From positions 62,001 through 126,000 of the forward strand of contig CAJXUD010000008.1 of the NCBI GenBank assembly GCA_913061415.1: DNA of 64,000 nt, written 5' to 3'. Under the pieces are notes generated by a model. It did not search any database, was not told where the DNA came from, and saw nothing but the letters and a program-made list of their open reading frames with translations. The position numbers and the translations under genes are program-made. This stretch comes from an uncultured Oleispira sp. (GTDB lineage: Bacteria; Pseudomonadota; Gammaproteobacteria; Pseudomonadales; Oceanobacteraceae). Below are positions 1 to 64,000 of the stretch, piece after piece. The first letter of the stretch is position 1, and every line of letters starts with the position of its first letter.

Positions 1-7
1 TCATTGC

Positions 8-36
8 TTAGCAACTAAGCATTACTTTGTTATAAT
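8..36 (+). promoter_or_regulatory. predicted sigma-70 promoter of the cvfB-like gene
   Basis: A perfect TATAAT lies at 31-36, preceded by TG at 28-29 (extended -10). TTAGCA at 8-13 is a 4/6 match to the -35 with a 17 bp spacer. The start codon is about 85 nt downstream of the likely transcription start, leaving a leader long enough for the two hairpins annotated next. Prediction from sequence only. Confidence 0.6.
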
Positions 37-48
37 CGCATCCTACAA

Positions 49-107
49 ACACTGATGCAGAAATCAGTGTCTTTTAACCAACTTAATCTTATTCATCCCG
101 ATTAAGT
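49..107 (+). promoter_or_regulatory. two consecutive perfect hairpins in the 5' leader of the cvfB-like gene
   Basis: ACACTGA (49-55) pairs perfectly with 64-70 around an 8-nt loop. ACTTAATC (81-88) pairs perfectly with 100-107 around an 11-nt loop. Both lie between the predicted promoter and the start at 128. Neither has a T-tract that would make a classical terminator. They may be a post-transcriptional control element of an RNA-binding protein gene; this role is inferred. Confidence 0.4.
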
Positions 108-127
108 GTCTGATACGGACTTTCCAA

Positions 128-1033
128 ATGACAGATTCAAACTCTCCTGCCGACAGCAACAATTATCCAACAAGCACACTTACCACTAGCACGCCTTTAG
201 TCGGTAAATACGCCACTTTAGAAGTTGGCGAACTGTTGCCTATGGGTGCGTTATTAATTGCAGGAGAATTTGGCAATATTTTATTGCCTAATAAACAAGT
301 ACCCGATAATTGCAAAGTCGGTGATATCGTTAAGGTATTTATCTATCTTGACTCAGAAGATCGAGTGATTGCGACCTGCCAACGTCCTCGCGCCACCGTG
401 GGCCAAGTTGCTAATCTTGAAGTCGCCGACGTCAACGAAATGGGCGCTTTCTTAGATTGGGGTTTAGTCAAAGATTTATTCTTACCCTTCGCAGAGCAAA
501 AGACGCGCTTAGAAGCTGGCCAAAACTGCATTGTGTATGTGTACATGGATAATACCGATCGTATTATTGCTACGACTCGTTTAAATCGTTTTATCAAAGA
601 TGAAGTCGCTGTTATTTACGACCATTATAATCCAGGTGATAAAGTTCGTATTCTAATCGCCGCTCGTACTGAGCTGGGTTATAAAGCCGTTGTTGATAAT
701 AAATATTGGGGTTTGATTCACCATACCGACATTCGTCAACCGATTCGTGTTGGCCAAAAAGTCGATGCCTATATTCGTAAGCAGCGTGATGATAAACGTT
801 TGGATTTAAGCCTGCAGCCAATTGGTTATCAAAAAGTGGGTGGTTTGTCTGAACAGATCATGCAAAAAGTTGAAGAGGGAAATGGATTCTTAGCTCTAAG
901 TGATAAAAGTCCTGCTGAGCTGATTGAAATGCATTTTGGTGTGAGTAAACGCGCCTTTAAGATGGCGATTGGCAAGTTGTATAAAGAGCGCAAAATAGTG
1001 ATTGAAAGCAAAGGTATTCGCGCAATCAAATAA
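128..1033 (+). CDS. CvfB/YitL-family S1-domain RNA-binding protein
   Basis: The 301-residue protein is built of tandem S1-like beta-barrel segments. The first two repeat the pattern VGxxxxLxVxxxxxMGAxL (about residues 25-85 and 90-150), a third follows at about 165-230, and a winged-helix segment ends the chain (about 235-300, with GVSKRAFKMAIGKLYKERKI). This is the architecture of the CvfB/YitL family, cytoplasmic RNA-binding proteins whose Staphylococcus member affects virulence gene expression. Length is normal for the family. The ATG at 128 is supported by the promoter and leader just upstream, although the ribosome-binding site is weak. It stands alone and is transcribed toward the leftward der cluster. 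The RNA target is unknown. Confidence 0.85.
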   Translation: MTDSNSPADSNNYPTSTLTTSTPLVGKYATLEVGELLPMGALLIAGEFGNILLPNKQVPDNCKVGDIVKVFIYLDSEDRVIATCQRPRATVGQVANLEVADVNEMGAFLDWGLVKDLFLPFAEQKTRLEAGQNCIVYVYMDNTDRIIATTRLNRFIKDEVAVIYDHYNPGDKVRILIAARTELGYKAVVDNKYWGLIHHTDIRQPIRVGQKVDAYIRKQRDDKRLDLSLQPIGYQKVGGLSEQIMQKVEEGNGFLALSDKSPAELIEMHFGVSKRAFKMAIGKLYKERKIVIESKGIRAIK

Positions 1034-1072
1034 ACGGTCAGAGCAGTGAGCTGTAAAATTGATAAGCCAGCG

Positions 1073-1744
1073 TCATAAGCTGGCAATCATCTTACGCATA
1101 CTGTCATAAGTATAAAGCACAACAAAGGGGGCCACATTAGAATTGTACGCTGATAATGTGCCATTGATGTAGCCCCACTTTTTATTCAGGGGCTGAAATT
1201 TACCATCCGTTTTAGCAAATTGCTGTAACGACTGAGTGAACGATTCTATTTTCTTTTCCAAAGATTCTTCAGAAGAACTAACGTTATAGCCACCGGTAGT
1301 TGAATTTGCGTATCCCATATATTGGCTTAATATAATTTCCATATTAATTTGCAAAACATCAATCGGATTCATTTCTTGTGCGATAAGCGGATCGATGATG
1401 ATATTGAATTCTCTACGCAGAATACTCCAGCTTACCTCTAGACCCATATCGCCCCCATCGAAATTAAAACCTTCATAACGTTCAACATAAGCAATCACGT
1501 CATTCCACTTATTAACAAGTGCAGTTTCAGGGTTTTCTACTGAGGCTAAATCGCGATTAGCTTGATCTTTAGCTTTTAATAAACGCGCACGATTGCGCTC
1601 ATCACCTTGAAAATAGGTAAAAGAAGAGAAGGAAGAAAAGAGCTGTAGGCTAGATATCTTAAATTGGACAAGATTATTATTGGTCGTTTCGGCTCGCACG
1701 ACTATTGATAAAAACATTAAACTAATCAGTAAAAAAAATCTCAC
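1073..1744 (-). CDS. hypothetical secreted protein
   Basis: This 223-residue protein begins with a typical Sec signal peptide: a positively charged start MRFF, a hydrophobic core to about residue 16 and a likely cleavage after VRA (about residue 18). The mature part is polar and mostly helical in character, rich in Ser, Asn and Glu, with no Cys, no lipobox and no motif I recognise. It is probably periplasmic or outer-membrane associated. It lies downstream of der in the same direction, separated by 68 bp. Its stop codon falls inside a 6-bp inverted repeat (1066-1084) shared with the convergent cvfB end. No function can be assigned. Confidence 0.7.
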   Translation of the reverse strand: MRFFLLISLMFLSIVVRAETTNNNLVQFKISSLQLFSSFSSFTYFQGDERNRARLLKAKDQANRDLASVENPETALVNKWNDVIAYVERYEGFNFDGGDMGLEVSWSILRREFNIIIDPLIAQEMNPIDVLQINMEIILSQYMGYANSTTGGYNVSSSEESLEKKIESFTQSLQQFAKTDGKFQPLNKKWGYINGTLSAYNSNVAPFVVLYTYDSMRKMIASL

Positions 1745-1812
1745 TGGAATTCCCCTGCATACTTATTATTATTACTTAATGCAGTATGCAGAAAAATTCA
1801 GCTTAATACAAT

Positions 1813-3330
1813 CTAACGCTTTTTAGCCCGTAATTTACGTGCTTTTTCTTTCTTAATGGCACGAATGTTCTGAGTACGCGCCATTTTTTTCTCGCTCAGA
1901 CGGTGCATAGAAGGCCCATCTTTCTTTTCTGCGAATGGATTTTCAGCGCTCTTAAAGTTCATCCGAATCGGCGTACCGTGAATGTTCAATACACGTCGGT
2001 AAGTATTCGCTAAGTATCGCTTATACGCATCGGTTAACTTATCGGTTTGCGTACCGTGAACAACCAGAATCGGTGGGTTAGAGCCACCTTGGTGTGCATA
2101 GCGCAATTTAACACGACGACCATTAACCATTGGCGGCTGGTGATTCTTCACCATGTCTTCTAGCAAGCGCGTTAGCTGGCTAGTCGACCATTTTGCCATG
2201 GCAGACTCATACGCCTTATCAACAGACTGATACAAGTTACCTACGTTACTGCCATGCAAAGCAGAGATGAAATGGATATCAGCGTAAGTAATAAATTCTA
2301 AACGACGATCCAATTCATTTTTAACGCTTTCACGTTCTTCTGCGGTCATGCCATCCCATTTATTAATGGCGATAACTAATGCGCGACCCGCGTTTAATAC
2401 GAAGCTCAGCATGTGGAGATCTTGCTCTACAATGCCATCTTTGGCATCAAGAACTAATACACACACATGGCAATCTTGGATTGCTTGCAAGGTTTTAATA
2501 ATCGAGAATTTTTCAGCGGCTTCGGTAATGCTCTTACGACGACGAATACCGGCAGTATCGATCAAGGTATAGTCTTGACCATGACGCTCGTAAGGAATAT
2601 AAACGCTGTCTCGTGTCGTGCCCGCTTGGTCATAAACCACAACGCGCTCTTCCCCTAAGAAGCGATTAATCAACGTCGATTTACCCACGTTCGGGCGACC
2701 GACTACCGCAATTTTGATGCCTTTAACATTTAGCTCTTCGTGCTGAGTTTTAATGTCCAGCGGGGCTTCTTTTTCACCGTAAAGCTGTTCCCACTCTTCA
2801 TAACCGGTTAGCTCACGCTCAGGCTCAACTTCTTTAGGCCCGTGCAACTCAGTTAGAACGTGTTCGATCAGAGTATTAATACCACGGTTATGCGCCGCGG
2901 CAATAGGAATAGGCTCGCCCATACCCAACTCATAGAATTCAGCGAGAACAACATCCGGGTTACGACCATCAATTTTGTTGGCAATAACGTAAGCTTCTTT
3001 GCCCTTTTTGCGCAAATATTCTGCCAATAAATGATCGGCATGAATGATTCCCGATTGAGCGTCCACCATAAATAATACGATGTCGGCTTCTTCGATGGCT
3101 AAAAAAGACTGTGAAGCCATTTCCGCGTCGATACCCACTTCTTCACCACTGATACCGGCGGTATCAATAACAATAAAAGGCTCGTCGCCGATTTGGCCTT
3201 CACCGTATTTACGATCGCGGGTTAACCCTGCAATCTCAGCTACCAAAGCATCACGTGTTTTGGTTAAGCGATTAAATAAAGTGGATTTCCCAACATTGGG
3301 ACGCCCTACAAGGGCAATTACAGGAACCAT
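1813..3330 (-). CDS. der: ribosome-associated GTPase Der (EngA)
   Basis: Der is an essential GTPase with two G domains that acts in 50S subunit maturation. The 505-residue protein shows two P-loops, GRPNVGKS at residues 9-16 and again at 211-218. Each has its own DTAG switch II, and NKID (118-121) and NKWD specificity motifs are present. A KH-like C-terminal domain follows. The chain ends in a Lys/Arg-rich tail (about the last 20 residues) that makes it slightly longer than the roughly 490-residue E. coli protein. It is the last conserved gene of the ispG-hisS-yfgM-bamB-der run, 47 bp after bamB. Confidence 0.97.
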   Translation of the reverse strand: MVPVIALVGRPNVGKSTLFNRLTKTRDALVAEIAGLTRDRKYGEGQIGDEPFIVIDTAGISGEEVGIDAEMASQSFLAIEEADIVLFMVDAQSGIIHADHLLAEYLRKKGKEAYVIANKIDGRNPDVVLAEFYELGMGEPIPIAAAHNRGINTLIEHVLTELHGPKEVEPERELTGYEEWEQLYGEKEAPLDIKTQHEELNVKGIKIAVVGRPNVGKSTLINRFLGEERVVVYDQAGTTRDSVYIPYERHGQDYTLIDTAGIRRRKSITEAAEKFSIIKTLQAIQDCHVCVLVLDAKDGIVEQDLHMLSFVLNAGRALVIAINKWDGMTAEERESVKNELDRRLEFITYADIHFISALHGSNVGNLYQSVDKAYESAMAKWSTSQLTRLLEDMVKNHQPPMVNGRRVKLRYAHQGGSNPPILVVHGTQTDKLTDAYKRYLANTYRRVLNIHGTPIRMNFKSAENPFAEKKDGPSMHRLSEKKMARTQNIRAIKKEKARKLRAKKR

Positions 3331-3377
3331 AATAATTCAGTTATCTTGTTCAAATACTTACTGACTAACAAATTGAG

Positions 3378-4610
3378 TTAGTTAGCTAGCTGCAAAAGCA
3401 GCAATTCACCCGCATTGGTATAGGCTAGCAGACCGTTTGGGGTCGATTGCATCACACTACGGATACCAAAATCTTTGCCACGCAAAGGACGCCAGTTATA
3501 CATCTCTGGCTGGTTTGGCAAGGTCATGTGTAATGGCTTAGGACGAACACTTAAGCGTCCTAGCATTTCTCCATCAACTTGCGCTAATACATGCACATAA
3601 CCTTCAAAATCAGCCACTACGATATAGTTCTCGTATTCAACAGGCTGATTTAAGAAGCGTCCTTGTAGTGCTGATTGACTCCATACAGAGGCACCATTAA
3701 CTTGATCATAGGCTTGAACATGATCATCGTCACGGGTGACATACAAATTACCGAGTCCTAACGCCGGGCCAAAATAGCTTGAAAGCTCAGTTTCCCATTG
3801 CGTTTGACCATCAAAACCGATGGCCGATAATTTTCCGTGATAAGCCGCAGCATAAACCACACCTTCTTCAATCAGTGGTGTGCCATCTAGATCGACTAAT
3901 CGCTCAAGCTCTGAACGACCTTGTGGAATAGCTAATCGCTTATCCCAACGAGGAATGCCGAGTTCACGATCTAACGCAACCAGCTTGCCATTAGCAAACC
4001 CAGTAATAACAAGGCTTTGTAGCAATACCGGAGAACCTGTTCCGTGAACGGTTAATACTGGCAGTGCCGCTTCGTAAGTCCAATTTTGCTTACCATTACT
4101 ACGCTCAAAAGCCGTTAGATGACCATCAATCGTACGAATATAAATTTGGTTATCATCAACCGCAACAGGAGCAATACTTTCGCTGCTCAGTGGCTGTGAC
4201 CACTGAACTTCGCCATTATTCTTATTAATGCTGTGCAAGATGCCATCTTGGGTTGCGATGTAGAGATCGTTTTCGGCAACCACCACACCACTGGTAATCT
4301 TCTGATCAAATGTCTGCGACCAGATTTTATCACCCGAAGATAACTCTAGCGCCCACAACTGACCATTATAGTCGGCTGCATAGATATTATCGCCACTTAC
4401 CGCGGGTCGTAAACGAATATTCTTAGAGCCTGAGCCTTTACCTAATGATCGACGCCATTCGACGTCAATATCAACAGTTTCATCAAAGCTGACCAGCTCA
4501 GCAGGCCCGCTTTCAACCTCGCCTGCTAATGCCTCAGACTTAGTATCTTGGCTACTGCAAGCCGATAATAATAGGCTAGACAATATGGCGATTAGTAATT
4601 GAGGTTTCAT
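3378..4610 (-). CDS. bamB: outer membrane assembly lipoprotein BamB
   Basis: BamB is the beta-propeller lipoprotein of the BAM complex that folds beta-barrel proteins into the outer membrane. The 410-residue protein starts with a lipoprotein signal ending in LLSAC (Cys18). It then carries PQQ-type propeller blades, visible as repeated patterns such as GxLxALxxxxGxxxW. Ser at +2 and +3 after the Cys suggests outer-membrane sorting. It starts 3 bp after the yfgM stop and is followed by der, the usual order. The bamB stop lies in a short inverted repeat (3361-3369 with 3377-3385, one mismatch). Confidence 0.95.
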   Translation of the reverse strand: MKPQLLIAILSSLLLSACSSQDTKSEALAGEVESGPAELVSFDETVDIDVEWRRSLGKGSGSKNIRLRPAVSGDNIYAADYNGQLWALELSSGDKIWSQTFDQKITSGVVVAENDLYIATQDGILHSINKNNGEVQWSQPLSSESIAPVAVDDNQIYIRTIDGHLTAFERSNGKQNWTYEAALPVLTVHGTGSPVLLQSLVITGFANGKLVALDRELGIPRWDKRLAIPQGRSELERLVDLDGTPLIEEGVVYAAAYHGKLSAIGFDGQTQWETELSSYFGPALGLGNLYVTRDDDHVQAYDQVNGASVWSQSALQGRFLNQPVEYENYIVVADFEGYVHVLAQVDGEMLGRLSVRPKPLHMTLPNQPEMYNWRPLRGKDFGIRSVMQSTPNGLLAYTNAGELLLLQLAN

Positions 4611-4613
4611 TAA

Positions 4614-5291
4614 TTAAGCGTCCGTATTGGCCAGTTTAGCGCCAGCAAGATCGTCGATCTTACGTTGTAATACCTGAGTATTAATACCTAAAGCCGTTGC
4701 AGAAGCACGGGCTGCTTGATAGGCCGTTAATGCTGCAGTTAACTCGCCCTTGGCAAATAATACGTCACCTTTAGTTTCTTCATACTGCGTAGTAAAAGAC
4801 GCTTCTGGTGTCGTTTTCACTAATGCTAGCGCTTCATCCAACTTTTCTAATTGAATAAATACGCGTGCCAATCGAACCTGAGCTAAGTAAGTGATTGGGC
4901 CTTTATCACCGGCATCAACCAAGCTTTGTAGTTCAGCCGCTGCGCCTTCAAAATCATTCGCTTCGATGGCAAATTTAGCTAAATACAGTCCACCAAATTT
5001 TGCATATAGGCTACCTGGAAACTCTTCTTTTAACTGCGCCGCAACGGTTTCTAACTCGAGTTTATCGTCTTCAGTTTGCTCAGTAACCGGTTTAGTCGCC
5101 TTATTCACTAATTGCTGGTAAACACTTGAAGCAGCTTCACCCTGGGTGCGCTGCTGTTCTTGATAGCCATTCCAACCAAAATAACCGCCTAATACAACCA
5201 CAACGGTCACGATCAAACTTTTACCGTTTTCATTCCACCAGTTTTTAATCGCTTCTACTTGTTCTTCTTCAGTTCTAATCTCTTCAGACAT
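4614..5291 (-). CDS. yfgM: YfgM-family SecYEG-associated TPR membrane protein
   Basis: YfgM is a single-span membrane protein that links the SecYEG translocon to periplasmic chaperones in E. coli. The 225-residue protein has an acidic cytoplasmic N-terminus with the family pattern EEEQVEAIKNWWNENG. One transmembrane helix follows (about residues 25-41), then a periplasmic tetratricopeptide-like region to the end. The position between hisS and bamB is the conserved one. The gene is very likely co-transcribed with both: 52 bp from hisS and 3 bp to bamB. Confidence 0.92.
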   Translation of the reverse strand: MSEEIRTEEEQVEAIKNWWNENGKSLIVTVVVVLGGYFGWNGYQEQQRTQGEAASSVYQQLVNKATKPVTEQTEDDKLELETVAAQLKEEFPGSLYAKFGGLYLAKFAIEANDFEGAAAELQSLVDAGDKGPITYLAQVRLARVFIQLEKLDEALALVKTTPEASFTTQYEETKGDVLFAKGELTAALTAYQAARASATALGINTQVLQRKIDDLAGAKLANTDA

Positions 5292-5343
5292 TTTAAATTC
5301 CCCTTTAAAAATACTTTTTATTGTAATGTAACTATTGGCAATA

Positions 5344-6630
5344 CTAGCTTAATTGGCTAGCTAACCAGTTCGAAATTTCATCATTATTTAACTCAACTTG
5401 TTCACCGTCTTCTGCTAACGGTTTAATACGAACACGCTTAGCTTGCACATCATCATCTTCTAAAAGGATGACAAAACGAGCACTGCTATTTTGAGCTTTT
5501 TTCATCTGGCTCTTATAACTACCACCACCGCAGTGTGTTTGTACACGAACGTGTGGCTGCTGCTGACGAATACTATCCGCTAACAGTAACGCAGCTTGGT
5601 CCGTATCGCCACCTAAGGCAGTGATATAAACGTCAAGAGTTGTATTAACAGCCGCAGGTATAACGTCTAACGTCTCTAATAATAAGATCAAACGTTCAAC
5701 GCCCATTGCAAAACCAACCGCAGGCGTAGGCTTACCGCCTAATTGCTCGACTAAGCCATCGTAACGCCCGCCAGCACAAACGGTTCCTTGAGAACCGAGC
5801 TTATCAGTGACCCACTCAAATACCGTTTTGCCATAATAATCCAATCCACGCACCAAACGTTGATTAATCTTATATTGAATACCTGCGGCATCTAGAATTG
5901 CCGTCAGTTTAGCAAAATGATCACGACTTTCATCATCGAGGTAATCATGCAACTCAGGTGCATCATTCAACAATTGCTGAGTATTTTGATCTTTAGAATC
6001 CAGAATTCGCAAAGGATTTGTCGTTAAACGGCGCTGACTGTCTTCATCTAATTGATCAGTAAACGGCGTTAAATATTCTACTAAGGCGGCTTTATAATCA
6101 ATACGAGTCTGTGCACTACCAATGGTATTAAGCTGCAATTCAACGGCATCTTGAATGCCTAGTTGCTGCCAAAGGCGCGCGGTCAACATGATGGTTTCTG
6201 CATCAATGTCAGCGGTAGCCATGCCGAATGTTTCTACACCAATTTGGAAAAACTGGCGATAGCGCCCTTTTTGAGGACGCTCATGGCGAAACATAGGGCC
6301 CAAATACCATAAACGCTGGCTTTGGTTGTTGCTAAGCAGAGAGTGTTCTTCACAAGCACGAACACAACTGGCGGTACCTTCAGGACGTAATGTTAGGCTA
6401 TCGCCATTACGATCTTCAAAGGTATACATTTCTTTTTCAACAATATCGGTGACTTCACCAATAGAGCGTTTAAACAAGTGTGTCTGCTCAACGATCGGCA
6501 TACGGATTTCTTGATAGCCATAACCACCTAGAACCGCTTTCACACTGTTTTCTAAATACTGCCATACTGGCGTTTGACTTGGTAATACGTCATTCATGCC
6601 ACGAATGGCTTTAATCTTCTTGTTCGCCAA
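5344..6630 (-). CDS. hisS: histidyl-tRNA synthetase
   Basis: HisS is the class II aminoacyl-tRNA synthetase charging tRNA-His in the cytoplasm. The 428-residue protein shows the N-terminal GMNDVLP start and motif 2 ([20 protein letters not shown]). The histidine-specific stretches [13 protein letters not shown] and GGRYDGL follow, then the motif 3 region [14 protein letters not shown] and an anticodon-binding domain. Length matches the family (424 in E. coli). It follows ispG in the same direction across a 150 bp spacer that contains a 14-bp tandem repeat. Confidence 0.98.
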
Positions 6631-6720
6631 GAGATTGTTCCTTCTATTCTTTATTAACGATATGTCGCGTTTACGATGTTCAATAACAGCTTATAAAATA
6701 ACGAGCCGCTCTACTTAAAA

Positions 6721-6787
6721 GCACCTAGTTACAAGCACCTAGTTACAAGCACCTAGTTACAAGCACCTAGTTAAGAGTACCTAGCTA
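6721..6787 (-). repeat. 14-bp tandem repeat at the 3' end of ispG
   Basis: The unit GCACCTAGTTACAA (plus strand) occurs perfectly at 6721-6734, 6735-6748 and 6749-6762. An 11-bp partial copy spans 6763-6773, and a diverged fifth copy runs through 6787. The array begins inside the last codons of ispG: its TAG stop at 6781-6783 is within the diverged copy. It extends into the spacer before hisS. On the coding strand each unit contains TAACTAG, two stop codons in different frames. Confidence 0.9.
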
Positions 6788-7902
6788 TCTGTAATAATCA
6801 CATCTTTAAGTGCTTGCTGCTTTTTAGCAACACGCTCTCGCACCATGGCTTCAAGACCATCGATTAAATTTTCATTTTTCAATTTTTCAGCCGGCTTGCC
6901 ATCAATATAAATCAAGTTATTTGGCGAACCACCCGTTAAGCCCACATCCACTTCTTTCGCTTCACCAGGACCATTAACCACACAGCCAATAATCGCAACA
7001 TCAATCGGAGTACGAATATCTTCTAAACGGTTTTCTAATTCATTCATGGTTTTGATCACATCAAAGTTCTGACGTGAGCACGATGGGCAAGCAATAAAAT
7101 TAACACCACGTGAGCGCAATTTCAGAGACTTCAACATATCCCAACCCACTTTAACTTCTTCAATGGGGTCGGCTGCTAAAGAAACGCGAATGGTATCGCC
7201 AATGCCATCAAACATAAGCAAGCCAAGACCAATTGAAGACTTAACCGTACCACCACGTAAACCACCTGCTTCTGTAATACCTAGATGCAGAGGTTGCTCA
7301 ATCTGGTCGGCAATTTTACGATACGCAGCGACTGTCATGAAAATATCGGATGCTTTAAGGCTTAACTTAAAATCGGGGAAATTCATGCGATCTAAAATAT
7401 CAATATGACGCATGGCCGACTCAACCAAAGCGTCGGGCGTTGGCTCGCCGTACTTTACTTGTAAATCTTTTTCCAACGAACCGGCATTCACACCAATTCG
7501 AATAGGAATACCATTATGACGTGCAGCGGCGACCACTTCACGAATACGATCTTCGCGACCAATGTTACCCGGATTGATGCGTAGGCAATCAACGCCTAAA
7601 TCGGCAACTTTTAATGCAATTTTATAATCAAAATGAATATCGGCAACTAAGGGCACAGATACTTGTTTTTTGATCTCACCAAAGGCATCGGCCGCTTCCA
7701 TAGAAGGTACTGAAACACGGACAATATCAACGCCAGCATCTTGAGCACGTTTAATTTGTGCAACGGTAGCAGCAACATCTTCCGTCGGAGTATTGGTCAT
7801 CGTTTGCACAGAAATTGGGGCATCACCACCGACTGGAACATTACCTACCCAGATTTTACGGCTTTTTCGTCTAACAATTGGAGAATGTGAATGAATACTC
7901 AT
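6781..7902 (-). CDS. ispG: (E)-4-hydroxy-3-methylbut-2-enyl-diphosphate synthase IspG
   Basis: IspG (GcpE) reduces 2-C-methyl-D-erythritol 2,4-cyclodiphosphate to HMBPP in the MEP isoprenoid pathway using a [4Fe-4S] cluster. The 373-residue protein has the TIM-barrel N-terminal half ([30 protein letters not shown]). Its C-terminal cluster ligands are visible in ACPSCSR and [13 protein letters not shown]. Length matches E. coli (372). In most relatives rodZ sits directly upstream, but here pilW is the upstream neighbour, 165 bp away. As an Fe-S enzyme it depends on cluster assembly, relevant to the shortened isc locus 3 kb upstream. Confidence 0.98.
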
Positions 7903-8067
7903 AACTGGCCGCCGTTACCTATTTCTCTAAAAATGAATGAATACATGTGTGACTTACTAATGACTTTCTTCATCTAAATACTCTACTTAGCACGATTATT
8001 CTGCTCTTCAACAGCACCAGTATAAAGTGCTATTGATCACTAAAAAAGTGAGCCCTATACGTAAACG

Positions 8068-8841
8068 CTAAAGTGTTTCTAGATAGAGTTTATATTCAGA
8101 AGATTCTGAAAAGTCATTTTTTAATTGAGCGGCATATTTTTTAACCGCTGCTCCATCTTGATTGATTCGCCCTAGCTTAATCCCTAACCATAAAGAATTG
8201 GCTGACTGCTGGTTCTGTTTACGTTCAACAATTTGTGCAAAGCGATCATAATAATGCTGCGCTTCGTCATAACGGCGCTTTTCGAATAACAAGGTCGCTA
8301 AGTTAACCAATACCGGCGTATTAAAGCGGTTGGCTTTTAGCATGCGCTCATACGTTGTAATCGCCAGATCTACCTGACCGTTACGGTAGTAGCACAAACC
8401 CAAATTTTGTGATGCTTTGGCACGCTGCTGGTATTCAACATCGTCAGCGGCATTCTTCAAGTAGTCACACGCTTCGCTATAGCGATTATGCTGCATCAAG
8501 AACATGCCGTAGTTAAACTGTCCTTGGCTAAATTCATCATCTAGGTCGATACTTTTTAAGAAGTATTCTTCCGCTAATTCTGGTTCACGCTCAGACTGAA
8601 GCAATAAAGCCATCGCATTATTGGCAGGTGCATAATCCGGATTAATCTCTAACGCGCGATTTAAACGAGCACGGGCACGGTCGTAACGACCCTGGCCGAT
8701 GTAGCCTAACCCAAGCTGGGTATAATTATCGACCGCTTTAGCAGGATCTGCCTTACGCGTTAAGCGACTTTCAATCGTTGTTACACAGGCCGATAAAAAT
8801 AGGCTACTGCATAATAAAACCACAAGATGTAAAGATTTCAT
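8068..8841 (-). CDS. pilW: type IV pilus biogenesis lipoprotein PilW/PilF
   Basis: This is the TPR pilotin that promotes outer-membrane insertion and multimerisation of the PilQ secretin (PilF in Pseudomonas, PilW in Neisseria). The 257-residue protein has a lipoprotein signal with LSAC (Cys19), then about six TPR units from residue 38 to about 235. Examples are YTQLGLGYIGQGRYDRAR and NLGLCYYRNGQVDLAI. It follows rlmN by 12 bp, the conserved order. The next gene is ispG; the usual rodZ between them is absent. Confidence 0.92.
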   Translation of the reverse strand: MKSLHLVVLLCSSLFLSACVTTIESRLTRKADPAKAVDNYTQLGLGYIGQGRYDRARARLNRALEINPDYAPANNAMALLLQSEREPELAEEYFLKSIDLDDEFSQGQFNYGMFLMQHNRYSEACDYLKNAADDVEYQQRAKASQNLGLCYYRNGQVDLAITTYERMLKANRFNTPVLVNLATLLFEKRRYDEAQHYYDRFAQIVERKQNQQSANSLWLGIKLGRINQDGAAVKKYAAQLKNDFSESSEYKLYLETL

Positions 8842-8853
8842 TCAGAATATCCT

Positions 8854-10050
8854 TTAATCGTTAACCTGATGTAAGTCGATGTACTTCTGCTGACGACGAG
8901 TTCTATCCTCAACCTGCCCGACTAACTGTCCACACGCTGCATCAATATCGTCACCACGAGTGGAGCGGATAGTGACAATAAATCCACGCTCATGCAATAA
9001 ATCACGGAAACGATAAACACGATTATTACTCGGACGCTCATACCCTGAGTTAGGGAATGGGTTAAACGGTATTAAGTTAATCTTGCACGGCGTATTTTTT
9101 AATACCTCGGCAATCTGCTCAGCATCTTCGATACTATCGTTTACATCTTTCATCATTGTGTATTCGATAGTCGCTTTACGGCGATCAGGCAGCTTATCTA
9201 AATAACGATTCGTTGCAGCAATAAGCTCTTTGATGGGGTATTTCTTATTGATCGGCACAAGCACATCACGCAGCTTATCGTTACCCGCATGAAGAGATAC
9301 CGCAAGCGACACATCCGCGACATCACCCAACTTATCCATCATGGGAACAACACCCGAAGTGCTTAACGTCACCCGACGTTTCGACAAGCTATAAGCAAAG
9401 TCGTTCAGCATTAATTCCATCGAATCGACAACGTTATCAAAGTTCAATAACGGCTCACCCATTCCCATCATTACTACGTTAGTAATACGGCGAACGCGCT
9501 TCTCTCCAGGAGTATCAAGCGCTTGTGAGGCAACAAACAACTGACCAATAATTTCAGCAACACTTAAGTCACGGTTAAAGCCCTGCTTACCGGTAGAACA
9601 AAAACTGCAATCTAATGCACAGCCGATTTGTGAGCTGATACATAACGTGCCACGTTCTTTTTCTGGAATATAAACCGTTTCAATTGCGCTGCCACCCGGC
9701 ATTTTCATGACCCATTTACGGGTACCATCAACAGAGGTTTTATCCAAAATAATTTCAGGCAAGCTAATTTCCGCGACGTCTGCCAACTTAGTACGCATGA
9801 CCTTGCTCATATTGGTCATTTTTTCAAAATCGGATTCACCTATCTGGTGAATCCACTTCAACATTTGCTGCGTGCGGAATTTCTTTTCACCCAAGCCTTC
9901 AAAAAATGCATCCATCTTTTTAGGCGACAAACCTAATAGATTAACTTTTTCAGTCGGTTTTTGAGCTTTTTGCTCTGCTTCTAAGCGATCTAAAGCTTCG
10001 AAATCTGTAGCTTGGTTATCTGTTGTCTGTGTATCTGTCATTTTGGTCAC
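8854..10050 (-). CDS. rlmN: dual-specificity RNA methyltransferase RlmN
   Basis: RlmN is the radical-SAM enzyme that methylates C2 of A2503 in 23S rRNA and A37 of several tRNAs. The 398-residue protein contains the CALDCSFC cluster motif (CxxxCxxC). It also has the [12 protein letters not shown] stretch and, near the C-terminus, [13 protein letters not shown] with the catalytic-site Cys. The N-terminal 35 residues are low in conservation and rich in Thr, Asp and Gln. The second Met (10041) is an equally possible start. It begins the leftward run toward pilW, with ndk just upstream as in Pseudomonas. Confidence 0.97.
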
Positions 10051-10173
10051 CGGGCAGTGGGAGTCTCATCCTGGGCGGATAAACCATTTCCCTTGTATTC
10101 TTGTTTGATTCAATTCTAAAAGAAGAAAAACACAAGGGGAATGGCAATTTTATAGGCTTGCTAAAACTGAGAA

Positions 10174-10231
10174 AGCAGCGTGCAGTCAAAGATTGCACAC
10201 TGCTCTCAAAAGCAGGTATTTAATAATACCT
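10174..10231 (-). terminator. two hairpins downstream of ndk, probable weak terminator
   Basis: An 11-bp stem with one wobble position (10174-10184 with 10194-10204) and a 7-bp perfect stem (10214-10220 with 10225-10231, loop TAAT) lie in tandem after ndk. Read on the minus strand, the hairpin nearer ndk is followed by GCTTTTG, a short T-tract. They fill much of the 193 bp spacer between ndk and rlmN. Confidence 0.45.
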
Positions 10232-10243
10232 TCTAACTAAAAC

Positions 10244-10672
10244 TTAACCGCGTGGGCAAAGTTCTGCGTCAGAGAAGAAGTACGCGATTTCACGAGCAGC
10301 AGATTCTAAAGAATCAGAACCGTGAGCAGCGTTAGCATCGATGCTTTCAGCGAAATCAGCGCGGATAGTACCGGCTTCAGCTTCTTTAGGGTTAGTTGCG
10401 CCCATTAGGTCACGGTTCTTAAGAACAGCGCCTTCGCCTTCTAATACCTGAACCATAACTGGACCAGATGTCATGAAGCCAACCAAATCTTTGAAGAAAG
10501 GACGCTCAGAGTGCTCAGCGTAAAAACCGCCTGCTTTTTCGTCGTCTAGGTGGATCATTTTAGATGCAATGATTTGCAAGCCAGCTTTTTCGAAACGGCT
10601 GTAGATTTCGCCAATTACGTTTTTAGCAACTGCGTCAGGCTTAACAATAGAAAAAGTGCGTTCGATCGCCAT
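10244..10672 (-). CDS. ndk: nucleoside diphosphate kinase
   Basis: Ndk transfers the gamma phosphate of ATP to nucleoside diphosphates through a phospho-histidine. The 142-residue protein matches the family length. It has [11 protein letters not shown] at the start and the active-site stretch NAAHGSDS with catalytic His117, the same position as in E. coli. It has its own spacer on both sides: a terminator upstream at 10704-10733 and hairpins downstream. In Pseudomonas the genes just upstream would be iscU to iscX; here iscS is the neighbour. Confidence 0.98.
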
Positions 10673-10703
10673 GATTATTCTCCAATATGGGATTTGTAGG
10701 GTA

Positions 10704-10733
10704 TAAAAAACCTGCGGAGTATACGCAGGTTTT
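10704..10733 (-). terminator. Rho-independent terminator of the trmJ/cysE/iscRS region
   Basis: AAAACCTGCG at 10707-10716 pairs perfectly with 10724-10733 around a 7-nt loop. On the minus strand the stem is followed by a run of at least six T residues (10705-10710 on the plus strand are A). It lies between iscS and ndk, so iscS is the last gene of its transcription unit and no iscU follows. Confidence 0.85.
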
Positions 10734-10829
10734 GCTTATGTGACCAGTCAGTTCGACGAGTCTACTTAATTGCTTAACATTTAAACAACCAAGTCGTTAA
10801 TTATAAAAGATCTTTCGTACCCAGCATCG

Positions 10830-11963
10830 CTATCGCAAGGCCGCCAAAACACGACTCACTTCCTCTATCGCAAAATCCACATCATCTTCGGTGGTATAAC
10901 GACCCACACTGAATCGAATCCCCGCATGGGCTAAAGCATCGGATACACCTAGCGCCGTCAAGACATACGATGGCGCAATACTGGCTGAATTACAGGCCGA
11001 CCCTGAAGATACTGCAAGCTGTGCAAGAGACGCTAATAAGATCTCACCATCAACCCCAGTGAAGCTGACATTAAGGTGATTGGGGCTGCATTGAGTTGGG
11101 TGGCTATTTCGTAATACGTTTAAAGGCTCCAAGCCCTGCCATAATCGCTCGCGCAGATGAAGGTTATGGGCTATCTCTGAGTCTAAGCGTTCAATAATCA
11201 ATTCTGCTGCTTTTGCGAAACCAACAATTTGATGTGTTGCTAGCGTCCCCGAGCGCATTCCGCGCTCATGACCGCCGCCGTGTATTTGCTGAAAAACCTT
11301 AATGTCAGGAGACTTACGCACATACAAAGCACCTATGCCTTTTGGGCCATACATTTTATGGGCACAAATCGACATAAGATCAACTCCCAAGTCAGCCACA
11401 TCGATCGCAAGCTTTCCCGTCCCTTGCGCAGCATCGCAATGAAGTAATGCATCGTGTTTAGTCAGTACTTTGGCGATGGATTTTATATCAGTGACATTGC
11501 CTAATTCGTTATTAATCAGCATCAAGCTAACTAGACGTGTATCAGCGCGCAGTGCTTCACTGACCTGCTCTGCAGTAATCAGCCCCTGCTCATCTGGCTT
11601 TAGATAAGTAACTTCAAAGCCTTTAGTTTCTTGATAAGCACAGGTATCTAGGATGGCTTTATGTTCAATTTCAGACGTAATGATATGACCTGATTCAAAG
11701 CCTTCTAGTACACCTTTTATCGCAAGGTTATTAGACTCTGTCGCTCCACTGGTCCAAACAATCTCACGATTATTGGCACCAATCAGTTTTGCTACCGTAA
11801 TGCGTGAACTTTCGACAGCCTCTTCAGCCTGCCAGCCAAATCGGTGAGAGCGAGATGCAGGATTGGCAAAATTGCCTTCAAGGGTAAGGTGTTGCGCCAT
11901 AATGTCGGCAACTTCTGCTGCGACCGGAGTCGTCGCAGCATAATCAAGATATACGAGGTTCAT
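10830..11963 (-). CDS. iscS: cysteine desulfurase IscS-like, short C-terminus
   Basis: This PLP enzyme mobilises sulfur from cysteine for Fe-S clusters and tRNA thiolation. The 377-residue protein has YLDYAATTP at the N-terminus, the PLP lysine at 203 (AHKMYGPKGIGAL) and the active-site loop SSGSACNSAS with Cys324. These align with Lys206 and Cys328 of E. coli IscS. E. coli IscS has 404 residues and its last roughly 25 contact IscU; this protein stops at the conserved VGRYTTEDD helix, so that tail is missing. It follows iscR by about 80 bp. No iscU, iscA, hscBA or fdx follows; a terminator and ndk do. It could therefore serve tRNA thiolation or a different scaffold. Confidence 0.88.
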   Translation of the reverse strand: MNLVYLDYAATTPVAAEVADIMAQHLTLEGNFANPASRSHRFGWQAEEAVESSRITVAKLIGANNREIVWTSGATESNNLAIKGVLEGFESGHIITSEIEHKAILDTCAYQETKGFEVTYLKPDEQGLITAEQVSEALRADTRLVSLMLINNELGNVTDIKSIAKVLTKHDALLHCDAAQGTGKLAIDVADLGVDLMSICAHKMYGPKGIGALYVRKSPDIKVFQQIHGGGHERGMRSGTLATHQIVGFAKAAELIIERLDSEIAHNLHLRERLWQGLEPLNVLRNSHPTQCSPNHLNVSFTGVDGEILLASLAQLAVSSGSACNSASIAPSYVLTALGVSDALAHAGIRFSVGRYTTEDDVDFAIEEVSRVLAALR

Positions 11964-12043
11964 GTTTTACCTGATTTCCTCATATAGAATGAGGCATTTT
12001 GAAATACTAAGCGCAGCATTCTAACATATTCGAACCCAGTTTT

Positions 12044-12514
12044 TTACAGCTCATCAACCACTTCAATGCGGTTTTTCTGATAATTGTCTTGGCGCTCAGA
12101 GATATCTTTGACTTCTTGACGCTCAACTAAACCTTGAAGACTAATATCCTCTAAGAACGAATGTATTTGCGCACTTAAGTCACACCATAATTGATGCGTT
12201 AGGCAGGACTCACCTTTTTGGCAATTGCCCTCACCTTCACACCGCGTAATATCAATGGACTCGCTAACAGCATCGACAACCTGAGCAACATTAATATCAG
12301 ATCCAGGACGACTTAATCGATAACCCCCACCTGGCCCTCGAACACTATTAACCAATTCATTTCGGCGTAACTTTGAAAACAACTGCTCCAAATACGACAG
12401 TGAAATACCCTGTCGACCAGAGATATCACACAAACTCACAGGCCCTTGCTCAGCATGTATTGCTAAATCGAGCATGGCTGTTACTGCATATCGTCCTTTA
12501 GTGGTTAAGCGCAA
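12044..12514 (-). CDS. iscR: Fe-S cluster-sensing transcriptional regulator IscR
   Basis: IscR is an Rrf2-family winged-helix regulator that represses isc genes when it holds a [2Fe-2S] cluster. The protein opens with [17 protein letters not shown] and a helix-turn-helix region ([19 protein letters not shown]). Its cluster ligands are intact as C-x5-C-x5-C-x2-H (CEGEGNC, GESCLTH). Two in-frame TTG starts exist, at 12529 and 12514. I chose 12514 because it gives the family N-terminus (M-R-L-T) and has GGGGGT about 7 nt upstream. The C-terminus is about 10 residues beyond the conserved core. Transcribed before iscS. Confidence 0.93.
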
Positions 12515-12558
12515 AGAGAAGACCCCCAAATGTAATTATGATGATTCATCAGATCAGC

Positions 12559-12588
12559 ATTATGCTTACGCTTACGCGCGCCAGTCAA
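12559..12588 (-). promoter_or_regulatory. predicted sigma-70 promoter of iscR-iscS
   Basis: On the minus strand TTGACT (12583-12588) and CATAAT (12559-12564) are each 5/6 matches to consensus, with an 18 bp spacer. Transcription would begin about 40 nt before the chosen iscR start. I could not find a convincing IscR type 1 site around it. The promoter gives iscRS its own transcript, separable from cysE. Confidence 0.6.
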
Positions 12589-12631
12589 TGAATAGATTGT
12601 TTTTTGACCAGTCAATTCAGACCAATCAAGC

Positions 12632-13447
12632 CTAAAGAGGCTTATTGTCTTTAGGCGTTACTAACTCAGAACTGCTTGATACAGGCTCAGCCTTATCCGC
12701 TAAGGTTTCAACATGAGACGCTTTAAGCTCGGGCATTGCTTCATTGCAGGACGTATCGCCTAATTTATTCAGTGACTTGCAAATATTATTAATTTTGCAA
12801 TCGACCGCCAGCATGTGATCCATTAAATTATTTAATGAACGAGCCACGGGATCAGGCATTTCATCAGCCATACCGTATGCATCAAAACCAATTTTTTCAG
12901 CGATATCTTTACGGCGTTTGTCCAGCTCAGGATCTGGCTTACGAATAATACGCCCAGGAATACCCACAACACTCACACCGGCCGGAACTTCTTTTGTCAC
13001 TACTGCATTAGAGCCTATGCGAGCACCTTCATGCACGGTAATGGGTCCCAGTACTTTCGCTCCAGCACCCACAACAACACCGTCACACAATGTTGGGTGA
13101 CGCTTTCCTTTATTCCAACTTGTGCCGCCCAGCGTTACACCGTGGTAAAGGGTACAATCATTTCCGATCTCAGCCGTTTCACCAATCACGACACCCATGC
13201 CATGATCAATAAAAAAGCGATCACCAATAGTCGCACCCGGATGAATTTCAATACCTGTCATCCAGCGACTAAAAGTAGAAAGGAACCGTGCCAGCCATTT
13301 GAGGTTCTTGCGCCATAACCAGTTCGCCAGACGATAGTGAACAATGGCGTGCACTCCCGGATAGGTGGTTAATACCTCAAACGTATTACGAGCAGCAGGG
13401 TCGCGTTCAAAAACACAGGCTACGTCTTGTCGAATTCGTCGAAACAT
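12632..13447 (-). CDS. cysE: serine O-acetyltransferase CysE
   Basis: CysE makes O-acetylserine from serine and acetyl-CoA, the first step of cysteine synthesis. It is a hexapeptide-repeat left-handed beta-helix enzyme. The 271-residue protein has an N-terminal helical region, then [28 protein letters not shown] and [15 protein letters not shown] with the conserved active-site His/Asp. A C-terminal extension of roughly 80 less conserved residues ends in Ser/Glu/Asp. It lies between trmJ (9 bp away) and iscR, as in Pseudomonas. Its product feeds CysM, encoded at 32504-33400, and supplies the substrate of IscS. Confidence 0.95.
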
Positions 13448-13456
13448 AATATTTAC

Positions 13457-14290
13457 TTAGCCCTTATCTTTGTCTTCTGCTTTGTCTTTATCGACGACTT
13501 TTCCTTCAGCTGATTCCACAGCCTCAACGCCGTTAGCAGCCTTTGTTTTGCGCTGAACTGCAGCCAAAATACCGCGCATCATGCCAACTTCCATCTTATC
13601 TAACGCAGTTCTTTGGAACATGCGACGTAAGCGAGTCATTAACTGTTTAGGAGTATTGGGGTCAAGGAAGCCAATATCAACCAGTGAGTCTTTAAGATGA
13701 TCAAAGAAACGCTCAACATCACCATGAGGTGCCATCTCATAATCCCACTCAACACCCCACTGCCCTACCTTACTCTGCAAAGGTTCTTCAGCATCATTTT
13801 GCTCTAAAGCAGCAAGACGCATTTCATAGCACAATACCTGCACGGCAGCGGCTATATTTAAAGAGCTGAAATCTGGATTTGTCGGAATATGTACGTGCGC
13901 ATTACAACGATGCAATTCATCATTAGTCAAACCACGAGACTCGCGGCCAAAAACCAACGCAACACTATTATTATTCGAAACCGCCTGCTTCGCTTTTGCA
14001 GCGCATTCACGCGGCGAGCATAATGGCCACGGAATATGACGACCACGAGCACTGGTTCCAATAACCAAACCACACTCAGCAACCGCTTCTTCTAAGGAAG
14101 AAACCGTGATGCAGCTATCTAAAATTTCTGAGGCGCCCGAGGCACGCACAATGGCATCACCATCAATTTCTGCAATGGGATCCACTAATACCAGCTGAAC
14201 TACTCCCATATTTTTCATCGCACGGGCCGCAGCACCGATATTGCCTGAATGGGTAGTATTTACTAAAACGATTCTAATCTGATCTAACAT
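13457..14290 (-). CDS. trmJ: tRNA (cytidine/uridine-2'-O-)-methyltransferase TrmJ
   Basis: TrmJ is a SPOUT-class enzyme that 2'-O-methylates residue 32 in several tRNAs. The 277-residue protein begins with the SPOUT substrate motif IVLVNTTHSGNIGAAARAMKNMG. It contains the knot motifs LVFGRESRGLTNDEL and IPTNPDFSSLNIAAAVQVLCYE. A C-terminal tail beyond the usual roughly 250 residues ends in DKDKAEDKDKG, encoded by an imperfect 15-bp repeat. It is divergent from suhB, as in E. coli and Pseudomonas, and heads the cysE-iscR-iscS run. Confidence 0.94.
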   Translation of the reverse strand: MLDQIRIVLVNTTHSGNIGAAARAMKNMGVVQLVLVDPIAEIDGDAIVRASGASEILDSCITVSSLEEAVAECGLVIGTSARGRHIPWPLCSPRECAAKAKQAVSNNNSVALVFGRESRGLTNDELHRCNAHVHIPTNPDFSSLNIAAAVQVLCYEMRLAALEQNDAEEPLQSKVGQWGVEWDYEMAPHGDVERFFDHLKDSLVDIGFLDPNTPKQLMTRLRRMFQRTALDKMEVGMMRGILAAVQRKTKAANGVEAVESAEGKVVDKDKAEDKDKG

Positions 14291-14479
14291 GAGGCATCTT
14301 CTACTAACAATAGGCGTCTTCTAAAACATGAACACCTTTCGACTTTAATTCGAAGAAAAAGCACGCACATTCTACATAATGAACGCATTCTAACAGCGTA
14401 GAACCCATGATGATACGAAAGGATGTTACGAAAGCCCTGACGAAAAAAATCAATAGTAATTTTTTTATACATTTTTTTT

Positions 14480-14488
14480 TGTTATACT
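14480..14488 (+). promoter_or_regulatory. predicted extended -10 promoter of suhB
   Basis: TG at 14480-14481 followed by one base and TATACT at 14483-14488 forms an extended -10 element. The expected -35 position is only a T-run, which extended -10 promoters tolerate. The suhB start is 37 nt downstream. Confidence 0.5.
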
Positions 14489-14524
14489 TTCGCGTTCACC
14501 GTTCTTTAAGAGATTAGTAGCCCT

Positions 14525-15307
14525 ATGCAACCGCTTGTAAACCTTGCGCTGCGTGCTGCACGTAATGCAGGACAAGACCTGGTCCGTAGCTTGGACCGTT
14601 TCGATCCCTACCAGAGTAGCGATCAGGAAAAATCAAAATTTGTAGCTGACTGCGCCATCGGCCTTGAAAAGAGCATTATTTTTGAGCTCAAGAATGCCTG
14701 CCCAGAAGATAGCTATCTTGGCCGTGAAACTGGCTTTCACAGCCCAGCTGAAGGTACTCCTAGAAATCAATGGCAAGTATGTGTCATCGACGACTTGGTT
14801 AACTTTCGCGTAGGCCTACCTGATTTCGCAATCATCGTTAGCTGCCTAGTCAACGGCAAAACTGAGCACACGGTTGTTATCAACCCTATGAATGGTGACG
14901 AATTTAGTGCTAGCCGTGGCCGTGGCGCCCAGCTAAACAATCGTCGTCTTCGTTGTGGTCAACTGCGTGAAATCAACCAAGCATTAATCGGCTTTAAAAC
15001 GCCAAATCATACTGAAGGTGAGCGCGCTTTTGAAAATCGCAAAAAAATCACCAGCCTTATGAATCAAGCCAATGACGTTCGTGCTTTAGGTAGCAGCGTA
15101 TTAATGATGGCTTATACCGCTGCTGATCGCCTAAACGGTGCAATGCTTTGCGATATGGACGAGTTCTCATTGAATGCTGGCAGCTTAATTGCTCACGAAG
15201 CAGGCTGCTTAACAGCCAATCTATCAGGCGAGCCTTTAATTAAAGCGCCAGCTGATATTTTAGTGGCTAATCCACGCTTATTAAAAGAGCTTATCCAGAA
15301 GGTTTAA
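14525..15307 (+). CDS. suhB: SuhB homologue lacking inositol monophosphatase active-site residues
   Basis: SuhB proteins are Mg-dependent inositol monophosphatases; in E. coli SuhB also joins the NusA/B/E/G rRNA antitermination complex independently of catalysis. The 260-residue protein keeps family length, the N-terminus QPLVNLALRAARNAG, the central SASRGRGAQLNNRRLR and the ending ILVANPRLLKELI. It sits opposite trmJ like the true orthologue. The signature DPLDGTTNF is reduced to DDLVNF (residues 89-94), a three-residue shortening that removes the second Asp and GT. The GEE motif is GRET (66-69). The late WDxAAG is FSLNAG (214-219), losing the metal Asp. The early V-D metal position reads C-A. 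The frame is intact, so this looks like a retained pseudoenzyme rather than a pseudogene. A terminator follows. Confidence 0.85.
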   Translation: MQPLVNLALRAARNAGQDLVRSLDRFDPYQSSDQEKSKFVADCAIGLEKSIIFELKNACPEDSYLGRETGFHSPAEGTPRNQWQVCVIDDLVNFRVGLPDFAIIVSCLVNGKTEHTVVINPMNGDEFSASRGRGAQLNNRRLRCGQLREINQALIGFKTPNHTEGERAFENRKKITSLMNQANDVRALGSSVLMMAYTAADRLNGAMLCDMDEFSLNAGSLIAHEAGCLTANLSGEPLIKAPADILVANPRLLKELIQKV

Positions 15308-15364
15308 GTCTTGGTCCTAAGATCACATTAGGACTGACTACTTTTTGTAACAAAGCTTTTAAAC

Positions 15365-15420
15365 AAGCCCCTTGATGCTGGCTATACTTAACGTATAACC
15401 AGTGTGAAGGGGCTTTTTTT
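15365..15420 (+). terminator. long Rho-independent terminator of suhB
   Basis: AAGCCCCTT (15365-15373) pairs with 15407-15415, and CTGGCTATAC (15378-15387) pairs with 15393-15402 with one mismatch, around loop TTAAC. A seven-base T-tract ends at 15420. The upper stem also contains TATACT and TATAAC boxes that could act as a -10 for the region that follows, so this element may serve two purposes. Confidence 0.85.
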
Positions 15421-15603
15421 ATGTCACGATGGAAACAGATCGAACTGATGATGGTTGAGTTTTTTCACCGCCTAGGACAGATGCAAGCTCCGGACGGAGA
15501 AGCATTCGAGATAAAAGCGAATCACCACCGAGGCACCGAGCCGCTTCGCTACATAGAGAAAAGCAAAGGCATGAGGAGTAAAAGCAGGTCTGCGGCGCTA
15601 TAA
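15421..15603 (+). other. possible 60-residue ORF or structured RNA downstream of suhB
   Basis: An ATG directly after the suhB terminator T-tract opens a 60-codon frame beginning MSRWKQIELMMVEFF, with AAGGGG eight bases upstream. The segment is clearly GC-richer than its surroundings and uses many ATA, AGG, CGA and GGA codons, unlike neighbouring genes, which weakens a protein reading. It also shows pairing: 15532-15537 with 15607-15612, 15540-15544 with 15592-15596, CTCC-GGAC-GGAG at 15488-15499, and 15504-15508 with 15518-15522. Five GGA triplets lie within it, one in a hairpin loop. A small protein, a small RNA or neither remains possible. Confidence 0.3.
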
Positions 15604-15703
15604 ATAGGTGCCACTTAGTTTTCATAACTTAAAGTAGAAAGCTTGCACATGAATGAATCACTCGCTCACAACCAATAACCTTCTATAATTAACAAACGTC
15701 CAC

Positions 15704-15728
15704 AAAAAAAGGCGGATAATCCGCCTTT
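15704..15728 (-). terminator. Rho-independent terminator of the cold-shock-domain gene
   Basis: AAAGGCGGA (15708-15716) pairs perfectly with 15720-15728 around a 3-nt loop. On the minus strand the stem runs into a tract of seven T residues (A at 15704-15710). It lies 30 bp beyond the stop of the gene at 15758. Confidence 0.9.
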
Positions 15729-15757
15729 CTTTGTGCAACTACTAAACTCAGCAGTTA

Positions 15758-16249
15758 TTAACCACGAACAACCGAAACATCTTCAGCTTGTGGTCCTTTC
15801 TGGCCGCGTACAACCATAAACTTAACACGCTGTCCTTCTGTCAAAGAACGATGACCCTGGCCACGAATCGAACGGAAGTGAACAAAAACATCTTCACCGT
15901 CATCCCATGTAATAAAGCCAAAACCTTTTTTAACATTAAACCACTTAACCATGCCACGCTCACGACCATCATCAACGTCACTTTCTACTACAGTACCGCT
16001 TGAACGGCTACGGCGACGATGTGCAGGAACGGCTAAAGCTGATGCAAAAGCAATAGCAAAAAAGATCAACGCCACGATTGTATAAATAGCACCAACGTTA
16101 GGCAGAGTTGAAAGACTCTCTCCTAGCGTACTACCTGATGTTAAAACAATGCCTGCTAATACTTTGTTTAAAGCCAATTTCAAAATAAACGGAGCAATCA
16201 GTGCAAGCACCAAACTCACTAGAATTTTTCTAATCATAATACCTTTCAT
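15758..16249 (-). CDS. membrane-anchored cold-shock-domain protein
   Basis: With the start at 16249 (MKGIMIRKI, preceded by GAGAGAAAAGT) the protein has 163 residues. Two hydrophobic helices (about 9-30 and 53-75) are followed by a short basic/Ser linker (RRRSRSS) and a complete cold-shock domain (about 97-163). The domain carries both nucleic-acid-binding motifs, KGFGFI and VFVHF. CspA-type proteins are normally soluble and about 70 residues long; here the single-strand nucleic-acid-binding fold is tethered to the inner membrane, most simply facing the cytoplasm. A longer frame to 16318 exists but lacks a ribosome-binding site. It is monocistronic with its own terminator and divergent from slyX over 249 bp. 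Target unknown. Confidence 0.85.
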
Positions 16250-16498
16250 ACTTTTCTCTCTTTCGATGCAAATTTTTGTCTGTTTTTCTTTTACCCGAGA
16301 CCAAATAAAAGTACCCAAGTACAGCTATGAAAGCCTAATTCTTTACAAAAATCAACACGATAGAAAAGCAAACGACTTGCATCGTGATTATTAATTCATT
16401 TTGATCAATTAACGTACAAAAATTACATTAATTAGACGGTATCGCTTTACCCAAACCTGATAGCCTGTAACAATCCCAAAAAATTGATTGAGATACTC

Positions 16499-16768
16499 AT
16501 GCACACAAAAGATAGCAATAAGCAGAATGCCGCTGAAGCCCCGATTCAAAGTAACGAACAGCGACAAATAGAACAGCTTGAGACCAAAGTCGCTTACCTT
16601 GAACACCACATTGAACAGCTCAATGATGCCTTAGTCGAATTGCAGCTCGATAATAAAACAGCCAAAGACGCTCTCAAGTACCTTTATCAGCAAGTACAAA
16701 GCATTGGTGGCAGTCAAGGCTCACAAAACTCCGATAACTTCATCGAGCCTCCACCGCCACATTATTGA
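16499..16768 (+). CDS. slyX: SlyX-family protein
   Basis: SlyX is a short coiled-coil protein of unknown function found across gammaproteobacteria. The 89-residue protein has a coiled-coil core (about residues 17-65, IEQLETKVAYLEHHIEQLND) and the diagnostic proline-rich end PPPPHY. The ATG at 16499 has GAG seven bases upstream and is preferred over the in-frame TTG at 16484. It stands alone, 142 bp before plsB in the same direction. Confidence 0.88.
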   Translation: MHTKDSNKQNAAEAPIQSNEQRQIEQLETKVAYLEHHIEQLNDALVELQLDNKTAKDALKYLYQQVQSIGGSQGSQNSDNFIEPPPPHY

Positions 16769-16910
16769 TAATCTCATAGCCAGATGCCTGATCACCGATA
16801 CATTATTTTGTTAAAGAACAGCCATTGACGAGCATCAAAGGCGCGAAAGTCATTTAACCCTATTTATTGAACAGGTAAACTGACATTGTATTTACACTGG
16901 AATTGTTAAC

Positions 16911-19373
16911 ATGAACATAATCATAGCCATTAATAATGGTCTATTTCGCTTCAGACAGCGAATAGTCCATTCTTTTGTGAAAACCAAGCTTATCGGACCA
17001 ACGGCACAAGACCTTGGTCTAGATAGCAGCAAGCCAATTGTCTACGCGCTGCAGTACCAGTCGCATGCACAAGAATTAGTGATTGATAAGGTCATTACCG
17101 ATGCAGGTCTACCCAGCATTCTTGATACACACATCGGCGAACAAAATAAAAAGATAAATCCGTTCTTTTCTACCTATAAAAGAGCAGGCGCCCCTTTTCG
17201 TAAACGTGGTACGCCTTTAGTTTCAAAACGCCTTACGCGCTGGATTGATTTAATCCGTGATCAAGAAGAGCAAGATATCCAAATAGTGCCGGTTGCGGTT
17301 TATTGGGGCAGAAGCCCAGAAAAAGAACGCTCTGTACTTAAAATCTGGTCGCAAACCAGTGGAAAATTAGGCGGACGCGTTTCAACCATGTTTGCCATTT
17401 TACTTAATGGTCGAGAAACAGCCCTTCGTTTTAGTACACCTATATCTTTACGCCAGATGATTAATGAAGGTAAAGATACAGAAATCACTGCGCGTAAACT
17501 TTCTCGCGTTTTACGAGTTCACTTTAGACAAGTAAACGCGACGGTTTTAGGACCAGACCTTTCTCACCGTAGCACCTTGGTTCATCAAATTCCTAGCAAG
17601 CCTTTAGTACTGGCGGCGATCGAAGAGGAAATGAAAACCCAAAATATCAGCCGCAAAAAAGCGAGAGCATTAGCGACGAAGTACGCCGATGAAATTGCCG
17701 CCAATATGACTCACGGCGCCATTCGCTTCTTAGATATTTTGCTCACCTGGGTTTGGAACAAAATATACAACGGCGTTAATGTTTATAATATTGAACGCTT
17801 ACAAAATGCCAATAAAGATAACGAAATAATTTACGTTCCTTGTCACCGTAGCCACATCGACTATTTATTACTGTCGTATGTTCTTTATCACAACGGCCTA
17901 CAAGTTCCGCACATTGCAGCAGGCATCAACTTGAACATGCCAATTGCTGGGCCAATCTTACGGGGCGCTGGGGCATTCTTTATGCGCCGTACTTTTAAGG
18001 GTAATAAGCTATACGCCGCAGTATTTGATGAATATCTACACTCAGTATTCACTCATGGCTATTCGACCGAATATTTTGTTGAAGGTGGACGCAGCCGTAC
18101 CGGTCGCACACTCAATCCAAAAGCAGGTATGCTGGCGATGACGTTACGCAGCTACTTACGTGATTCTCGTAAACCTATTGTTTTTATGCCGGTATACATT
18201 GGCTACGAAAAAGTATTTGAATCCAGTAGCTACCAAGGCGAACTAAAGGGTAAAAAGAAGAAAAAAGAAGGCTTAGGCAGTCTCGTTACCTCTTTACGCA
18301 GCATGAAACGCTCATTCGGTAAAGTGCGCGTGACATTTGGTGATCCGATTAAGTTTGATGAACTGCTGGATAACGAGCAACCCAATTGGCGTGAAGAAAG
18401 AAGTGAGAATGGCTTTAAGCCTGACTGGGCACCTAAGGTCGTCAACAAACTTGCTCTTGAAGTCGCCACTCAAATTAATAATGCCGCCTCGGTCAATCCG
18501 ATCAATATGGTCGCCATGGGATTATTGGCAACCCCTCACCTAGCGATGGACGCTCAGTTATTAGCGAACCAGCTAGATGATTATAAGCGCCTATTACAAT
18601 CACTCCCTTATACCGACCTGATTGAAATCCCTGAAGGTAATGGTAAAGACTGGATTGAATATGCTGAAAATATGGGGATGGTGTCAATTGCTAAACATAG
18701 CCTAGGTGACATCATCCAAGCCGACGATCATCAAGCAACATCGTTAAGTTATTACCGCAATAACGTCTTTCATATTTTTGCCATGCCGTCTCTCTTGGCC
18801 AGCCTGTTTGTAAACAATCGCGAACACCAAATAGAAGAGATCAAAACATTATGTACATTCTTATATCCGTTCTTTAAAGCCGAGTTATTTTTACGCTGGG
18901 AATTAGAAGAGCTTCCTGAGGTCATTGATACTTGGCTTGAGGCCTTGGTAGGTCTTGGGTTATTAGAACGCCACGGTGATCTATTTAGCCGCCCTGCGGC
19001 GAATTCAAATGAATACGTTAAGCTGTCAGGTATTGCGAGCGTCGCGATGCAGACCCAAGATCGTTATTTCTTAACGTTATCGCTATTAAACAAGGTTGGC
19101 AGTGGGCATATCAACGCGAAAGAATTGGAAGAGCAATCTTCAGTATTAGCGTCTCGAATTTCAGTTCTCCACGGCATCAATACCCCAGAGTTCTTTGATA
19201 AGAATTTGTTCCGTACGTTAATTGATTTGTTGCTTGAACAGGGCTTACTGGTCGCTAATGAAGAAGGTTTATTAACCTTTGATGAAAGCTTAACTGCCAT
19301 GACCGAAGAGCTTGAACGTGTACTGGATGCCAGCCTGCGTCAGAGCATTTTGCAAATTACTTGGCAGCAATAA
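16911..19373 (+). CDS. plsB: glycerol-3-phosphate 1-O-acyltransferase PlsB
   Basis: PlsB catalyses the first acylation of glycerol-3-phosphate in phospholipid synthesis at the inner membrane. The 820-residue protein (807 in E. coli) has the four acyltransferase blocks. They are HRSHID with His312 and Asp317, the GAFFMRRTF block, YFVEGGRSRTGR, and IVFMPVYIGYEKVFE. A Lys-rich loop (GKKKKKEGLG) follows block IV, as in other PlsB proteins. GGAA lies eight bases before the ATG. It faces rsmJ convergently, with a perfect 12-bp hairpin between them. Confidence 0.97.
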   Translation: MNIIIAINNGLFRFRQRIVHSFVKTKLIGPTAQDLGLDSSKPIVYALQYQSHAQELVIDKVITDAGLPSILDTHIGEQNKKINPFFSTYKRAGAPFRKRGTPLVSKRLTRWIDLIRDQEEQDIQIVPVAVYWGRSPEKERSVLKIWSQTSGKLGGRVSTMFAILLNGRETALRFSTPISLRQMINEGKDTEITARKLSRVLRVHFRQVNATVLGPDLSHRSTLVHQIPSKPLVLAAIEEEMKTQNISRKKARALATKYADEIAANMTHGAIRFLDILLTWVWNKIYNGVNVYNIERLQNANKDNEIIYVPCHRSHIDYLLLSYVLYHNGLQVPHIAAGINLNMPIAGPILRGAGAFFMRRTFKGNKLYAAVFDEYLHSVFTHGYSTEYFVEGGRSRTGRTLNPKAGMLAMTLRSYLRDSRKPIVFMPVYIGYEKVFESSSYQGELKGKKKKKEGLGSLVTSLRSMKRSFGKVRVTFGDPIKFDELLDNEQPNWREERSENGFKPDWAPKVVNKLALEVATQINNAASVNPINMVAMGLLATPHLAMDAQLLANQLDDYKRLLQSLPYTDLIEIPEGNGKDWIEYAENMGMVSIAKHSLGDIIQADDHQATSLSYYRNNVFHIFAMPSLLASLFVNNREHQIEEIKTLCTFLYPFFKAELFLRWELEELPEVIDTWLEALVGLGLLERHGDLFSRPAANSNEYVKLSGIASVAMQTQDRYFLTLSLLNKVGSGHINAKELEEQSSVLASRISVLHGINTPEFFDKNLFRTLIDLLLEQGLLVANEEGLLTFDESLTAMTEELERVLDASLRQSILQITWQQ

Positions 19374-19383
19374 GCGCTCGTAG

Positions 19384-19420
19384 TTTAGAACAGTCGCTAT
19401 CGATGAGTGACTGTTCTAAA
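19384..19420 (+). terminator. hairpin downstream of plsB
   Basis: TTTAGAACAGTC (19384-19395) pairs perfectly with 19409-19420 around a 13-nt loop. No strong T-tract follows, so it may act bidirectionally between convergent plsB and rsmJ or only stabilise the 3' end. Confidence 0.5.
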
Positions 19421-19457
19421 TATCTAATGCGCTTCTAGATATCTGATGCACTATTCG
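19420..19457 (-). repeat. imperfect 19-bp direct repeat at the 3' end of rsmJ
   Basis: Two adjacent 19-bp units, 19420-19438 and 19439-19457, share 14 positions, with the common core ATATCT-ATGC-CT. The second copy contains the rsmJ stop (19451-19453); the first lies just beyond it. Confidence 0.55.
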
Positions 19458-20245
19458 GCTTTGGCGACTTTCGCTTTAACATAAATATCAAAGCGATTCG
19501 CTTTTCCTGCCAAAACATAGCTGGGTGCTTTACCCGCTAAATTAGGTGCTTTTGCTGGGCGCTTAACCACAATACGGCATCGAGCTAATGCATCAGCACG
19601 AGCCCACAGTTCATCCTCATCCACATCAGCGCCAACCAGCGTGCGAAACAACTTCATTTCTTTTTTAGCTTCTGCCGATGCAGTGGTATGTGGAAACATG
19701 GGATCAAGATACACAATATCCGGCTGCGCATGACCTAGTGCAATCCAATTTTCCAACAGGTCGATTGAATTTCCTTCTACCAACTTCATACGCGCCATAA
19801 TATCTTCAATTTCGATATCACCCTGAGCGCACTGCAAACCACTTTTCAGCAGTAAGCAGACAACAGGATGGCGTTCGATCAAGGTAACATCACACCCCAA
19901 GGTCGCCAATACAAACGCATCACGACCCAGCCCTGCGGTTGCGTCTAAAACAGTGGGCGTATAAGCACTATTAATCCCAACGGCTTTCGCAATACTCTGG
20001 CCACGGCCACCACCAAATTTACGACGGTGAGCACTAGCACCACTAACAAAATCAACAAATACAGGGCCCGGGGCTTTTTTCCCGCCTTGCTGAATGCAGA
20101 TACGATCACCCTCGACAATTAAATAAAGCCCGTCGGTTGCTAGTAATGCTTCAGTAACGAATTCAAGCTGCCATTGCTGTGACCATTCGCCTAAGTCGAA
20201 TAGTTTAGTTGGACTACGCTGAATAATACCGTCTAAAATTTTCAT
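19451..20245 (-). CDS. rsmJ: 16S rRNA (guanine-N2-)-methyltransferase RsmJ
   Basis: RsmJ methylates G1516 of 16S rRNA. The 264-residue protein shows the family blocks [20 protein letters not shown], the SAM-binding [16 protein letters not shown] and the DPMFPH catalytic motif. Its ATG overlaps the uppP stop by one base (TGATG), indicating translational coupling. The last gene of the tsaB-uppP-rsmJ run, convergent with plsB. The stop codon lies in a 19-bp direct repeat. Confidence 0.95.
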
Positions 20246-21042
20246 CAGACAAACCAGATCAACAAGATAGCACCGAGTAATAAACGATAAACAACAAATG
20301 GCACCATTCCGATGCGGTTAATCAGTGCTAAGAAAAAGTAAATACAAATATATGCACTAACCGCCGATAAAGAAGCCGCTAAACCAATAGTCGCCCAATC
20401 AACTTGCGCAGCTTGCTCAACAAGATCTTTTGTTTTTAATAAGCCAGCCGCTAAAATTAACGGTATGGAAATTAAGAAAGAGAATCTTGCCGCTGAATCG
20501 CGCTGAAAACCTAAAAATAATGCCGCAGTAATCGTTATACCTGAACGTGATGTACCAGGAATTAACGCCAATGCTTGAAACAAGCCAATGATGACCGCCG
20601 CCAATAACGTCATCTGTAAGATACTTTTATGCTCATTCGCTTTATGGTCCGCGACCAGCAGTAACACACCAAAACCGATCGTAGCATAAGCAATGACTTC
20701 ACTAGAGCGAAGGTTAGCCTCAATCCAATCACCATAGATTAGCCCAACTAAACCCGCCGGAATAGTTGCCACAATAATAGACCACGCTAACCGTCCATTA
20801 TTATCCATCTGCTTGCTAAAGCCTGTTGTCAGCCAGCCCTTGGTAATCGCAAAGACGTCACGACGAAAGTAAAAAATGACCGCCGCTAAGGTACCGATAT
20901 GCGTCGCAACATCAAATGCTAGCCCTTGATCAGCCCATCCCAACATTTTTGACGGTAAGATTAAGTGTGCCGAGCTTGAGATTGGTAGAAATTCGGTAAA
21001 CCCCTGTAATAATGCCAATACAAAAATTTGAATCAAATCCAT
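20245..21042 (-). CDS. uppP: undecaprenyl-diphosphatase UppP (BacA)
   Basis: UppP dephosphorylates undecaprenyl diphosphate, recycling the lipid carrier for peptidoglycan and other surface polymers; overproduction gives bacitracin resistance. The 265-residue membrane protein has about eight hydrophobic segments and both signature regions. These are the N-terminal [18 protein letters not shown] and the [29 protein letters not shown] region with its catalytic Ser/Arg. Length matches the family (273 in E. coli). Situated between tsaB (45 bp) and rsmJ (1 bp overlap). Confidence 0.97.
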
Positions 21043-21087
21043 TGTGTACTACTTCCTAAATATAATAATTGATAAAGCTAAGATTAA

Positions 21088-21834
21088 TTATCTTTTGAGT
21101 AAAGATGGTTGCTCAGCTAATTTTTTCCATGCAACAGTATCCCGTAAATAAACCGGTTCCTGTAATTCGGCTGCGGTAAACAACCCTTCATCCCAAGCAC
21201 GAATGGCTAAATCCATCATGGATTCAGCCATTGGGTAAACATCTTCATCTATGCTATTAAGCGACGAGACAGCTTCGGGCATTTCAGTTAAAAACTGAAA
21301 ACCATCTCCCATACCAATCCAATTTGAGGCTTCTAATGTTGAAATATCAACGCCTGCAGGTTTTGTTAAACGATCTTCTATAACCGCTTCTAGTCGATGA
21401 TCTGAATAGTGATAAGCGCCATAAAAAACTTCGCCCATATGCGCATTCATCACCGCCAAAACTTGCTGAGCGGCAAGACTGTCTGTGCTTGCGTCAGTCA
21501 TTTTCTTCATACCCTGCCACGCAAGCGCCGCGAGAGAAGAGATTCCGTATAAGCGTGCACCGGTTGCCAAAGACAAGCCTTGCGCAACCGAGATAGCAAT
21601 ACGCACTCCGGTAAACGATCCTGGCCCCTTACCAAAAGCAATACCATCAAGTTCAGTCGGCTTTATACCCGCACGCTGACACACATCATCAATCATTGGC
21701 ATAATCAGCTGTGCATGCTTGCGCGGCTGCATTTCCGCAACAGAGTGGATGATCCCTTTCGCACTTAAAGTGACAGAGCACCAAGCTGAGGAGGTATCGA
21801 AGACTAGAATATTGCTCATTGAATCTACTGACAT
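21088..21834 (-). CDS. tsaB: tRNA threonylcarbamoyladenosine synthesis protein TsaB
   Basis: TsaB is the non-catalytic ASKHA-fold partner of TsaD in making t6A37 in tRNAs. The 248-residue protein has the family start ILVFDTSSAWCSVTL and the signature GKGPGSFTGVRIAISVAQGL. Met6 (21819) is a plausible alternative start because it aligns with the usual N-terminus; neither start has a strong ribosome-binding site. Its place near adk and ppc follows Pseudomonas, with the histone-like gene lying between. Confidence 0.95.
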   Translation of the reverse strand: MSVDSMSNILVFDTSSAWCSVTLSAKGIIHSVAEMQPRKHAQLIMPMIDDVCQRAGIKPTELDGIAFGKGPGSFTGVRIAISVAQGLSLATGARLYGISSLAALAWQGMKKMTDASTDSLAAQQVLAVMNAHMGEVFYGAYHYSDHRLEAVIEDRLTKPAGVDISTLEASNWIGMGDGFQFLTEMPEAVSSLNSIDEDVYPMAESMMDLAIRAWDEGLFTAAELQEPVYLRDTVAWKKLAEQPSLLKR

Positions 21835-21905
21835 GGATGAAATTGCCCGCAGTATAGCAAAACAAGTCGTATAGTTGAAAACACTGATTTGTAATGAACA
21901 GGCAT

Positions 21906-21935
21906 AAAAAAGCCCCAGTTTAAACTGAGGCTTTT
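21906..21935 (-). terminator. Rho-independent terminator of the histone-like gene
   Basis: A near-perfect inverted repeat (21908-21921 with 21922-21935, one mismatch) is flanked by A-runs on the left and T-runs on the right. It can therefore terminate in both directions. It lies about 100 bp beyond the stop of the Lys/Ala-rich gene. Confidence 0.8.
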
Positions 21936-22033
21936 ATCCTGAAGGCTATCGTTATAGAGCTGAAATCAGTTAGCGAGCCGTGCTTACTGAATTTTATGAA
22001 TAACGAAGCTTATTAGCGACTCTTAATTCACTG

Positions 22034-22873
22034 CTACTTCTTAGAGGCAACTTTCTTAGAGGCAACCTTTTTGGCAGCGACTTTCTTAGGCGCCGCTTTC
22101 TTCTTAGCAGCTACTTTCTTAGCAGCTACTTTTTGGGTTGCGACTTTCTTAGCGGCTATCTTTTTCTTAGGTGCTGCCTTTTTGGTGGCTGGCTTAGCTG
22201 CGGCTTTTTTAGGTGCCTTTTTAGCAGCCTTTTTTGGAGTAACTAAGGCTTTTGCTTTCGCTACTAGCTTCTTCGCAGCCGCTTTGGCTTTCTTAGTTTC
22301 TTTTGCTGTGCGTGCTTTTACTTTGGCAGCAATTTGACGCTCACGGGACTTGTTCCATGTTTTTTCAAAATCAGCCAAGGCCTTTTGTAAGTCTTCACCG
22401 GCTTTAGCATTTAAAGATGCTTCAAATTCAGCGATCGTCGCTTGAGTCTTAGCTTCAACTTCAGCTGTTTTCGCTTGAATCTCTTCTACTTTTAAAGCGA
22501 CTTTAGCATCACGTAATTTTGCCTTTACCGTCGAAAGCTTCGCTTTCTCTGCAGAAACTTTTTTACCCGCTGTCACAGCAGCGCGCTTAACCACAGCCGT
22601 TGCTTTTGGCTTCCCGGCTTTTGTTTTTGCTTCCGCTTGTTTTTTTGCGGCAGCAGCGACTTTGGCCAGCTGAGCTTCAACCGCAGCATTTGCTTTTTCC
22701 ACCCCAGCTTGAGCTTTCACAACAGCGGGTGAAACAGCGACAACCGCTTTCACAGTCTTTTTAGCAACAGTTTTCTTAGCAATGGCCTTTTTTGCGCCAC
22801 GTTTGGCGGGTGCTTTTTTTACTGCAGTTTTTTTTGCAGCGGCTGCTGTAGGATTCTTTTTAGGTCTGCCCAT
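22034..22873 (-). CDS. Lys/Ala-rich histone H1-like (AlgP-type) protein
   Basis: The 279-residue protein is almost entirely Lys, Ala, Val and Thr. It opens with an AT-hook-like GRPKKNP and a KKTAVKK/AKKTVAKK repeat region. A predicted coiled-coil middle follows (about residues 60-175, including EEIQAKTAEVEAKTQATIAEFE). The C-terminal third is made of AAKKVAxKK and PKKAAAK repeats. Such proteins resemble the H1-like C-terminal tail of Pseudomonas AlgP (AlgR3) and probably bind nucleic acid by charge. DNA binding is inferred from composition; length varies greatly among relatives because of repeats. Monocistronic, with its own terminator and a long AT-rich upstream region. Confidence 0.8.
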   Translation of the reverse strand: MGRPKKNPTAAAAKKTAVKKAPAKRGAKKAIAKKTVAKKTVKAVVAVSPAVVKAQAGVEKANAAVEAQLAKVAAAAKKQAEAKTKAGKPKATAVVKRAAVTAGKKVSAEKAKLSTVKAKLRDAKVALKVEEIQAKTAEVEAKTQATIAEFEASLNAKAGEDLQKALADFEKTWNKSRERQIAAKVKARTAKETKKAKAAAKKLVAKAKALVTPKKAAKKAPKKAAAKPATKKAAPKKKIAAKKVATQKVAAKKVAAKKKAAPKKVAAKKVASKKVASKK

Positions 22874-23237
22874 TATAATTTCCTCATTTTCGCTAATAAG
22901 TTATTCTTATTAAAATTAGCACAAATATTATTGCGCAGTAGCTAACGCAGTCAATAATAGTGTTTTTATATGCAAAAAACATAAATAAACACCTTATTCT
23001 GCCCGCCAATCAACTATTTGATTAAATTATTTAATAATATTCAACAAACCGCGCCATTTTTCAAATGATGCGTGTAAATAATACGACCGCTTTTTTATAA
23101 ATCGTTAACAGGCTTTTTATTGCTTAAAGCTGTCGACCAATACTTCGACTACCAAGAATTTAAATCACTCCTTTATACACTGCATAAAATACATAAACGT
23201 TAAAATGGAAAAGAGTGTGTAATGAAATAAGCTTTTA

Positions 23238-23293
23238 TTAATAAGCAGGATTTAATAAGTAGAGTTTAATGAACGGCACTTAATAAATAACAA
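23238..23293. repeat. degenerate 14-bp tandem array, four units
   Basis: Units start at 23238, 23252, 23266 and 23280. Each begins TTAAT(A/G)A, followed by seven variable bases (for example TTAATAAGCAGGAT, TTAATAAGTAGAGT). The spacing is exact although the sequence has drifted, suggesting an old repeat. Confidence 0.6.
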
Positions 23294-23367
23294 CTGATTA
23301 ATTCCCTGTACTTAGTGTTAAAAATTTCATCGTTAAATACAGCATTTATTCGAGTGACATAGAGATC

Positions 23368-23391
23368 GAAATAGAAATGGAAATGGAAATA
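23368..23391. repeat. 6-bp repeat GAAAT(A/G), four units
   Basis: Four consecutive copies of GAAATA or GAAATG at 23368-23391 in the same gene-free region. Confidence 0.75.
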
Positions 23392-23509
23392 AATCAGATA
23401 AGGAAACGTTAATAAAAAACATTTTAAATCTAAACGACGCGTTCAACCTAAACTGCACATTAAATCGATACCGTTATTTAATACTATAAAATGTATTTTC
23501 TAAGGGCAT

Positions 23510-23531
23510 AAAAAAAGACCCTTACGGGTCT
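23510..23531 (-). terminator. Rho-independent terminator of adk
   Basis: AGACCC (23516-23521) pairs with GGGTCT (23526-23531) around TTAC. On the minus strand a run of six to seven T residues follows. It lies 37 bp past the adk stop, beyond a separate 20-bp perfect palindrome at 23551-23570. Confidence 0.85.
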
Positions 23532-23567
23532 CTTTTTAATTACATTTTTTTGATTATTCTAGAATAA

Positions 23568-24296
<729 letters not shown>

Positions 24297-24332
24297 CTAA
24301 CTCTACTCTGCCAGCCATTATTAATCAAGAAA

Positions 24333-27014
24333 TTAGCCCGTATTGCGCATACCTGCTGCAATACCCGCCATAGAAACCATCAACGCACGCTCAACCTCGG
24401 GGTCATGCTCCTCGGTTCTTGCACGCTGAAGCAGCTCCGCTTGAAGATAATGTAATGGGTCAGTATACGTGCCCCTTACCTGCATAATTTGTGATTGTGC
24501 TTGGTCATCACCGTCAGGCTTTATTACGTTTATAGACTCATTAATCGTTAATAAGCGATCACGTAATTCTTGTCCAATAGGCTGTAAATCTTCGGTGACT
24601 AATTGCTGGTCATAATATCGAGCGATTTCAACATCGGTCTTGCCAACGATCATGTCTAGCATATCAATATAGGTTGCAAAAAATGGCCATTGCTCATACA
24701 TCTCTCGAAGCAACTGCAGATTTTTGTCATCGCTTTTACTGACCTCTAAAAGCGCTTGATCAGCTCCTAGCCACGCAGGCACCATCAGGCGTATTTGCAT
24801 CCAAGCAAAAATCCAAGGAATTGCACGCAACGACTCAATGCCACCACTGCCCTTTCTGCGAGCAGGTCGACTGCCCAGTGCTAACTTGCCTAATTCTTGT
24901 TCTGGTGTGGCCGATCTAAAATAAGGAACAAAGTGTTCATTCTCACGAACCATACCGCGATACGACTTCACACTCTGTTGAGCCATCGACTCCATTAATT
25001 CGCGCCACTCACTTTCAGGCGCTTTAGGTGGCAATAATGTCGCTTCTAATACAGCGGCTAAATAAATTTTTAAACTGCGTAATGCTACTGCTGGAAAACC
25101 AAACTTAAAGCGAATCATCTCCCCTTGTTCGGTCACTCTTAAACGGCCTTTCACCGACCCTGGAGGCTGAGCCAATATCGCGCGCTGTGCAGGACCGCCA
25201 CCACGACCGACCGTACCACCACGACCATGAAACAAGGTTAATTCAATTGCATGCTGCTGAGCACAGTTCACTAACTCTTCTTGAGTTTTATACTGCGCCC
25301 AAGCCGCTGCCATATTCCCAGCATCTTTAGCGGAGTCGGAATAGCCAATCATTACCTGCTGATGCATACCGCAATATTTTTTATACCAAGGTAGAGCAAA
25401 TAATTTATCCATACGTTCAGCGGCAAACTGTAAATCGTCCAATGTTTCAAACAAAGGAACAATCGGAAGACGACGCTCAACCCCTGAAGCTCTTAATAAC
25501 AAGGCGACCGACAAAATATCCGACGGCTCACTCGCCATCGAAATAATATAGTTACCGACACCCTCATCGCCTTGAGCAGCAATGACCTGCATGGTTTTTA
25601 ATACTTCATTGCACTCATCACTAGGCTGCCAGTATTCGTCATCCAAACCGCGATTTTCACTTTTAGATACATCACACACATCTGCCTGAGCGGGCAATAA
25701 CGGACGCTTACTTTGTAATTCTTCTAATAAAAATTGTTGTTTTTGGGGTTCATCCCAACTGAGATAATCACCTAGTTGATAAAACTCACAAAGCTCAGCA
25801 ATTACCTGACTATGACGATCTGATTCTTGGCGAATATCCAATCGTGTTAGCGTTAAACCAAAGCACGATAGTCGACGAATCACATCAAGCAATTCACCTT
25901 TAGCAATGCCTTCCATGCCCGTTTCACACAGTGATTTATAACACAATACTAGCGGCTCAAATAAAGTTGCGATGTCTGAAATATGAGGCAAGCTGCTGTG
26001 TGTCTTTAAGCGCGCACTTTCTGCCGCCCACGTTTTGGTCTGCTGCAATTTGCGCTTTAACTGATTAACACATTCTCGATAAGGTTCGTTACTCTCTCCG
26101 ACCCACGCTTTTAATTCGTCGGTTGCTTGTACCATCGACAATTGACTAGCGAGTTCGGTTAAATCATTTAAATACAGATCGGCGGCCATCCAGCGGGCTA
26201 AATACAAAACCTCACCCGTGACATTAGCGGTAACATTTGGATTACCGTCGCGATCTCCTCCCATCCAAGAAGCAAAATGAATGGGACACACATTGAGCGG
26301 TAGAGGTTTTTCTCCTTGCAGCACGAGCTTATCATCCAACTCTCGCATTAAATGTGGAATGGCTTGCCACAGTGAGTTTTCTATCACCGCAAAACCCCAC
26401 TTTGCCTCATCAACCGCCGTAGGTCTTTGCTGGCGTATTTCATCGGAGCGCCAAATTTCAGCAATCAGGTTATCCAGCTGTTGGTTGTATTCGTCTCGCT
26501 TAGGATGATCGTCACGAATATCATCGAGTATTTGCAATACATCAACAATTTCATCGTATTTTTTAATTAATGTACGGCGAATAATTTCAGTTGGGTGAGC
26601 GGTAAGTACTAGCTCGATATCCAGTTTGCACAGTTCTTTATTTAACTCGACACCTTCTTTTAGTTGCTTAATAACCGCTGAAAATACATCTTCTAAAATA
26701 ACTTCCATACGATCTTCAGCCGCATTTTCACGACGCCAGCTCAAGGTATGTTGTTGCTCGGCAATATTGGCAAGGTTTAAGAACTGGCTAAAGCCACGGG
26801 CAACGGGTACCAGTTCATTATCTTTTAGCCCTTTTAATAACGCGATCAACTCTGCTTTATCTGCAGAGGTACCGTTGTGAGCGCGCTTGGATAAATTACG
26901 AATATTCTCGATTAACTCAAAAATTTCATCGCCACAATCATCGGCAATCGTCTGTCCTAATAGCTGCCCTAAATTACGAACTTTATCTCGCAATAATGGA
27001 TCCAAATCTGACAT
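24333..27014 (-). CDS. ppc: phosphoenolpyruvate carboxylase
   Basis: Ppc makes oxaloacetate from phosphoenolpyruvate and bicarbonate, refilling the TCA cycle. The catalytic His motif LTAHPTEIIRRT, the FHGRGGTVGRGGGP loop, GYSDSAKDAGNMAA and the C-terminal end MAGIAAGMRNTG are all present. The frame extends upstream to 27101. The ATG at 27014 has GAGGG eight bases before it and yields MSDLDPLLRDKVRNLGQLLG, 893 residues, close to the 883 of E. coli, so it is preferred. Transcribed toward adk, with 114 bp between. Confidence 0.97.
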   Translation of the reverse strand: MSDLDPLLRDKVRNLGQLLGQTIADDCGDEIFELIENIRNLSKRAHNGTSADKAELIALLKGLKDNELVPVARGFSQFLNLANIAEQQHTLSWRRENAAEDRMEVILEDVFSAVIKQLKEGVELNKELCKLDIELVLTAHPTEIIRRTLIKKYDEIVDVLQILDDIRDDHPKRDEYNQQLDNLIAEIWRSDEIRQQRPTAVDEAKWGFAVIENSLWQAIPHLMRELDDKLVLQGEKPLPLNVCPIHFASWMGGDRDGNPNVTANVTGEVLYLARWMAADLYLNDLTELASQLSMVQATDELKAWVGESNEPYRECVNQLKRKLQQTKTWAAESARLKTHSSLPHISDIATLFEPLVLCYKSLCETGMEGIAKGELLDVIRRLSCFGLTLTRLDIRQESDRHSQVIAELCEFYQLGDYLSWDEPQKQQFLLEELQSKRPLLPAQADVCDVSKSENRGLDDEYWQPSDECNEVLKTMQVIAAQGDEGVGNYIISMASEPSDILSVALLLRASGVERRLPIVPLFETLDDLQFAAERMDKLFALPWYKKYCGMHQQVMIGYSDSAKDAGNMAAAWAQYKTQEELVNCAQQHAIELTLFHGRGGTVGRGGGPAQRAILAQPPGSVKGRLRVTEQGEMIRFKFGFPAVALRSLKIYLAAVLEATLLPPKAPESEWRELMESMAQQSVKSYRGMVRENEHFVPYFRSATPEQELGKLALGSRPARRKGSGGIESLRAIPWIFAWMQIRLMVPAWLGADQALLEVSKSDDKNLQLLREMYEQWPFFATYIDMLDMIVGKTDVEIARYYDQQLVTEDLQPIGQELRDRLLTINESINVIKPDGDDQAQSQIMQVRGTYTDPLHYLQAELLQRARTEEHDPEVERALMVSMAGIAAGMRNTG

Positions 27015-27331
27015 ATTTAAGCCCTCTTTATTAAGATAGTCACTACTATACTGAGAAAGTAACTGCGTTATTACGGATGGTATTAACTGAGTATAAATCA
27101 AACTTCAGCATTCCACTGCATCAACCCGAAATTGACCACTATTGATGCTAGATGCCGCGCGAACACAAAATACAATCCCAGCAGAAGCGCTCATTATCGC
27201 CATGCCGTTTTGTAGATTGCCGCTTTAGACTGCCGTTGGCTATTTCGTAATACTTTGTTACTAATTCAGGTAAGTTAATGTTTAACGTCTAAACTTACAA
27301 TATCACAGCAGTTGGTAGAGAAGGCGTTGTT
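27015..27331. other. divergent promoter region between ppc and a pilin-assembly-like gene
   Basis: 317 bp separate the two divergent starts. No ORF or clear hairpin is present. The GAAGG before the rightward gene at 27332 is its likely ribosome-binding site. No confident promoter could be picked by eye. Confidence 0.5.
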
Positions 27332-27691
27332 ATGAAATTGAGTTCTTTAATGAAATATTGGGAAAAAGAATTTTCAGGTCAACTAAGCGAAGAAGGGTAT
27401 GAAATAAAGCTGTCATTAGAAGATGCCGCTCGGCTAGAAGCTTTATGCGAAATGTTTCCGAAATACCCGCAAGAAAACTTACTGAGAGACTTAATTAGCA
27501 GTGCACTCACAGAAGTCACTAGCAGTTTTCCTTATGTAAAAGGGAAAGAGGTTGTCGCGCTCGATGAGGAAGGCGATCCAATGTATGCCGATGTTGGCCC
27601 AACACCGAATTTTTTGAGCCTAACGCGTAAACATCTAAAACTACTTAATGAGTCAAAGCTTAATCAGTCGAAGAAAGCCTCAGCCCATTAA
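27332..27691 (+). CDS. conserved hypothetical protein, 'pilin assembly/type 1 pili tip component' family
   Basis: The 119-residue acidic protein has the pattern LMKYWEKEFSGQLSEEGYEIKL...EDAARLEALCEMFP...DLISSALTEV...DEEGDPMYADVGPTPNFL. I recall this from short Pseudomonas-type proteins that are annotated, without good experimental support, as pilin assembly or pili tip components. No signal peptide or membrane segment is seen, so it is probably cytoplasmic. The name should not be read as a function. It is divergent from ppc and convergent with mazG. Confidence 0.75.
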   Translation: MKLSSLMKYWEKEFSGQLSEEGYEIKLSLEDAARLEALCEMFPKYPQENLLRDLISSALTEVTSSFPYVKGKEVVALDEEGDPMYADVGPTPNFLSLTRKHLKLLNESKLNQSKKASAH

Positions 27692-27723
27692 TAATGAGCG
27701 CTAGATCTGTATTAGTTTGCAAA

Positions 27724-28623
27724 TTAAGCATCATTCGCGGCAGCGATTAACTGTGGGTGGCGCTTTTTAGCGTCATTCCAAGCGCATTCCATCTCATCGC
27801 TACTAACCTGGTTACTATTGCCAAGCTCTAAGCTTTTACCGTGTGCAGCCAAACTCTCGGCCGCTAAACTATAGCGTTCACTAAAGCGACGATTGGCCTG
27901 ACGTAAAGCCTGCTCAGGATTGATACCCAAGTGTCTAGCGACGTTTACGCAGGCAAATAATAAATCACCCACTTCGTGCTTTAATCGTTCTTCATCGGCC
28001 TGTTCAATTTCTACTTCGACCTCTATTAGCTCTTCACGAACTTTATCCAAGACTCCTTGAATTTCGGTCCAATCAAAGCCCCGCATTGAGACCGCCTTTT
28101 GAATTTTATCCGCTCGAGTCAGTTCAGGCAGAGAAGCTGGAATATTGCTCAAATAATCCACCAGCTCAAGTCCTTTAGACTTGATTGCCGCCCCTTGACT
28201 GCGTTCGGCTTTCAAGGCTTTTTCTTGCTGCTTAATAATCTGCCATTGCGCATGGATTTCCGCTTCGCTCGGACAGCTATCAGGATCACGCTTGGCATAA
28301 AGATCTCCTGCAGGAAATACATGGGGATGACGACGAACCAGCTTGGTAACCAACACATTGATCACCGATGAAAAGTCAAACAAAGTCTGTTCATTGCCTA
28401 ACTGGCTGTAAAAAATCACTTGGAATAATAAATCACCCAATTCTTCTTCAACATGTGGCCAGTCTTGAGACTCTATTGCTTCAGCCACTTCGTGCGCTTC
28501 TTCTAGAGTATGCGGCACAATAGAATCAAAGGTTTGCTTAATATCCCAAGGACATCCGCTCTCAGGATCGCGTAAGCGCTGCATTAAGTAAACGAGGTCA
28601 CTGAGTTCGTAATCTTTATCCAT
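27724..28623 (-). CDS. mazG: nucleoside triphosphate pyrophosphohydrolase MazG
   Basis: MazG hydrolyses all NTPs and dNTPs to monophosphates and in E. coli lowers ppGpp effects under starvation. The 299-residue protein (263 in E. coli) has the two tandem MazG domains. The first carries LMQRLRDPESGCPWDIKQTF, the metal-binding EEAHEVAEAIE and EELGDLLFQVIFY. The second carries REELIEVEVEIEQ and HEVGDLLFACVNVARHLG. It lies 36 bp after relA, the same linkage as in many gammaproteobacteria, consistent with a shared stringent-response role. Confidence 0.95.
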   Translation of the reverse strand: MDKDYELSDLVYLMQRLRDPESGCPWDIKQTFDSIVPHTLEEAHEVAEAIESQDWPHVEEELGDLLFQVIFYSQLGNEQTLFDFSSVINVLVTKLVRRHPHVFPAGDLYAKRDPDSCPSEAEIHAQWQIIKQQEKALKAERSQGAAIKSKGLELVDYLSNIPASLPELTRADKIQKAVSMRGFDWTEIQGVLDKVREELIEVEVEIEQADEERLKHEVGDLLFACVNVARHLGINPEQALRQANRRFSERYSLAAESLAAHGKSLELGNSNQVSSDEMECAWNDAKKRHPQLIAAANDA

Positions 28624-28659
28624 AGCGATCCATTCAATCCTAATATCAATCCTAGCAAC

Positions 28660-30894
28660 TTATCCGTTACTGCGAGCTCGGCGTACCGTCAATACATTCG
28701 GTAGCTGATTCAACTTATTCAATACACGCCCAAGTTTCGACAAACTATCAATCTCAACGGTGATTTGCATATGCGCTTGATGATCTTTTTGCTCTGACTT
28801 CGTTTGCACTGCAACAACGTTTACCCCGCTATCAGCTAATACCAAACTCACATCGCGTAATAGCCCAGTACGATCATAAGCCGTGATATCCACATCAACT
28901 GGATACATTTGGCTTGCTTTGCCACCCCAACTGACTTCAATAATACGATCGGGCTCAGTCATTTCGTGGTGTAATAAATTATCACAATCAAGGCGATGCA
29001 CACTAACCCCTCGTCCAAGCGTGACATAGCCAGAGATATCATCCCCAGGAACAGGCTTACAACATTGCGCAATCTGGGTTAATAAATGTCCGACTCCTTG
29101 AATAGAGATATCGCTTTTTTTACTCGCCTTAGACGTTGGTTTTAACAGCGGTAATTCTTGCTGAGGCTGTTTAATATCGGTCTGACGAACAATATGCCTA
29201 ACCACTTGGCTAAGGCGAACGTCACCCGCACCAATCGCCGCAAACAAATCATCCGTGGTTTTCATATTCATCGCTTTAGCGACTTCGGCTAAAGGTTGGC
29301 GTTCAAGATCGAGTCGATCAAGTTCGCGCATCAATAATTGGCGGCCTTCTTCTTGGTTGGTATCTTTTGCTTGCAGCTTAAACCAATGCGCAACCTTTGC
29401 ACGAGCACGCGCGGTATTAATGTAACCGGCATCTTGATTTAGCCAGCCACGACTAGGCCTGGCTTCTTTACTGGTTAAAATTTCAACCTGCTCACCGGTT
29501 TTTAGCTTATAGGTCAGCGGGACAATACGCCCATTCACTTTGGCTCCCCGTGTACGGTGGCCAATTTCAGTATGCACTCGGTAAGCAAAATCTACCGATG
29601 TTGCTCCCGGTGGCAAATCAACAACATGTCCATCCGGGGTAAAAACATAAATACGGTCGGGATTGATGTCCGAACGTAAATCGCTCATTAATTCAGGCAA
29701 ATCGCCAATTTCTTCATGCCATTCAACTACTTGTCGTAGCCAAGCAATCTTTTGCTCATAGGCTTGGTCTTTAGCATCGGTATCGGTGCCTTTATATTTC
29801 CAGTGTGCGCAGACGCCTAACTCTGCATCTTCATGCATTTCTTGCGTACGAATTTGAACTTCCATGCCTTTTCCGCCGGGGCCAATTACCGCCGTATGCA
29901 AAGACTGGTAACCATTCTCTTTAGGGTTGGCAATGTAATCATCAAACTCGTGTGGAATGTGTCGCCAAAGCGAGTGAATAATTCCTAAAGAGGCATAACA
30001 ATCACGTAATGTCGGTACTAAAATTCGAACTGCACGTACATCATAAACTTGTGAAAACTCAAGATTTTTGAGTTTCATTTTGCGCCAGATACTGTAAATG
30101 TGCTTTGCACGGCCGTTGACTTCACACTCTATTCCAGCGCCTTCTAATTCACTGGTAATCGTGGAAACGACGTCGTCGACATACTCTTGTCGCGCTAAGC
30201 GTTTTTCATCCAGCAGGTTGGCAATCTTTTTATACGCAACCGGCTCTAGGTAACGAAAAGCGACATCTTCAAGTTCCCACTTTAAATGGCCAATGCCCAA
30301 GCGATGCGCCAATGGCCCATAAATATTAAAGACTTCGCGAGCGACTTTTATCCGCTTACTTTCAGGAGCGTCTTTGACAGCTCTAATTGCGGCTGTTCTT
30401 TCGGCCAGTTTGATTAAGGCAACGCGCACATCATCAATCACCGAAACCAGCATTTTACGTAGATTATCGACCTGCGCTTCACGCTGGCCTAATACGGCTT
30501 CTTCGGATGTATTTTGAATGGCATTGATCGCTGCCATGCGCAATACACCTTCAATGAGAGTGGCGACTTCTTCATCAAAATCTTTACGAACTTGAGCCAG
30601 AGACAAGCGTCCCTCGCGCACTGCGCGATACAAAATCGCCGCTAAAATGGATGCTTCATCAAGCTGCAGTTCGGCTAAAATCTGAGCCATTTCCAAGCCC
30701 ATCTGGGCACTGTCTAAGGTCCAAAACGTACTGTTTTGAACCGCATCTTCCGCGATGATTTTTGCAACGACTAATGCGTGTCGAAGTTTTTCTGGTTCTA
30801 AGATATCTGCTTCAGTGCAGATCTTATCTAGCCAAGCATCGACGTTTATTTTGCCATCGTGCTTTAGCGGCTGGTCATCTCTTACTTTTACCAC
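28660..30894 (-). CDS. relA: GTP pyrophosphokinase RelA
   Basis: RelA makes (p)ppGpp on stalled ribosomes during amino-acid starvation. The 744-residue protein has E. coli length. Domains in order are a pseudo-hydrolase domain without the HD metal motif, a synthetase domain, a TGS domain (RIYVFTPDGHVVDLPPGATSVDFAY), a zinc-finger region (IAQCCKPVPGDDI) and a C-terminal ACT/RRM domain. The synthetase domain contains EFDDYIANPKENGYQSLHT, the acidic EXDD motif typical of RelA rather than SpoT. The GTG start has AAGGAG six bases upstream. The first 20 bp overlap the end of rlmD, indicating translational coupling. Confidence 0.97.
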   Translation of the reverse strand: MVKVRDDQPLKHDGKINVDAWLDKICTEADILEPEKLRHALVVAKIIAEDAVQNSTFWTLDSAQMGLEMAQILAELQLDEASILAAILYRAVREGRLSLAQVRKDFDEEVATLIEGVLRMAAINAIQNTSEEAVLGQREAQVDNLRKMLVSVIDDVRVALIKLAERTAAIRAVKDAPESKRIKVAREVFNIYGPLAHRLGIGHLKWELEDVAFRYLEPVAYKKIANLLDEKRLARQEYVDDVVSTITSELEGAGIECEVNGRAKHIYSIWRKMKLKNLEFSQVYDVRAVRILVPTLRDCYASLGIIHSLWRHIPHEFDDYIANPKENGYQSLHTAVIGPGGKGMEVQIRTQEMHEDAELGVCAHWKYKGTDTDAKDQAYEQKIAWLRQVVEWHEEIGDLPELMSDLRSDINPDRIYVFTPDGHVVDLPPGATSVDFAYRVHTEIGHRTRGAKVNGRIVPLTYKLKTGEQVEILTSKEARPSRGWLNQDAGYINTARARAKVAHWFKLQAKDTNQEEGRQLLMRELDRLDLERQPLAEVAKAMNMKTTDDLFAAIGAGDVRLSQVVRHIVRQTDIKQPQQELPLLKPTSKASKKSDISIQGVGHLLTQIAQCCKPVPGDDISGYVTLGRGVSVHRLDCDNLLHHEMTEPDRIIEVSWGGKASQMYPVDVDITAYDRTGLLRDVSLVLADSGVNVVAVQTKSEQKDHQAHMQITVEIDSLSKLGRVLNKLNQLPNVLTVRRARSNG

Positions 30895-32347
30895 GAGATG
30901 CTCCTTTCTCTTTGGCTTTGCTCTTATTATTAATACCGCTATTAAGACGAGTATTAATGCGAGTTTTAGTCTGAGTTTTTAAGCGGTCACTCATCGTTTT
31001 CTGGCGGCCCTGAGTGCTTTTATTGGCAGGCACTAATAACACCATAGTTTCGATATGATGAGTATGAGGAAACATATCTAATACGGTAATCCGTTCAATC
31101 TCAAAATCGTTGCTAAGTGCCTTCAAGTCTCGTGCCAGTGTTGCTGGATCACACGACACGTAGACCATACGTTTTGCTTTTCGTTTAATCAGCTCCTCAA
31201 TACAGGCACTGGCGCCCGCACGGGGGGGATCTAATAAAACATAATCTGGGTTAGGCAAGTTACTTAAGCTATTACTATCTGACAAGTCCGCTTTGTGGGC
31301 AATGAGACCACGATCACCTTCAACGCCGTTATTTTCAGTAGTCTTAACGATAGGTGCGCACAGTTGCTGAGCATGCTGCTGAATGGCCTGCACCATTTCA
31401 TCGCTCACCTCTACCGCATCAACAAGGGCGTTTTGGGCTAATGGCACTGAAAAATTACCGTGACCAGCAAATAAATCCCATACGCGAGAACCCGCTTCTG
31501 GTGCAAGCCAAGCTTTCGCTTCCGCCACCATCAATTGGTTGATGGTATTATTAACTTGGACAAAATAATCTGGATGAATGGTTAGATCATGACCCAATAC
31601 ATTATGGGTTAATGGACTAATAACCTCATTAATCGCCGCTAAAGGCTGTTCATCATCTGGACGAATGTAGATATCTATATCCAGCTCGCTCGCCCAACCT
31701 AGAAGCTTCTTACGGTCATTATCGGTGAGTTTTTTAAGTACTCTAAAGACTAATACTAAGCGCTCGCTGGCTTGTAGTACTTCAATGTGAGTAAAGCGAG
31801 TAATACCTTCAAGCTGCACTAAGCGGCTACGCCATGCTTTCCAATCGAGGGCTTCGTGCTCAACAAGTACCGGGCACGTATCAATATTGGTGAGATGCTT
31901 ACTCTGACTTTCACGAAAGCCAATAAAGACTTCTTGAGTCGCCTTGTTATAGCGAATACCCAAGCGAGCGCGTCGGCGATAATGCCACTGCTGCTGTTCT
32001 GCAATCAGCGGAGCATCCCAGCGCTCAACTTCAATGCCTTGACGGCTGAGCTCGCGTGCTACGCGCTGCTGTTTAAGAATGACTTGCTGATCATAGGCAA
32101 GGTGTTGTAAATCACAGCCGCCACAGCGTTTATAGTGCGGACAAGGCGGCTCAATACGATGTTCACTAACCTGCTCTATTGAGACCAGGCGGCAAAACCA
32201 TATTTTCCGTTTGCGCTCTAGCATTTCTGCGATCACGGTTTCACCCGGCAATGCACCCGGTATAAAATATACATCGCGCCCAGAGCGCGCGATGCCGTGT
32301 CCGTCCGATGCAAGGTCATGCACGGTTAGTGTCAGTGTTTTTTTCAC
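30875..32347 (-). CDS. rlmD: 23S rRNA (uracil(1939)-C5)-methyltransferase RlmD, with repetitive basic tail
   Basis: RlmD methylates U1939 of 23S rRNA. The 490-residue protein has a TRAM domain (about residues 1-60), a four-cysteine Fe-S motif (CPHYKRCGGCDLQ plus a later DTCPV) and SAM-binding DLFAGHGNFS. The catalytic Cys lies in MVYVSCDPATLARDL. After the normal end (HIETMVLLVP) about 50 extra basic residues follow. Part of this tail has four-residue periodicity (TKTR/INTR/LNSG/INN) encoded by 12-bp units at 30926-30985. The tail overlaps the relA start. The tail-free core matches E. coli RlmD. Confidence 0.95.
   Translation of the reverse strand: MKKTLTLTVHDLASDGHGIARSGRDVYFIPGALPGETVIAEMLERKRKIWFCRLVSIEQVSEHRIEPPCPHYKRCGGCDLQHLAYDQQVILKQQRVARELSRQGIEVERWDAPLIAEQQQWHYRRRARLGIRYNKATQEVFIGFRESQSKHLTNIDTCPVLVEHEALDWKAWRSRLVQLEGITRFTHIEVLQASERLVLVFRVLKKLTDNDRKKLLGWASELDIDIYIRPDDEQPLAAINEVISPLTHNVLGHDLTIHPDYFVQVNNTINQLMVAEAKAWLAPEAGSRVWDLFAGHGNFSVPLAQNALVDAVEVSDEMVQAIQQHAQQLCAPIVKTTENNGVEGDRGLIAHKADLSDSNSLSNLPNPDYVLLDPPRAGASACIEELIKRKAKRMVYVSCDPATLARDLKALSNDFEIERITVLDMFPHTHHIETMVLLVPANKSTQGRQKTMSDRLKTQTKTRINTRLNSGINNKSKAKEKGASRGKSKR
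30926..30985 (-). repeat. in-frame 12-bp repeat at the 3' end of rlmD
   Basis: Five degenerate 12-bp units start at 30926, 30938, 30950, 30962 and 30974 (for example GCTATTAAGACG, AGTATTAATGCG on the plus strand). Because the unit is a multiple of three it adds a four-residue periodic, basic peptide to RlmD. Confidence 0.65.
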
Positions 32348-32503
32348 GATGGCCTACAAAATCAAGCGTTTGCGGTTAGATGGGGGCAATTATGTTGAAT
32401 TCAATTGCCCTTACATTTCTTAACACAGCTACCCGCCTGAGGTAACGGCTTCAGGGGATCAGGAATAGCCTTAATATAAGTACAGTGTATAAGTACTTTA
32501 CTG

Positions 32504-33400
32504 CTAGGCAAAAACACCGGTCGATAAGTAACGATCGCCACGATCACAAATAATGGCAACGATAGTCGCATTTTCGACTTGAGCACTTAATTGCAAAGCA
32601 CCCGCAATCGAACCACCTGACGATACACCACAAAAAATACCTTCTTGGGTCGCTAAGGCTTTCATTGTTTCTTCGGCATCTTGCTGGCTAATATCAAGTA
32701 CTTTATCAACGCGAGCCGCATCAAAAATACTGGGTAAATATTCTTTAGGCCAGCGACGAATGCCTGGGATGCTGGCGCCTTCTTGAGGCTGCAGCCCAAC
32801 AATTTGAATAGCTTCGTTCTTTTCTTTTAAGAAACGCGACGTTCCCATAATAGTGCCAGTCGTTCCCATCGCGCTAACAAAGTGTGTAACCTGCCCTTGG
32901 GTTTGCTGCCAAATCTCAGGACCTGTTGTTTCGTAATGCGCCAAGGGATTATCATCATTAGCAAACTGATTAAGCACTTTACCTTTTCCTTCAGCCTCCA
33001 TCGCAAGCGCTAAATCACGAGCACCTTCCATACCCTCTTTCTGGCTCACAAGAATTAGCTCAGCGCCATAAGCCTGCATTGCCCAGCGACGTTCCATACT
33101 GAGGTTATCGGGCATAATTAATACCATACGATATCCCTTAATGGCCGCAACCATTGCCAAAGCAATGCCCGTATTTCCGCTCGTCGCTTCAATCAAAGTA
33201 TCACCCGAATGAATCTGACCTCGGGCTTCAGCCTTTACAATCATGCTTAACGCCGCACGATCTTTCACCGAGCCCGCAGGATTGTTACCCTCCAGCTTCA
33301 GTAAAATCGTATTGCTGCTGCCTTCATTTAAACGCTGTAAGCGAACTAAAGGTGTCTGACCGATGCATGCATCAATAGTTGGGTATACAATGTGGGTCAC
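32504..33400 (-). CDS. cysM: cysteine synthase B
   Basis: CysM is a PLP-dependent O-acetylserine sulfhydrylase that can also use thiosulfate. The 298-residue protein has IGQTPLVRLQRL, the PLP lysine motif NPAGSVKDRAALSMI and the substrate loop EATSGNTGIALAM. GTTGTIMGTSRFLKE, the phosphate-binding region, and the C-terminal GVSSGGSIAGAL are also present. The start is GTG, with AGGA about seven bases upstream. Divergent from barA and upstream of rlmD-relA, the same arrangement as cysM/gacS in Pseudomonas. Works with CysE (12632-13447). Confidence 0.95.
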   Translation of the reverse strand: MTHIVYPTIDACIGQTPLVRLQRLNEGSSNTILLKLEGNNPAGSVKDRAALSMIVKAEARGQIHSGDTLIEATSGNTGIALAMVAAIKGYRMVLIMPDNLSMERRWAMQAYGAELILVSQKEGMEGARDLALAMEAEGKGKVLNQFANDDNPLAHYETTGPEIWQQTQGQVTHFVSAMGTTGTIMGTSRFLKEKNEAIQIVGLQPQEGASIPGIRRWPKEYLPSIFDAARVDKVLDISQQDAEETMKALATQEGIFCGVSSGGSIAGALQLSAQVENATIVAIICDRGDRYLSTGVFA

Positions 33401-33456
33401 AGGGGCGTCCTATTGTTAACATATAATGACAATTATAAATTACATATAACTAAAAT

Positions 33457-33502
33457 ACTGAATTCTAATACTGATTCTAACTGAATTGTAATATCGATTC
33501 GA
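33457..33502. repeat. imperfect 23-bp direct repeat in the cysM/barA spacer
   Basis: ACTGAATTCTAATACTGATT begins the first unit (33457-33479). The second (33480-33502) differs at about four positions. It lies in the 224 bp divergent spacer upstream of barA, close to where promoters would be. Confidence 0.6.
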
Positions 33503-33624
33503 AATTTACTTATACTCAATCGCTTCACATGATAATTGAGTTCTATATTATGAGAATAAATTCGTCACTGACGGGCTAAGAACCCGGTCAAATATTAAAC
33601 GATCTGCTGAATAATGGACAAAGC

Positions 33625-36519
33625 ATGAAAAACTGGAAACTACAAAATCGAATTCTGACCCTAGTATTATTACCCGGTCTAGTTGTGTCGTTATTTTTGG
33701 GTGGTTTTTTCATCATTCAGCGTATGAGTGATCTTGATTTACTGCTACAAGAGCGCGGTTTAGCCATTGCTAAACAAGCGGCCCCAACCAGTGAATATGG
33801 TGTGGTATCTGGCAATAATCAGTTATTACAAAATCTCGCCAACAACCTTTTAGAAGAGCGCGACCTACGCGCCGTTAATATTCTTAATAAAGATGGACTG
33901 GCACTCGCCTATGCCGGGCCGAAAATGAATACCAAATTCATTGGTAATACCCAATTCAAGAGCGGCCAGTTGCAGCTTTCCTCAACCGAAAGCACGATCA
34001 GAATTAAAGCCCCCATCTTTGCGCAGAACATAGAGGTTGTTGAAAGTAGTAATGAACCGCTATACCAACAGCAAAACATAGGGGACAATTTATTAGGCTG
34101 GATTGAGATTGAGCTATCCCTTTCAAATACCCAAATTGCAAAATATCAGCATCTAGCGACCAGTATTACCACCGTATTAGCGACGCTTATTTTAAGCCTT
34201 ATGATGGCCATAAGAATGAGTCGCAGCATTTCTGTGCCTATTCAAGAGATGGTGGAATGCGTTGAAGCCATCAGTGATGGAAAAATTGATGCGCGCATAC
34301 ACGTCAATGGAGGGGATGAGTTCCAAACATTGGCCGCGGGCATTAACGCCATGGCGATCGCGATTCAACGAACCAAAACAGAACACCAACAAAATATCGA
34401 ACAAGCGACCCATGATATCCGTGAAACGCTGGATAATATTGAGATTCAGAACATTGAATTAAACATTGCCCGCAAAGAAGCTCTAGAAGTCAGCCGGATT
34501 AAGTCAGAATTTTTAACCAATATTAGTCATGAAATTCGCACCCCTCTTAATGGCATATTAGGCTTCACTCGTATTTTATTAAAAGATCAAAGCGATCAGC
34601 GAAAAACAGACCATCTGAATACGATTGAAAAATCGGCTAACGGCCTACTAACCATCATTAACGACATTCTTGATCTATCCAAAATTGATGCCGGTAAGCT
34701 GGTGTTAGAAAATATTGATTTTAATGTGCGCGAAGTGCTAGAAGACGTCTTAACGATTAATGCCCCAGAAGCGCATAAAAAATCACTTGAACTGGTCAGT
34801 CTTATTTATTCCGACGTCCCGCAATTTTTGCGTGGCGACCCATTACGTATCAAGCAAGTGCTCACCAATTTAATTTCTAATGCCATTAAGTTTACCCCAC
34901 AAGGTAATATTACTGTGCGGGTAATTATTGAAGATGAAGACATTAATCAAGCCAGCGTGAAGTTTGAAATTACAGATACAGGGATTGGTCTTAACGAAAA
35001 GCAGCAAGCCAAACTCTTCCGATCGTTCAGTCAAGCTGACTCCAGCACAACCCGTCAATTTGGGGGTACCGGATTAGGTTTAGTCATTAGCCAGCACCTA
35101 GTAAAAGCAATGAAAGGGGATATTGGGGTTCAAAGCTCCGAAGGTGAAGGCTCTACCTTCTCTTTCTCGGTAACACTTAAGAAATCACGTCAGCAAGCCC
35201 TGCCTATGCAAGAACTAAAAGGGCAACAAGTGCTTCTTATTGAATCTTCTTCTAGTACTCGACTGAGCATGACCCATTTATTAGAGCAATGGCATGTACG
35301 TTACAGCGATACCGATAATTCAGATATTTTATTGCAAGCGCTGCTGCGTAAACATCGCAATGGTGACCCAGCAAATGCGGTGATCATAGGGTTAAGCCGT
35401 AAAGAACTGTACCAAGCAAAGACTGCCGAACTGTTTAAACAAGTTAACCGCTACAACCTCCCTATTATCGCCTTAGTGAATAGCGCTATTTCAGAAGAGC
35501 TGGAGTATGCGCAAACGCTGGGTGCCCATCAATCTTTGTCCAAGCCTCTGCAAAGTCAAAAGTTGTTTGGTTCGCTTTGCTCAAGCCTCGGCATTCAATT
35601 GTCGTCGGAAAATAGTAATAACCAAGACCGCATTCGGATGCCGGCACCCACTATCTTGGCGGTTGATGATAACGAAGCTAATTTAAAACTTGTAACGGTT
35701 TTATTAGAAGACATGGGAATCAACGTCATAACAGCAGACTCAGGACCACAAGCACTTATAGAACTTGGACAGCACGATATCGATATGATCTTTATGGATA
35801 TCCAAATGCCTGGCATGAATGGTTTAGAAACAACTCAGTTAATTCGGATCAAAAGAAGTTCGAAAGAACTGCCGATTATCGCCCTAACCGCTCATGCGAT
35901 TGCAGACGAAAAAGATAAAATATTACAGGTAGGCATGAACGACTACCAAACAAAGCCGATTAATAATGATCAGTTAATGCAATGTATTGAGCGCTGGACT
36001 GGTTATCATTGCGAAACAGAGACAAATAATCGCTTACCTAATAAGCTGCTATCCTATTCGCAGCAAGCCTCACAAAATAACGCACTTGAAAGCACCGTCA
36101 GTGAAAATTATTTACAAGAAGTTGGTCAGGAAGAAAGTGAGGAAGATTGCCTAATATTTGATCCGCAATATGCCATGCGATTGGCCAATAATAAACTCGA
36201 TCTAGCAATCGATATGTTTAATATGCTGCTGGATAGCTTAACCGATGACTTACCTGAAATTCAAAGCTTATGGCAAGGGCAACAACAAGAACTCTTATTG
36301 CAAAATATTCATAAGATTCACGGCGCAACGCGTTATTGCGGCACCCCTTGCCTAACGCATAAATTAGAACAGCTTGAGACCGGATTGAAAAATAAAGACT
36401 TGGTTGATTGTGAAGACCTGTATAAAAATACCTTGGATTCCATCATTCACTTACAAAAATGGGCGCAAGAAAATCAATGGCGCAATACGTTAGAACTCGC
36501 CGAGAAAGAAACGGTTTAA
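33625..36519 (+). CDS. barA: hybrid sensor histidine kinase BarA/GacS
   Basis: BarA/GacS phosphorylates GacA/UvrY and so controls the CsrA/RsmA small-RNA pathway. The 964-residue protein has a transmembrane helix (about 11-31), a periplasmic sensor region and a second helix (about 178-196). HAMP, HisKA with His302 (NISHEIRTPLNG) and HATPase_c with GTGLGLVIS follow. A receiver-like domain (about 530-650) lacks the phospho-acceptor Asp (VIIGLSRKEL). A true receiver follows (VDDNEANLKL, Asp725 in MDIQMPGMNG), then an HPt domain with His896 (IHKIHGATRYCG). This is the full unorthodox relay. Divergent from cysM, convergent with acpS. Confidence 0.95.
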   Translation: MKNWKLQNRILTLVLLPGLVVSLFLGGFFIIQRMSDLDLLLQERGLAIAKQAAPTSEYGVVSGNNQLLQNLANNLLEERDLRAVNILNKDGLALAYAGPKMNTKFIGNTQFKSGQLQLSSTESTIRIKAPIFAQNIEVVESSNEPLYQQQNIGDNLLGWIEIELSLSNTQIAKYQHLATSITTVLATLILSLMMAIRMSRSISVPIQEMVECVEAISDGKIDARIHVNGGDEFQTLAAGINAMAIAIQRTKTEHQQNIEQATHDIRETLDNIEIQNIELNIARKEALEVSRIKSEFLTNISHEIRTPLNGILGFTRILLKDQSDQRKTDHLNTIEKSANGLLTIINDILDLSKIDAGKLVLENIDFNVREVLEDVLTINAPEAHKKSLELVSLIYSDVPQFLRGDPLRIKQVLTNLISNAIKFTPQGNITVRVIIEDEDINQASVKFEITDTGIGLNEKQQAKLFRSFSQADSSTTRQFGGTGLGLVISQHLVKAMKGDIGVQSSEGEGSTFSFSVTLKKSRQQALPMQELKGQQVLLIESSSSTRLSMTHLLEQWHVRYSDTDNSDILLQALLRKHRNGDPANAVIIGLSRKELYQAKTAELFKQVNRYNLPIIALVNSAISEELEYAQTLGAHQSLSKPLQSQKLFGSLCSSLGIQLSSENSNNQDRIRMPAPTILAVDDNEANLKLVTVLLEDMGINVITADSGPQALIELGQHDIDMIFMDIQMPGMNGLETTQLIRIKRSSKELPIIALTAHAIADEKDKILQVGMNDYQTKPINNDQLMQCIERWTGYHCETETNNRLPNKLLSYSQQASQNNALESTVSENYLQEVGQEESEEDCLIFDPQYAMRLANNKLDLAIDMFNMLLDSLTDDLPEIQSLWQGQQQELLLQNIHKIHGATRYCGTPCLTHKLEQLETGLKNKDLVDCEDLYKNTLDSIIHLQKWAQENQWRNTLELAEKETV

Positions 36520-36554
36520 CAGTACCGATTCGGCGCTGATTATTATCTGAAAAG

Positions 36555-36581
36555 CTAACCTAGCGCAGAGCGCTAGGTTAG
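36555..36581. terminator. perfect 11-bp hairpin between barA and acpS
   Basis: CTAACCTAGCG (36555-36565) pairs perfectly with 36571-36581 around CAGAG. It lies between convergent genes and includes the last codons and stop of acpS. On the minus strand CTTTTC follows, a weak T-tract, so a shared bidirectional terminator is plausible. Confidence 0.6.
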
Positions 36582-36992
36582 TACTGCAAAAGCCACAATC
36601 ATCTCGCCCTCATCACTTAGGCTCAATAATACTTCCTGCCCCGCTAAAGACTTAGCACGAATTAACGCCTCACCTGAAAGCTCAACCAGAGGCTTACCAA
36701 GCTCATCGGCATGGATCATCATTTGCTGAAAACCGACACCTTTAGCGATGCCGGTTCCCAGTGCTTTTGAAATAGCTTCTTTAGCGGCAAAACGTTTGGC
36801 CAAAAAATTAATACTGCGACCTTTCTTCTCCCACATTAATAATTCATGCGGGGTAAGGATCCTGCGTGCGAATCGCTCACCCTGCTTTTCAACAACCTGA
36901 GCAATACGACGCTGGTCTAATAAATCAGTACCGATACCTTTAGCTGAAAGACCTTCCAATAAAGGCATACTCAAGCGGGCCTTATTAGGCAC
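36573..36992 (-). CDS. acpS: holo-[acyl-carrier-protein] synthase AcpS
   Basis: AcpS transfers the 4'-phosphopantetheine arm of CoA to acyl carrier protein. The 139-residue protein has the metal-binding [12 protein letters not shown] and the signature [20 protein letters not shown]. The frame opens with GTG at 36992, inside pdxJ; the ATG at 36968 is a possible alternative, since family members usually begin just before GIGTD. The pdxJ-acpS order is conserved. The stop codon is contained in the hairpin shared with barA. Confidence 0.95.
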
Positions 36993-37737
36993 GGGCTTGC
37001 GCCAAATGAATTAGATCACGCATCTCTTTGACTGCATCCTTTAATCCAACAAAGACGGCGCGGGCAATAATGCTATGCCCAATATTTAATTCATTAATAC
37101 CCGGGATTTCAGCAACCGCTTCGACGTTATGATAATTCAAGCCATGGCCCGCATTCACAATAAGGCCTTGCTCAATCGCATAAGCAATACCGACTTTCAA
37201 AATCGCTAATTCAGCGGCTTGCTGTTGAGCATTTTCTGCATCGGCATAAGCCCCCGTATGAATTTCAATCGCCGGTGCCCCACAGCGAACAGCCGCATCG
37301 ATTTGAGCTTTGTCGGCATCTATAAAGAGTGACGCTTCACTATTTATCGCCGCTAAACGATCACAAGCTGCTTTGATTGCAGCTTCATTTGCAATCACAT
37401 CTAAGCCGCCTTCAGTGGTTAGTTCTTCGCGCTTTTCAGGAACAAGACAGCAATGCTCTGGTTTAACCTCTTCAGCCAATTCAAGCATAGCTTCTGTGAC
37501 GGCCATTTCTAAGTTCATGCGCGTATTTAACACTTCTTTCAATACATACACATCGCGGGTTTGAATATGGCGTCTGTCTTCTCGCGGGTGAATGGTAATA
37601 CCATCAGCGCCCGCTTCTTCTGCGACTAGAGCTGCTTGAACGGGATCAGGGTAGCGAGTTCCACGCGCTTGGCGCAACGTTGCCACATGATCAATATTTA
37701 CCCCTAATAAAACTCGTGCTTTTGCCACAATCATCAC
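36985..37737 (-). CDS. pdxJ: pyridoxine 5'-phosphate synthase PdxJ
   Basis: PdxJ condenses 3-amino-2-oxopropyl phosphate with deoxyxylulose 5-phosphate to form pyridoxine 5'-phosphate. The 250-residue TIM-barrel protein shows [52 protein letters not shown] and the C-terminal [17 protein letters not shown]. Several starts are possible near 37737 (GTG, then ATG). It overlaps acpS by 8 bp and lies downstream of recO, the conserved order. PLP made from its product serves IscS and CysM encoded nearby. Confidence 0.97.
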
Positions 37738-37826
37738 CCTATTTAAAATGTTTAATGTTTAATATTTTTCTAAAGAATCTTACTGGTTAAAAACGATTAA
37801 AAATAACTAGCCTGCATCGCCCCGTA

Positions 37827-38639
37827 CTAAAGCTTTTTAAACAATTCTCGACTGGCTAATGGTTTATCGCCCAACAAGGGGTTTAACGCAAGCCTCGCAA
37901 TATTTTTTGCCACCGACCAGCTTAATTCATGCTGCCAGTCTTCTGCCGCTATGGCTAAAATAGCATGCCCAGGAAAACGCTGCACCGCTGAGCCCCCATG
38001 AGTATGAGCGGTGATTAAATTAAAACCCGCAAACGGATCAAAACTGTAGAATTGCTCGGGCTGAATATCTCGACATTCGCTATCTTGCAGCCAATTATAC
38101 TGATAACCCAGTGCGGCTAATAAATGAAATTCAAAACGGCGTAATAGCGGTTCCGATTGCATGTCATTATCGAGCTGTAGCAGCCCTATTAAAGTTTGCT
38201 GATACACCTGATACAGTTCTTTTTGCGGTTCATCTTTCCAGGTCAATCGTATAATGAGTTCATTTAGATAAAAGCCGCAATAGAGGTTTCGACCTTTTAA
38301 GGACTGCCCTTTTACCGATGAATTACCAATAGGTAAGCGAATAGGTAAGCGGTTAGCCGCCCCCTCAAGAGTATCCGTATTATCAGAATTTATGGGCGTG
38401 CTATAGATACTAGGGTAATAGATTTCGACGTGCTGGCAGTACTTTAAATCACCACGACCAGAGAACTGCATCTGGTAAGGTGTAAAAGGCTGTAATGCGG
38501 GTTGTTTTTTGTTTACTCGATGTAATGCTGAGAAACGTCCTTGTCTCTCACAAAATAAATCAACAATCTGACTGCTTTCTCGATAGGGGCGACGATGCAA
38601 AACATAATAAGTAAGATTCGAATTATTGTGCACTGTCAC
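37827..38639 (-). CDS. recO: DNA repair protein RecO
   Basis: RecO binds RecR and single-stranded DNA and helps load RecA at gaps in the RecF pathway. The 270-residue protein has the N-terminal OB-fold features YYVLHRRPYRESSQIVDLFCERQGR and a helical C-terminal half (FEFHLLAALGY). It lacks the four zinc-binding Cys of some family members. It is slightly longer than E. coli RecO (242), with an extra loop of about 25 residues near residues 80-105 rich in Asn, Asp and Ser. The start is GTG. Follows era by 31 bp. Confidence 0.9.
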   Translation of the reverse strand: MTVHNNSNLTYYVLHRRPYRESSQIVDLFCERQGRFSALHRVNKKQPALQPFTPYQMQFSGRGDLKYCQHVEIYYPSIYSTPINSDNTDTLEGAANRLPIRLPIGNSSVKGQSLKGRNLYCGFYLNELIIRLTWKDEPQKELYQVYQQTLIGLLQLDNDMQSEPLLRRFEFHLLAALGYQYNWLQDSECRDIQPEQFYSFDPFAGFNLITAHTHGGSAVQRFPGHAILAIAAEDWQHELSWSVAKNIARLALNPLLGDKPLASRELFKKL

Positions 38640-38670
38640 GACCCGTTTTCAACAGATTGAATGGCTGGTA

Positions 38671-39576
38671 TTAATCTAAACCGTCGTAGCCAAGACTCTT
38701 CAATGCGCGCTCGCTATCAGCCCAACCAGATTTTACCTTCACCCAAGTATTGAGCATGACTTTGCACTCGAACATTTCTTCCATATCTAAGCGAGCATCA
38801 CGGCCAATTTGCTTAATTCGGCTGCCTTTATCACCAATGATAATATGCTTCTGGCTTTGGCGATCAATCAAGATCGCAGCGCTGATAACCAATAGGCTAT
38901 CTTCATAACGAAACTCTTCAATTTCAACCGTCATCGAATACGGCAGCTCATCACCTAGTTGACGCATGATTTTTTCACGCACAAGTTCAGCGGCTAAAAA
39001 GCGGGAGCTACGATCGGTAATTTGATCTTCCGGATAAAAGTGAGCGCCTTGCTTAATAAAGCTCGCAATAATTGTTTCTAGGCGATCAATATTGTGGCCC
39101 GTTTTGGCACTCATCGGCACGATATGGGCAAAATTGCCTTTCTCGTCCAGCTTCTGCAAGTATGGCAATAAGTCTTCTTTATCGGCTAAAAAGTCGATTT
39201 TATTAACCGCTAAAATCACTGGGCACTTAACGTATTGCAAAGACTTTAAAACCATCTCATCTTCGCTAGTCCACTTGGTACGGTCAATCATGAATACGAT
39301 AGCATCAACGTCTTTTACAGCGGTTAGTGCTGCTTTATTCATGTAACGGTTTAGCGCTTTATCATGATTTTCATGCATACCAGGGGTATCCACATAAACC
39401 ACTTGCACGTCATCTTCCGTTTTAATGCCTACAATTTTATGGCGTGTCGTCTGCGGCTTACGTGACGTAATACTTAGCTTTTGACCTAAGATAAAATTCA
39501 GTAACGTTGATTTACCAACGTTTGGTCGGCCAATAATGGCAACATAACCTGAGCGTTCTGCTGTTTCAGTTTCCAT
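38671..39576 (-). CDS. era: GTPase Era
   Basis: Era is an essential GTPase that binds 16S rRNA during 30S maturation. From the ATG at 39576 the protein has 301 residues, exactly E. coli length, with GAGGAA seven bases upstream. The longer frame from a GTG at 39591 is not needed. It has GRPNVGKS (residues 16-23), [19 protein letters not shown] and a C-terminal KH domain ([15 protein letters not shown]). Its start is 4 bp after the rnc stop, the usual rnc-era coupling. Confidence 0.97.
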
Positions 39577-39580
39577 AACT

Positions 39581-40276
39581 CTATTCCTCACCGGGCTCTA
39601 GGTTTATACCTAATAATTTCAAAGCTTGTGCCGCTGCTTCTTGCTCGGCGATACGTCGGCTGGCACCCTTACCAACGATAGAGTCATCCAACTCTTTGAC
39701 CACACAACTAACTTTAAACAGCTGCTCATGAGCGCTGCCTTCAATATTTAACACATCGTACTTAGGCAAAGGGGCTTGTTTACCCTGCAAATGTTCTTGT
39801 AACTGTGTTTTAGGATCTTTTAATGGATCACTTAAACTCAAGGCTTCTAAGCGTGAGTCATACCACTGCAAGATCTTGGCTTTAACCGTATCCATATTAG
39901 AATCAAGATAGATTGCACCAATAATGGCTTCAACGGTATCGGCTAAGATAGATTCACGTCTATGGCCGCCACTTTTCATTTCGCCTGAGCCAAGATGTAG
40001 AAAATCGCCCAAAGAAAAATCACGGGCTAGCTCAGCAAGAGTCACCCCTTTAACCATACGAGCGCGAAGACGGCTTAACTTGCCTTCTTTCGCTTCTGGG
40101 AATTTAATAAATAGCGCTTCAGCAATAACAAGATTAACAATCGAGTCGCCTAAAAATTCTAAGCGCTCATTGTTTTTACCACCACAGCTGCGATGTGTTA
40201 GCGCCAATTCAATTAGCGACTGATCACTGAAGGTGTAGTCGATTCGCTGACTAAGCTTTAATAAAGGATTATTCAC
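39581..40276 (-). CDS. rnc: ribonuclease III
   Basis: RNase III cleaves double-stranded RNA, including rRNA precursors. The 231-residue protein (226 in E. coli) has the catalytic signature [18 protein letters not shown]. The second metal cluster region is [16 protein letters not shown]-terminal double-stranded-RNA-binding domain carries [17 protein letters not shown]. It follows the DUF4845 gene by 3 bp and precedes era by 4 bp, so the three are almost certainly co-translated. In most relatives lepB lies two genes upstream; here it does not. Confidence 0.97.
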
Positions 40277-40279
40277 GGT

Positions 40280-40651
40280 TTAATAACTGTACTCGTGATT
40301 AAAAGTTAAGACGATATCAATATTTGACATGACATTTTCTCTGCGCTCATAAGGCCAAACCAGTTTGATTTGTCCCTTCTGCTTAGTAATGACGAGTTCT
40401 TTTGTTGAAATCCCACGCATTCGGTTCATATCCAAACGATTAACAATCAATTTTTGAACATCTTTAACGCTAGAATCTTTATTAAGAACCTCTGGTAGAT
40501 CGTCTAAAATACTCACCAAGATACGATCATCCCAATGCATGCCGGCTATTCTCACAATAAAGTTCAGCGAGAAAGCCAATAGCCCTAACAGCGCTAATAC
40601 TGTAATAAAAGAGACACCCGACTGCTTAGCAGGAAATTTATGCTGTTTCAT
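40280..40651 (-). CDS. DUF4845 family membrane protein
   Basis: The 123-residue protein starts with KQSGVSFITVLALLGLLAFSLNFIVRIAG, a type IV pilin-like hydrophobic segment (about residues 12-35). A small periplasmic domain of about 85 residues follows. This is the DUF4845 family normally encoded between lepB and rnc in Pseudomonas-like genomes; its function is not established. Here it starts 2 bp after the lepA stop, so lepB is missing from the interval. Confidence 0.85.
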   Translation of the reverse strand: MKQHKFPAKQSGVSFITVLALLGLLAFSLNFIVRIAGMHWDDRILVSILDDLPEVLNKDSSVKDVQKLIVNRLDMNRMRGISTKELVITKQKGQIKLVWPYERRENVMSNIDIVLTFNHEYSY

Positions 40652-40653
40652 AA

Positions 40654-42456
40654 TTAGTCATCCACTTTAAGTACTGCAAGGAAGGCAGACTGTGGAATTT
40701 CCACGTTACCAATCTGCTTCATACGTTTTTTACCGTCTTTCTGCTTCTGTAGCAGCTTCTTCTTACGGCTAATATCACCACCATAACATTTGGCGGTTAC
40801 GTTTTTACGCATTGCTTTAATGTTAGTACGAGCAACAACATTTGCGCCCATTGCTGCCTGAATTGCCACATCGAACATTTGACGAGGAATCAATTCTTTC
40901 ATTTTTTCAGTCAGTGCACGACCGCGTGAGCGTACATTATCGGTATGCAAAATAACCGCTAACGCATCAACACGCTCGCCATTAATAAGAATATCCAATC
41001 GTGTTAACGGTGCAGGAGAAAAATGACTAAAGCTATAATCTAGCGATGCAAAACCACGACTTACTGATTTCAAGCGATCAAAGAAATCCATCACCACTTC
41101 GGCCATCGGAATCTGATACGTCAATGAAACCTGTTTACCCACGTACTGCATGTCTTTTTGCATGCCACGTTTACCGACACATAACGAAATCACGTTGCCT
41201 AAGAATTCTTGTGGAACAAGAATACTGACATCAGCAATTGGCTCGTGCATTTCTTCAATGGTGCCTGGATCTGGGAGTTTAGACGGGTTATCAATTTCGA
41301 TCGTCTCGCCCTTACGGTTAATCACCTGGTAAATTACCGTCGGCGCCGTTGTGATTAAATCAAGATTGTATTCACGCTCTAAACGCTCTTGAATAATTTC
41401 CATGTGCAGCATACCTAAGAAGCCACAACGGAAACCAAACCCTAATGCATCTGAACTTTCAGGTTCAAAGAATAACGATGCATCGTTCAGCGATAGCTTA
41501 TCAAGAGCATCACGGAAGTTTTCAAAATCATCTGAGCTAATGGGGAAAAGACCCGCATAAACCTGCGGTTTAACTTTTTGGAAACCTGGTAAAGACGCTA
41601 CATCAGGCGTCTTAGTATGGGTAATCGTATCCCCTACTGGCGCGCCATGAATGTCTTTAATACCCGCAACCATGTAGCCTACTTCACCGGCGCGTAAAAC
41701 ACCGGTTGGTGTGCGTTTAGGGGTAAAAATACCTACGCCGTCGGCGCCATGATCTCGGCCAGTCGACTTCATACGAATCTTGTCGCCTTTACGCAAGGTA
41801 CCATTGGTAATTCTTACCAAGGATACAACGCCCAAGTAAGGGTCAAACCAAGAGTCGATAATTAACGCCTGCAAGTCGCCATCTGGATCACCAGCAGGAG
41901 AAGGAATCAAACGAACAATTTCTTCTAAAACGCCTTCAATATTAAGACCACTCTTAGCAGAACAACGAACGGCTTCTGAAGCGTCAATACCAATAATTTC
42001 TTCAATTTCTTCGGCAACGCGATCAGGATCGGCCTGTGGCAAATCCATCTTGTTCAATACAGGAACAACTTCTAAGCCTTGCTCAATCGCGGTGTAACAG
42101 TTAGCGACCGATTGAGCTTCAACGCCTTGTGCTGCATCAACCACCAGCAAAGCGCCTTCACAAGCGGCTAGAGAGCGTGATACTTCATAGCTAAAGTCAA
42201 CGTGCCCTGGTGTATCAATAAAATTGAGCTGATAAATTTCACCATCTTGCGCTTTGTAATTCAACGTCACACTTTGCGCTTTAATGGTAATACCACGCTC
42301 ACGCTCGATATCCATAGAATCAAGCACTTGAGCCTGCATTTCACGATTGGTTAAGCCCTCACAATGCTGAATAAAGCGGTCAGCCAGAGTGGATTTACCA
42401 TGGTCAATATGGGCGATAATAGAGAAGTTACGAATATGGTTAAGCTTACTCACCAA
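40654..42456 (-). CDS. lepA: elongation factor 4 (LepA)
   Basis: LepA/EF4 is a translational GTPase linked to ribosome biogenesis and back-translocation. The 600-residue protein matches E. coli length (599). It shows [14 protein letters not shown], switch [32 protein letters not shown]-like domains II, III and V and the LepA-specific C-terminal domain ([22 protein letters not shown]). Genes downstream in the same direction are DUF4845, rnc and era. Upstream is mucD, from which it is separated by 136 bp with a perfect 13-bp hairpin. Confidence 0.98.
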
Positions 42457-42511
42457 AGAACACCTGTCACAGACAACGATTAAATAGCGCTGGAGTCTAC
42501 TAGAAGTGGGG

Positions 42512-42547
42512 ATATAAGGCTATGAAGATCGTCCCATAGCCTTATAT
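42512..42547. other. perfect 13-bp inverted repeat between mucD and lepA
   Basis: ATATAAGGCTATG (42512-42524) pairs perfectly with 42535-42547 around a 10-nt loop. In the direction of transcription (minus) no T-tract follows, so a classical intrinsic terminator is unlikely. RNA processing, mRNA protection or attenuation between mucD and lepA are possibilities. Confidence 0.65.
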
Positions 42548-42592
42548 TTTGTGTCATTTAAGAACTATGACCTGTCTTAATTGACGATTTAA

Positions 42593-44056
42593 TTACTCAA
42601 TCAAACGTAATGGGATAAACATGACCGCACCACGACGAACGATTCGCATGGGAACTGAACGCCCTTTAGGCAGCGATTCAACAACGCGATTAAAGTCAGC
42701 AACAGAACGAATAGGCTCGCCATAAATTTGAGCGATCACATCACCGCGTACAATACCGGATAGGGCACCCGCCCCACCACTTGTCACGTCTTGAACCAGC
42801 ACACCCTCACCATAACTGCGCTGCTGGCCTGTGAGCTCACCGACTGTGATACCTAAACGATTTTTCTGGAAATTCTGTTGATTATTTGACTGGCCAATCT
42901 GTGGAGAATCTCCCTCAGGCAAGGCGCCTATTTCCAAGAAAATCACCTTGGTCTTACCATTTCGAACAATATTCAACTTAGCCTTCTCGCCGGGTCTTAC
43001 GCGCCCTACTCGATGCGGAAGATCTGTCGACAAGTTAATTTCTTGACCATTAAAGGCCGTGATAATATCGCCGCTTAAGAGGCCTCCAGCCTCGGCTGGA
43101 CTACCAGGAACCAATTGCGCAATTAAGGCGCCTTTAGCCTGTTTCAGACCAAACGATTCTGCCAAGTCTTTATTCACTTCCTGAATAACAACCCCCAGCC
43201 AACCGCGGCTCACCCTACCTTTATCTTTTAGTTGCTCAACGACATCGATCGCGACGTTAATGGGAATAGCAAAAGAAACCCCCATAAACCCACCCGAGCG
43301 TGTATAAATCTGGGAATTAATACCGACCACTTCGCCCTCTAAATTAAATAACGGGCCACCTGAGTTACCTGGGTTAATGGCGACATCCGTTTGAATAAAA
43401 GGTACGTAGCTTTCATTGGGTAAACTGCGGCCTTTAGCACTCACAATGCCGGCGGTAACAGAATAATCAAACCCAAAAGGAGAGCCAATCGCCAAGACCC
43501 ACTCACCCACTTTAAGCTTGTCTGAATTACCTAGATCAACTTCGGGCAAACCGGTCGCGTTTACTTTTAATAATGCTAAATCAGCGCGTTCATCAGCACC
43601 AATCAGTTGGGCATCCAACTCACGCCTATCGCTAAGGCGCACAACAATCTCATCAGCGCCTTTAATGACATGATTATTGGTTAAGATATAACCGTCTGAT
43701 GAAATAATAAAACCTGAGCCTAAAGATGACTTCTCTGCACTTTGGCCTGGCATCGGCCCACGACCGTCTCTTGGAATGCCCCCAAGCGGCCCTTGTGGAC
43801 CAAAAAAGTGGCGAAAGATTTCAGGCATTTCTTTAGGTAAATTATACTGCTCGGCAATGCCATCTAACGCATTACTGTATTTATTGCCGTGTTTTATCGT
43901 GGCGATATTCACGACCGATGGAGAAGTATCTTCCACCAGCTCGGTAAAGTCAGGCAAAGAGGCATGACTAAACGTGCTAAAAAAGCTTAAACAAAATAAT
44001 AATGTAATAGGAATCGATGTCACAGACTTATAATTTTTGGTTGGATTTTTCATCAT
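42593..44056 (-). CDS. mucD: periplasmic serine protease DegP/MucD
   Basis: DegP-type protease/chaperone of the periplasm, dampening envelope stress. The 487-residue protein has a signal peptide (core about residues 14-30, cleavage near SHA-S). Its trypsin-like domain has catalytic His129 (LTNNHVI), Asp159 (RADLALL) and Ser232 (GNSGGP). Two PDZ domains follow (about 280-365 and 400-485). A Gly/Pro-rich insert (GPQGPLGGIPRDGRGP) lies before the protease core. Position at the end of the rpoE-rseA-rseC group matches MucD in Pseudomonas. Confidence 0.95.
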   Translation of the reverse strand: MMKNPTKNYKSVTSIPITLLFCLSFFSTFSHASLPDFTELVEDTSPSVVNIATIKHGNKYSNALDGIAEQYNLPKEMPEIFRHFFGPQGPLGGIPRDGRGPMPGQSAEKSSLGSGFIISSDGYILTNNHVIKGADEIVVRLSDRRELDAQLIGADERADLALLKVNATGLPEVDLGNSDKLKVGEWVLAIGSPFGFDYSVTAGIVSAKGRSLPNESYVPFIQTDVAINPGNSGGPLFNLEGEVVGINSQIYTRSGGFMGVSFAIPINVAIDVVEQLKDKGRVSRGWLGVVIQEVNKDLAESFGLKQAKGALIAQLVPGSPAEAGGLLSGDIITAFNGQEINLSTDLPHRVGRVRPGEKAKLNIVRNGKTKVIFLEIGALPEGDSPQIGQSNNQQNFQKNRLGITVGELTGQQRSYGEGVLVQDVTSGGAGALSGIVRGDVIAQIYGEPIRSVADFNRVVESLPKGRSVPMRIVRRGAVMFIPLRLIE

Positions 44057-44160
44057 TTAGAATACTCCTTTAAATACAATTTTCGTTCGAGTTGAGGCTT
44101 GCTCTTAAACTTAATATTAGGTTGGCTATTAAATTTACAATAGCTCTTTTAACGCAGCGG

Positions 44161-44212
44161 TTTAACTTAGCTCTTTAGCTTAGCGTTCTAACTTAGCTTT
44201 CTAACTTAGTTC
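44161..44212 (-). repeat. 13-bp tandem repeat at the 3' end of rseC, four units
   Basis: Four 13-bp units at 44161-44173, 44174-44186, 44187-44199 and 44200-44212 share (T)(T/C)TA(A/G)CTTAG (for example TCTAACTTAGCTT). The rseC stop (44206-44208) is within the first unit in the transcribed direction; three further units extend into the mucD spacer. Confidence 0.85.
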
Positions 44213-44721
44213 TGACGCTGAATAATATTATCGGCTTGCATGTTGTTTGGCTGTGTCAAAGAATGCGGCGGAAAACAATGACGGATAAAGTGCGGCTGCC
44301 AGTGCTGTTTGTTTTTTAATGACCAATAACGCGCGGCTTTAAAGCCCAGCAGCATGGATAAAACCGACAATGCAATCGAGCCAACTTCGCCCCATATTGC
44401 ATGCCCTGCAATCGCCCCAAAAACCAAAGCGATAAGAGGAAGTCCATATAAGACAACGGTACTGCGTAAAATTGCGCCTTCTGGTAGACCGACAACAATC
44501 TGCTGCCCAATACGAAAAGGCTCTTGAATGGCTTCGTCATTCAAATCGCTCAAAGGTAACCAAAGTGAAACCTTTCGCCCTAACTGGCTCATCGTATGTT
44601 GGCCGCAACCCGCTTTAGCACTGCAACTACCGCAAGCGCTCTGCTGCATACCTTCAACCCAAGCCCCTTCTGGGGTTATTGAGGAAATCACTACCTGCTC
44701 TTCAATCATCGAATTGCCCAT
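44206..44721 (-). CDS. rseC: sigma-E regulatory protein RseC/MucC
   Basis: RseC (MucC) is an inner-membrane protein in the sigma-E operon; in E. coli it also interacts with the SoxR-reducing Rsx system. The 171-residue protein has the N-terminal Cys cluster (SACGSCSAKAGCG, about residues 27-39) and two transmembrane helices (about 83-103 and 108-127). An extended His/Gln-rich tail ends the chain. Met5 (44709) aligns with the usual start. It follows rseA by 70 bp, without the rseB gene that normally separates them. Confidence 0.9.
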   Translation of the reverse strand: MGNSMIEEQVVISSITPEGAWVEGMQQSACGSCSAKAGCGQHTMSQLGRKVSLWLPLSDLNDEAIQEPFRIGQQIVVGLPEGAILRSTVVLYGLPLIALVFGAIAGHAIWGEVGSIALSVLSMLLGFKAARYWSLKNKQHWQPHFIRHCFPPHSLTQPNNMQADNIIQRQN

Positions 44722-44791
44722 TACTCATCGTATTTCTGCATAATTGCGCCATCCTAACGTAATGTCAGGATTATACGTAACTTCAGCGTCA

Positions 44792-45382
44792 TTACTTGCT
44801 CTGGCCTTGAAACTCAACCACTCGAGCAAAAGGCAAAATACCGTTCTTTTCTTCACGACTTTCAGACGAGTTATGCAAAATATACTCTTGCAATTGTTGC
44901 TGAGCACTCTCTAACTCCAGCTGCTCTTCTGCTGTTAAAGAAGACGCCGTTAGCTCACCTTGCTGCACCTGCAAGGCATTAGAATTATTATCAGCAAGCC
45001 CTAAACCATTATTCGGCTCTATCGACTGTACGCCCAATAAAACGGCCAACGTCACCGATGCTGCGACCGCAACAGACGTTAATGGCTTATACCATGCACG
45101 GCGTGGTTTATGAGCGACGGTTTCTTCAAAAGGATTTGATAATGGTGAATCATCATCTCGACCTTCAGCCGTTTCACCATCCAGCGCTAGGTTAATGCCT
45201 TTCGTCAAATCCAAACTATCGAACTTTTCATCGCGCATTAACGAGCCCATTAGATGATACGTTTTCCACTGCTCTCGCAACGCATCATCTTTGTCTAACT
45301 GGTTCAAAACACGCCGAATCTCTAACTCATCCGCTTCACCATCCATTAACGCAGATAATGATTCTTTATTTCTATCATTCAT
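44792..45382 (-). CDS. rseA: anti-sigma-E factor RseA/MucA
   Basis: RseA/MucA holds RpoE/AlgU at the membrane and is degraded stepwise (DegS/AlgW, RseP) under envelope stress. The 196-residue protein has the cytoplasmic sigma-binding domain (ESLSALMDGEADELEIRRVL...WKTYHLMGSLMR) and one transmembrane helix (about 103-121). Its periplasmic domain ends MucA-like (PFARVVEF). In MucA the periplasmic domain binds MucB; no mucB/rseB gene is adjacent here. Starts 104 bp after rpoE. Confidence 0.93.
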   Translation of the reverse strand: MNDRNKESLSALMDGEADELEIRRVLNQLDKDDALREQWKTYHLMGSLMRDEKFDSLDLTKGINLALDGETAEGRDDDSPLSNPFEETVAHKPRRAWYKPLTSVAVAASVTLAVLLGVQSIEPNNGLGLADNNSNALQVQQGELTASSLTAEEQLELESAQQQLQEYILHNSSESREEKNGILPFARVVEFQGQSK

Positions 45383-45486
45383 TTAAATTCTCCAACCCAC
45401 TCAACGGATTCAACTTCTTCAGTATCAAGGCACGCAGTCGTTATACGTTTCAATACTGTTTTACCTGTTTTTTCTTACGCTATTGC

Positions 45487-46125
45487 TTAGGCACTGGCTT
45501 CTAAATAAGGTTGCATTTTCTTTTCAATAGATTCCCGAGCACGAAAAATTCGTGAGCGTACGGTGCCTATAGGACAGTCCATAACATCGGCTATTTCTTC
45601 ATAGCTCATACCATCTAGTTCCCTCAAAGAGACCGCAATACGCAACTCTTCAGGCAGTTCAGCAATTGCTGAAAAAACAACATCTTTTAAACGGTCACGC
45701 TGTAAAATTCGCTCTGGTGTCGCAGTATCACGAAACGCCGTATCTTCAGAGAAATGCTCGGCATCTTCTGGGTCAATTCCCTGAGTCGGTGTTTTACGAC
45801 CACGACTTACCAGATAGTTTTTCGCGGTATTAACCGCAATTCGATATAACCAAGTATAGAACTGGCTGTCGCCGCGAAAGTTAGGCAAAGCACGATATGC
45901 TTTAATAAACGCCTCTTGTGCCACGTCTTGACACTCTGAGCTATCAAAAACAAAACGGCCAATTAACGATAATATTTTAGGCTGATACTTAATCACCAAT
46001 AAATCAAAAGCTCGGCGATCGCCTTTTTGTACACGGCTAACCAATTGTTGATCTGTTTGCGGGTTGTCACTCATTCGGTGATCCATTATTGTTGGTTGCT
46101 GCAGCGCGTATGCCACGTTGCTCAT
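45487..46125 (-). CDS. rpoE: RNA polymerase sigma factor RpoE/AlgU
   Basis: ECF sigma factor for envelope stress. Region 2 reads GDRRAFDLLVIKYQPKIL...CQDVAQEAFIKAYRALPNFRGDSQFYTWLYRIAVNTAKNYL. Region 4 reads LPEELRIAVSLRELDGMSYEEIADVMDCPIGTVRSRIFRARE. Homologues begin at the MSDNPQTDQQLVSRV methionine (46074, with GGA seven bases before). The ATG at 46125 has the stronger ribosome-binding site (GGGGG, seven bases upstream) and adds 17 residues, so it is listed. A sigma-E type promoter upstream suggests autoregulation. Divergent from nadB, as in Pseudomonas and E. coli. Confidence 0.95.
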   Translation of the reverse strand: MSNVAYALQQPTIMDHRMSDNPQTDQQLVSRVQKGDRRAFDLLVIKYQPKILSLIGRFVFDSSECQDVAQEAFIKAYRALPNFRGDSQFYTWLYRIAVNTAKNYLVSRGRKTPTQGIDPEDAEHFSEDTAFRDTATPERILQRDRLKDVVFSAIAELPEELRIAVSLRELDGMSYEEIADVMDCPIGTVRSRIFRARESIEKKMQPYLEASA

Positions 46126-46221
46126 ACTCATTCCCCCTAACACTCAATTCAAAACGCGCCGAAAACTCGCTAATATTGATCTGTGTAACTGTTACCGTCA
46201 TGATCTTCGATCAGCTGCACA

Positions 46222-46263
46222 ATTGTTAATGCTTGACTGTTAATGCATGATTGTTAATGCATG
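46222..46263. repeat. 14-bp tandem repeat in the rpoE leader, three units
   Basis: Units at 46222-46235, 46236-46249 and 46250-46263 follow A(T/C)TGTTAATGC(T/A)TG. They lie between the predicted rpoE promoter and start, so would be transcribed as part of the 5' untranslated region. Confidence 0.85.
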
Positions 46264-46293
46264 GTCGCCTTGAAAGATCGTGGCTAATGGTAA

Positions 46294-46322
46294 ATAGAGT
46301 ATTGAGGTGAATAAAAAGTTCC
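46294..46322 (-). promoter_or_regulatory. predicted sigma-E (AlgU) promoter of rpoE
   Basis: On the minus strand GGAACTT (46316-46322) is followed after 17 bp by TCTAT (46294-46298). The -35 is a perfect sigma-E/AlgU box. The -10 matches the TCTGA core at three of five positions, with spacing allowed for AlgU promoters. Transcription would start about 160 nt before rpoE, giving positive autoregulation as known for rpoE/algU. Confidence 0.6.
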
Positions 46323-46494
46323 AAAAAAATCACTGATAATCATCAAAAGTGATAACTTAGCTTACCTTGTCTTAGCTCAAAGCTAAAATAGATTAGCACT
46401 GCCATTTATCAGCGCATTACATTATAGTGCGGATAATAGTGTGAATAATCGTGACACTAACCACCCCATTTGCAATCCAAGATGAATTATCATA

Positions 46495-48105
46495 ATGAGC
46501 CGTAAGCATACATTTGATGTCTTAATCATCGGCAGCGGTGCCGCTGGATTAACCTTAGGTTTATCACTGCCTGACCATTTAACCGCTGCTATCGTCAGTA
46601 AAGATAGCTTAGATGCCGGCTCAACTCGCTGGGCTCAAGGGGGCGTTGCTGCCGTTCTTGACGAAGAAGATACCGTCGAAGCCCATGTTAACGATACCCT
46701 TATCGCCGGCGCTGGCCTGTGTCACGAACCCAGTGTTCGCCATACCATCAAACACAGCACCGCCGCAATTCAATGGCTCATTGATCTCGGAGTTCCTTTT
46801 GATCAAGGAGAAAATGGAGAGAGCTTTCACCTAACCCGCGAGGGAGGTCATAGCGTTCGACGCATTATTCACGCGGCCGATGCAACGGGCGTAGCGATCT
46901 CTAATACCTTACAAAAAGCCGCCAAAGCAAAAAAGAACCTGCACTTATTAAGTGATTATATCGCCGTCGATCTGATCACCGGTGAAAAATTAGGGCAAAA
47001 AACCCAAGGCTGTTTTGGCGCCTACTTTTTAAATAAAGCCACCGGTGAAGTCGAAGTCATTACCGCCAGCTCGGTTGTCTTAGCCACCGGCGGTGCGAGT
47101 AAAGCCTACCTCTATACCAGCAACCCCGATGGTGCTTCAGGCGATGGCATTGCCATGGCATGGCGAGCGGGCTGTCGAGTTGCCAATATGGAGTTCAATC
47201 AATTCCATCCGACTTGTTTATACCATCCTCAAGCCAAATCTTTTTTAATAACAGAAGCGGTTCGCGGCGAAGGTGGTCACTTATTATTGCCTAACGGCAA
47301 GCGTTTCATGCATAAGTTTGATAAACGAGGCGAATTAGCCCCTCGTGATATCGTTGCCCGTGCGATTGACCATGAGATGAAACGCTTAGGGGCTGATTGC
47401 CTCTATCTCGATATCAGCCATAAAGATAAAGACTTTATCATTGCTCACTTCCCAAATATTTATGAGCGCTGTTTAGAACTGGGAATCGACATTACCAAAA
47501 ACCCTATTCCAGTTGTACCCGCGGCTCACTACACTTGCGGTGGCGTCGTCACCGATATGAATGGGCGCACCGATATTCCTGGTTTATACGCTATTGGAGA
47601 AACGGCCCATACGGGCTTACACGGGGCCAATCGATTAGCCAGCAACTCCCTATTAGAATGCTTAGTTTTTGCACGCCAAGCGGCGTCAGATATCGCGAAT
47701 AAAATTTCAGCGGGGGCAGATCTACCTGATATTCCTGCTTGGGATGACTCACAAGTCACTGACTCTGATGAGGCGGTAGTGATTGCACACAACTGGGATG
47801 AGCTGCGCCGTTTCATGTGGGATTACGTGGGTATTGTGCGCACAACTAAACGTTTAGTTCGAGCCAAACATCGAGTGACGTTACTGCGCGAAGAAATTCA
47901 AGAGTTCTACGGTAATTACCGCGTAGGAAATGACTTATTAGAATTACGCAACTTGGTTGATGTAGCTGACGTTATCATTCGTTCAGCATTACTGCGTAAA
48001 GAAAGTCGTGGCTTGCATTACTCATTGGATTATCCGGAAGCGTTGCCCAGAGCATTCGATACCGTATTGACGCCTAAGTACTTAAAGGAACTGGGTGAGC
48101 TTTAA
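46495..48105 (+). CDS. nadB: L-aspartate oxidase
   Basis: NadB oxidises aspartate to iminoaspartate, the first step of de novo NAD synthesis. The 536-residue flavoprotein (540 in E. coli) has the FAD motif [17 protein letters not shown] and [11 protein letters not shown]. The active-site region [24 protein letters not shown] is present, as is [25 protein letters not shown]. The helical C-terminal domain is complete. Divergent from rpoE, the conserved arrangement. Its last codons form the left arm of an intrinsic terminator. Confidence 0.98.
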
Positions 48106-48117
48106 GCTCACCTTTTT
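48094..48117 (+). terminator. Rho-independent terminator overlapping the nadB stop
   Basis: GGTGAGC (48094-48100) pairs with GCTCACC (48106-48112) around TTTAA, followed by TTTTT at 48113-48117. The left arm encodes the last residues of NadB and the loop contains the TAA stop (48103-48105), so a terminating ribosome would cover the hairpin. Confidence 0.85.
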
Positions 48118-48152
48118 ATTTTATCCTACCGACTCGTCATTTTTAAAAACGT

Positions 48153-48617
48153 TTATCGGCTGCGTAACATGCGTTTCAAACGCTGAAATTCTTTAGGGTC
48201 TTCTACGCTATCCCGAGCAATCAATACACTCTGTCCCCATTGCCAGGGCCAGAGGCTAAAATCAATCGAGACCCATTCAGCCCAAACGCGGCTATTAGCT
48301 GTCGGCTCAATGTAGACTTTGTCACCACCAGAGCGCCGCTGATACCACCAGCACAACTCACTCACATTGCCGCGACGATCGACTACACCCCCATCACAAC
48401 CCAATCGAATAATACTGCGCGAACTGGTTAATAATATCTTCAGCCGTAATTCCATTAGAATGCCAACGAACATAATTAAAAATAATAGCGCTTTATAAGA
48501 TTGGCTAAGCGGAATAAACACCAGTAACAGTGCGCAAGAAATAACAAAAAACAGACTAAGAGCAATTAAGCGCTTAGAGGGCTGTAGAAATATATCGAGG
48601 GGGTGATTCTCATCCAT
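48153..48617 (-). CDS. ygfX: YgfX (CptA)-family membrane protein
   Basis: The 154-residue protein has two adjacent transmembrane helices (about 17-36 and 40-57). A cytoplasmic domain follows, with the family pattern LxxDGxxVxRRGxxxELCWW and a Trp-rich stretch near WVSIDFSLWPWQWG. YgfX is encoded with sdhE in many gammaproteobacteria. Its E. coli member has been described as a membrane toxin or an effector on pigment production, with disputed function. Here it follows sdhE by 43 bp. Confidence 0.8.
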   Translation of the reverse strand: MDENHPLDIFLQPSKRLIALSLFFVISCALLLVFIPLSQSYKALLFLIMFVGILMELRLKILLTSSRSIIRLGCDGGVVDRRGNVSELCWWYQRRSGGDKVYIEPTANSRVWAEWVSIDFSLWPWQWGQSVLIARDSVEDPKEFQRLKRMLRSR

Positions 48618-48660
48618 GAGATACCTGCTTTAATACTCGTGTTTAATAATAGAGTTAATA

Positions 48661-48918
48661 TTAAAGGCTAATATTGCCAGCTTTCAAAATCTTATCGACC
48701 ATATAAGCATGATTAGGGTCTTCGGCTACACTTTGCTGCATAAACCAGCCAAATAAGTCAGGGTCTTCACAAGCAACAAGATCAACAAACTTTGCTTGAT
48801 CTTCTGGACTCAACGTCAAATACATATCACGACAATAAGGCAACAATAATACGTCAAGTTCTAGCATGCCACGGCGGCAATGCCACATTAAACGCTTATG
48901 CTCGAGATTCTCACTCAC
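48661..48918 (-). CDS. sdhE: succinate dehydrogenase flavinylation factor SdhE
   Basis: SdhE promotes covalent FAD attachment to SdhA and FrdA. The 85-residue protein has the conserved RRGMLELD (RGxxE motif, about residues 15-22), followed by LSPEDQAKFVDLVACEDPDLFGWF. Length and fold match the family. It precedes ygfX in a two-gene unit and is divergent from ygfZ, the conserved arrangement next to nadB. An alternative older name, CptB antitoxin, has weaker support. Confidence 0.93.
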   Translation of the reverse strand: MSENLEHKRLMWHCRRGMLELDVLLLPYCRDMYLTLSPEDQAKFVDLVACEDPDLFGWFMQQSVAEDPNHAYMVDKILKAGNISL

Positions 48919-49058
48919 ACCGACTTCTCCTAATATTGAATCGCCGTATTATACATAAGCCCAAGCACAAGACACAGGAGTGATTTATCGAGTAGAATGA
49001 AATTGATTGCGCCAAAGCAAGAATTCAGCCGTATTATCGCAATATTAGGACACATCCC

Positions 49059-50099
49059 ATGGTTTCACGCTCCGTACTTGAACAAACAGGTCAACTTGAT
49101 CAATGGGGAGATTATATCCCTCAGCCCCAGTCACAAGATCCAAGTACTGCCAACACGGCCCAACAGACGTGCTGGTTAAATCAATTCTCAGCCCTCAAAA
49201 TTAGTGGCCCAGATGCTGAGCGCTTCTTGCAAGGTCAGCTTACCTGCAATATGACCGACATCACCACCCGCTCGGTTTTTCATGGCGCCTGCTGTACCGC
49301 TAAAGGCCGCATTGTTGCTAATTTCAACATCAGCTTTGACGGTGAAAATTATTGGCTTATTCTGCCAACCTTAAGTGCTGAAGTTTTAGAAAAGCATCTG
49401 CAAAAATACAAAGTATTCTTCAAAACCACCCTCGAAAACTGCACTCAAAGTCATTTGATTTTGGGCCAATGGAATGAATCTGAAGCGGGCGCCGCCATTC
49501 ATACCAAGGAATACCATCAGCTATCCCTTAGCAATAACCGCAGTTTCCTCATCGTGAGCGACCTAAGTGAACTTGAATATACACTCAGCCCATCGATTAA
49601 CTGGCGCTTAGCCGATATTAATGAGGGGATTTATTATGTTGAAGGCGCTCAAATAGAACAATGGATTCCACAACATATTAGCTGGCACAACGTAAATGGC
49701 ATTAGCTTTAATAAAGGCTGCTACACAGGGCAAGAAATCATTGCTCGCTTACAGTATTTAGGCAAAGCTAAAAAAGCACTTCAACACTATCAAGGGGCTA
49801 TTAATAGCAAGACAATCGACGGTATTTCAGAAAGCACTAATCTAACCTCTGAAGGATTAATATCTGCACAGCAATTATTTGACGAAGGGGGCAAAAACAA
49901 AGCAGAAGTACTGATTATTCGCAATCATAATTCATTAGAGTCCGCAACGGCCTCTACAGAATTTGGTAGTGAAAGCATCATTGATATTCTAGTCGTCGGC
50001 CAGGGTGAAAATCCGCCGAAAATACTCTATTTAACAGAAACTAATGAATTTCCTCTCACATTGCAAAACCTGCCCTATACTGACTTAAAGGAAGTATAA
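49059..50099 (+). CDS. ygfZ: YgfZ/GcvT-like folate-binding Fe-S protein
   Basis: YgfZ is a folate-binding protein needed for activity of some Fe-S enzymes such as MiaB. The 346-residue protein has the GcvT-like fold (FSALKISGPDAERFLQGQLTCNMTDI). The family signature with the essential Cys is NKGCYTGQEIIARLQYLGKAKK. The ATG at 49059 has AGGA eight bases upstream. Located opposite sdhE. Two HDOD genes follow at 17 and 4 bp in the same direction, so they may share a transcript. Confidence 0.93.
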   Translation: MVSRSVLEQTGQLDQWGDYIPQPQSQDPSTANTAQQTCWLNQFSALKISGPDAERFLQGQLTCNMTDITTRSVFHGACCTAKGRIVANFNISFDGENYWLILPTLSAEVLEKHLQKYKVFFKTTLENCTQSHLILGQWNESEAGAAIHTKEYHQLSLSNNRSFLIVSDLSELEYTLSPSINWRLADINEGIYYVEGAQIEQWIPQHISWHNVNGISFNKGCYTGQEIIARLQYLGKAKKALQHYQGAINSKTIDGISESTNLTSEGLISAQQLFDEGGKNKAEVLIIRNHNSLESATASTEFGSESIIDILVVGQGENPPKILYLTETNEFPLTLQNLPYTDLKEV

Positions 50100-50116
50100 A
50101 AGGCTAAAATAATACG

Positions 50117-50959
50117 ATGGCTAACCCACTCGTTCAGCAAGTAAAACAAGAGATCATTCAAGCAATCGAAAGTGATGATTTGGTTCTGCCAACATTACCC
50201 GAGATTGCGCTTCAAGTACGTGAAGTTGCCGAAAATGTTACCTCCAGCGTTTCTGACCTAACCCGTGTATTAGGCAGAGACGCTGCGCTTAGTGCACGTA
50301 TGATCAAAGTTGCTAATAGCCCGCTTATTCGCGGCAGCGCACTCATATCAGATCTCAATACTGCAGTATCTCGCCTAGGTATCGACCTTACTAGCAACCT
50401 AGCGATGGGACTTGCGATGGAACAAATGTTTCAAGCAACCAGCGATGTCGTGGATACGCACATGCGCGCTTGCTGGTCTTCAAGTGTAGAAATTGCCGCC
50501 AGTAGCCAAGTACTCGCCCGACACTTCACCAACCTTCAACCCGACCAAGCACTGCTTGCAGGCCTTCTTCATCAAATCGGAAAATTGCCGATTCTGGCCT
50601 TTGCTGAAAATAATGAATCGTTATTAAACGATACGTTTGCGCTTAATAAAGTCATTACTGCCTTGCACACATCACTTGGAAGTTACATTTTGAAGAAGTG
50701 GGACTTTCCAGAAGCGATGATTGCCGTTCCCAAAAACTACCTAGTCTTCGACCGTCAAGTAAACACTGTTGATTACGCTGATATTGTACAAGTTGCCACA
50801 CTGCAAAGTTATGCAGGAACAGATCATCCGTATACCAAACTTGATTGGACAAACATTTCTTCATTTGATCGCCTAGGGCTTGATCCAACCACCTTAATCG
50901 CTGAGATGGAAGGTATCAATGAAGAAGTATTAGAAACTCAAGGCGCCCTAGGAGGCTGA
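50117..50959 (+). CDS. HDOD-domain protein 1
   Basis: HDOD domains resemble HD phosphohydrolases but lack the metal-binding residues and serve in signalling. The 280-residue protein is essentially one HDOD domain. Visible blocks are LPTLPEIALQVREVAE, LGRDAALSARMIKVANSPL, LNTAVSRLGIDLTSNLAMGL and LLAGLLHQIGKLPILAF. At the position of the HD catalytic pair it reads HQ, consistent with no hydrolase activity. It starts 17 bp after ygfZ and is followed 4 bp later by a paralogue, implying tandem duplication. Confidence 0.88.
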   Translation: MANPLVQQVKQEIIQAIESDDLVLPTLPEIALQVREVAENVTSSVSDLTRVLGRDAALSARMIKVANSPLIRGSALISDLNTAVSRLGIDLTSNLAMGLAMEQMFQATSDVVDTHMRACWSSSVEIAASSQVLARHFTNLQPDQALLAGLLHQIGKLPILAFAENNESLLNDTFALNKVITALHTSLGSYILKKWDFPEAMIAVPKNYLVFDRQVNTVDYADIVQVATLQSYAGTDHPYTKLDWTNISSFDRLGLDPTTLIAEMEGINEEVLETQGALGG

Positions 50960-50963
50960 TATA

Positions 50964-51770
50964 ATGAGGTCTCTTGCCGCTGCTATAATGAATGCCATTG
51001 AAAATGACAATCTGGCTCTCCCCACCCTGCCAGAAATTGCTTTGCGTATTCGTCAATGCGAAAACGATCCGAACCTGGATGTAATAACCCTCACCCGAAT
51101 CATTGAACATGATGCTGCGACCACCGCTCACTTATTAAGAATTGCGAATAGCCCTCTTGTCAGGCGCGAAGTAAAGGTCGCAGATCTAAGTAAGGCCATC
51201 AGCTTGCTTGGCTTAAATTACTGCGCTCGCCTTGCCATCAGTTTATCAACCCGACAACTTTTCAATAGTAAGAATCCGTCGTCAGAAGTCAAAATGCGAG
51301 AAATTTGGCAGAACAGTTTAGACCTTGCCTGCCACTGTTATGTATTAGCAGACAAAGCACACCTAGTACCAGAAGAAGCCTTTTTAGCCGGACTTTTACA
51401 TAAAATAGGGGCTTTACCGATTATCAACATGGCCGATAAAGAAGATCGATATTCATTAGAAGAATTAAACAGCACCATCGATAAAATACACCCTATGCTA
51501 GGCGAGAACATTTTAACGCACTGGCAATTCCCTCGCGCCATCGCCGACATCCCTCAGAATTACGAAGACCATGGACGCCATACCAGTCGTGTAGATTTAT
51601 GCGACCTAGTGACTATTGCCAATAATAAAATGCGTAATGAAGATGAACGACTTCCTTGGAGCGATATATCTGCCATTGAAAGGATAGGCTGGCATAGCAG
51701 CACTGTCGATGAGGAGTTTTATCAGATGACGACTAGAATTGAACTGGCTCATGACATATTCAACAGTTAA
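50964..51770 (+). CDS. HDOD-domain protein 2 (paralogue)
   Basis: The 268-residue protein repeats the layout of its neighbour: LPTLPEIALRIRQCEN, IIEHDAATTAHLLRIANSPL, LSKAISLLGLNYCARLAISL and AFLAGLLHKIGALPI. No HD metal pair is present. GGAGG is eight bases upstream of the ATG. The two proteins align end to end with conserved blocks but have diverged widely, so the duplication is old or both were kept for different partners. Convergent with the hydrolase at 51845. Confidence 0.88.
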   Translation: MRSLAAAIMNAIENDNLALPTLPEIALRIRQCENDPNLDVITLTRIIEHDAATTAHLLRIANSPLVRREVKVADLSKAISLLGLNYCARLAISLSTRQLFNSKNPSSEVKMREIWQNSLDLACHCYVLADKAHLVPEEAFLAGLLHKIGALPIINMADKEDRYSLEELNSTIDKIHPMLGENILTHWQFPRAIADIPQNYEDHGRHTSRVDLCDLVTIANNKMRNEDERLPWSDISAIERIGWHSSTVDEEFYQMTTRIELAHDIFNS

Positions 51771-51824
51771 ACAGCGTTAATGCGCTGTCGTTAAGATAGC
51801 TACAGCGCATGTGCTATTTCACTT

Positions 51825-51860
51825 AACTATAATTGATCAAAAAACTATAATTGATCAAAA
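51825..51860 (-). repeat. perfect 18-bp direct repeat at the 3' end of the 3-hydroxyisobutyryl-CoA hydrolase-like gene
   Basis: AACTATAATTGATCAAAA occurs twice in tandem at 51825-51842 and 51843-51860. The right-hand copy includes the last codons and TAG stop (51845-51847) of the leftward gene. The other copy lies just downstream, so the gene end, stop included, has been duplicated. Confidence 0.9.
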
Positions 51861-53074
51861 GGATGCTCATCCACAGACCATAACGGCGTCAGCAAGCCTT
51901 CTATCCAGTCTTCCGGAACATCAGCCACAGAGCCATGCTGCCAGTTAGGCTTAAAATCCTTATCGACAACCATCGCACGAATGCCTTCAGAGAAATCTGG
52001 ATGGCGGACAGACTGCATAGCAAGAATCAACTCCCATTTTACGACTTCTTTTAGCGTCATATTTTTACCAAGCTGCAGCTGGCGCATAATGAGATACGCC
52101 GTTGCCGGACAACCTGAATTAAAGTTATCCCGGCCTTGGTTAAACCAAACATTATCACTGTCAATCTTATTGATTCTTTCAGCAACCCACTTCAAAGCCT
52201 GCTTGTTATCAGCAAAAGGCGTGAAAGCCTGATCAGGCATTCCAGAAAATAGCTGTTTGATCTGCTCTTCATTCCCCTCAAGCATACTCTCAGGAAAAGA
52301 AGACCTTGACTGCTCTGCATCAGACTGCTGCTCAAATTGTGTTAATAGCTGTCGTACATATTGATTATTCATTGCCTTATTATTTTGCCAAGGCTGATGA
52401 CGCAGCTGGTCGATCAAATGATCCAACTTATTATTGGCGACGCAGTAATTAATTAACCCCGCTTTTTTACAATCTATCGCATTCATCTGACTGCCTGTTA
52501 GCGCCATCCAATGCCCAAGCGGAAAAGGTAATCGACTTAAATAATAGCTGCCTGCAACATCAGGAAATAAACCAATTCTAATTTCTGGCCAAGCCAACTT
52601 TAATGTTTCCGTACCAACTCGATGACTGGCGCCAATAAATAAACCCAAGCCACCGCCCATAACAAAGCCATGCCCCCACGCAATCAAAGGTTTACCAAAG
52701 CGATGTACGCGATAATTTTTACTGTACTCACCAGTAAAGAAAGCATCGGCATATTTTAAATGCTCATCTCCTTCTACTTGCATGCTGTTATAAAGCTGTC
52801 GTATATCACCACCTGCAGAAAAAGCCTTATCACCGGCGCCATGCATAATCATTGCTACAATGCCATCATCCGCTTGCCAACGCGCCAAAACATCATCAAT
52901 AAGATTAACCATATTCAGGTCAACAGCGTTCATAGTTTTAGCAGAGTTCAGCGTCATTACGCCAATGCGATGAAGACCGTCATGACTGAGTATTTCTTCT
53001 GCTAAAACCGTAACGTCATCACCTTTAGGAGGAGCAACAGATTCAGTTTTTTTGCTAACCGGCTTTTTAGACAT
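51845..53074 (-). CDS. 3-hydroxyisobutyryl-CoA hydrolase-like enoyl-CoA hydratase family protein
   Basis: The 409-residue protein belongs to the long (ECH_2) branch of the crotonase fold. It shows LNSAKTMNAVDLNMV, the oxyanion-hole block AFSAGGDIRQLYN, and GHGFVMGGGLGLF. The stretch PEIRIGLFPDVAGSYYL has Glu and Asp at the positions that are catalytic in human HIBCH. The late HPDFSEGIRAMVVDKDFKPNW is typical of HIBCH-like proteins. It probably acts in valine catabolism, but acyl-CoA specificity cannot be read from sequence. The N-terminal 25 residues are basic and low complexity. It stands alone without other valine-pathway genes. Confidence 0.85.
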   Translation of the reverse strand: MSKKPVSKKTESVAPPKGDDVTVLAEEILSHDGLHRIGVMTLNSAKTMNAVDLNMVNLIDDVLARWQADDGIVAMIMHGAGDKAFSAGGDIRQLYNSMQVEGDEHLKYADAFFTGEYSKNYRVHRFGKPLIAWGHGFVMGGGLGLFIGASHRVGTETLKLAWPEIRIGLFPDVAGSYYLSRLPFPLGHWMALTGSQMNAIDCKKAGLINYCVANNKLDHLIDQLRHQPWQNNKAMNNQYVRQLLTQFEQQSDAEQSRSSFPESMLEGNEEQIKQLFSGMPDQAFTPFADNKQALKWVAERINKIDSDNVWFNQGRDNFNSGCPATAYLIMRQLQLGKNMTLKEVVKWELILAMQSVRHPDFSEGIRAMVVDKDFKPNWQHGSVADVPEDWIEGLLTPLWSVDEHPFDQL

Positions 53075-53102
53075 GGTAGACTCTTATTATCCAAAATAGA
53101 TT

Positions 53103-53132
53103 TTCAAAACAGACATTCAAAACAGATGTCTG
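53103..53132. repeat. 13-bp direct repeat with overlapping 7-bp hairpin upstream of the hydrolase gene
   Basis: TTCAAAACAGACA (53103-53115) is followed by TTCAAAACAGATG (53116-53128). CAGACAT (53110-53116) pairs perfectly with 53126-53132. It lies in the 97 bp divergent spacer, a place where operators are expected. Confidence 0.5.
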
Positions 53133-53171
53133 AAATTTTTATTTATCATAATACAACTTAGGAAAAAAAAA

Positions 53172-53915
53172 TTGCAGCTGATATTAACCTTTATCATCCT
53201 AAGTGTGATCACATTAGTCGCCATATTATTAATTGTACTTAACAAAAATAGCCGCAGTGCTAAACTTCAGCAAATAGCACAAACCCATAATTGGCATTAC
53301 CAAGAATTCATCGACTTTGATGATTCAATAAAAAACGCTAACTTTGGCTTACTTAATTACAGCCAAAACGCAATTTTTAGACATTTTATTCAGGCAGATA
53401 GTGAGTACCAGAATCTGTCCTTTAAGACGTTTGATTGCCGAGCCATTGAACCGTCTGGCATTCACAATAGTACGCTCATCTTGTTCGATCTAAAAATCCC
53501 CGCTGATTTCAAGAAGCTTCACCTCACTATCAGCCAGCCTCAGCAAGATACAGATGCCTTCTCTGATTCTAGCCACCAGCAAATCATTAAACGTCAGTAT
53601 CAATCTCAAAAACTCAGTAAATTAGCCCCCCATCAAATACCGGTTGAATTAGGGTTAAACGATGAAAGGCTCTCTAAAACCGTCCTATATGCCAATCAAC
53701 CTGGGCAAGCACATCAGCTCTTAATGTACATTTGTTCTACTAATAAAAGTTCAATGTCGCTAAATCACTGGCTTTTGGCGCATCCGCACCTTCACATTGA
53801 GTTGAGCAGTGGCATGCTACTCGCCTATAAAAAAAATCAGTTAATTGATGAAGATTCGCTGGTATCTGCCGTCGATATTGTCGCTGAGTTAGCAGGGATT
53901 TTAAGCTGCACTTAA
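53172..53915 (+). CDS. hypothetical membrane-anchored protein
   Basis: The 247-residue protein starts with one strongly hydrophobic helix (about residues 2-23). A polar domain without Cys-rich or catalytic motifs that I recognise follows. A recognisable feature is the repeated Gln/His/Ser-rich middle (about 115-145). The start is TTG, with AGGA eight bases upstream. It is probably inner-membrane anchored; the orientation of the soluble part is unclear. It lies 50 bp before a lipoprotein hydrolase in the same direction, so a functional link is possible. No function assigned. Confidence 0.7.
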   Translation: MQLILTFIILSVITLVAILLIVLNKNSRSAKLQQIAQTHNWHYQEFIDFDDSIKNANFGLLNYSQNAIFRHFIQADSEYQNLSFKTFDCRAIEPSGIHNSTLILFDLKIPADFKKLHLTISQPQQDTDAFSDSSHQQIIKRQYQSQKLSKLAPHQIPVELGLNDERLSKTVLYANQPGQAHQLLMYICSTNKSSMSLNHWLLAHPHLHIELSSGMLLAYKKNQLIDEDSLVSAVDIVAELAGILSCT

Positions 53916-53965
53916 ATCAATACCATAATAACAATATATTTTGAAAATCTTGAAGTGAGAAAAGC

Positions 53966-54967
53966 ATGAAAAATAAAATACATTCTACACAGCGCTTTAG
54001 TTTTAGGGCATTGGCCAGCGGTGCACTCATCTCCTCCACCTTACTGTTTGGTGGCTGTACACATAACCAGCAAGATTACCTACTCACCGAAGTCGTCTCT
54101 ATTGGACGTAATAGCGCCGATCTTGAAGTTAAAACCGCACCCGCTGGTGACGTTAACCTTACTTATATGGAACGCCAAAGCACCCAGAAAGAAAATGCGG
54201 AAAGTATTATTTTAGTACACGGTTTTTCTGCGAATAAAGACAACTGGATCCTTTTTACTAAAGCCCTAGATAAAAAATACCACGTAATCGCAGTTGACCT
54301 TGCAGGTCACGGTGATTCAGAACAACTATTAACAACAGATTATGGCTTGGTTAAACAAGCTGAGCGCTTAGATGCCTTTTTAACGGGTTTAGGTGTAAAT
54401 TCTTTCCACATCGCAGGTAATTCTATGGGCGGGGCAATCAGCGCAATCTATAGTTTGAATCACCCTGAAAAAATTAAGAGCTTGACCCTAATTGATGCTG
54501 CGGGTGTAGATGGCGACACTACCAGTGAATACTTCAAGTCATTAGTTGAAGGCGAAAATCCATTAATTGCGACCGATGAAGAAAGCTTTGAATACCGCAT
54601 GGATATCACCATGTCTCAACCGCCATTTTTGCCTTGGCCGTTAAGACCTGCTCTACTGCGCAAAACACTTGCTCGTGAAGAGATCAATAAAAAGATTTTT
54701 GCCGACATGATTGCAACAAAAGAAGATCTGGGTCTGAATAGTTTTAAGCAAAAGATTGAACTGACGATGGCAAAAAATCCATTACCGACCATGATTATGT
54801 GGGGCAAGGAAGATCGTATTCTTGACGTATCAGCGGCAGAAGCCTTTAAAAAATTGATTCCTCATGCAACGGTTCATATTTTCGCAGAAGTCGGACACCT
54901 ACCGATGGTAGAAATTCCTGAAGAGAGTGCAGAGGTCTATCAACAGTTCTTATCAACTGTTGAATAA
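53966..54967 (+). CDS. alpha/beta-hydrolase lipoprotein
   Basis: The 333-residue protein has a long signal peptide ending in the lipobox LFGGC (Cys31). A standard alpha/beta-hydrolase domain follows. It has HGFSANKDNW (oxyanion loop, about 85-94), DLAGHGDS, the nucleophile elbow GNSMGG with Ser153, a late acid in WGKEDRILD and His in VGHLPM. The catalytic triad is therefore complete. It most resembles esterases or lipases of the meta-cleavage hydrolase type anchored in the envelope. Substrate unknown. GAGAAAAGC lies just before the ATG. Confidence 0.85.
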   Translation: MKNKIHSTQRFSFRALASGALISSTLLFGGCTHNQQDYLLTEVVSIGRNSADLEVKTAPAGDVNLTYMERQSTQKENAESIILVHGFSANKDNWILFTKALDKKYHVIAVDLAGHGDSEQLLTTDYGLVKQAERLDAFLTGLGVNSFHIAGNSMGGAISAIYSLNHPEKIKSLTLIDAAGVDGDTTSEYFKSLVEGENPLIATDEESFEYRMDITMSQPPFLPWPLRPALLRKTLAREEINKKIFADMIATKEDLGLNSFKQKIELTMAKNPLPTMIMWGKEDRILDVSAAEAFKKLIPHATVHIFAEVGHLPMVEIPEESAEVYQQFLSTVE

Positions 54968-55038
54968 ATACTTAAATAAATAGCCCATAAGAAAGTAGCT
55001 AGCTGCCGTAAATAACGAGTAGATAAAACGCTGCTGCA

Positions 55039-55080
55039 TTAAACCGACAGGATAGAAACATCACTACCCTGTTGGTTTAA
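55039..55080. terminator. 13-bp hairpin between two convergent genes
   Basis: 55039-55051 pairs with 55068-55080 with a single G/T position, around a 16-nt loop. A bidirectional terminator between the lipoprotein hydrolase and the YciA-like gene is likely, though T-tracts are short. Confidence 0.5.
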
Positions 55081-55113
55081 TTTAGGATTCCTTTTGACTA
55101 AAAACCTCAGTTA

Positions 55114-55530
55114 TTAGTCACCAATAAATTCTTTAGGCAAAATCGCAGTCGGTTTTTTATCGTCGTCGATTGCCACAAAAGTAAAATACCCAGTAATTGC
55201 TTTTTCCTGCCCGTCTAGATACATACTTTCGACTAAGACATTCACTTCCACCTTTAAACTGGTACGCCCTACTTCAATAACCTCAGCCGTTAGCTCGACC
55301 AAGGTTCCTGCAGGAACGGAATGCTTGAAATCAATTTTATCACTGCTCACAGTAACAATTTTCTGTCGAGAAAAACGAGTCGCAGCAATAAAAGAAACCT
55401 CATCCATCCACTGTAATGCCGTGCCACCAAAAAGCGTATCGTGATGATTTGTTGTTTGTGGAAATACCGCTTTCGATATCGTTGTTCTTGAAACGCGCTT
55501 ACGTTGTTCAATAATTTCTTCTTTGGTCAT
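55114..55530 (-). CDS. acyl-CoA thioesterase, YciA/BFIT-like hotdog family
   Basis: The 138-residue hotdog-fold protein has FPQTTNHHDTLFGGTALQWMDE, in which the Asn/Asp and GG positions form the acyl-CoA thioesterase active site. DFKHSVPAGTLVELTAEVIEVGRTS follows. Such enzymes hydrolyse acyl-CoA to free acid and CoA in the cytoplasm; chain-length preference is not visible. The ribosome-binding site GGGG is six bases before the ATG. A second hotdog thioesterase of a different subfamily lies about 320 bp away on the other strand. Confidence 0.85.
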   Translation of the reverse strand: MTKEEIIEQRKRVSRTTISKAVFPQTTNHHDTLFGGTALQWMDEVSFIAATRFSRQKIVTVSSDKIDFKHSVPAGTLVELTAEVIEVGRTSLKVEVNVLVESMYLDGQEKAITGYFTFVAIDDDKKPTAILPKEFIGD

Positions 55531-55606
55531 GTAGATCCCCGGTATAAAAATAGTTTGTCAATGAATACTGCTTTATCACAATGCTATAGTAGCGCCTTTT
55601 GAACCA

Positions 55607-55642
55607 TTCACGGTAATATTCACAGTAATATTCAAAGTAATG
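55607..55642. repeat. 12-bp tandem repeat, three units
   Basis: TTCACGGTAATA, TTCACAGTAATA and TTCAAAGTAATG at 55607-55618, 55619-55630 and 55631-55642. Lies in the leader or promoter zone of the thioesterase at 55530. Confidence 0.85.
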
Positions 55643-55688
55643 TGCAGGGAAAATACACAAAGCACCAGTGAAATAATTTCACCTAAAC

Positions 55689-55841
55689 ATGAACAATATT
55701 GGATTAATTATATCCTCCCTTATCTCGGCAGCTTATCGATATAAAGGAAATGCTAACGATGAAAACAACCCTCTTTCGATTGATAAACTTGTAGCAATAG
55801 TCATAGTTAATGATAATATGGTTTTTTATACTTGTCAGTGA
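55689..55841 (+). CDS. possible 50-residue small protein upstream of a thioesterase
   Basis: An ATG at 55689 opens a 50-codon frame beginning MNNIGLIISSLISAAYRYKG and ending VNDNMVFYTCQ. Its TGA (55839-55841) lies immediately before the ATG codons of the PaaI-like thioesterase (55844 and 55850), a spacing that would allow translational coupling. No good ribosome-binding site precedes it and I do not recognise the sequence. It could equally be chance in an AT-rich spacer. Confidence 0.25.
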   Translation: MNNIGLIISSLISAAYRYKGNANDENNPLSIDKLVAIVIVNDNMVFYTCQ

Positions 55842-55849
55842 GCATGTCT

Positions 55850-56275
55850 ATGAGCAGTATTTGGTCTATCGACCCCAAAATTGATGTACTAAACCAGCAG
55901 ATGGAAAATACTGCTTGCAGTAATCTTGGTATTAAAATCACCGAAGTCGGTGATGATTACATGACAGGTACCATGCCTGCAGATTCTCGCACCTTTCAAC
56001 CCATTGGTTTGATTCACGGTGGCTCTAACGTACTTTTAGCCGAAACACTTGGTAGTATGGCGGCTAACTGCTGCGTCGATTTATCGCAGGAATACTGTGT
56101 TGGCCAAGAAATTAACGCCAACCATTTGCGGGGTGTAAGAACGGGCGAAGTGACTGGCACCGCTAAAATAATTCATAAAGGCCGAACGTCTCAAGTATGG
56201 GAAATTCGTATTGTTAATGACGAAGGTAAATTAACCTGTATTTCACGTTTAACCATGGCGGTCATAAAGCGTTAG
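55850..56275 (+). CDS. PaaI/MenI-type hotdog thioesterase
   Basis: The 141-residue protein has NLGIKITEVGDDYMTGTMPADSRTFQPIGLIHGGSNVLLAETLGS with the catalytic Glu after HGG. GQEINANHLRGVRTGEVTGTA follows. This is the pattern of the MenI/EntH hotdog family, which hydrolyses DHNA-CoA or aryl-ACP thioesters. The 55850 ATG has GAG seven bases upstream; 55844 is nearly as good. No menaquinone or siderophore genes are nearby to fix the substrate. Confidence 0.85.
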   Translation: MSSIWSIDPKIDVLNQQMENTACSNLGIKITEVGDDYMTGTMPADSRTFQPIGLIHGGSNVLLAETLGSMAANCCVDLSQEYCVGQEINANHLRGVRTGEVTGTAKIIHKGRTSQVWEIRIVNDEGKLTCISRLTMAVIKR

Positions 56276-56288
56276 TTTATTATTAACG

Positions 56289-56504
56289 TTAAAGGGCTGG
56301 CCTACTATCTGGGCCAAGCCCTAGATCGCACTTCTTACAAGTTAATTCAAAGCCCAACATAGAGTCTCGCCCTTCTGGAGTTATTACCCAAAGACGATTC
56401 GTCCAAGGCGGGTCATGCCTCACATGCTGAAAATGGCCACACTGAAGCTGCGCAACCCAGTGATCTTCTTCATCTTTATGATAACCGCTGATTTTCTGTT
56501 TCAT
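56289..56504 (-). CDS. DUF3565 family protein
   Basis: The 71-residue protein has the family pattern WVAQLQCGHFQHVRHDPPW and a CxxC pair (LTCKKCD). With the earlier CGH, these suggest a small zinc-binding fold. Function is unknown. It is the last of a leftward set of small conserved genes beginning with the LRR kinase and DUF1294 genes. The stop is 13 bp from the convergent thioesterase stop. Confidence 0.8.
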   Translation of the reverse strand: MKQKISGYHKDEEDHWVAQLQCGHFQHVRHDPPWTNRLWVITPEGRDSMLGFELTCKKCDLGLGPDSRPAL

Positions 56505-56560
56505 AAGTGACCTTTATCGTTAAAACCGTGTTTTTGTAATCTGTATAAACATTACGACTA

Positions 56561-56788
56561 TCACTCAACCAAGATCATCTTTTTTATCTTCACCGCTTTC
56601 TCAAAATGATCCAGCTTATGAGTTTCAATCCACCAAGTAGCAGCGGACATTAATAACTTAGGGTCATCGTTTTTATTGGCAAAGAATGCATAAAAAGATA
56701 AACCGACGTTATCACCCTTTTGCGCTATCTTTTTATCACACACAGCGATTATCTTATCTTTAAGTGACTGACTTAATCCTGAATTCAT
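56561..56788 (-). CDS. small hypothetical protein
   Basis: A 75-residue helical, Lys-rich protein containing LKDKIIAVCDKKIAQKGDNVGLSFYAFFANKNDDPKLL and WWIETHKLDHFEKAVKIKK. No membrane segment or signal. I do not recognise a named family, but the even composition and its place among small leftward genes support a real gene. Function unknown. Confidence 0.55.
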   Translation of the reverse strand: MNSGLSQSLKDKIIAVCDKKIAQKGDNVGLSFYAFFANKNDDPKLLMSAATWWIETHKLDHFEKAVKIKKMILVE

Positions 56789-56820
56789 ACGTTTTATTGC
56801 ATACCTTCATGTTATTAATT

Positions 56821-56868
56821 TTTTTCGTTATTAAACTTGATCGCTATTAAAATTGATCGATATTAGAA
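56821..56868 (-). repeat. 16-bp tandem repeat at the 3' end of the DUF1294 gene, three units
   Basis: Units at 56821-56836, 56837-56852 and 56853-56868 (for example TTGATCGCTATTAAAA, TTGATCGATATTAGAA). The DUF1294 stop codon (56863-56865) lies in the last unit on the plus strand; two more units extend downstream of the gene, the outermost most diverged. Confidence 0.75.
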
Positions 56869-57210
56869 TCTAATACTTCCCTGCTGATATTGCCATACCA
56901 GATAGCCAAACAAGGCCGCTGTATTTATACCAACATATAACCAATATTTTCGCATAAATATGACTTTTGATACTTTATGTTTAAAGGCCTGCTGACCCAG
57001 ATACGCCCCAGGCCAGCCACCCAACAACGCCAACATTTGTAATGTATGTTCACTGATTCTGCGCTTATTTTTTAACGCGAGTACTTTATCTAACCCATAC
57101 AATAACAATAGAAAAATACTCATAGCGCTATAAATCCATACTAGCGCTTCCGGCAGCCAAGTTAATGCAGTAAAAGCAAAAAGAATTAATAAGAAGAAAA
57201 TAGCGATCAT
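56863..57210 (-). CDS. DUF1294 family membrane protein
   Basis: The 115-residue protein has hydrophobic segments at about 1-18, 22-40 and 88-106. The family motif ALLGGWPGAYLGQQAFKHKVSKVIFMRKYW lies between them. DUF1294 domains are often fused to an N-terminal cold-shock domain, but here the domain stands alone. A cold-shock domain with its own membrane anchor is encoded at 15758-16249. It starts 5 bp after the LRR kinase stop, implying one transcript. Function unknown. Confidence 0.85.
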   Translation of the reverse strand: MIAIFFLLILFAFTALTWLPEALVWIYSAMSIFLLLLYGLDKVLALKNKRRISEHTLQMLALLGGWPGAYLGQQAFKHKVSKVIFMRKYWLYVGINTAALFGYLVWQYQQGSIRF

Positions 57211-57215
57211 AATAA

Positions 57216-58682
57216 TCAGTCTTTATTTATCGTTGCCAATAGTGAAAAAATCTCCTCACTTTTTATTTGAACACTTGAAAAACTTGGGCGTTGATCAACA
57301 TCCTCATCAATACATTGATTTTTTAATGGGTTAAGGCTTGCATACAAGACTTGCTCTTCGCTTGTATTCGGTTCATTGAGCTGCAATAAATCTTCCAATA
57401 AGTTACCAAAGGCGCGCACTTCAATACGCTCCATAGCGGATCGCTGTGATTCTGGTAGCGACATCAAATTAGTCGCCGCTCCAAAATCACCAAACAACAT
57501 ATCGGCTTGGTCGTTAATCATTGTATTGTGGGCATAGACATCACCATGGCTAACGCCTTTATCATGTAAATGCGCCAAGGTTTTCGCCATTTGATGAATA
57601 ATTTTAGCGATGGTTTTAAGATCGAAAACGGTATTTGCTTCAAAAGTATCTCGAGTACAGGTTTGTAATGAGGGAGGCAAACCTAAGTTATAAAAAGATT
57701 TAGGAATTAACGCCATCACTAAACCTAATGTACTCTTAACATCGCTACGGTCTAATTGCGCAACAACTTTAATAAGATTGTCATGCTCTCCCGCCTTAAG
57801 ACAGCAGTCCAATTCATCTTGCGGATAACCATCGCTGGTCACATCGCCTTTAAAAACTTTCACTGCAATATGATTATCTGTGCCACTTAAACTCTGCGGT
57901 TGGATGCGCCAGTGTGCTTGATAAATTAAACCAGAAGCCCCTTCCCCGATTAACTCACCTAACTGAATATCTTCCAGCGCCACGCCTATCACCGAAGGCG
58001 GCAAGGAAAGAGAAGGCTGCGTGGAATAAGAGTTATCAGGGGTTTTATTCGCTCGATTAAAGTCATTCCCCGAGAATGCCAACCACGCCAATTTAGGCAG
58101 CTGAAACAGCCAGTCTGGCATCGCAGTTAAACGATTCGCGGATAGTCGAGCCAGCTCCAGATTTTTACAGTTGGCCATGCTTTCTGGTAAGTGGGTTAAT
58201 TGATTCCCTGCTAGCGCTAACTTTTGCAAGCGGTGTAACTGCCCCATCGAATCGGGTAACGATTCAATAATATTCTCGGTCAAGATCAACCAGCGCGTAT
58301 CGACAGGCAGCACGTTTTCATCTACCTGAGTTAAGCGATTGGATTTAAAACTGATCATCTCCAGTTTTGGACAGCGAGCAATCACCGCCGGAATTTTTTC
58401 GAAATCATTATTGGTTAAAAATAAAATGCGCAGATTCACCAAACACTCAAAACCGTCGGGCAATTCACTAAGTTGATTATTAGAAAGATCCAATACTTCC
58501 AAGCTATCGGCTAACTCAAAAATTTTTGCTGGGAATTCTGTTAACTGCGCAGAGATCTGTAAACGGGTAATAGGCGCTTGCTGTTGAGAGGCGCGATAAG
58601 CTGCGGTAAATTCCCCAGCGTTCAACTGTTGTAAATGGGTAAGCGACACAATGATGACCACAATAATAAATAGGGTCATCAT
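57216..58682 (-). CDS. leucine-rich-repeat serine/threonine protein kinase
   Basis: The 488-residue protein joins about eight leucine-rich repeats (residues 40-210, for example LEVLDLSNNQLSELPDGF) to a Ser/Thr kinase domain (about 240-485). Kinase residues are complete: glycine loop GEGASGLIY (246-254), Lys275 in AVKVFK, catalytic HGD with Asp381 and Asn386 (HGDVYAHN) and DFG at 399-401. The first about 12 residues are hydrophobic; a GTG start at 58649 would remove them and give MSLTHLQQLNAGEF, closer to the N-terminus I recall for relatives. The protein would then be soluble. Substrate and signal unknown; DUF1294 follows by 5 bp. Confidence 0.88.
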   Translation of the reverse strand: MMTLFIIVVIIVSLTHLQQLNAGEFTAAYRASQQQAPITRLQISAQLTEFPAKIFELADSLEVLDLSNNQLSELPDGFECLVNLRILFLTNNDFEKIPAVIARCPKLEMISFKSNRLTQVDENVLPVDTRWLILTENIIESLPDSMGQLHRLQKLALAGNQLTHLPESMANCKNLELARLSANRLTAMPDWLFQLPKLAWLAFSGNDFNRANKTPDNSYSTQPSLSLPPSVIGVALEDIQLGELIGEGASGLIYQAHWRIQPQSLSGTDNHIAVKVFKGDVTSDGYPQDELDCCLKAGEHDNLIKVVAQLDRSDVKSTLGLVMALIPKSFYNLGLPPSLQTCTRDTFEANTVFDLKTIAKIIHQMAKTLAHLHDKGVSHGDVYAHNTMINDQADMLFGDFGAATNLMSLPESQRSAMERIEVRAFGNLLEDLLQLNEPNTSEEQVLYASLNPLKNQCIDEDVDQRPSFSSVQIKSEEIFSLLATINKD

Positions 58683-58745
58683 TTTATAGCTTTGCCGTGT
58701 TTATGCTAGGGCAAACTCAACTGGCGCCCTTATTTCCTGGCTTTA

Positions 58746-60164
58746 TTATTCCGCAGTTGAATAACGACGATATAATTCAAACAAAGAAAACACAACCATT
58801 GCCGCCCCTGACACAGGGAATAGAATTGCGATAACAACACAACCTGCCAACAAGCATTTTTCACCAAGTGTCACCGCAGCTCTCGCTGCTGGGATGGATG
58901 ACTGAATGGGAGCAGAAGGTTTGCGTTGCCACCACATAATCACCCCAGATACCGATAGTAATATGAGAGTAATACAAGCCACCACCGCTAATACAATACT
59001 CCAAGGTCCCAGCGTTGCCTGATGTAAAGGAATACTCAGCGCCATGGTCTTTGCGCTTAAGTTGTAATCATTCCAACCAATATCCGCCAAGACTTGGCCC
59101 GAATACTGGTCAATGTGCACAGTGCGGTCTTCCCTAGGATCAATCACATCTCGACTGCTGGCAATCGATAGCAAGGTATAAACGCCCTCGGGTTTTAATG
59201 GCAAAGCAATACGAAAACGTGCGTCTTCATCCAATTTAAAACCCAGCTGTAAGCCTTGTTGAACAATGGCACCCAAAGATTTTGGTGCTGCTGCATTATT
59301 ACTATCTACAGCATTAACCGCAGCAACATTCGACTTAGGCAAAGGCACCTGCTCTAAGCCCCAAGGTATTTCGTTTAAATCGCCATCATTTAGGTCACCA
59401 TGGGTCATGGTAGTATCCGATTGCCAAGACGACGCACGCTTTTCAACCGGAAAACCGCTGTAGGGCTGAACCAGTTTTTGTCCCCAAATCCCAGTCCACG
59501 TCATCCCGCTTAACGAAAAAAAAAGTAGAAACAGTAAAGAATACACACCTAAAGACCCATGTAAGGCTTTCCAATAAGCACGAGATTCCGTTTTTGGTCG
59601 TGCGGTAAACGATGGTTTAAATAGTTTTTTAAAAGGAACTGCTGTTTTTCTAGGCCAGTGTAAATACAGCCCAGTAAGAATGAGGAAAAAGGTTAATCCT
59701 GTCGACAATTCAATCAACGCATCACCCAATTTCCCTAATAATAACGAACCATGAATGTTATCCGCAATACTGTACCAGCGATCGCCACTCTCAAAGTCAC
59801 CTAAAATAGCCCCGTCATAAGGGTTTACAAATACTAGCGTCGTAGCAAAGTTCTCGCCACGCATTTTAACGAGACTACTGTGATTTTGGTTGAGCGGCGG
59901 AACATATTGCGCTGCCTTTAAATGAGGATACGCCGCTTTTACCGTTGTTAACTGAGCATCAGCGCTTATTCGTTCGCTTCCTGGCGCCTGAGCCGAAGCA
60001 GAGTCATCAACAAGCGTTAGCTCATCACCATATTGATACGCATCCGTCCAAGGCCCAGCCACCATCACCAACCCTGTTAGCGACAGCATCAAAATAAACG
60101 GCACAACATACAAGCCAGCAAAAAAGTGCCAGCGCCAGATTGATAAATACAGGGCTTTATTCAT
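58746..60164 (-). CDS. PepSY-associated transmembrane protein (PiuB-like)
   Basis: From the ATG at 60164 (MNKALYLSIWRWHFFAGL) the protein has 472 residues. It shows the PepSY_TM pattern: an N-terminal helix with RWHFFAGL, a large periplasmic segment and four further helices. Conserved HxxxG-like positions (WKALHGSLGVYSLLFL, LSIPLHQATLG) are visible. Family members such as PiuB are inner-membrane proteins of iron-siderophore systems, probably reductases. No receptor gene is adjacent and no clear Fur box was found. A longer frame to 60266 exists but its N-terminus is not hydrophobic-anchor-like, so it is rejected. Divergent from proS. Confidence 0.85.
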   Translation of the reverse strand: MNKALYLSIWRWHFFAGLYVVPFILMLSLTGLVMVAGPWTDAYQYGDELTLVDDSASAQAPGSERISADAQLTTVKAAYPHLKAAQYVPPLNQNHSSLVKMRGENFATTLVFVNPYDGAILGDFESGDRWYSIADNIHGSLLLGKLGDALIELSTGLTFFLILTGLYLHWPRKTAVPFKKLFKPSFTARPKTESRAYWKALHGSLGVYSLLFLLFFSLSGMTWTGIWGQKLVQPYSGFPVEKRASSWQSDTTMTHGDLNDGDLNEIPWGLEQVPLPKSNVAAVNAVDSNNAAAPKSLGAIVQQGLQLGFKLDEDARFRIALPLKPEGVYTLLSIASSRDVIDPREDRTVHIDQYSGQVLADIGWNDYNLSAKTMALSIPLHQATLGPWSIVLAVVACITLILLSVSGVIMWWQRKPSAPIQSSIPAARAAVTLGEKCLLAGCVVIAILFPVSGAAMVVFSLFELYRRYSTAE

Positions 60165-60320
60165 ACAAATTACAGCTCGTGCTAATTTTAGCCCGCATTG
60201 TAATCGACATAGCGTTATAAGTATCGATGAAAGCCTGCTCTCATTGCGGCAGCGCGCGAAAAGCATTAGAATTCGCCCATTAGATTTACCCTAATTCTCG
60301 ATGAATCAAGAGCCTCAACT

Positions 60321-62075
60321 ATGCGCGCAACTCAATTCTTAATCGCCACCGTAAAAGAAACCCCTACGGATGCCGTTGTTATCAGCCACCAGCTGATGCT
60401 TCGAGCAGGCATGATTCGTAAACTAGCCTCCGGTTTATATACTTGGTTGCCCCTAGGTTTACGCACCTTACGCAAGGTTGAAAGCATTGTTCGCGAAGAA
60501 ATGAATAAAGCCGATGGCCTTGAAGTATTAATGCCGGCGGTTCAGCCAGCGGAGCTTTGGCAAGAAACAGGTCGCTGGTTCCAATATGGCGGTGAGTTAT
60601 TACGCGTTAAAGACCGTCACGGTCGTGATTTCTGCGTTGGCCCAACTCACGAAGAAGTAATCACTGATTTAGCCCGTAACGAGCTTTCAAGCTACAAGCA
60701 ATTGCCCGTTACTTTCTACCAAGTTCAAACCAAGTTCCGTGACGAAACCCGTCCACGCTTTGGTGTGATGCGCTCACGTGAATTCATCATGAAAGATGCT
60801 TATTCTTTCCATGCTGATCAAGCGAGCTTAGATGAAACCTACGATAAGATGCACAATGCTTATAGCAACATATTCAATCGTTTCGGTTTGGATTTCCGCC
60901 CTGTTGATGCGGATACCGGCTCTATCGGTGGCGCTAAGTCACACGAATTTCATGTATTAGCGGAATCCGGTGAAGACGATATCGCATTCTCTGATAGCTC
61001 TGACTTTGCCGCAAACGTAGAACTGGCAGAAGCTTTAGCACCTTCAGGCGAACGTCCAGCACCAAGCGCAGAATTAACCAGCATCGATACCCCCGATACG
61101 CACAGCATCGAAGAGGTCTGTAAACTATTAAGTGTTGCTGCAACGAACGTTGTTAAAACATTAATCGTTTTAGGCGCTCAAACAGACGCACAAATCAAAG
61201 CCGAAGAAGCCGCCCCACTTGTTGCTTTAGTAGTTCGTGGTGATCACGAGCTAAACGAAATTAAAGCTGAAAAATTAGCGCAAGTAGCTGAGCCATTAGT
61301 ATTCGCTAGCGATGTTCAAATTCGTGATGTAATTGGCGCTGGCACAGGTTCTTTAGGCCCAATTGGTTTAATCGACAAAGGCATCAACGTGATCGTTGAT
61401 CGCGCAGCAGCCCATTGTGCTGATTTCGTCTGTGGCGCTAACGAAGATGACAAGCACATGACCGGTGCAAACTGGGAACGTGATGCAGCGGTTACTGAAA
61501 TTGCTGATCTACGCAACGTAGTTGCCGGTGACCCAAGCCCATGTGGCCAAGGTAACATCGAAATTAAGCGTGGCATCGAAGTAGGTCATATCTTCCAGTT
61601 AGGCACCAAGTACTCAGAAGCGCTAAAAGCCTCTGTTCTTGACCAGAACGGTAAAGATAGAACCATGACCATGGGTTGTTATGGTATTGGTATCAGCCGC
61701 GTTGTTGCTGCTGCTATCGAACAGAACAACGATGAAAATGGCATTATCTGGCCAGATGCTATTGCTCCGTTCACCCTAGGCATCGTGCCAATGGGCGCGC
61801 ACAAGTCAGAAGCGGTTCGCGAAAAATCAGAAGCGCTTTATAACGAACTTAAAGGCTTAGGCATTGACGTATTCTTTGACGATCGTGATAAGAAAACAAG
61901 CCCAGGGGTTAAGTTTGCGGATATGGAGTTGATGGGTCTTCCTCATCGCATCGTTATTAGTGATCGCGGCTTAGAAGCAGGCACTATTGAATATAAGAAT
62001 CGCCGTGAAGCCGACAAGCAAGAGATTGCAGTTGATGACATTGTTGCTTTCTTAAAGAATGCGATTCAAGCTTAA
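60321..62075 (+). CDS. proS: prolyl-tRNA synthetase
   Basis: ProS charges tRNA-Pro. The 584-residue protein (572 in E. coli) has the bacterial form with an editing (INS) domain between motifs 2 and 3. Visible are [31 protein letters not shown], motif 2 [22 protein letters not shown] and the editing-domain region [13 protein letters not shown]. Motif 3 [16 protein letters not shown] and the anticodon-binding C-terminus ([20 protein letters not shown]) complete it. The next gene starts 3 bp after the stop. Confidence 0.98.
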
Positions 62076-62078
62076 ATC

Positions 62079-62693
62079 ATGATAAAGCGACTGAGAACGA
62101 CTCATCCATTATTTCTAATACTGGTGCTGACGTTCTTTTCAGTCGCTCTTTTCCCTCATAATAGTTTGGCCGCTAAACCTGCGATCAAAAGAGTAGACCC
62201 CGCGTTAAAAAAAGCGTTAGCAGAAGCGGTCGCGGATGCTAAAAGTTTTGACGATCAATTTGAAGCTGAAGTCTGGCTGGTTGATATGTCGGCTCGCCTA
62301 AAACGCTTTATCAAAGATCCCAAAGAGCGGTTAACCCTGCTGCGCATGGTTCATCAAGAAGCAAAACGCGCTGACTTATCCCCTGAATTGGTTATCTCTG
62401 TTATTCATGTAGAAAGTGCGTTTAACCCTTACGCCGTGTCTTATGTTGGCGCTCAAGGATTAATGCAGGTGATGCCCTTCTGGAAAAAAGAGCTAGGAAG
62501 AACCGACGACAACTTGATCAATATGGCGGTTAACTTACGCTATGGCTGCACGATTTTAAAACACTATTTGAAGCGTGAGAAAGGCGATTGGATTCGTGCA
62601 CTTGCGCGTTATAACGGTAGCCTAGGTCGAACCAAGTACCCCGAAAAAGTCATGAATTTTTGGCAAAAATACTGGTTTGTAGATCATCAGTAA
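62079..62693 (+). CDS. lytic transglycosylase (SLT domain)
   Basis: The 204-residue protein has a signal peptide (core about residues 13-28, cleavage near LAA). An SLT domain (about 95-200) follows. The catalytic Glu lies in VISVIHVESAFNPYAVS, then GAQGLMQVMPFW and YGCTILKHYL...ALARYNGS. It cleaves peptidoglycan to 1,6-anhydromuropeptides in the periplasm. The gene begins 3 bp after proS, so it is almost certainly co-transcribed; the same proS-transglycosylase pairing occurs in Pseudomonas. Confidence 0.9.
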   Translation: MIKRLRTTHPLFLILVLTFFSVALFPHNSLAAKPAIKRVDPALKKALAEAVADAKSFDDQFEAEVWLVDMSARLKRFIKDPKERLTLLRMVHQEAKRADLSPELVISVIHVESAFNPYAVSYVGAQGLMQVMPFWKKELGRTDDNLINMAVNLRYGCTILKHYLKREKGDWIRALARYNGSLGRTKYPEKVMNFWQKYWFVDHQ

Positions 62694-62753
62694 TTTGATT
62701 CATTACAATTGATCTCACCTCATTTAACAGAGCCAAATACGCTCGCCAAAAAA

Positions 62754-63275
62754 CTATTTCGCTAATAGCTCAAGATTATCTTTAGCGACTTGCTTAGCTT
62801 TTTCAAGCGCTACATTCAAACTCTCAACCGTCTGCTCTCCCCATAATACATCAATGATTATATTGTCAGGCGCGATAATCACGGTTGCAGGTAACCCCAT
62901 AACATCGGGCTTCGTCCAAACGGCTGGCCATTGGGATAGGACGGGGAAATCGATCGACATTTTCTCTTTTAAAACAACAAGCTCTTCATGCTCTAACTCA
63001 TCAAAGTTAAAGCCCAACAATTTAATATCGCTGTCTTTTTGCGCGGCATAAAATTGGTTTAATTCTGGAATTTCTTTCCAGCACGGTTTGCACCATTCAG
63101 CCCAAATATTAACCAGACGCCACTGCCCAGCCCAATAATTATTTGAAGTCACATCATTCGAAGTCAGATCATCATTTTTTAAACTCGCAGATGACGCCGA
63201 ATCACACGCCGTTAATAATGATGCCGTTGACATTAAAGTAGCGGTTAATAAGAGATATTTAACGTAAAAAATCAC
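62754..63275 (-). CDS. TlpA/ResA-like thioredoxin-fold lipoprotein
   Basis: The 173-residue protein has a lipobox LLTAC (about residue 24). After a Ser/Asn/Asp linker it carries a thioredoxin-like domain with the active-site WAEWCKPCWKEIPELNQ. The CxxC pair is CKPC. Such proteins act as envelope thiol-disulfide reductases, often for cytochrome c maturation. The cis-Pro region reads VMGLPATVII. The GTG start at 63275 has AGAGG about seven bases upstream. It overlaps the stop of the yihY-like gene, so the two are coupled. Confidence 0.88.
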   Translation of the reverse strand: MIFYVKYLLLTATLMSTASLLTACDSASSASLKNDDLTSNDVTSNNYWAGQWRLVNIWAEWCKPCWKEIPELNQFYAAQKDSDIKLLGFNFDELEHEELVVLKEKMSIDFPVLSQWPAVWTKPDVMGLPATVIIAPDNIIIDVLWGEQTVESLNVALEKAKQVAKDNLELLAK

Positions 63276-64000
63276 TTACCTGCCTCTCCGTCATTATCCA
63301 AGGTGCTTAATGATTTGTTATCAATAGCATCATTATTAGGCAGTAAATACCCTTGTAAACCTGCTGAAAGATTGTCTTTAAGCGCACTCTGTTGTTGCTC
63401 AATGTGGTGCTTTAGCTCGATTAAGTCGACAACGCCAAGATCGCCCTGTGTTGCCTTAAAGGTCAAATCAGAATCGATCAATTCGAACCATTTCTTAGGC
63501 GCGATATGCTGTAAATAGTCATATAAAGAATATTGGTTCAGGTCGCGTATTAAAAAGTAATGTTCGTTTTCTTTCTTAAGAATTAATTTTAACTTTTCTA
63601 AATACAATAGCGTTTTGCGTAAACTGCCATACCCCGCCTTGGACTGCTTATTACGAGTAATTGATTGCTTAAAATCTTCGATGGAAAGCCCCTCTCCTTT
63701 CACTTGCTGAACATGCAGCATCGATAAAAGGTGAAGCCCCAAAGTATGGTCAACCGTCGCCAGTTCGTCTTGCTCATTCAAGCGCCCCGCACCCAGCATG
63801 TAGACGATTTCTGCGCCAAACAAAATCAACAACCAAGAAAGATACAACCACATTAAAAATAAAGGCACCGCCGCAAAGGCGCCGTATATCAACTGATACG
63901 ATGGGAATAGCGTCGTCACTTCAGCAAAGATCTCTTGCCCTATCTCAAAGAATAAGGCGACCGAAGCACCACCAATAGCCGCGTGTTTCAACGGCACATT
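63272..64000 (-). CDS. YihY/BrkB-family membrane protein, 5' end outside window
   Basis: Only the C-terminal roughly 240 residues are present; the frame runs off the right edge with no start inside. Visible are KHAAIGGASVALFFEIGQEIF, FPSYQLIYGAFAAVPLFLMWLYLSWLLILFGAEIVY and a cytoplasmic C-terminal region of about 170 residues. The membrane pattern is that of the YihY (UPF0761, formerly RNase BN/BrkB) family, whose function is not settled. The stop overlaps the start of the TlpA-like gene. The Met listed at 63997 in a frame scan would be internal. Confidence 0.88.
   Translation of the reverse strand, partial: NVPLKHAAIGGASVALFFEIGQEIFAEVTTLFPSYQLIYGAFAAVPLFLMWLYLSWLLILFGAEIVYMLGAGRLNEQDELATVDHTLGLHLLSMLHVQQVKGEGLSIEDFKQSITRNKQSKAGYGSLRKTLLYLEKLKLILKKENEHYFLIRDLNQYSLYDYLQHIAPKKWFELIDSDLTFKATQGDLGVVDLIELKHHIEQQQSALKDNLSAGLQGYLLPNNDAIDNKSLSTLDNDGEAGK

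Follow-up and report, generated by a model that had tools for sequence, protein, structure and literature searches.

The window analyzed here is a 64,000-nucleotide stretch of the genome of an uncultured Oleispira species. Within it, suhB lies as a single open frame of 260 amino acids, divergent from trmJ, the same order as in Escherichia coli (Table 1). The original prediction, made from the letters of the DNA, placed an intact suhB opposite trmJ and furnished it with a promoter and a terminator. Position and frame are as described, and the frames of relatives are also intact. The terminator is likewise present: about 60 nt past the suhB stop codon, a hairpin (-31.6 kcal/mol, z -8.2) is followed by a T run. 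The promoter stands in part. Specifically, a -10-like TATACT hexamer occurs here and in all six genomes of the genus that were read, and E. coli suhB has it in its leader too, but a consensus promoter scan lists no promoter upstream of suhB on the + strand. Beyond the terminator, positions 15758-16318 (- strand) encode a small protein in which hydrophobic stretches and a cold-shock-like domain can be read by eye.

Table 1. Features of the suhB locus in the window (positions are those of the window; residues are those of the window protein unless marked E. coli).
Feature	Position	Strand	Basis
suhB, SuhB pseudoenzyme, 260 aa	14525..15307	+	translation, family matches, alignment, model and fold matches
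trmJ, divergent neighbor marking the suhB locus	13457..14290	-	
TATACT, -10-like hexamer	14483..14488	+	by eye
boxA GTTCTTTAAGA, suhB leader, 13 nt before the start codon	14501..14511	+	exact match to consensus GYTCTTTAANA
Codons C43-A44 (E. coli V43-D44), metal/catalytic Asp lost	14651..14656	+	alignment
Codon R67 (E. coli metal ligand E67)	14723..14725	+	alignment; Arg in 33/33 family sequences
Codon C86 (E. coli metal ligand D84)	14780..14782	+	alignment
Codon D89 (E. coli metal ligand D87, retained)	14789..14791	+	alignment
Codon S215 (E. coli metal ligand D212)	15167..15169	+	alignment
K254-I257 codons, matching the NusA-AR2 contact pair K251/L254 of E. coli; Lys retained, Leu replaced by Ile	15284..15295	+	alignment
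Intrinsic terminator hairpin, then T run	15365..15415	+	

The window gene is a true suhB orthologue. Its protein scores 93.8 bits against Pfam Inositol_P (PF00459; cut-off 27), which places it in the fold family, and the PDB sequences closest to it are entries named Nus factor SuhB. Its top NCBIfam model is PRK10757 (inositol-1-monophosphatase), at 136.2 bits versus a curated cut-off of 332; by that score, the protein falls outside the equivalog. It shares 30% identity with E. coli SuhB; for two canonical relatives the figure is 32-33%.

Six active-site residues were scored, in E. coli numbering: D44, E67, D84, D87, T89, and D212, the established metal and catalytic residues of the inositol monophosphatase (IMPase) family. 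In the alignment with E. coli SuhB, the window protein keeps one of the six, D87, and thus lacks the catalytic IMPase residue set. The other five are changed: D44 to Ala, E67 to Arg, D84 to Cys, T89 to Leu, and D212 to Ser. E. coli D84-P-L-D87-G-T-T-N-F aligns with C86-V-I-D89-D90-L-V-N-F, with G88 becoming Asp and no indel within these motifs. GRET at residues 66-69, FSLNAG at 214-219, and the early C43-A44 site, all named in the original prediction, are present in the translation. The prediction further held that DPLDGTTNF had become DDLVNF (89-94). The residues are right, but nothing has been deleted: the first Asp of DDLVNF is D87 in place, and the D84 position is Cys86. Similarly, its claim that the active site has been lost is correct for D44, E67, D84, T89, and D212, but one of the three metal aspartates, D87, stays. 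E68 is kept, and D90 adjoins the retained D89. Sequencing error as the cause of the changes is ruled out, because independent assemblies from the genus and the family carry the same ones. Judged by these residues, the window SuhB would be unable to act as a two-metal inositol monophosphatase and is predicted to be inactive; residual metal binding via the retained D87 is possible.

The family search covered 55 genomes, including the window's own, and 54 gave a match. The window's family, f1 (34 genomes, with Oleispira, Thalassolituus, Oleibacter, and Bacterioplanes among the named relatives), supplied 33 SuhB sequences, every one divergent from trmJ. Position 67 is Arg in all 33. Position 84 is Cys in 29 and Ser or Asn in four, position 87 is Asp in 29 and Glu in four, and D44, D84, T89, and D212 occur in none. 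In addition, 62 window positions are invariant across the 33 sequences, among them G66-R67-E68-T69-G70, a new GRETG motif. In one f1 genome (G027), no SuhB was found at the trmJ locus, and the sole match is an IMPase paralogue. The degenerate SuhB is fixed in f1 as far as sampled; the loss of catalytic residues that had been assigned to "this lineage" is indeed there, but it is family-wide and older than stated. We note that the cysteines C43, C86, C107, and C228 of the window protein are kept in 28 or 29 of the 29 f1 sequences outside genus g4; C86 occupies a former metal-ligand position, and C43 is beside one.

Degenerate SuhB extends beyond this family. A search with E. coli SuhB across 293 genomes of the order, belonging to 43 families as counted from the table, gave a match at E 1e-20 or better in 288. 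SuhB was extracted from 45 genomes, mostly those with weak best matches. Ten families possess the degenerate form: f1, f6, f7, f15, f20, f26, f36, f37, part of f38, and part of f43. The 54 degenerate sequences read keep zero to three of the six residues (one in 34, two in 12, none in seven, three in one), and all 54 genes are divergent from trmJ. Canonical SuhB (n = 21) was read in f2, f4, f5, f8-f14, f16-f19, f21, f22, f35, and other genera of f38 and f43, with 16 genes divergent from trmJ, one on the same strand, and four without trmJ in the stretch; families in which no sequence was read are called canonical solely by high search scores. One f15 locus away from trmJ (L072) was dropped from all counts, and L073 ends at a contig end. 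In two f15 genomes (L177, L178), the gene in the suhB position at the trmJ locus is down to 209 aa and strongly diverged; one of these genomes (G047) encodes a canonical IMPase elsewhere, L072.

In a maximum-likelihood tree of NusA (64 tips), genomes with degenerate SuhB fall into four clades, and the parsimony count is likewise four changes; one tip, G070, is labeled canonical from its search score alone, and its match has one internal stop. Both the f43 loss (support 99, 100) and the f38/g79 loss (91, 95, 100) sit inside groups of canonical relatives. The nodes that split family f36 from the large clade containing f1 are weak (56-72 and lower), and support at the base of that large clade is 45-49, with f1 grouping with f6 at 89. 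Of the losses, three can be regarded as safe; four is the best estimate, and the true number may be higher.

The original prediction proposed modeling the metal site. An AlphaFold2 (AF2) model of the window protein (pLDDT 89.8, pTM 0.89; 20 sequences) has the SuhB fold. With an alignment of 12 close sequences, pLDDT was 53.8, and it rose to 89.8 on addition of eight distant rows, which are canonical IMPases, toward whose fold the model may lean. Fold matches include Pseudomonas aeruginosa SuhB (Z 35.4), E. coli SuhB (2qfl, Z 34.6), and human IMPase 1 (Z ~31). Against 6tqn_T, the SuhB chain solved within the rrn antitermination complex, the model scores Z 34.0 (rmsd 1.7, 249 aligned).

The NusA interface was scored at a single contact pair, K251/L254. 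According to PMC6614801, the KL251/254AA substitution in E. coli SuhB weakens binding to NusA-AR2 >1000-fold, from a Kd of 94 nM to one of 141 μM. Of 55 degenerate sequences, 46 keep K251, the window's among them, as do 20 of 21 canonical ones, the remaining one of which ends at a contig end. The nine degenerate sequences in which K251 is missing or changed include all three from f38/g79 and all three from f15. A partner is available: in all 55 genomes, the alignment with E. coli NusA reaches at least position 491 of 495 (1-491 in the window genome), and the window genome thus encodes a NusA with the C-terminal AR2 repeat. In f38/g79, NusA (L215, L216) is strongly diverged, at 41-51% identity to E. 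coli, and SuhB (L180, L181) is degenerate and without K251. It is possible that this NusA-SuhB pair is co-diverging.

The suhB leader carries a further link to the Nus machinery. PMC5725501 gives GYTCTTTAANA as the gamma-proteobacterial boxA consensus and describes a boxA site by which the Nus complex represses translation of E. coli suhB. The window leader contains an exact match (Table 1). Outside genus g4, 28 of 29 f1 leaders have the core GYTCTTTAA and 21 of 29 the full consensus; the core is expected in 0.03 of 29 after mononucleotide shuffling, with the proviso that the leaders are related. The core was found in none of the four g4 leaders and, among the other families read, in none except f36, where all eight leaders carry it. 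Because boxA is absent in g4 and, among the other nine degenerate families, present only in f36, autoregulation is not tied to the degenerate state. The 16S leader of the window genome, read directly, carries GTTCTTTAAAA 192 nt before the 16S start. A genome search with GCTCTTTAACA gave four matches versus three for a reversed control and was set aside. The sole 16S rRNA match in the assembly (G000:C2:14-914) is truncated at a contig end. By analogy with E. coli suhB, the window gene is probably still repressed through the Nus complex. If so, the Nus-factor feedback signal appears intact where SuhB, to judge from its residues, cannot be a normal phosphatase.

We consider it very probable that the window gene encodes a SuhB pseudoenzyme maintained as a structural Nus factor. 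The notion is that the SuhB dimer would bind the NusA AR2 domain and help to hold boxA RNA, itself bound by NusB/NusE, on the elongating RNA polymerase while rRNA is being made. The repeated loss of the site in relatives suggests that evolution keeps SuhB for making rRNA, not for its chemistry. Retention for a role at RNA polymerase was the core of the original prediction, and intact frames, low dN/dS, the lack of a second PF00459 gene in the window genome, the SuhB fold, boxA, the contact lysine, and recurrence all point to such a role.

How might the fold persist once its metals are gone? In 30 of 55 degenerate sequences, E67 has become Arg: in f1, f26, f36, and f43, in one of five from f37, and in one of eleven from f6, there beside an insertion. 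By its distribution, the change arose in at least two, probably three, separate losses. An acid remains at position 84 or 87 in all 30 sequences with Arg67 versus 15 of 25 without it (Fisher p 1e-4; the sequences are related, and the figure describes a pattern rather than providing a test). We suggest that the guanidinium of Arg67 stands in for a magnesium ion as internal cement, and that R67 probably pairs with the one remaining acid, D89. The emptied metal pocket would thereby have been rebuilt instead of being left to decay.

The conservation of pocket residues in f1 (R67 in 33/33; C43, C86, and D89 in 29/29 outside g4; C228 in 28/29) could also signal a new function, in which the protein lost its phosphatase chemistry and acquired a different activity or ligand, either in addition to the Nus role or in its place. 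The replacement residues, however, vary between degenerate families, so no single new activity covers all of the losses, and the immediate neighbor genes point to no substrate; we judge this option unlikely. A special form of it, in which the former magnesium pocket would be a Cys/Arg-lined site (C43, C86, R67, D89, C228) holding a thiophilic metal or responding to redox state, is a long shot. Were it true, SuhB in f1 would make rRNA antitermination responsive to metal or redox state.

Equally hard to credit is the idea that phosphatase activity persists through a rearranged metal site built from D89, D90, E68, and further acids close by. The retained D87 (window D89), the adjacent D90, and the kept E68 speak for it. 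However, none of D84, D212, E67, and D44 survives, and a conserved Arg has taken the place of one of them in the metal site; the model has a normal IMPase fold and offers no reason to place the missing acids elsewhere; and a separate IMPase copy was read in 16 family genomes, 15 of them with an intact DPIDGT.

These 16 f1 paralogues (L074-L089) bear on a second question, whether another IMPase accompanies the degenerate SuhB. The exception to DPIDGT is L074 (genome G006), which has APIDGT; by its sequence, this is possibly another loss beginning. Outside the window's genus, 25 of 28 f1 genomes have a second match. The original prediction had suggested looking for a second IMPase in the window genome, and a PF00459 search of that genome (99.5% complete) found no member besides this suhB. 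Two congeneric genomes (G003, G004) also have the degenerate gene alone, two (G001, G005) have a second member, and in one (G002) the second match is sub-threshold; two of the six genus assemblies are 71% and 81% complete. A scenario in which a catalytic paralogue took over and freed SuhB to degenerate was considered and found weak: a second match of at least 93 bits is present in 27 of 40 degenerate genomes and lacking in 13 of 40, and the three of six genomes in the genus with only the degenerate gene count against it. The PF00459 search of the window genome likewise found no CysQ. With no CysQ or other PF00459 member, 3'-phosphoadenosine-5'-phosphate must be removed by a protein of another family, unless its removal is missing altogether.

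Strong purifying selection acts on suhB, which is not a dying gene. Among the six congeneric genomes, suhB dN/dS is 0.026-0.051 (10 of 15 pairs computable, five being lost to Ns). Neighboring trmJ, used as the yardstick in place of catalytic SuhB, gives 0.036-0.094 (nine of 15 pairs, with synonymous sites near saturation), so that suhB is mostly lower. Relaxed selection or frameshifts in close relatives, named in the original prediction as counterevidence, are not what these intact frames and ratios display. To compare positions, we tabulated 59 sites at least 90% conserved in the 21 canonical sequences and computed family-weighted retention over 51 degenerate sequences; three truncated or atypical ones (L177, L178, L182) were dropped, and f1 entered the table with 12 of its 33 read sequences and the K251 and Arg counts with 13. 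Retention is lowest at T89 (0.01), D38 (0.03), E67 (0.04), and V40, E68, and D44 (0.11 each), followed by D84 (0.27), D212 (0.30), and D87 (0.39). It is complete at P3, W81, R139, R141, E222, and G224, and it is 0.83 at K251. That the active site was lost under relaxed selection en route to a pseudogene, as the low identity to E. coli SuhB (30%) and to two canonical relatives (32-33%) and the shrinkage of the f15 trmJ-locus copy to 209 aa in two of three genomes might hint, is barely credible, and the dN/dS of 0.026-0.051 and the 62 positions invariant in f1, the new GRETG motif among them, already largely refute it; the lack of internal stops in the 33 f1 sequences read also speaks against it.

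The preferred reading, a pseudoenzyme kept as a structural Nus factor, can be set against known systems. Like E. coli SuhB, the window protein has a trmJ-adjoining locus, the fold (2qfl, Z 34.6), a leader boxA with the GTTCTTTAA core, and the NusA-AR2 lysine; unlike it, the window protein has one of the six active-site residues rather than all six. Among solved relatives, P. aeruginosa SuhB (8wdq, 8wip, 9j90) comes nearest to it in both fold and sequence (Z 35.4, 32% identity). In contrast to the window protein, 8wdq holds inositol-1-phosphate, according to the entry title, and the 9j90 sequence keeps DPLDGTTNF. The f1 IMPase paralogues belong to the same superfamily as the window SuhB but differ in that 15 of 16 keep DPIDGT, none has trmJ in its stretch, and none is present in the window genome.

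That E. coli SuhB can dispense with its phosphatase activity was already known (PMC6614801, PMC4807359): the activity has been demonstrated (PMC4807359), and the effects of a suhB mutant strain can be relieved without it (PMC6614801). Among the matches listed in our literature search, the titles and opening lines of abstracts contain no report of a naturally inactive SuhB or of its recurrent loss. New here, beside the non-catalytic role known before in E. coli, are a probable natural SuhB pseudoenzyme as a Nus factor and the recurrent loss. The E. coli evidence for phosphatase-independent SuhB comes from mutants (PMC6614801); the losses described here add several natural cases, in which the phosphatase site is gone while the fold and, mostly, the NusA-contact lysine persist. 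Alignment of degenerate with canonical sequences separates the positions serving chemistry from those serving other roles, for which R139, R141, E222, and K251 are candidates. The repeated change of a metal-binding Glu to Arg offers a simple rule for how a metalloenzyme fold may survive metal loss. For annotation, homology alone does not justify naming the genes at the trmJ locus of these families inositol monophosphatases.

Finally, the search was widened to a sample of the class, in which 228 of 232 genomes gave a match at E 1e-20 or better. Thirteen weak genomes were followed up, with 26 loci, of which 15 were read (L237-L251). L237, beside trmJ, is canonical. Outside the order, L239 and L240, with trmJ, are partly altered. 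L246 and L247 are degenerate copies with trmJ in the same stretch, and L238 and L242 are degenerate with trmJ not in view. Degenerate SuhB-like copies are present in a few other gamma-proteobacterial families.
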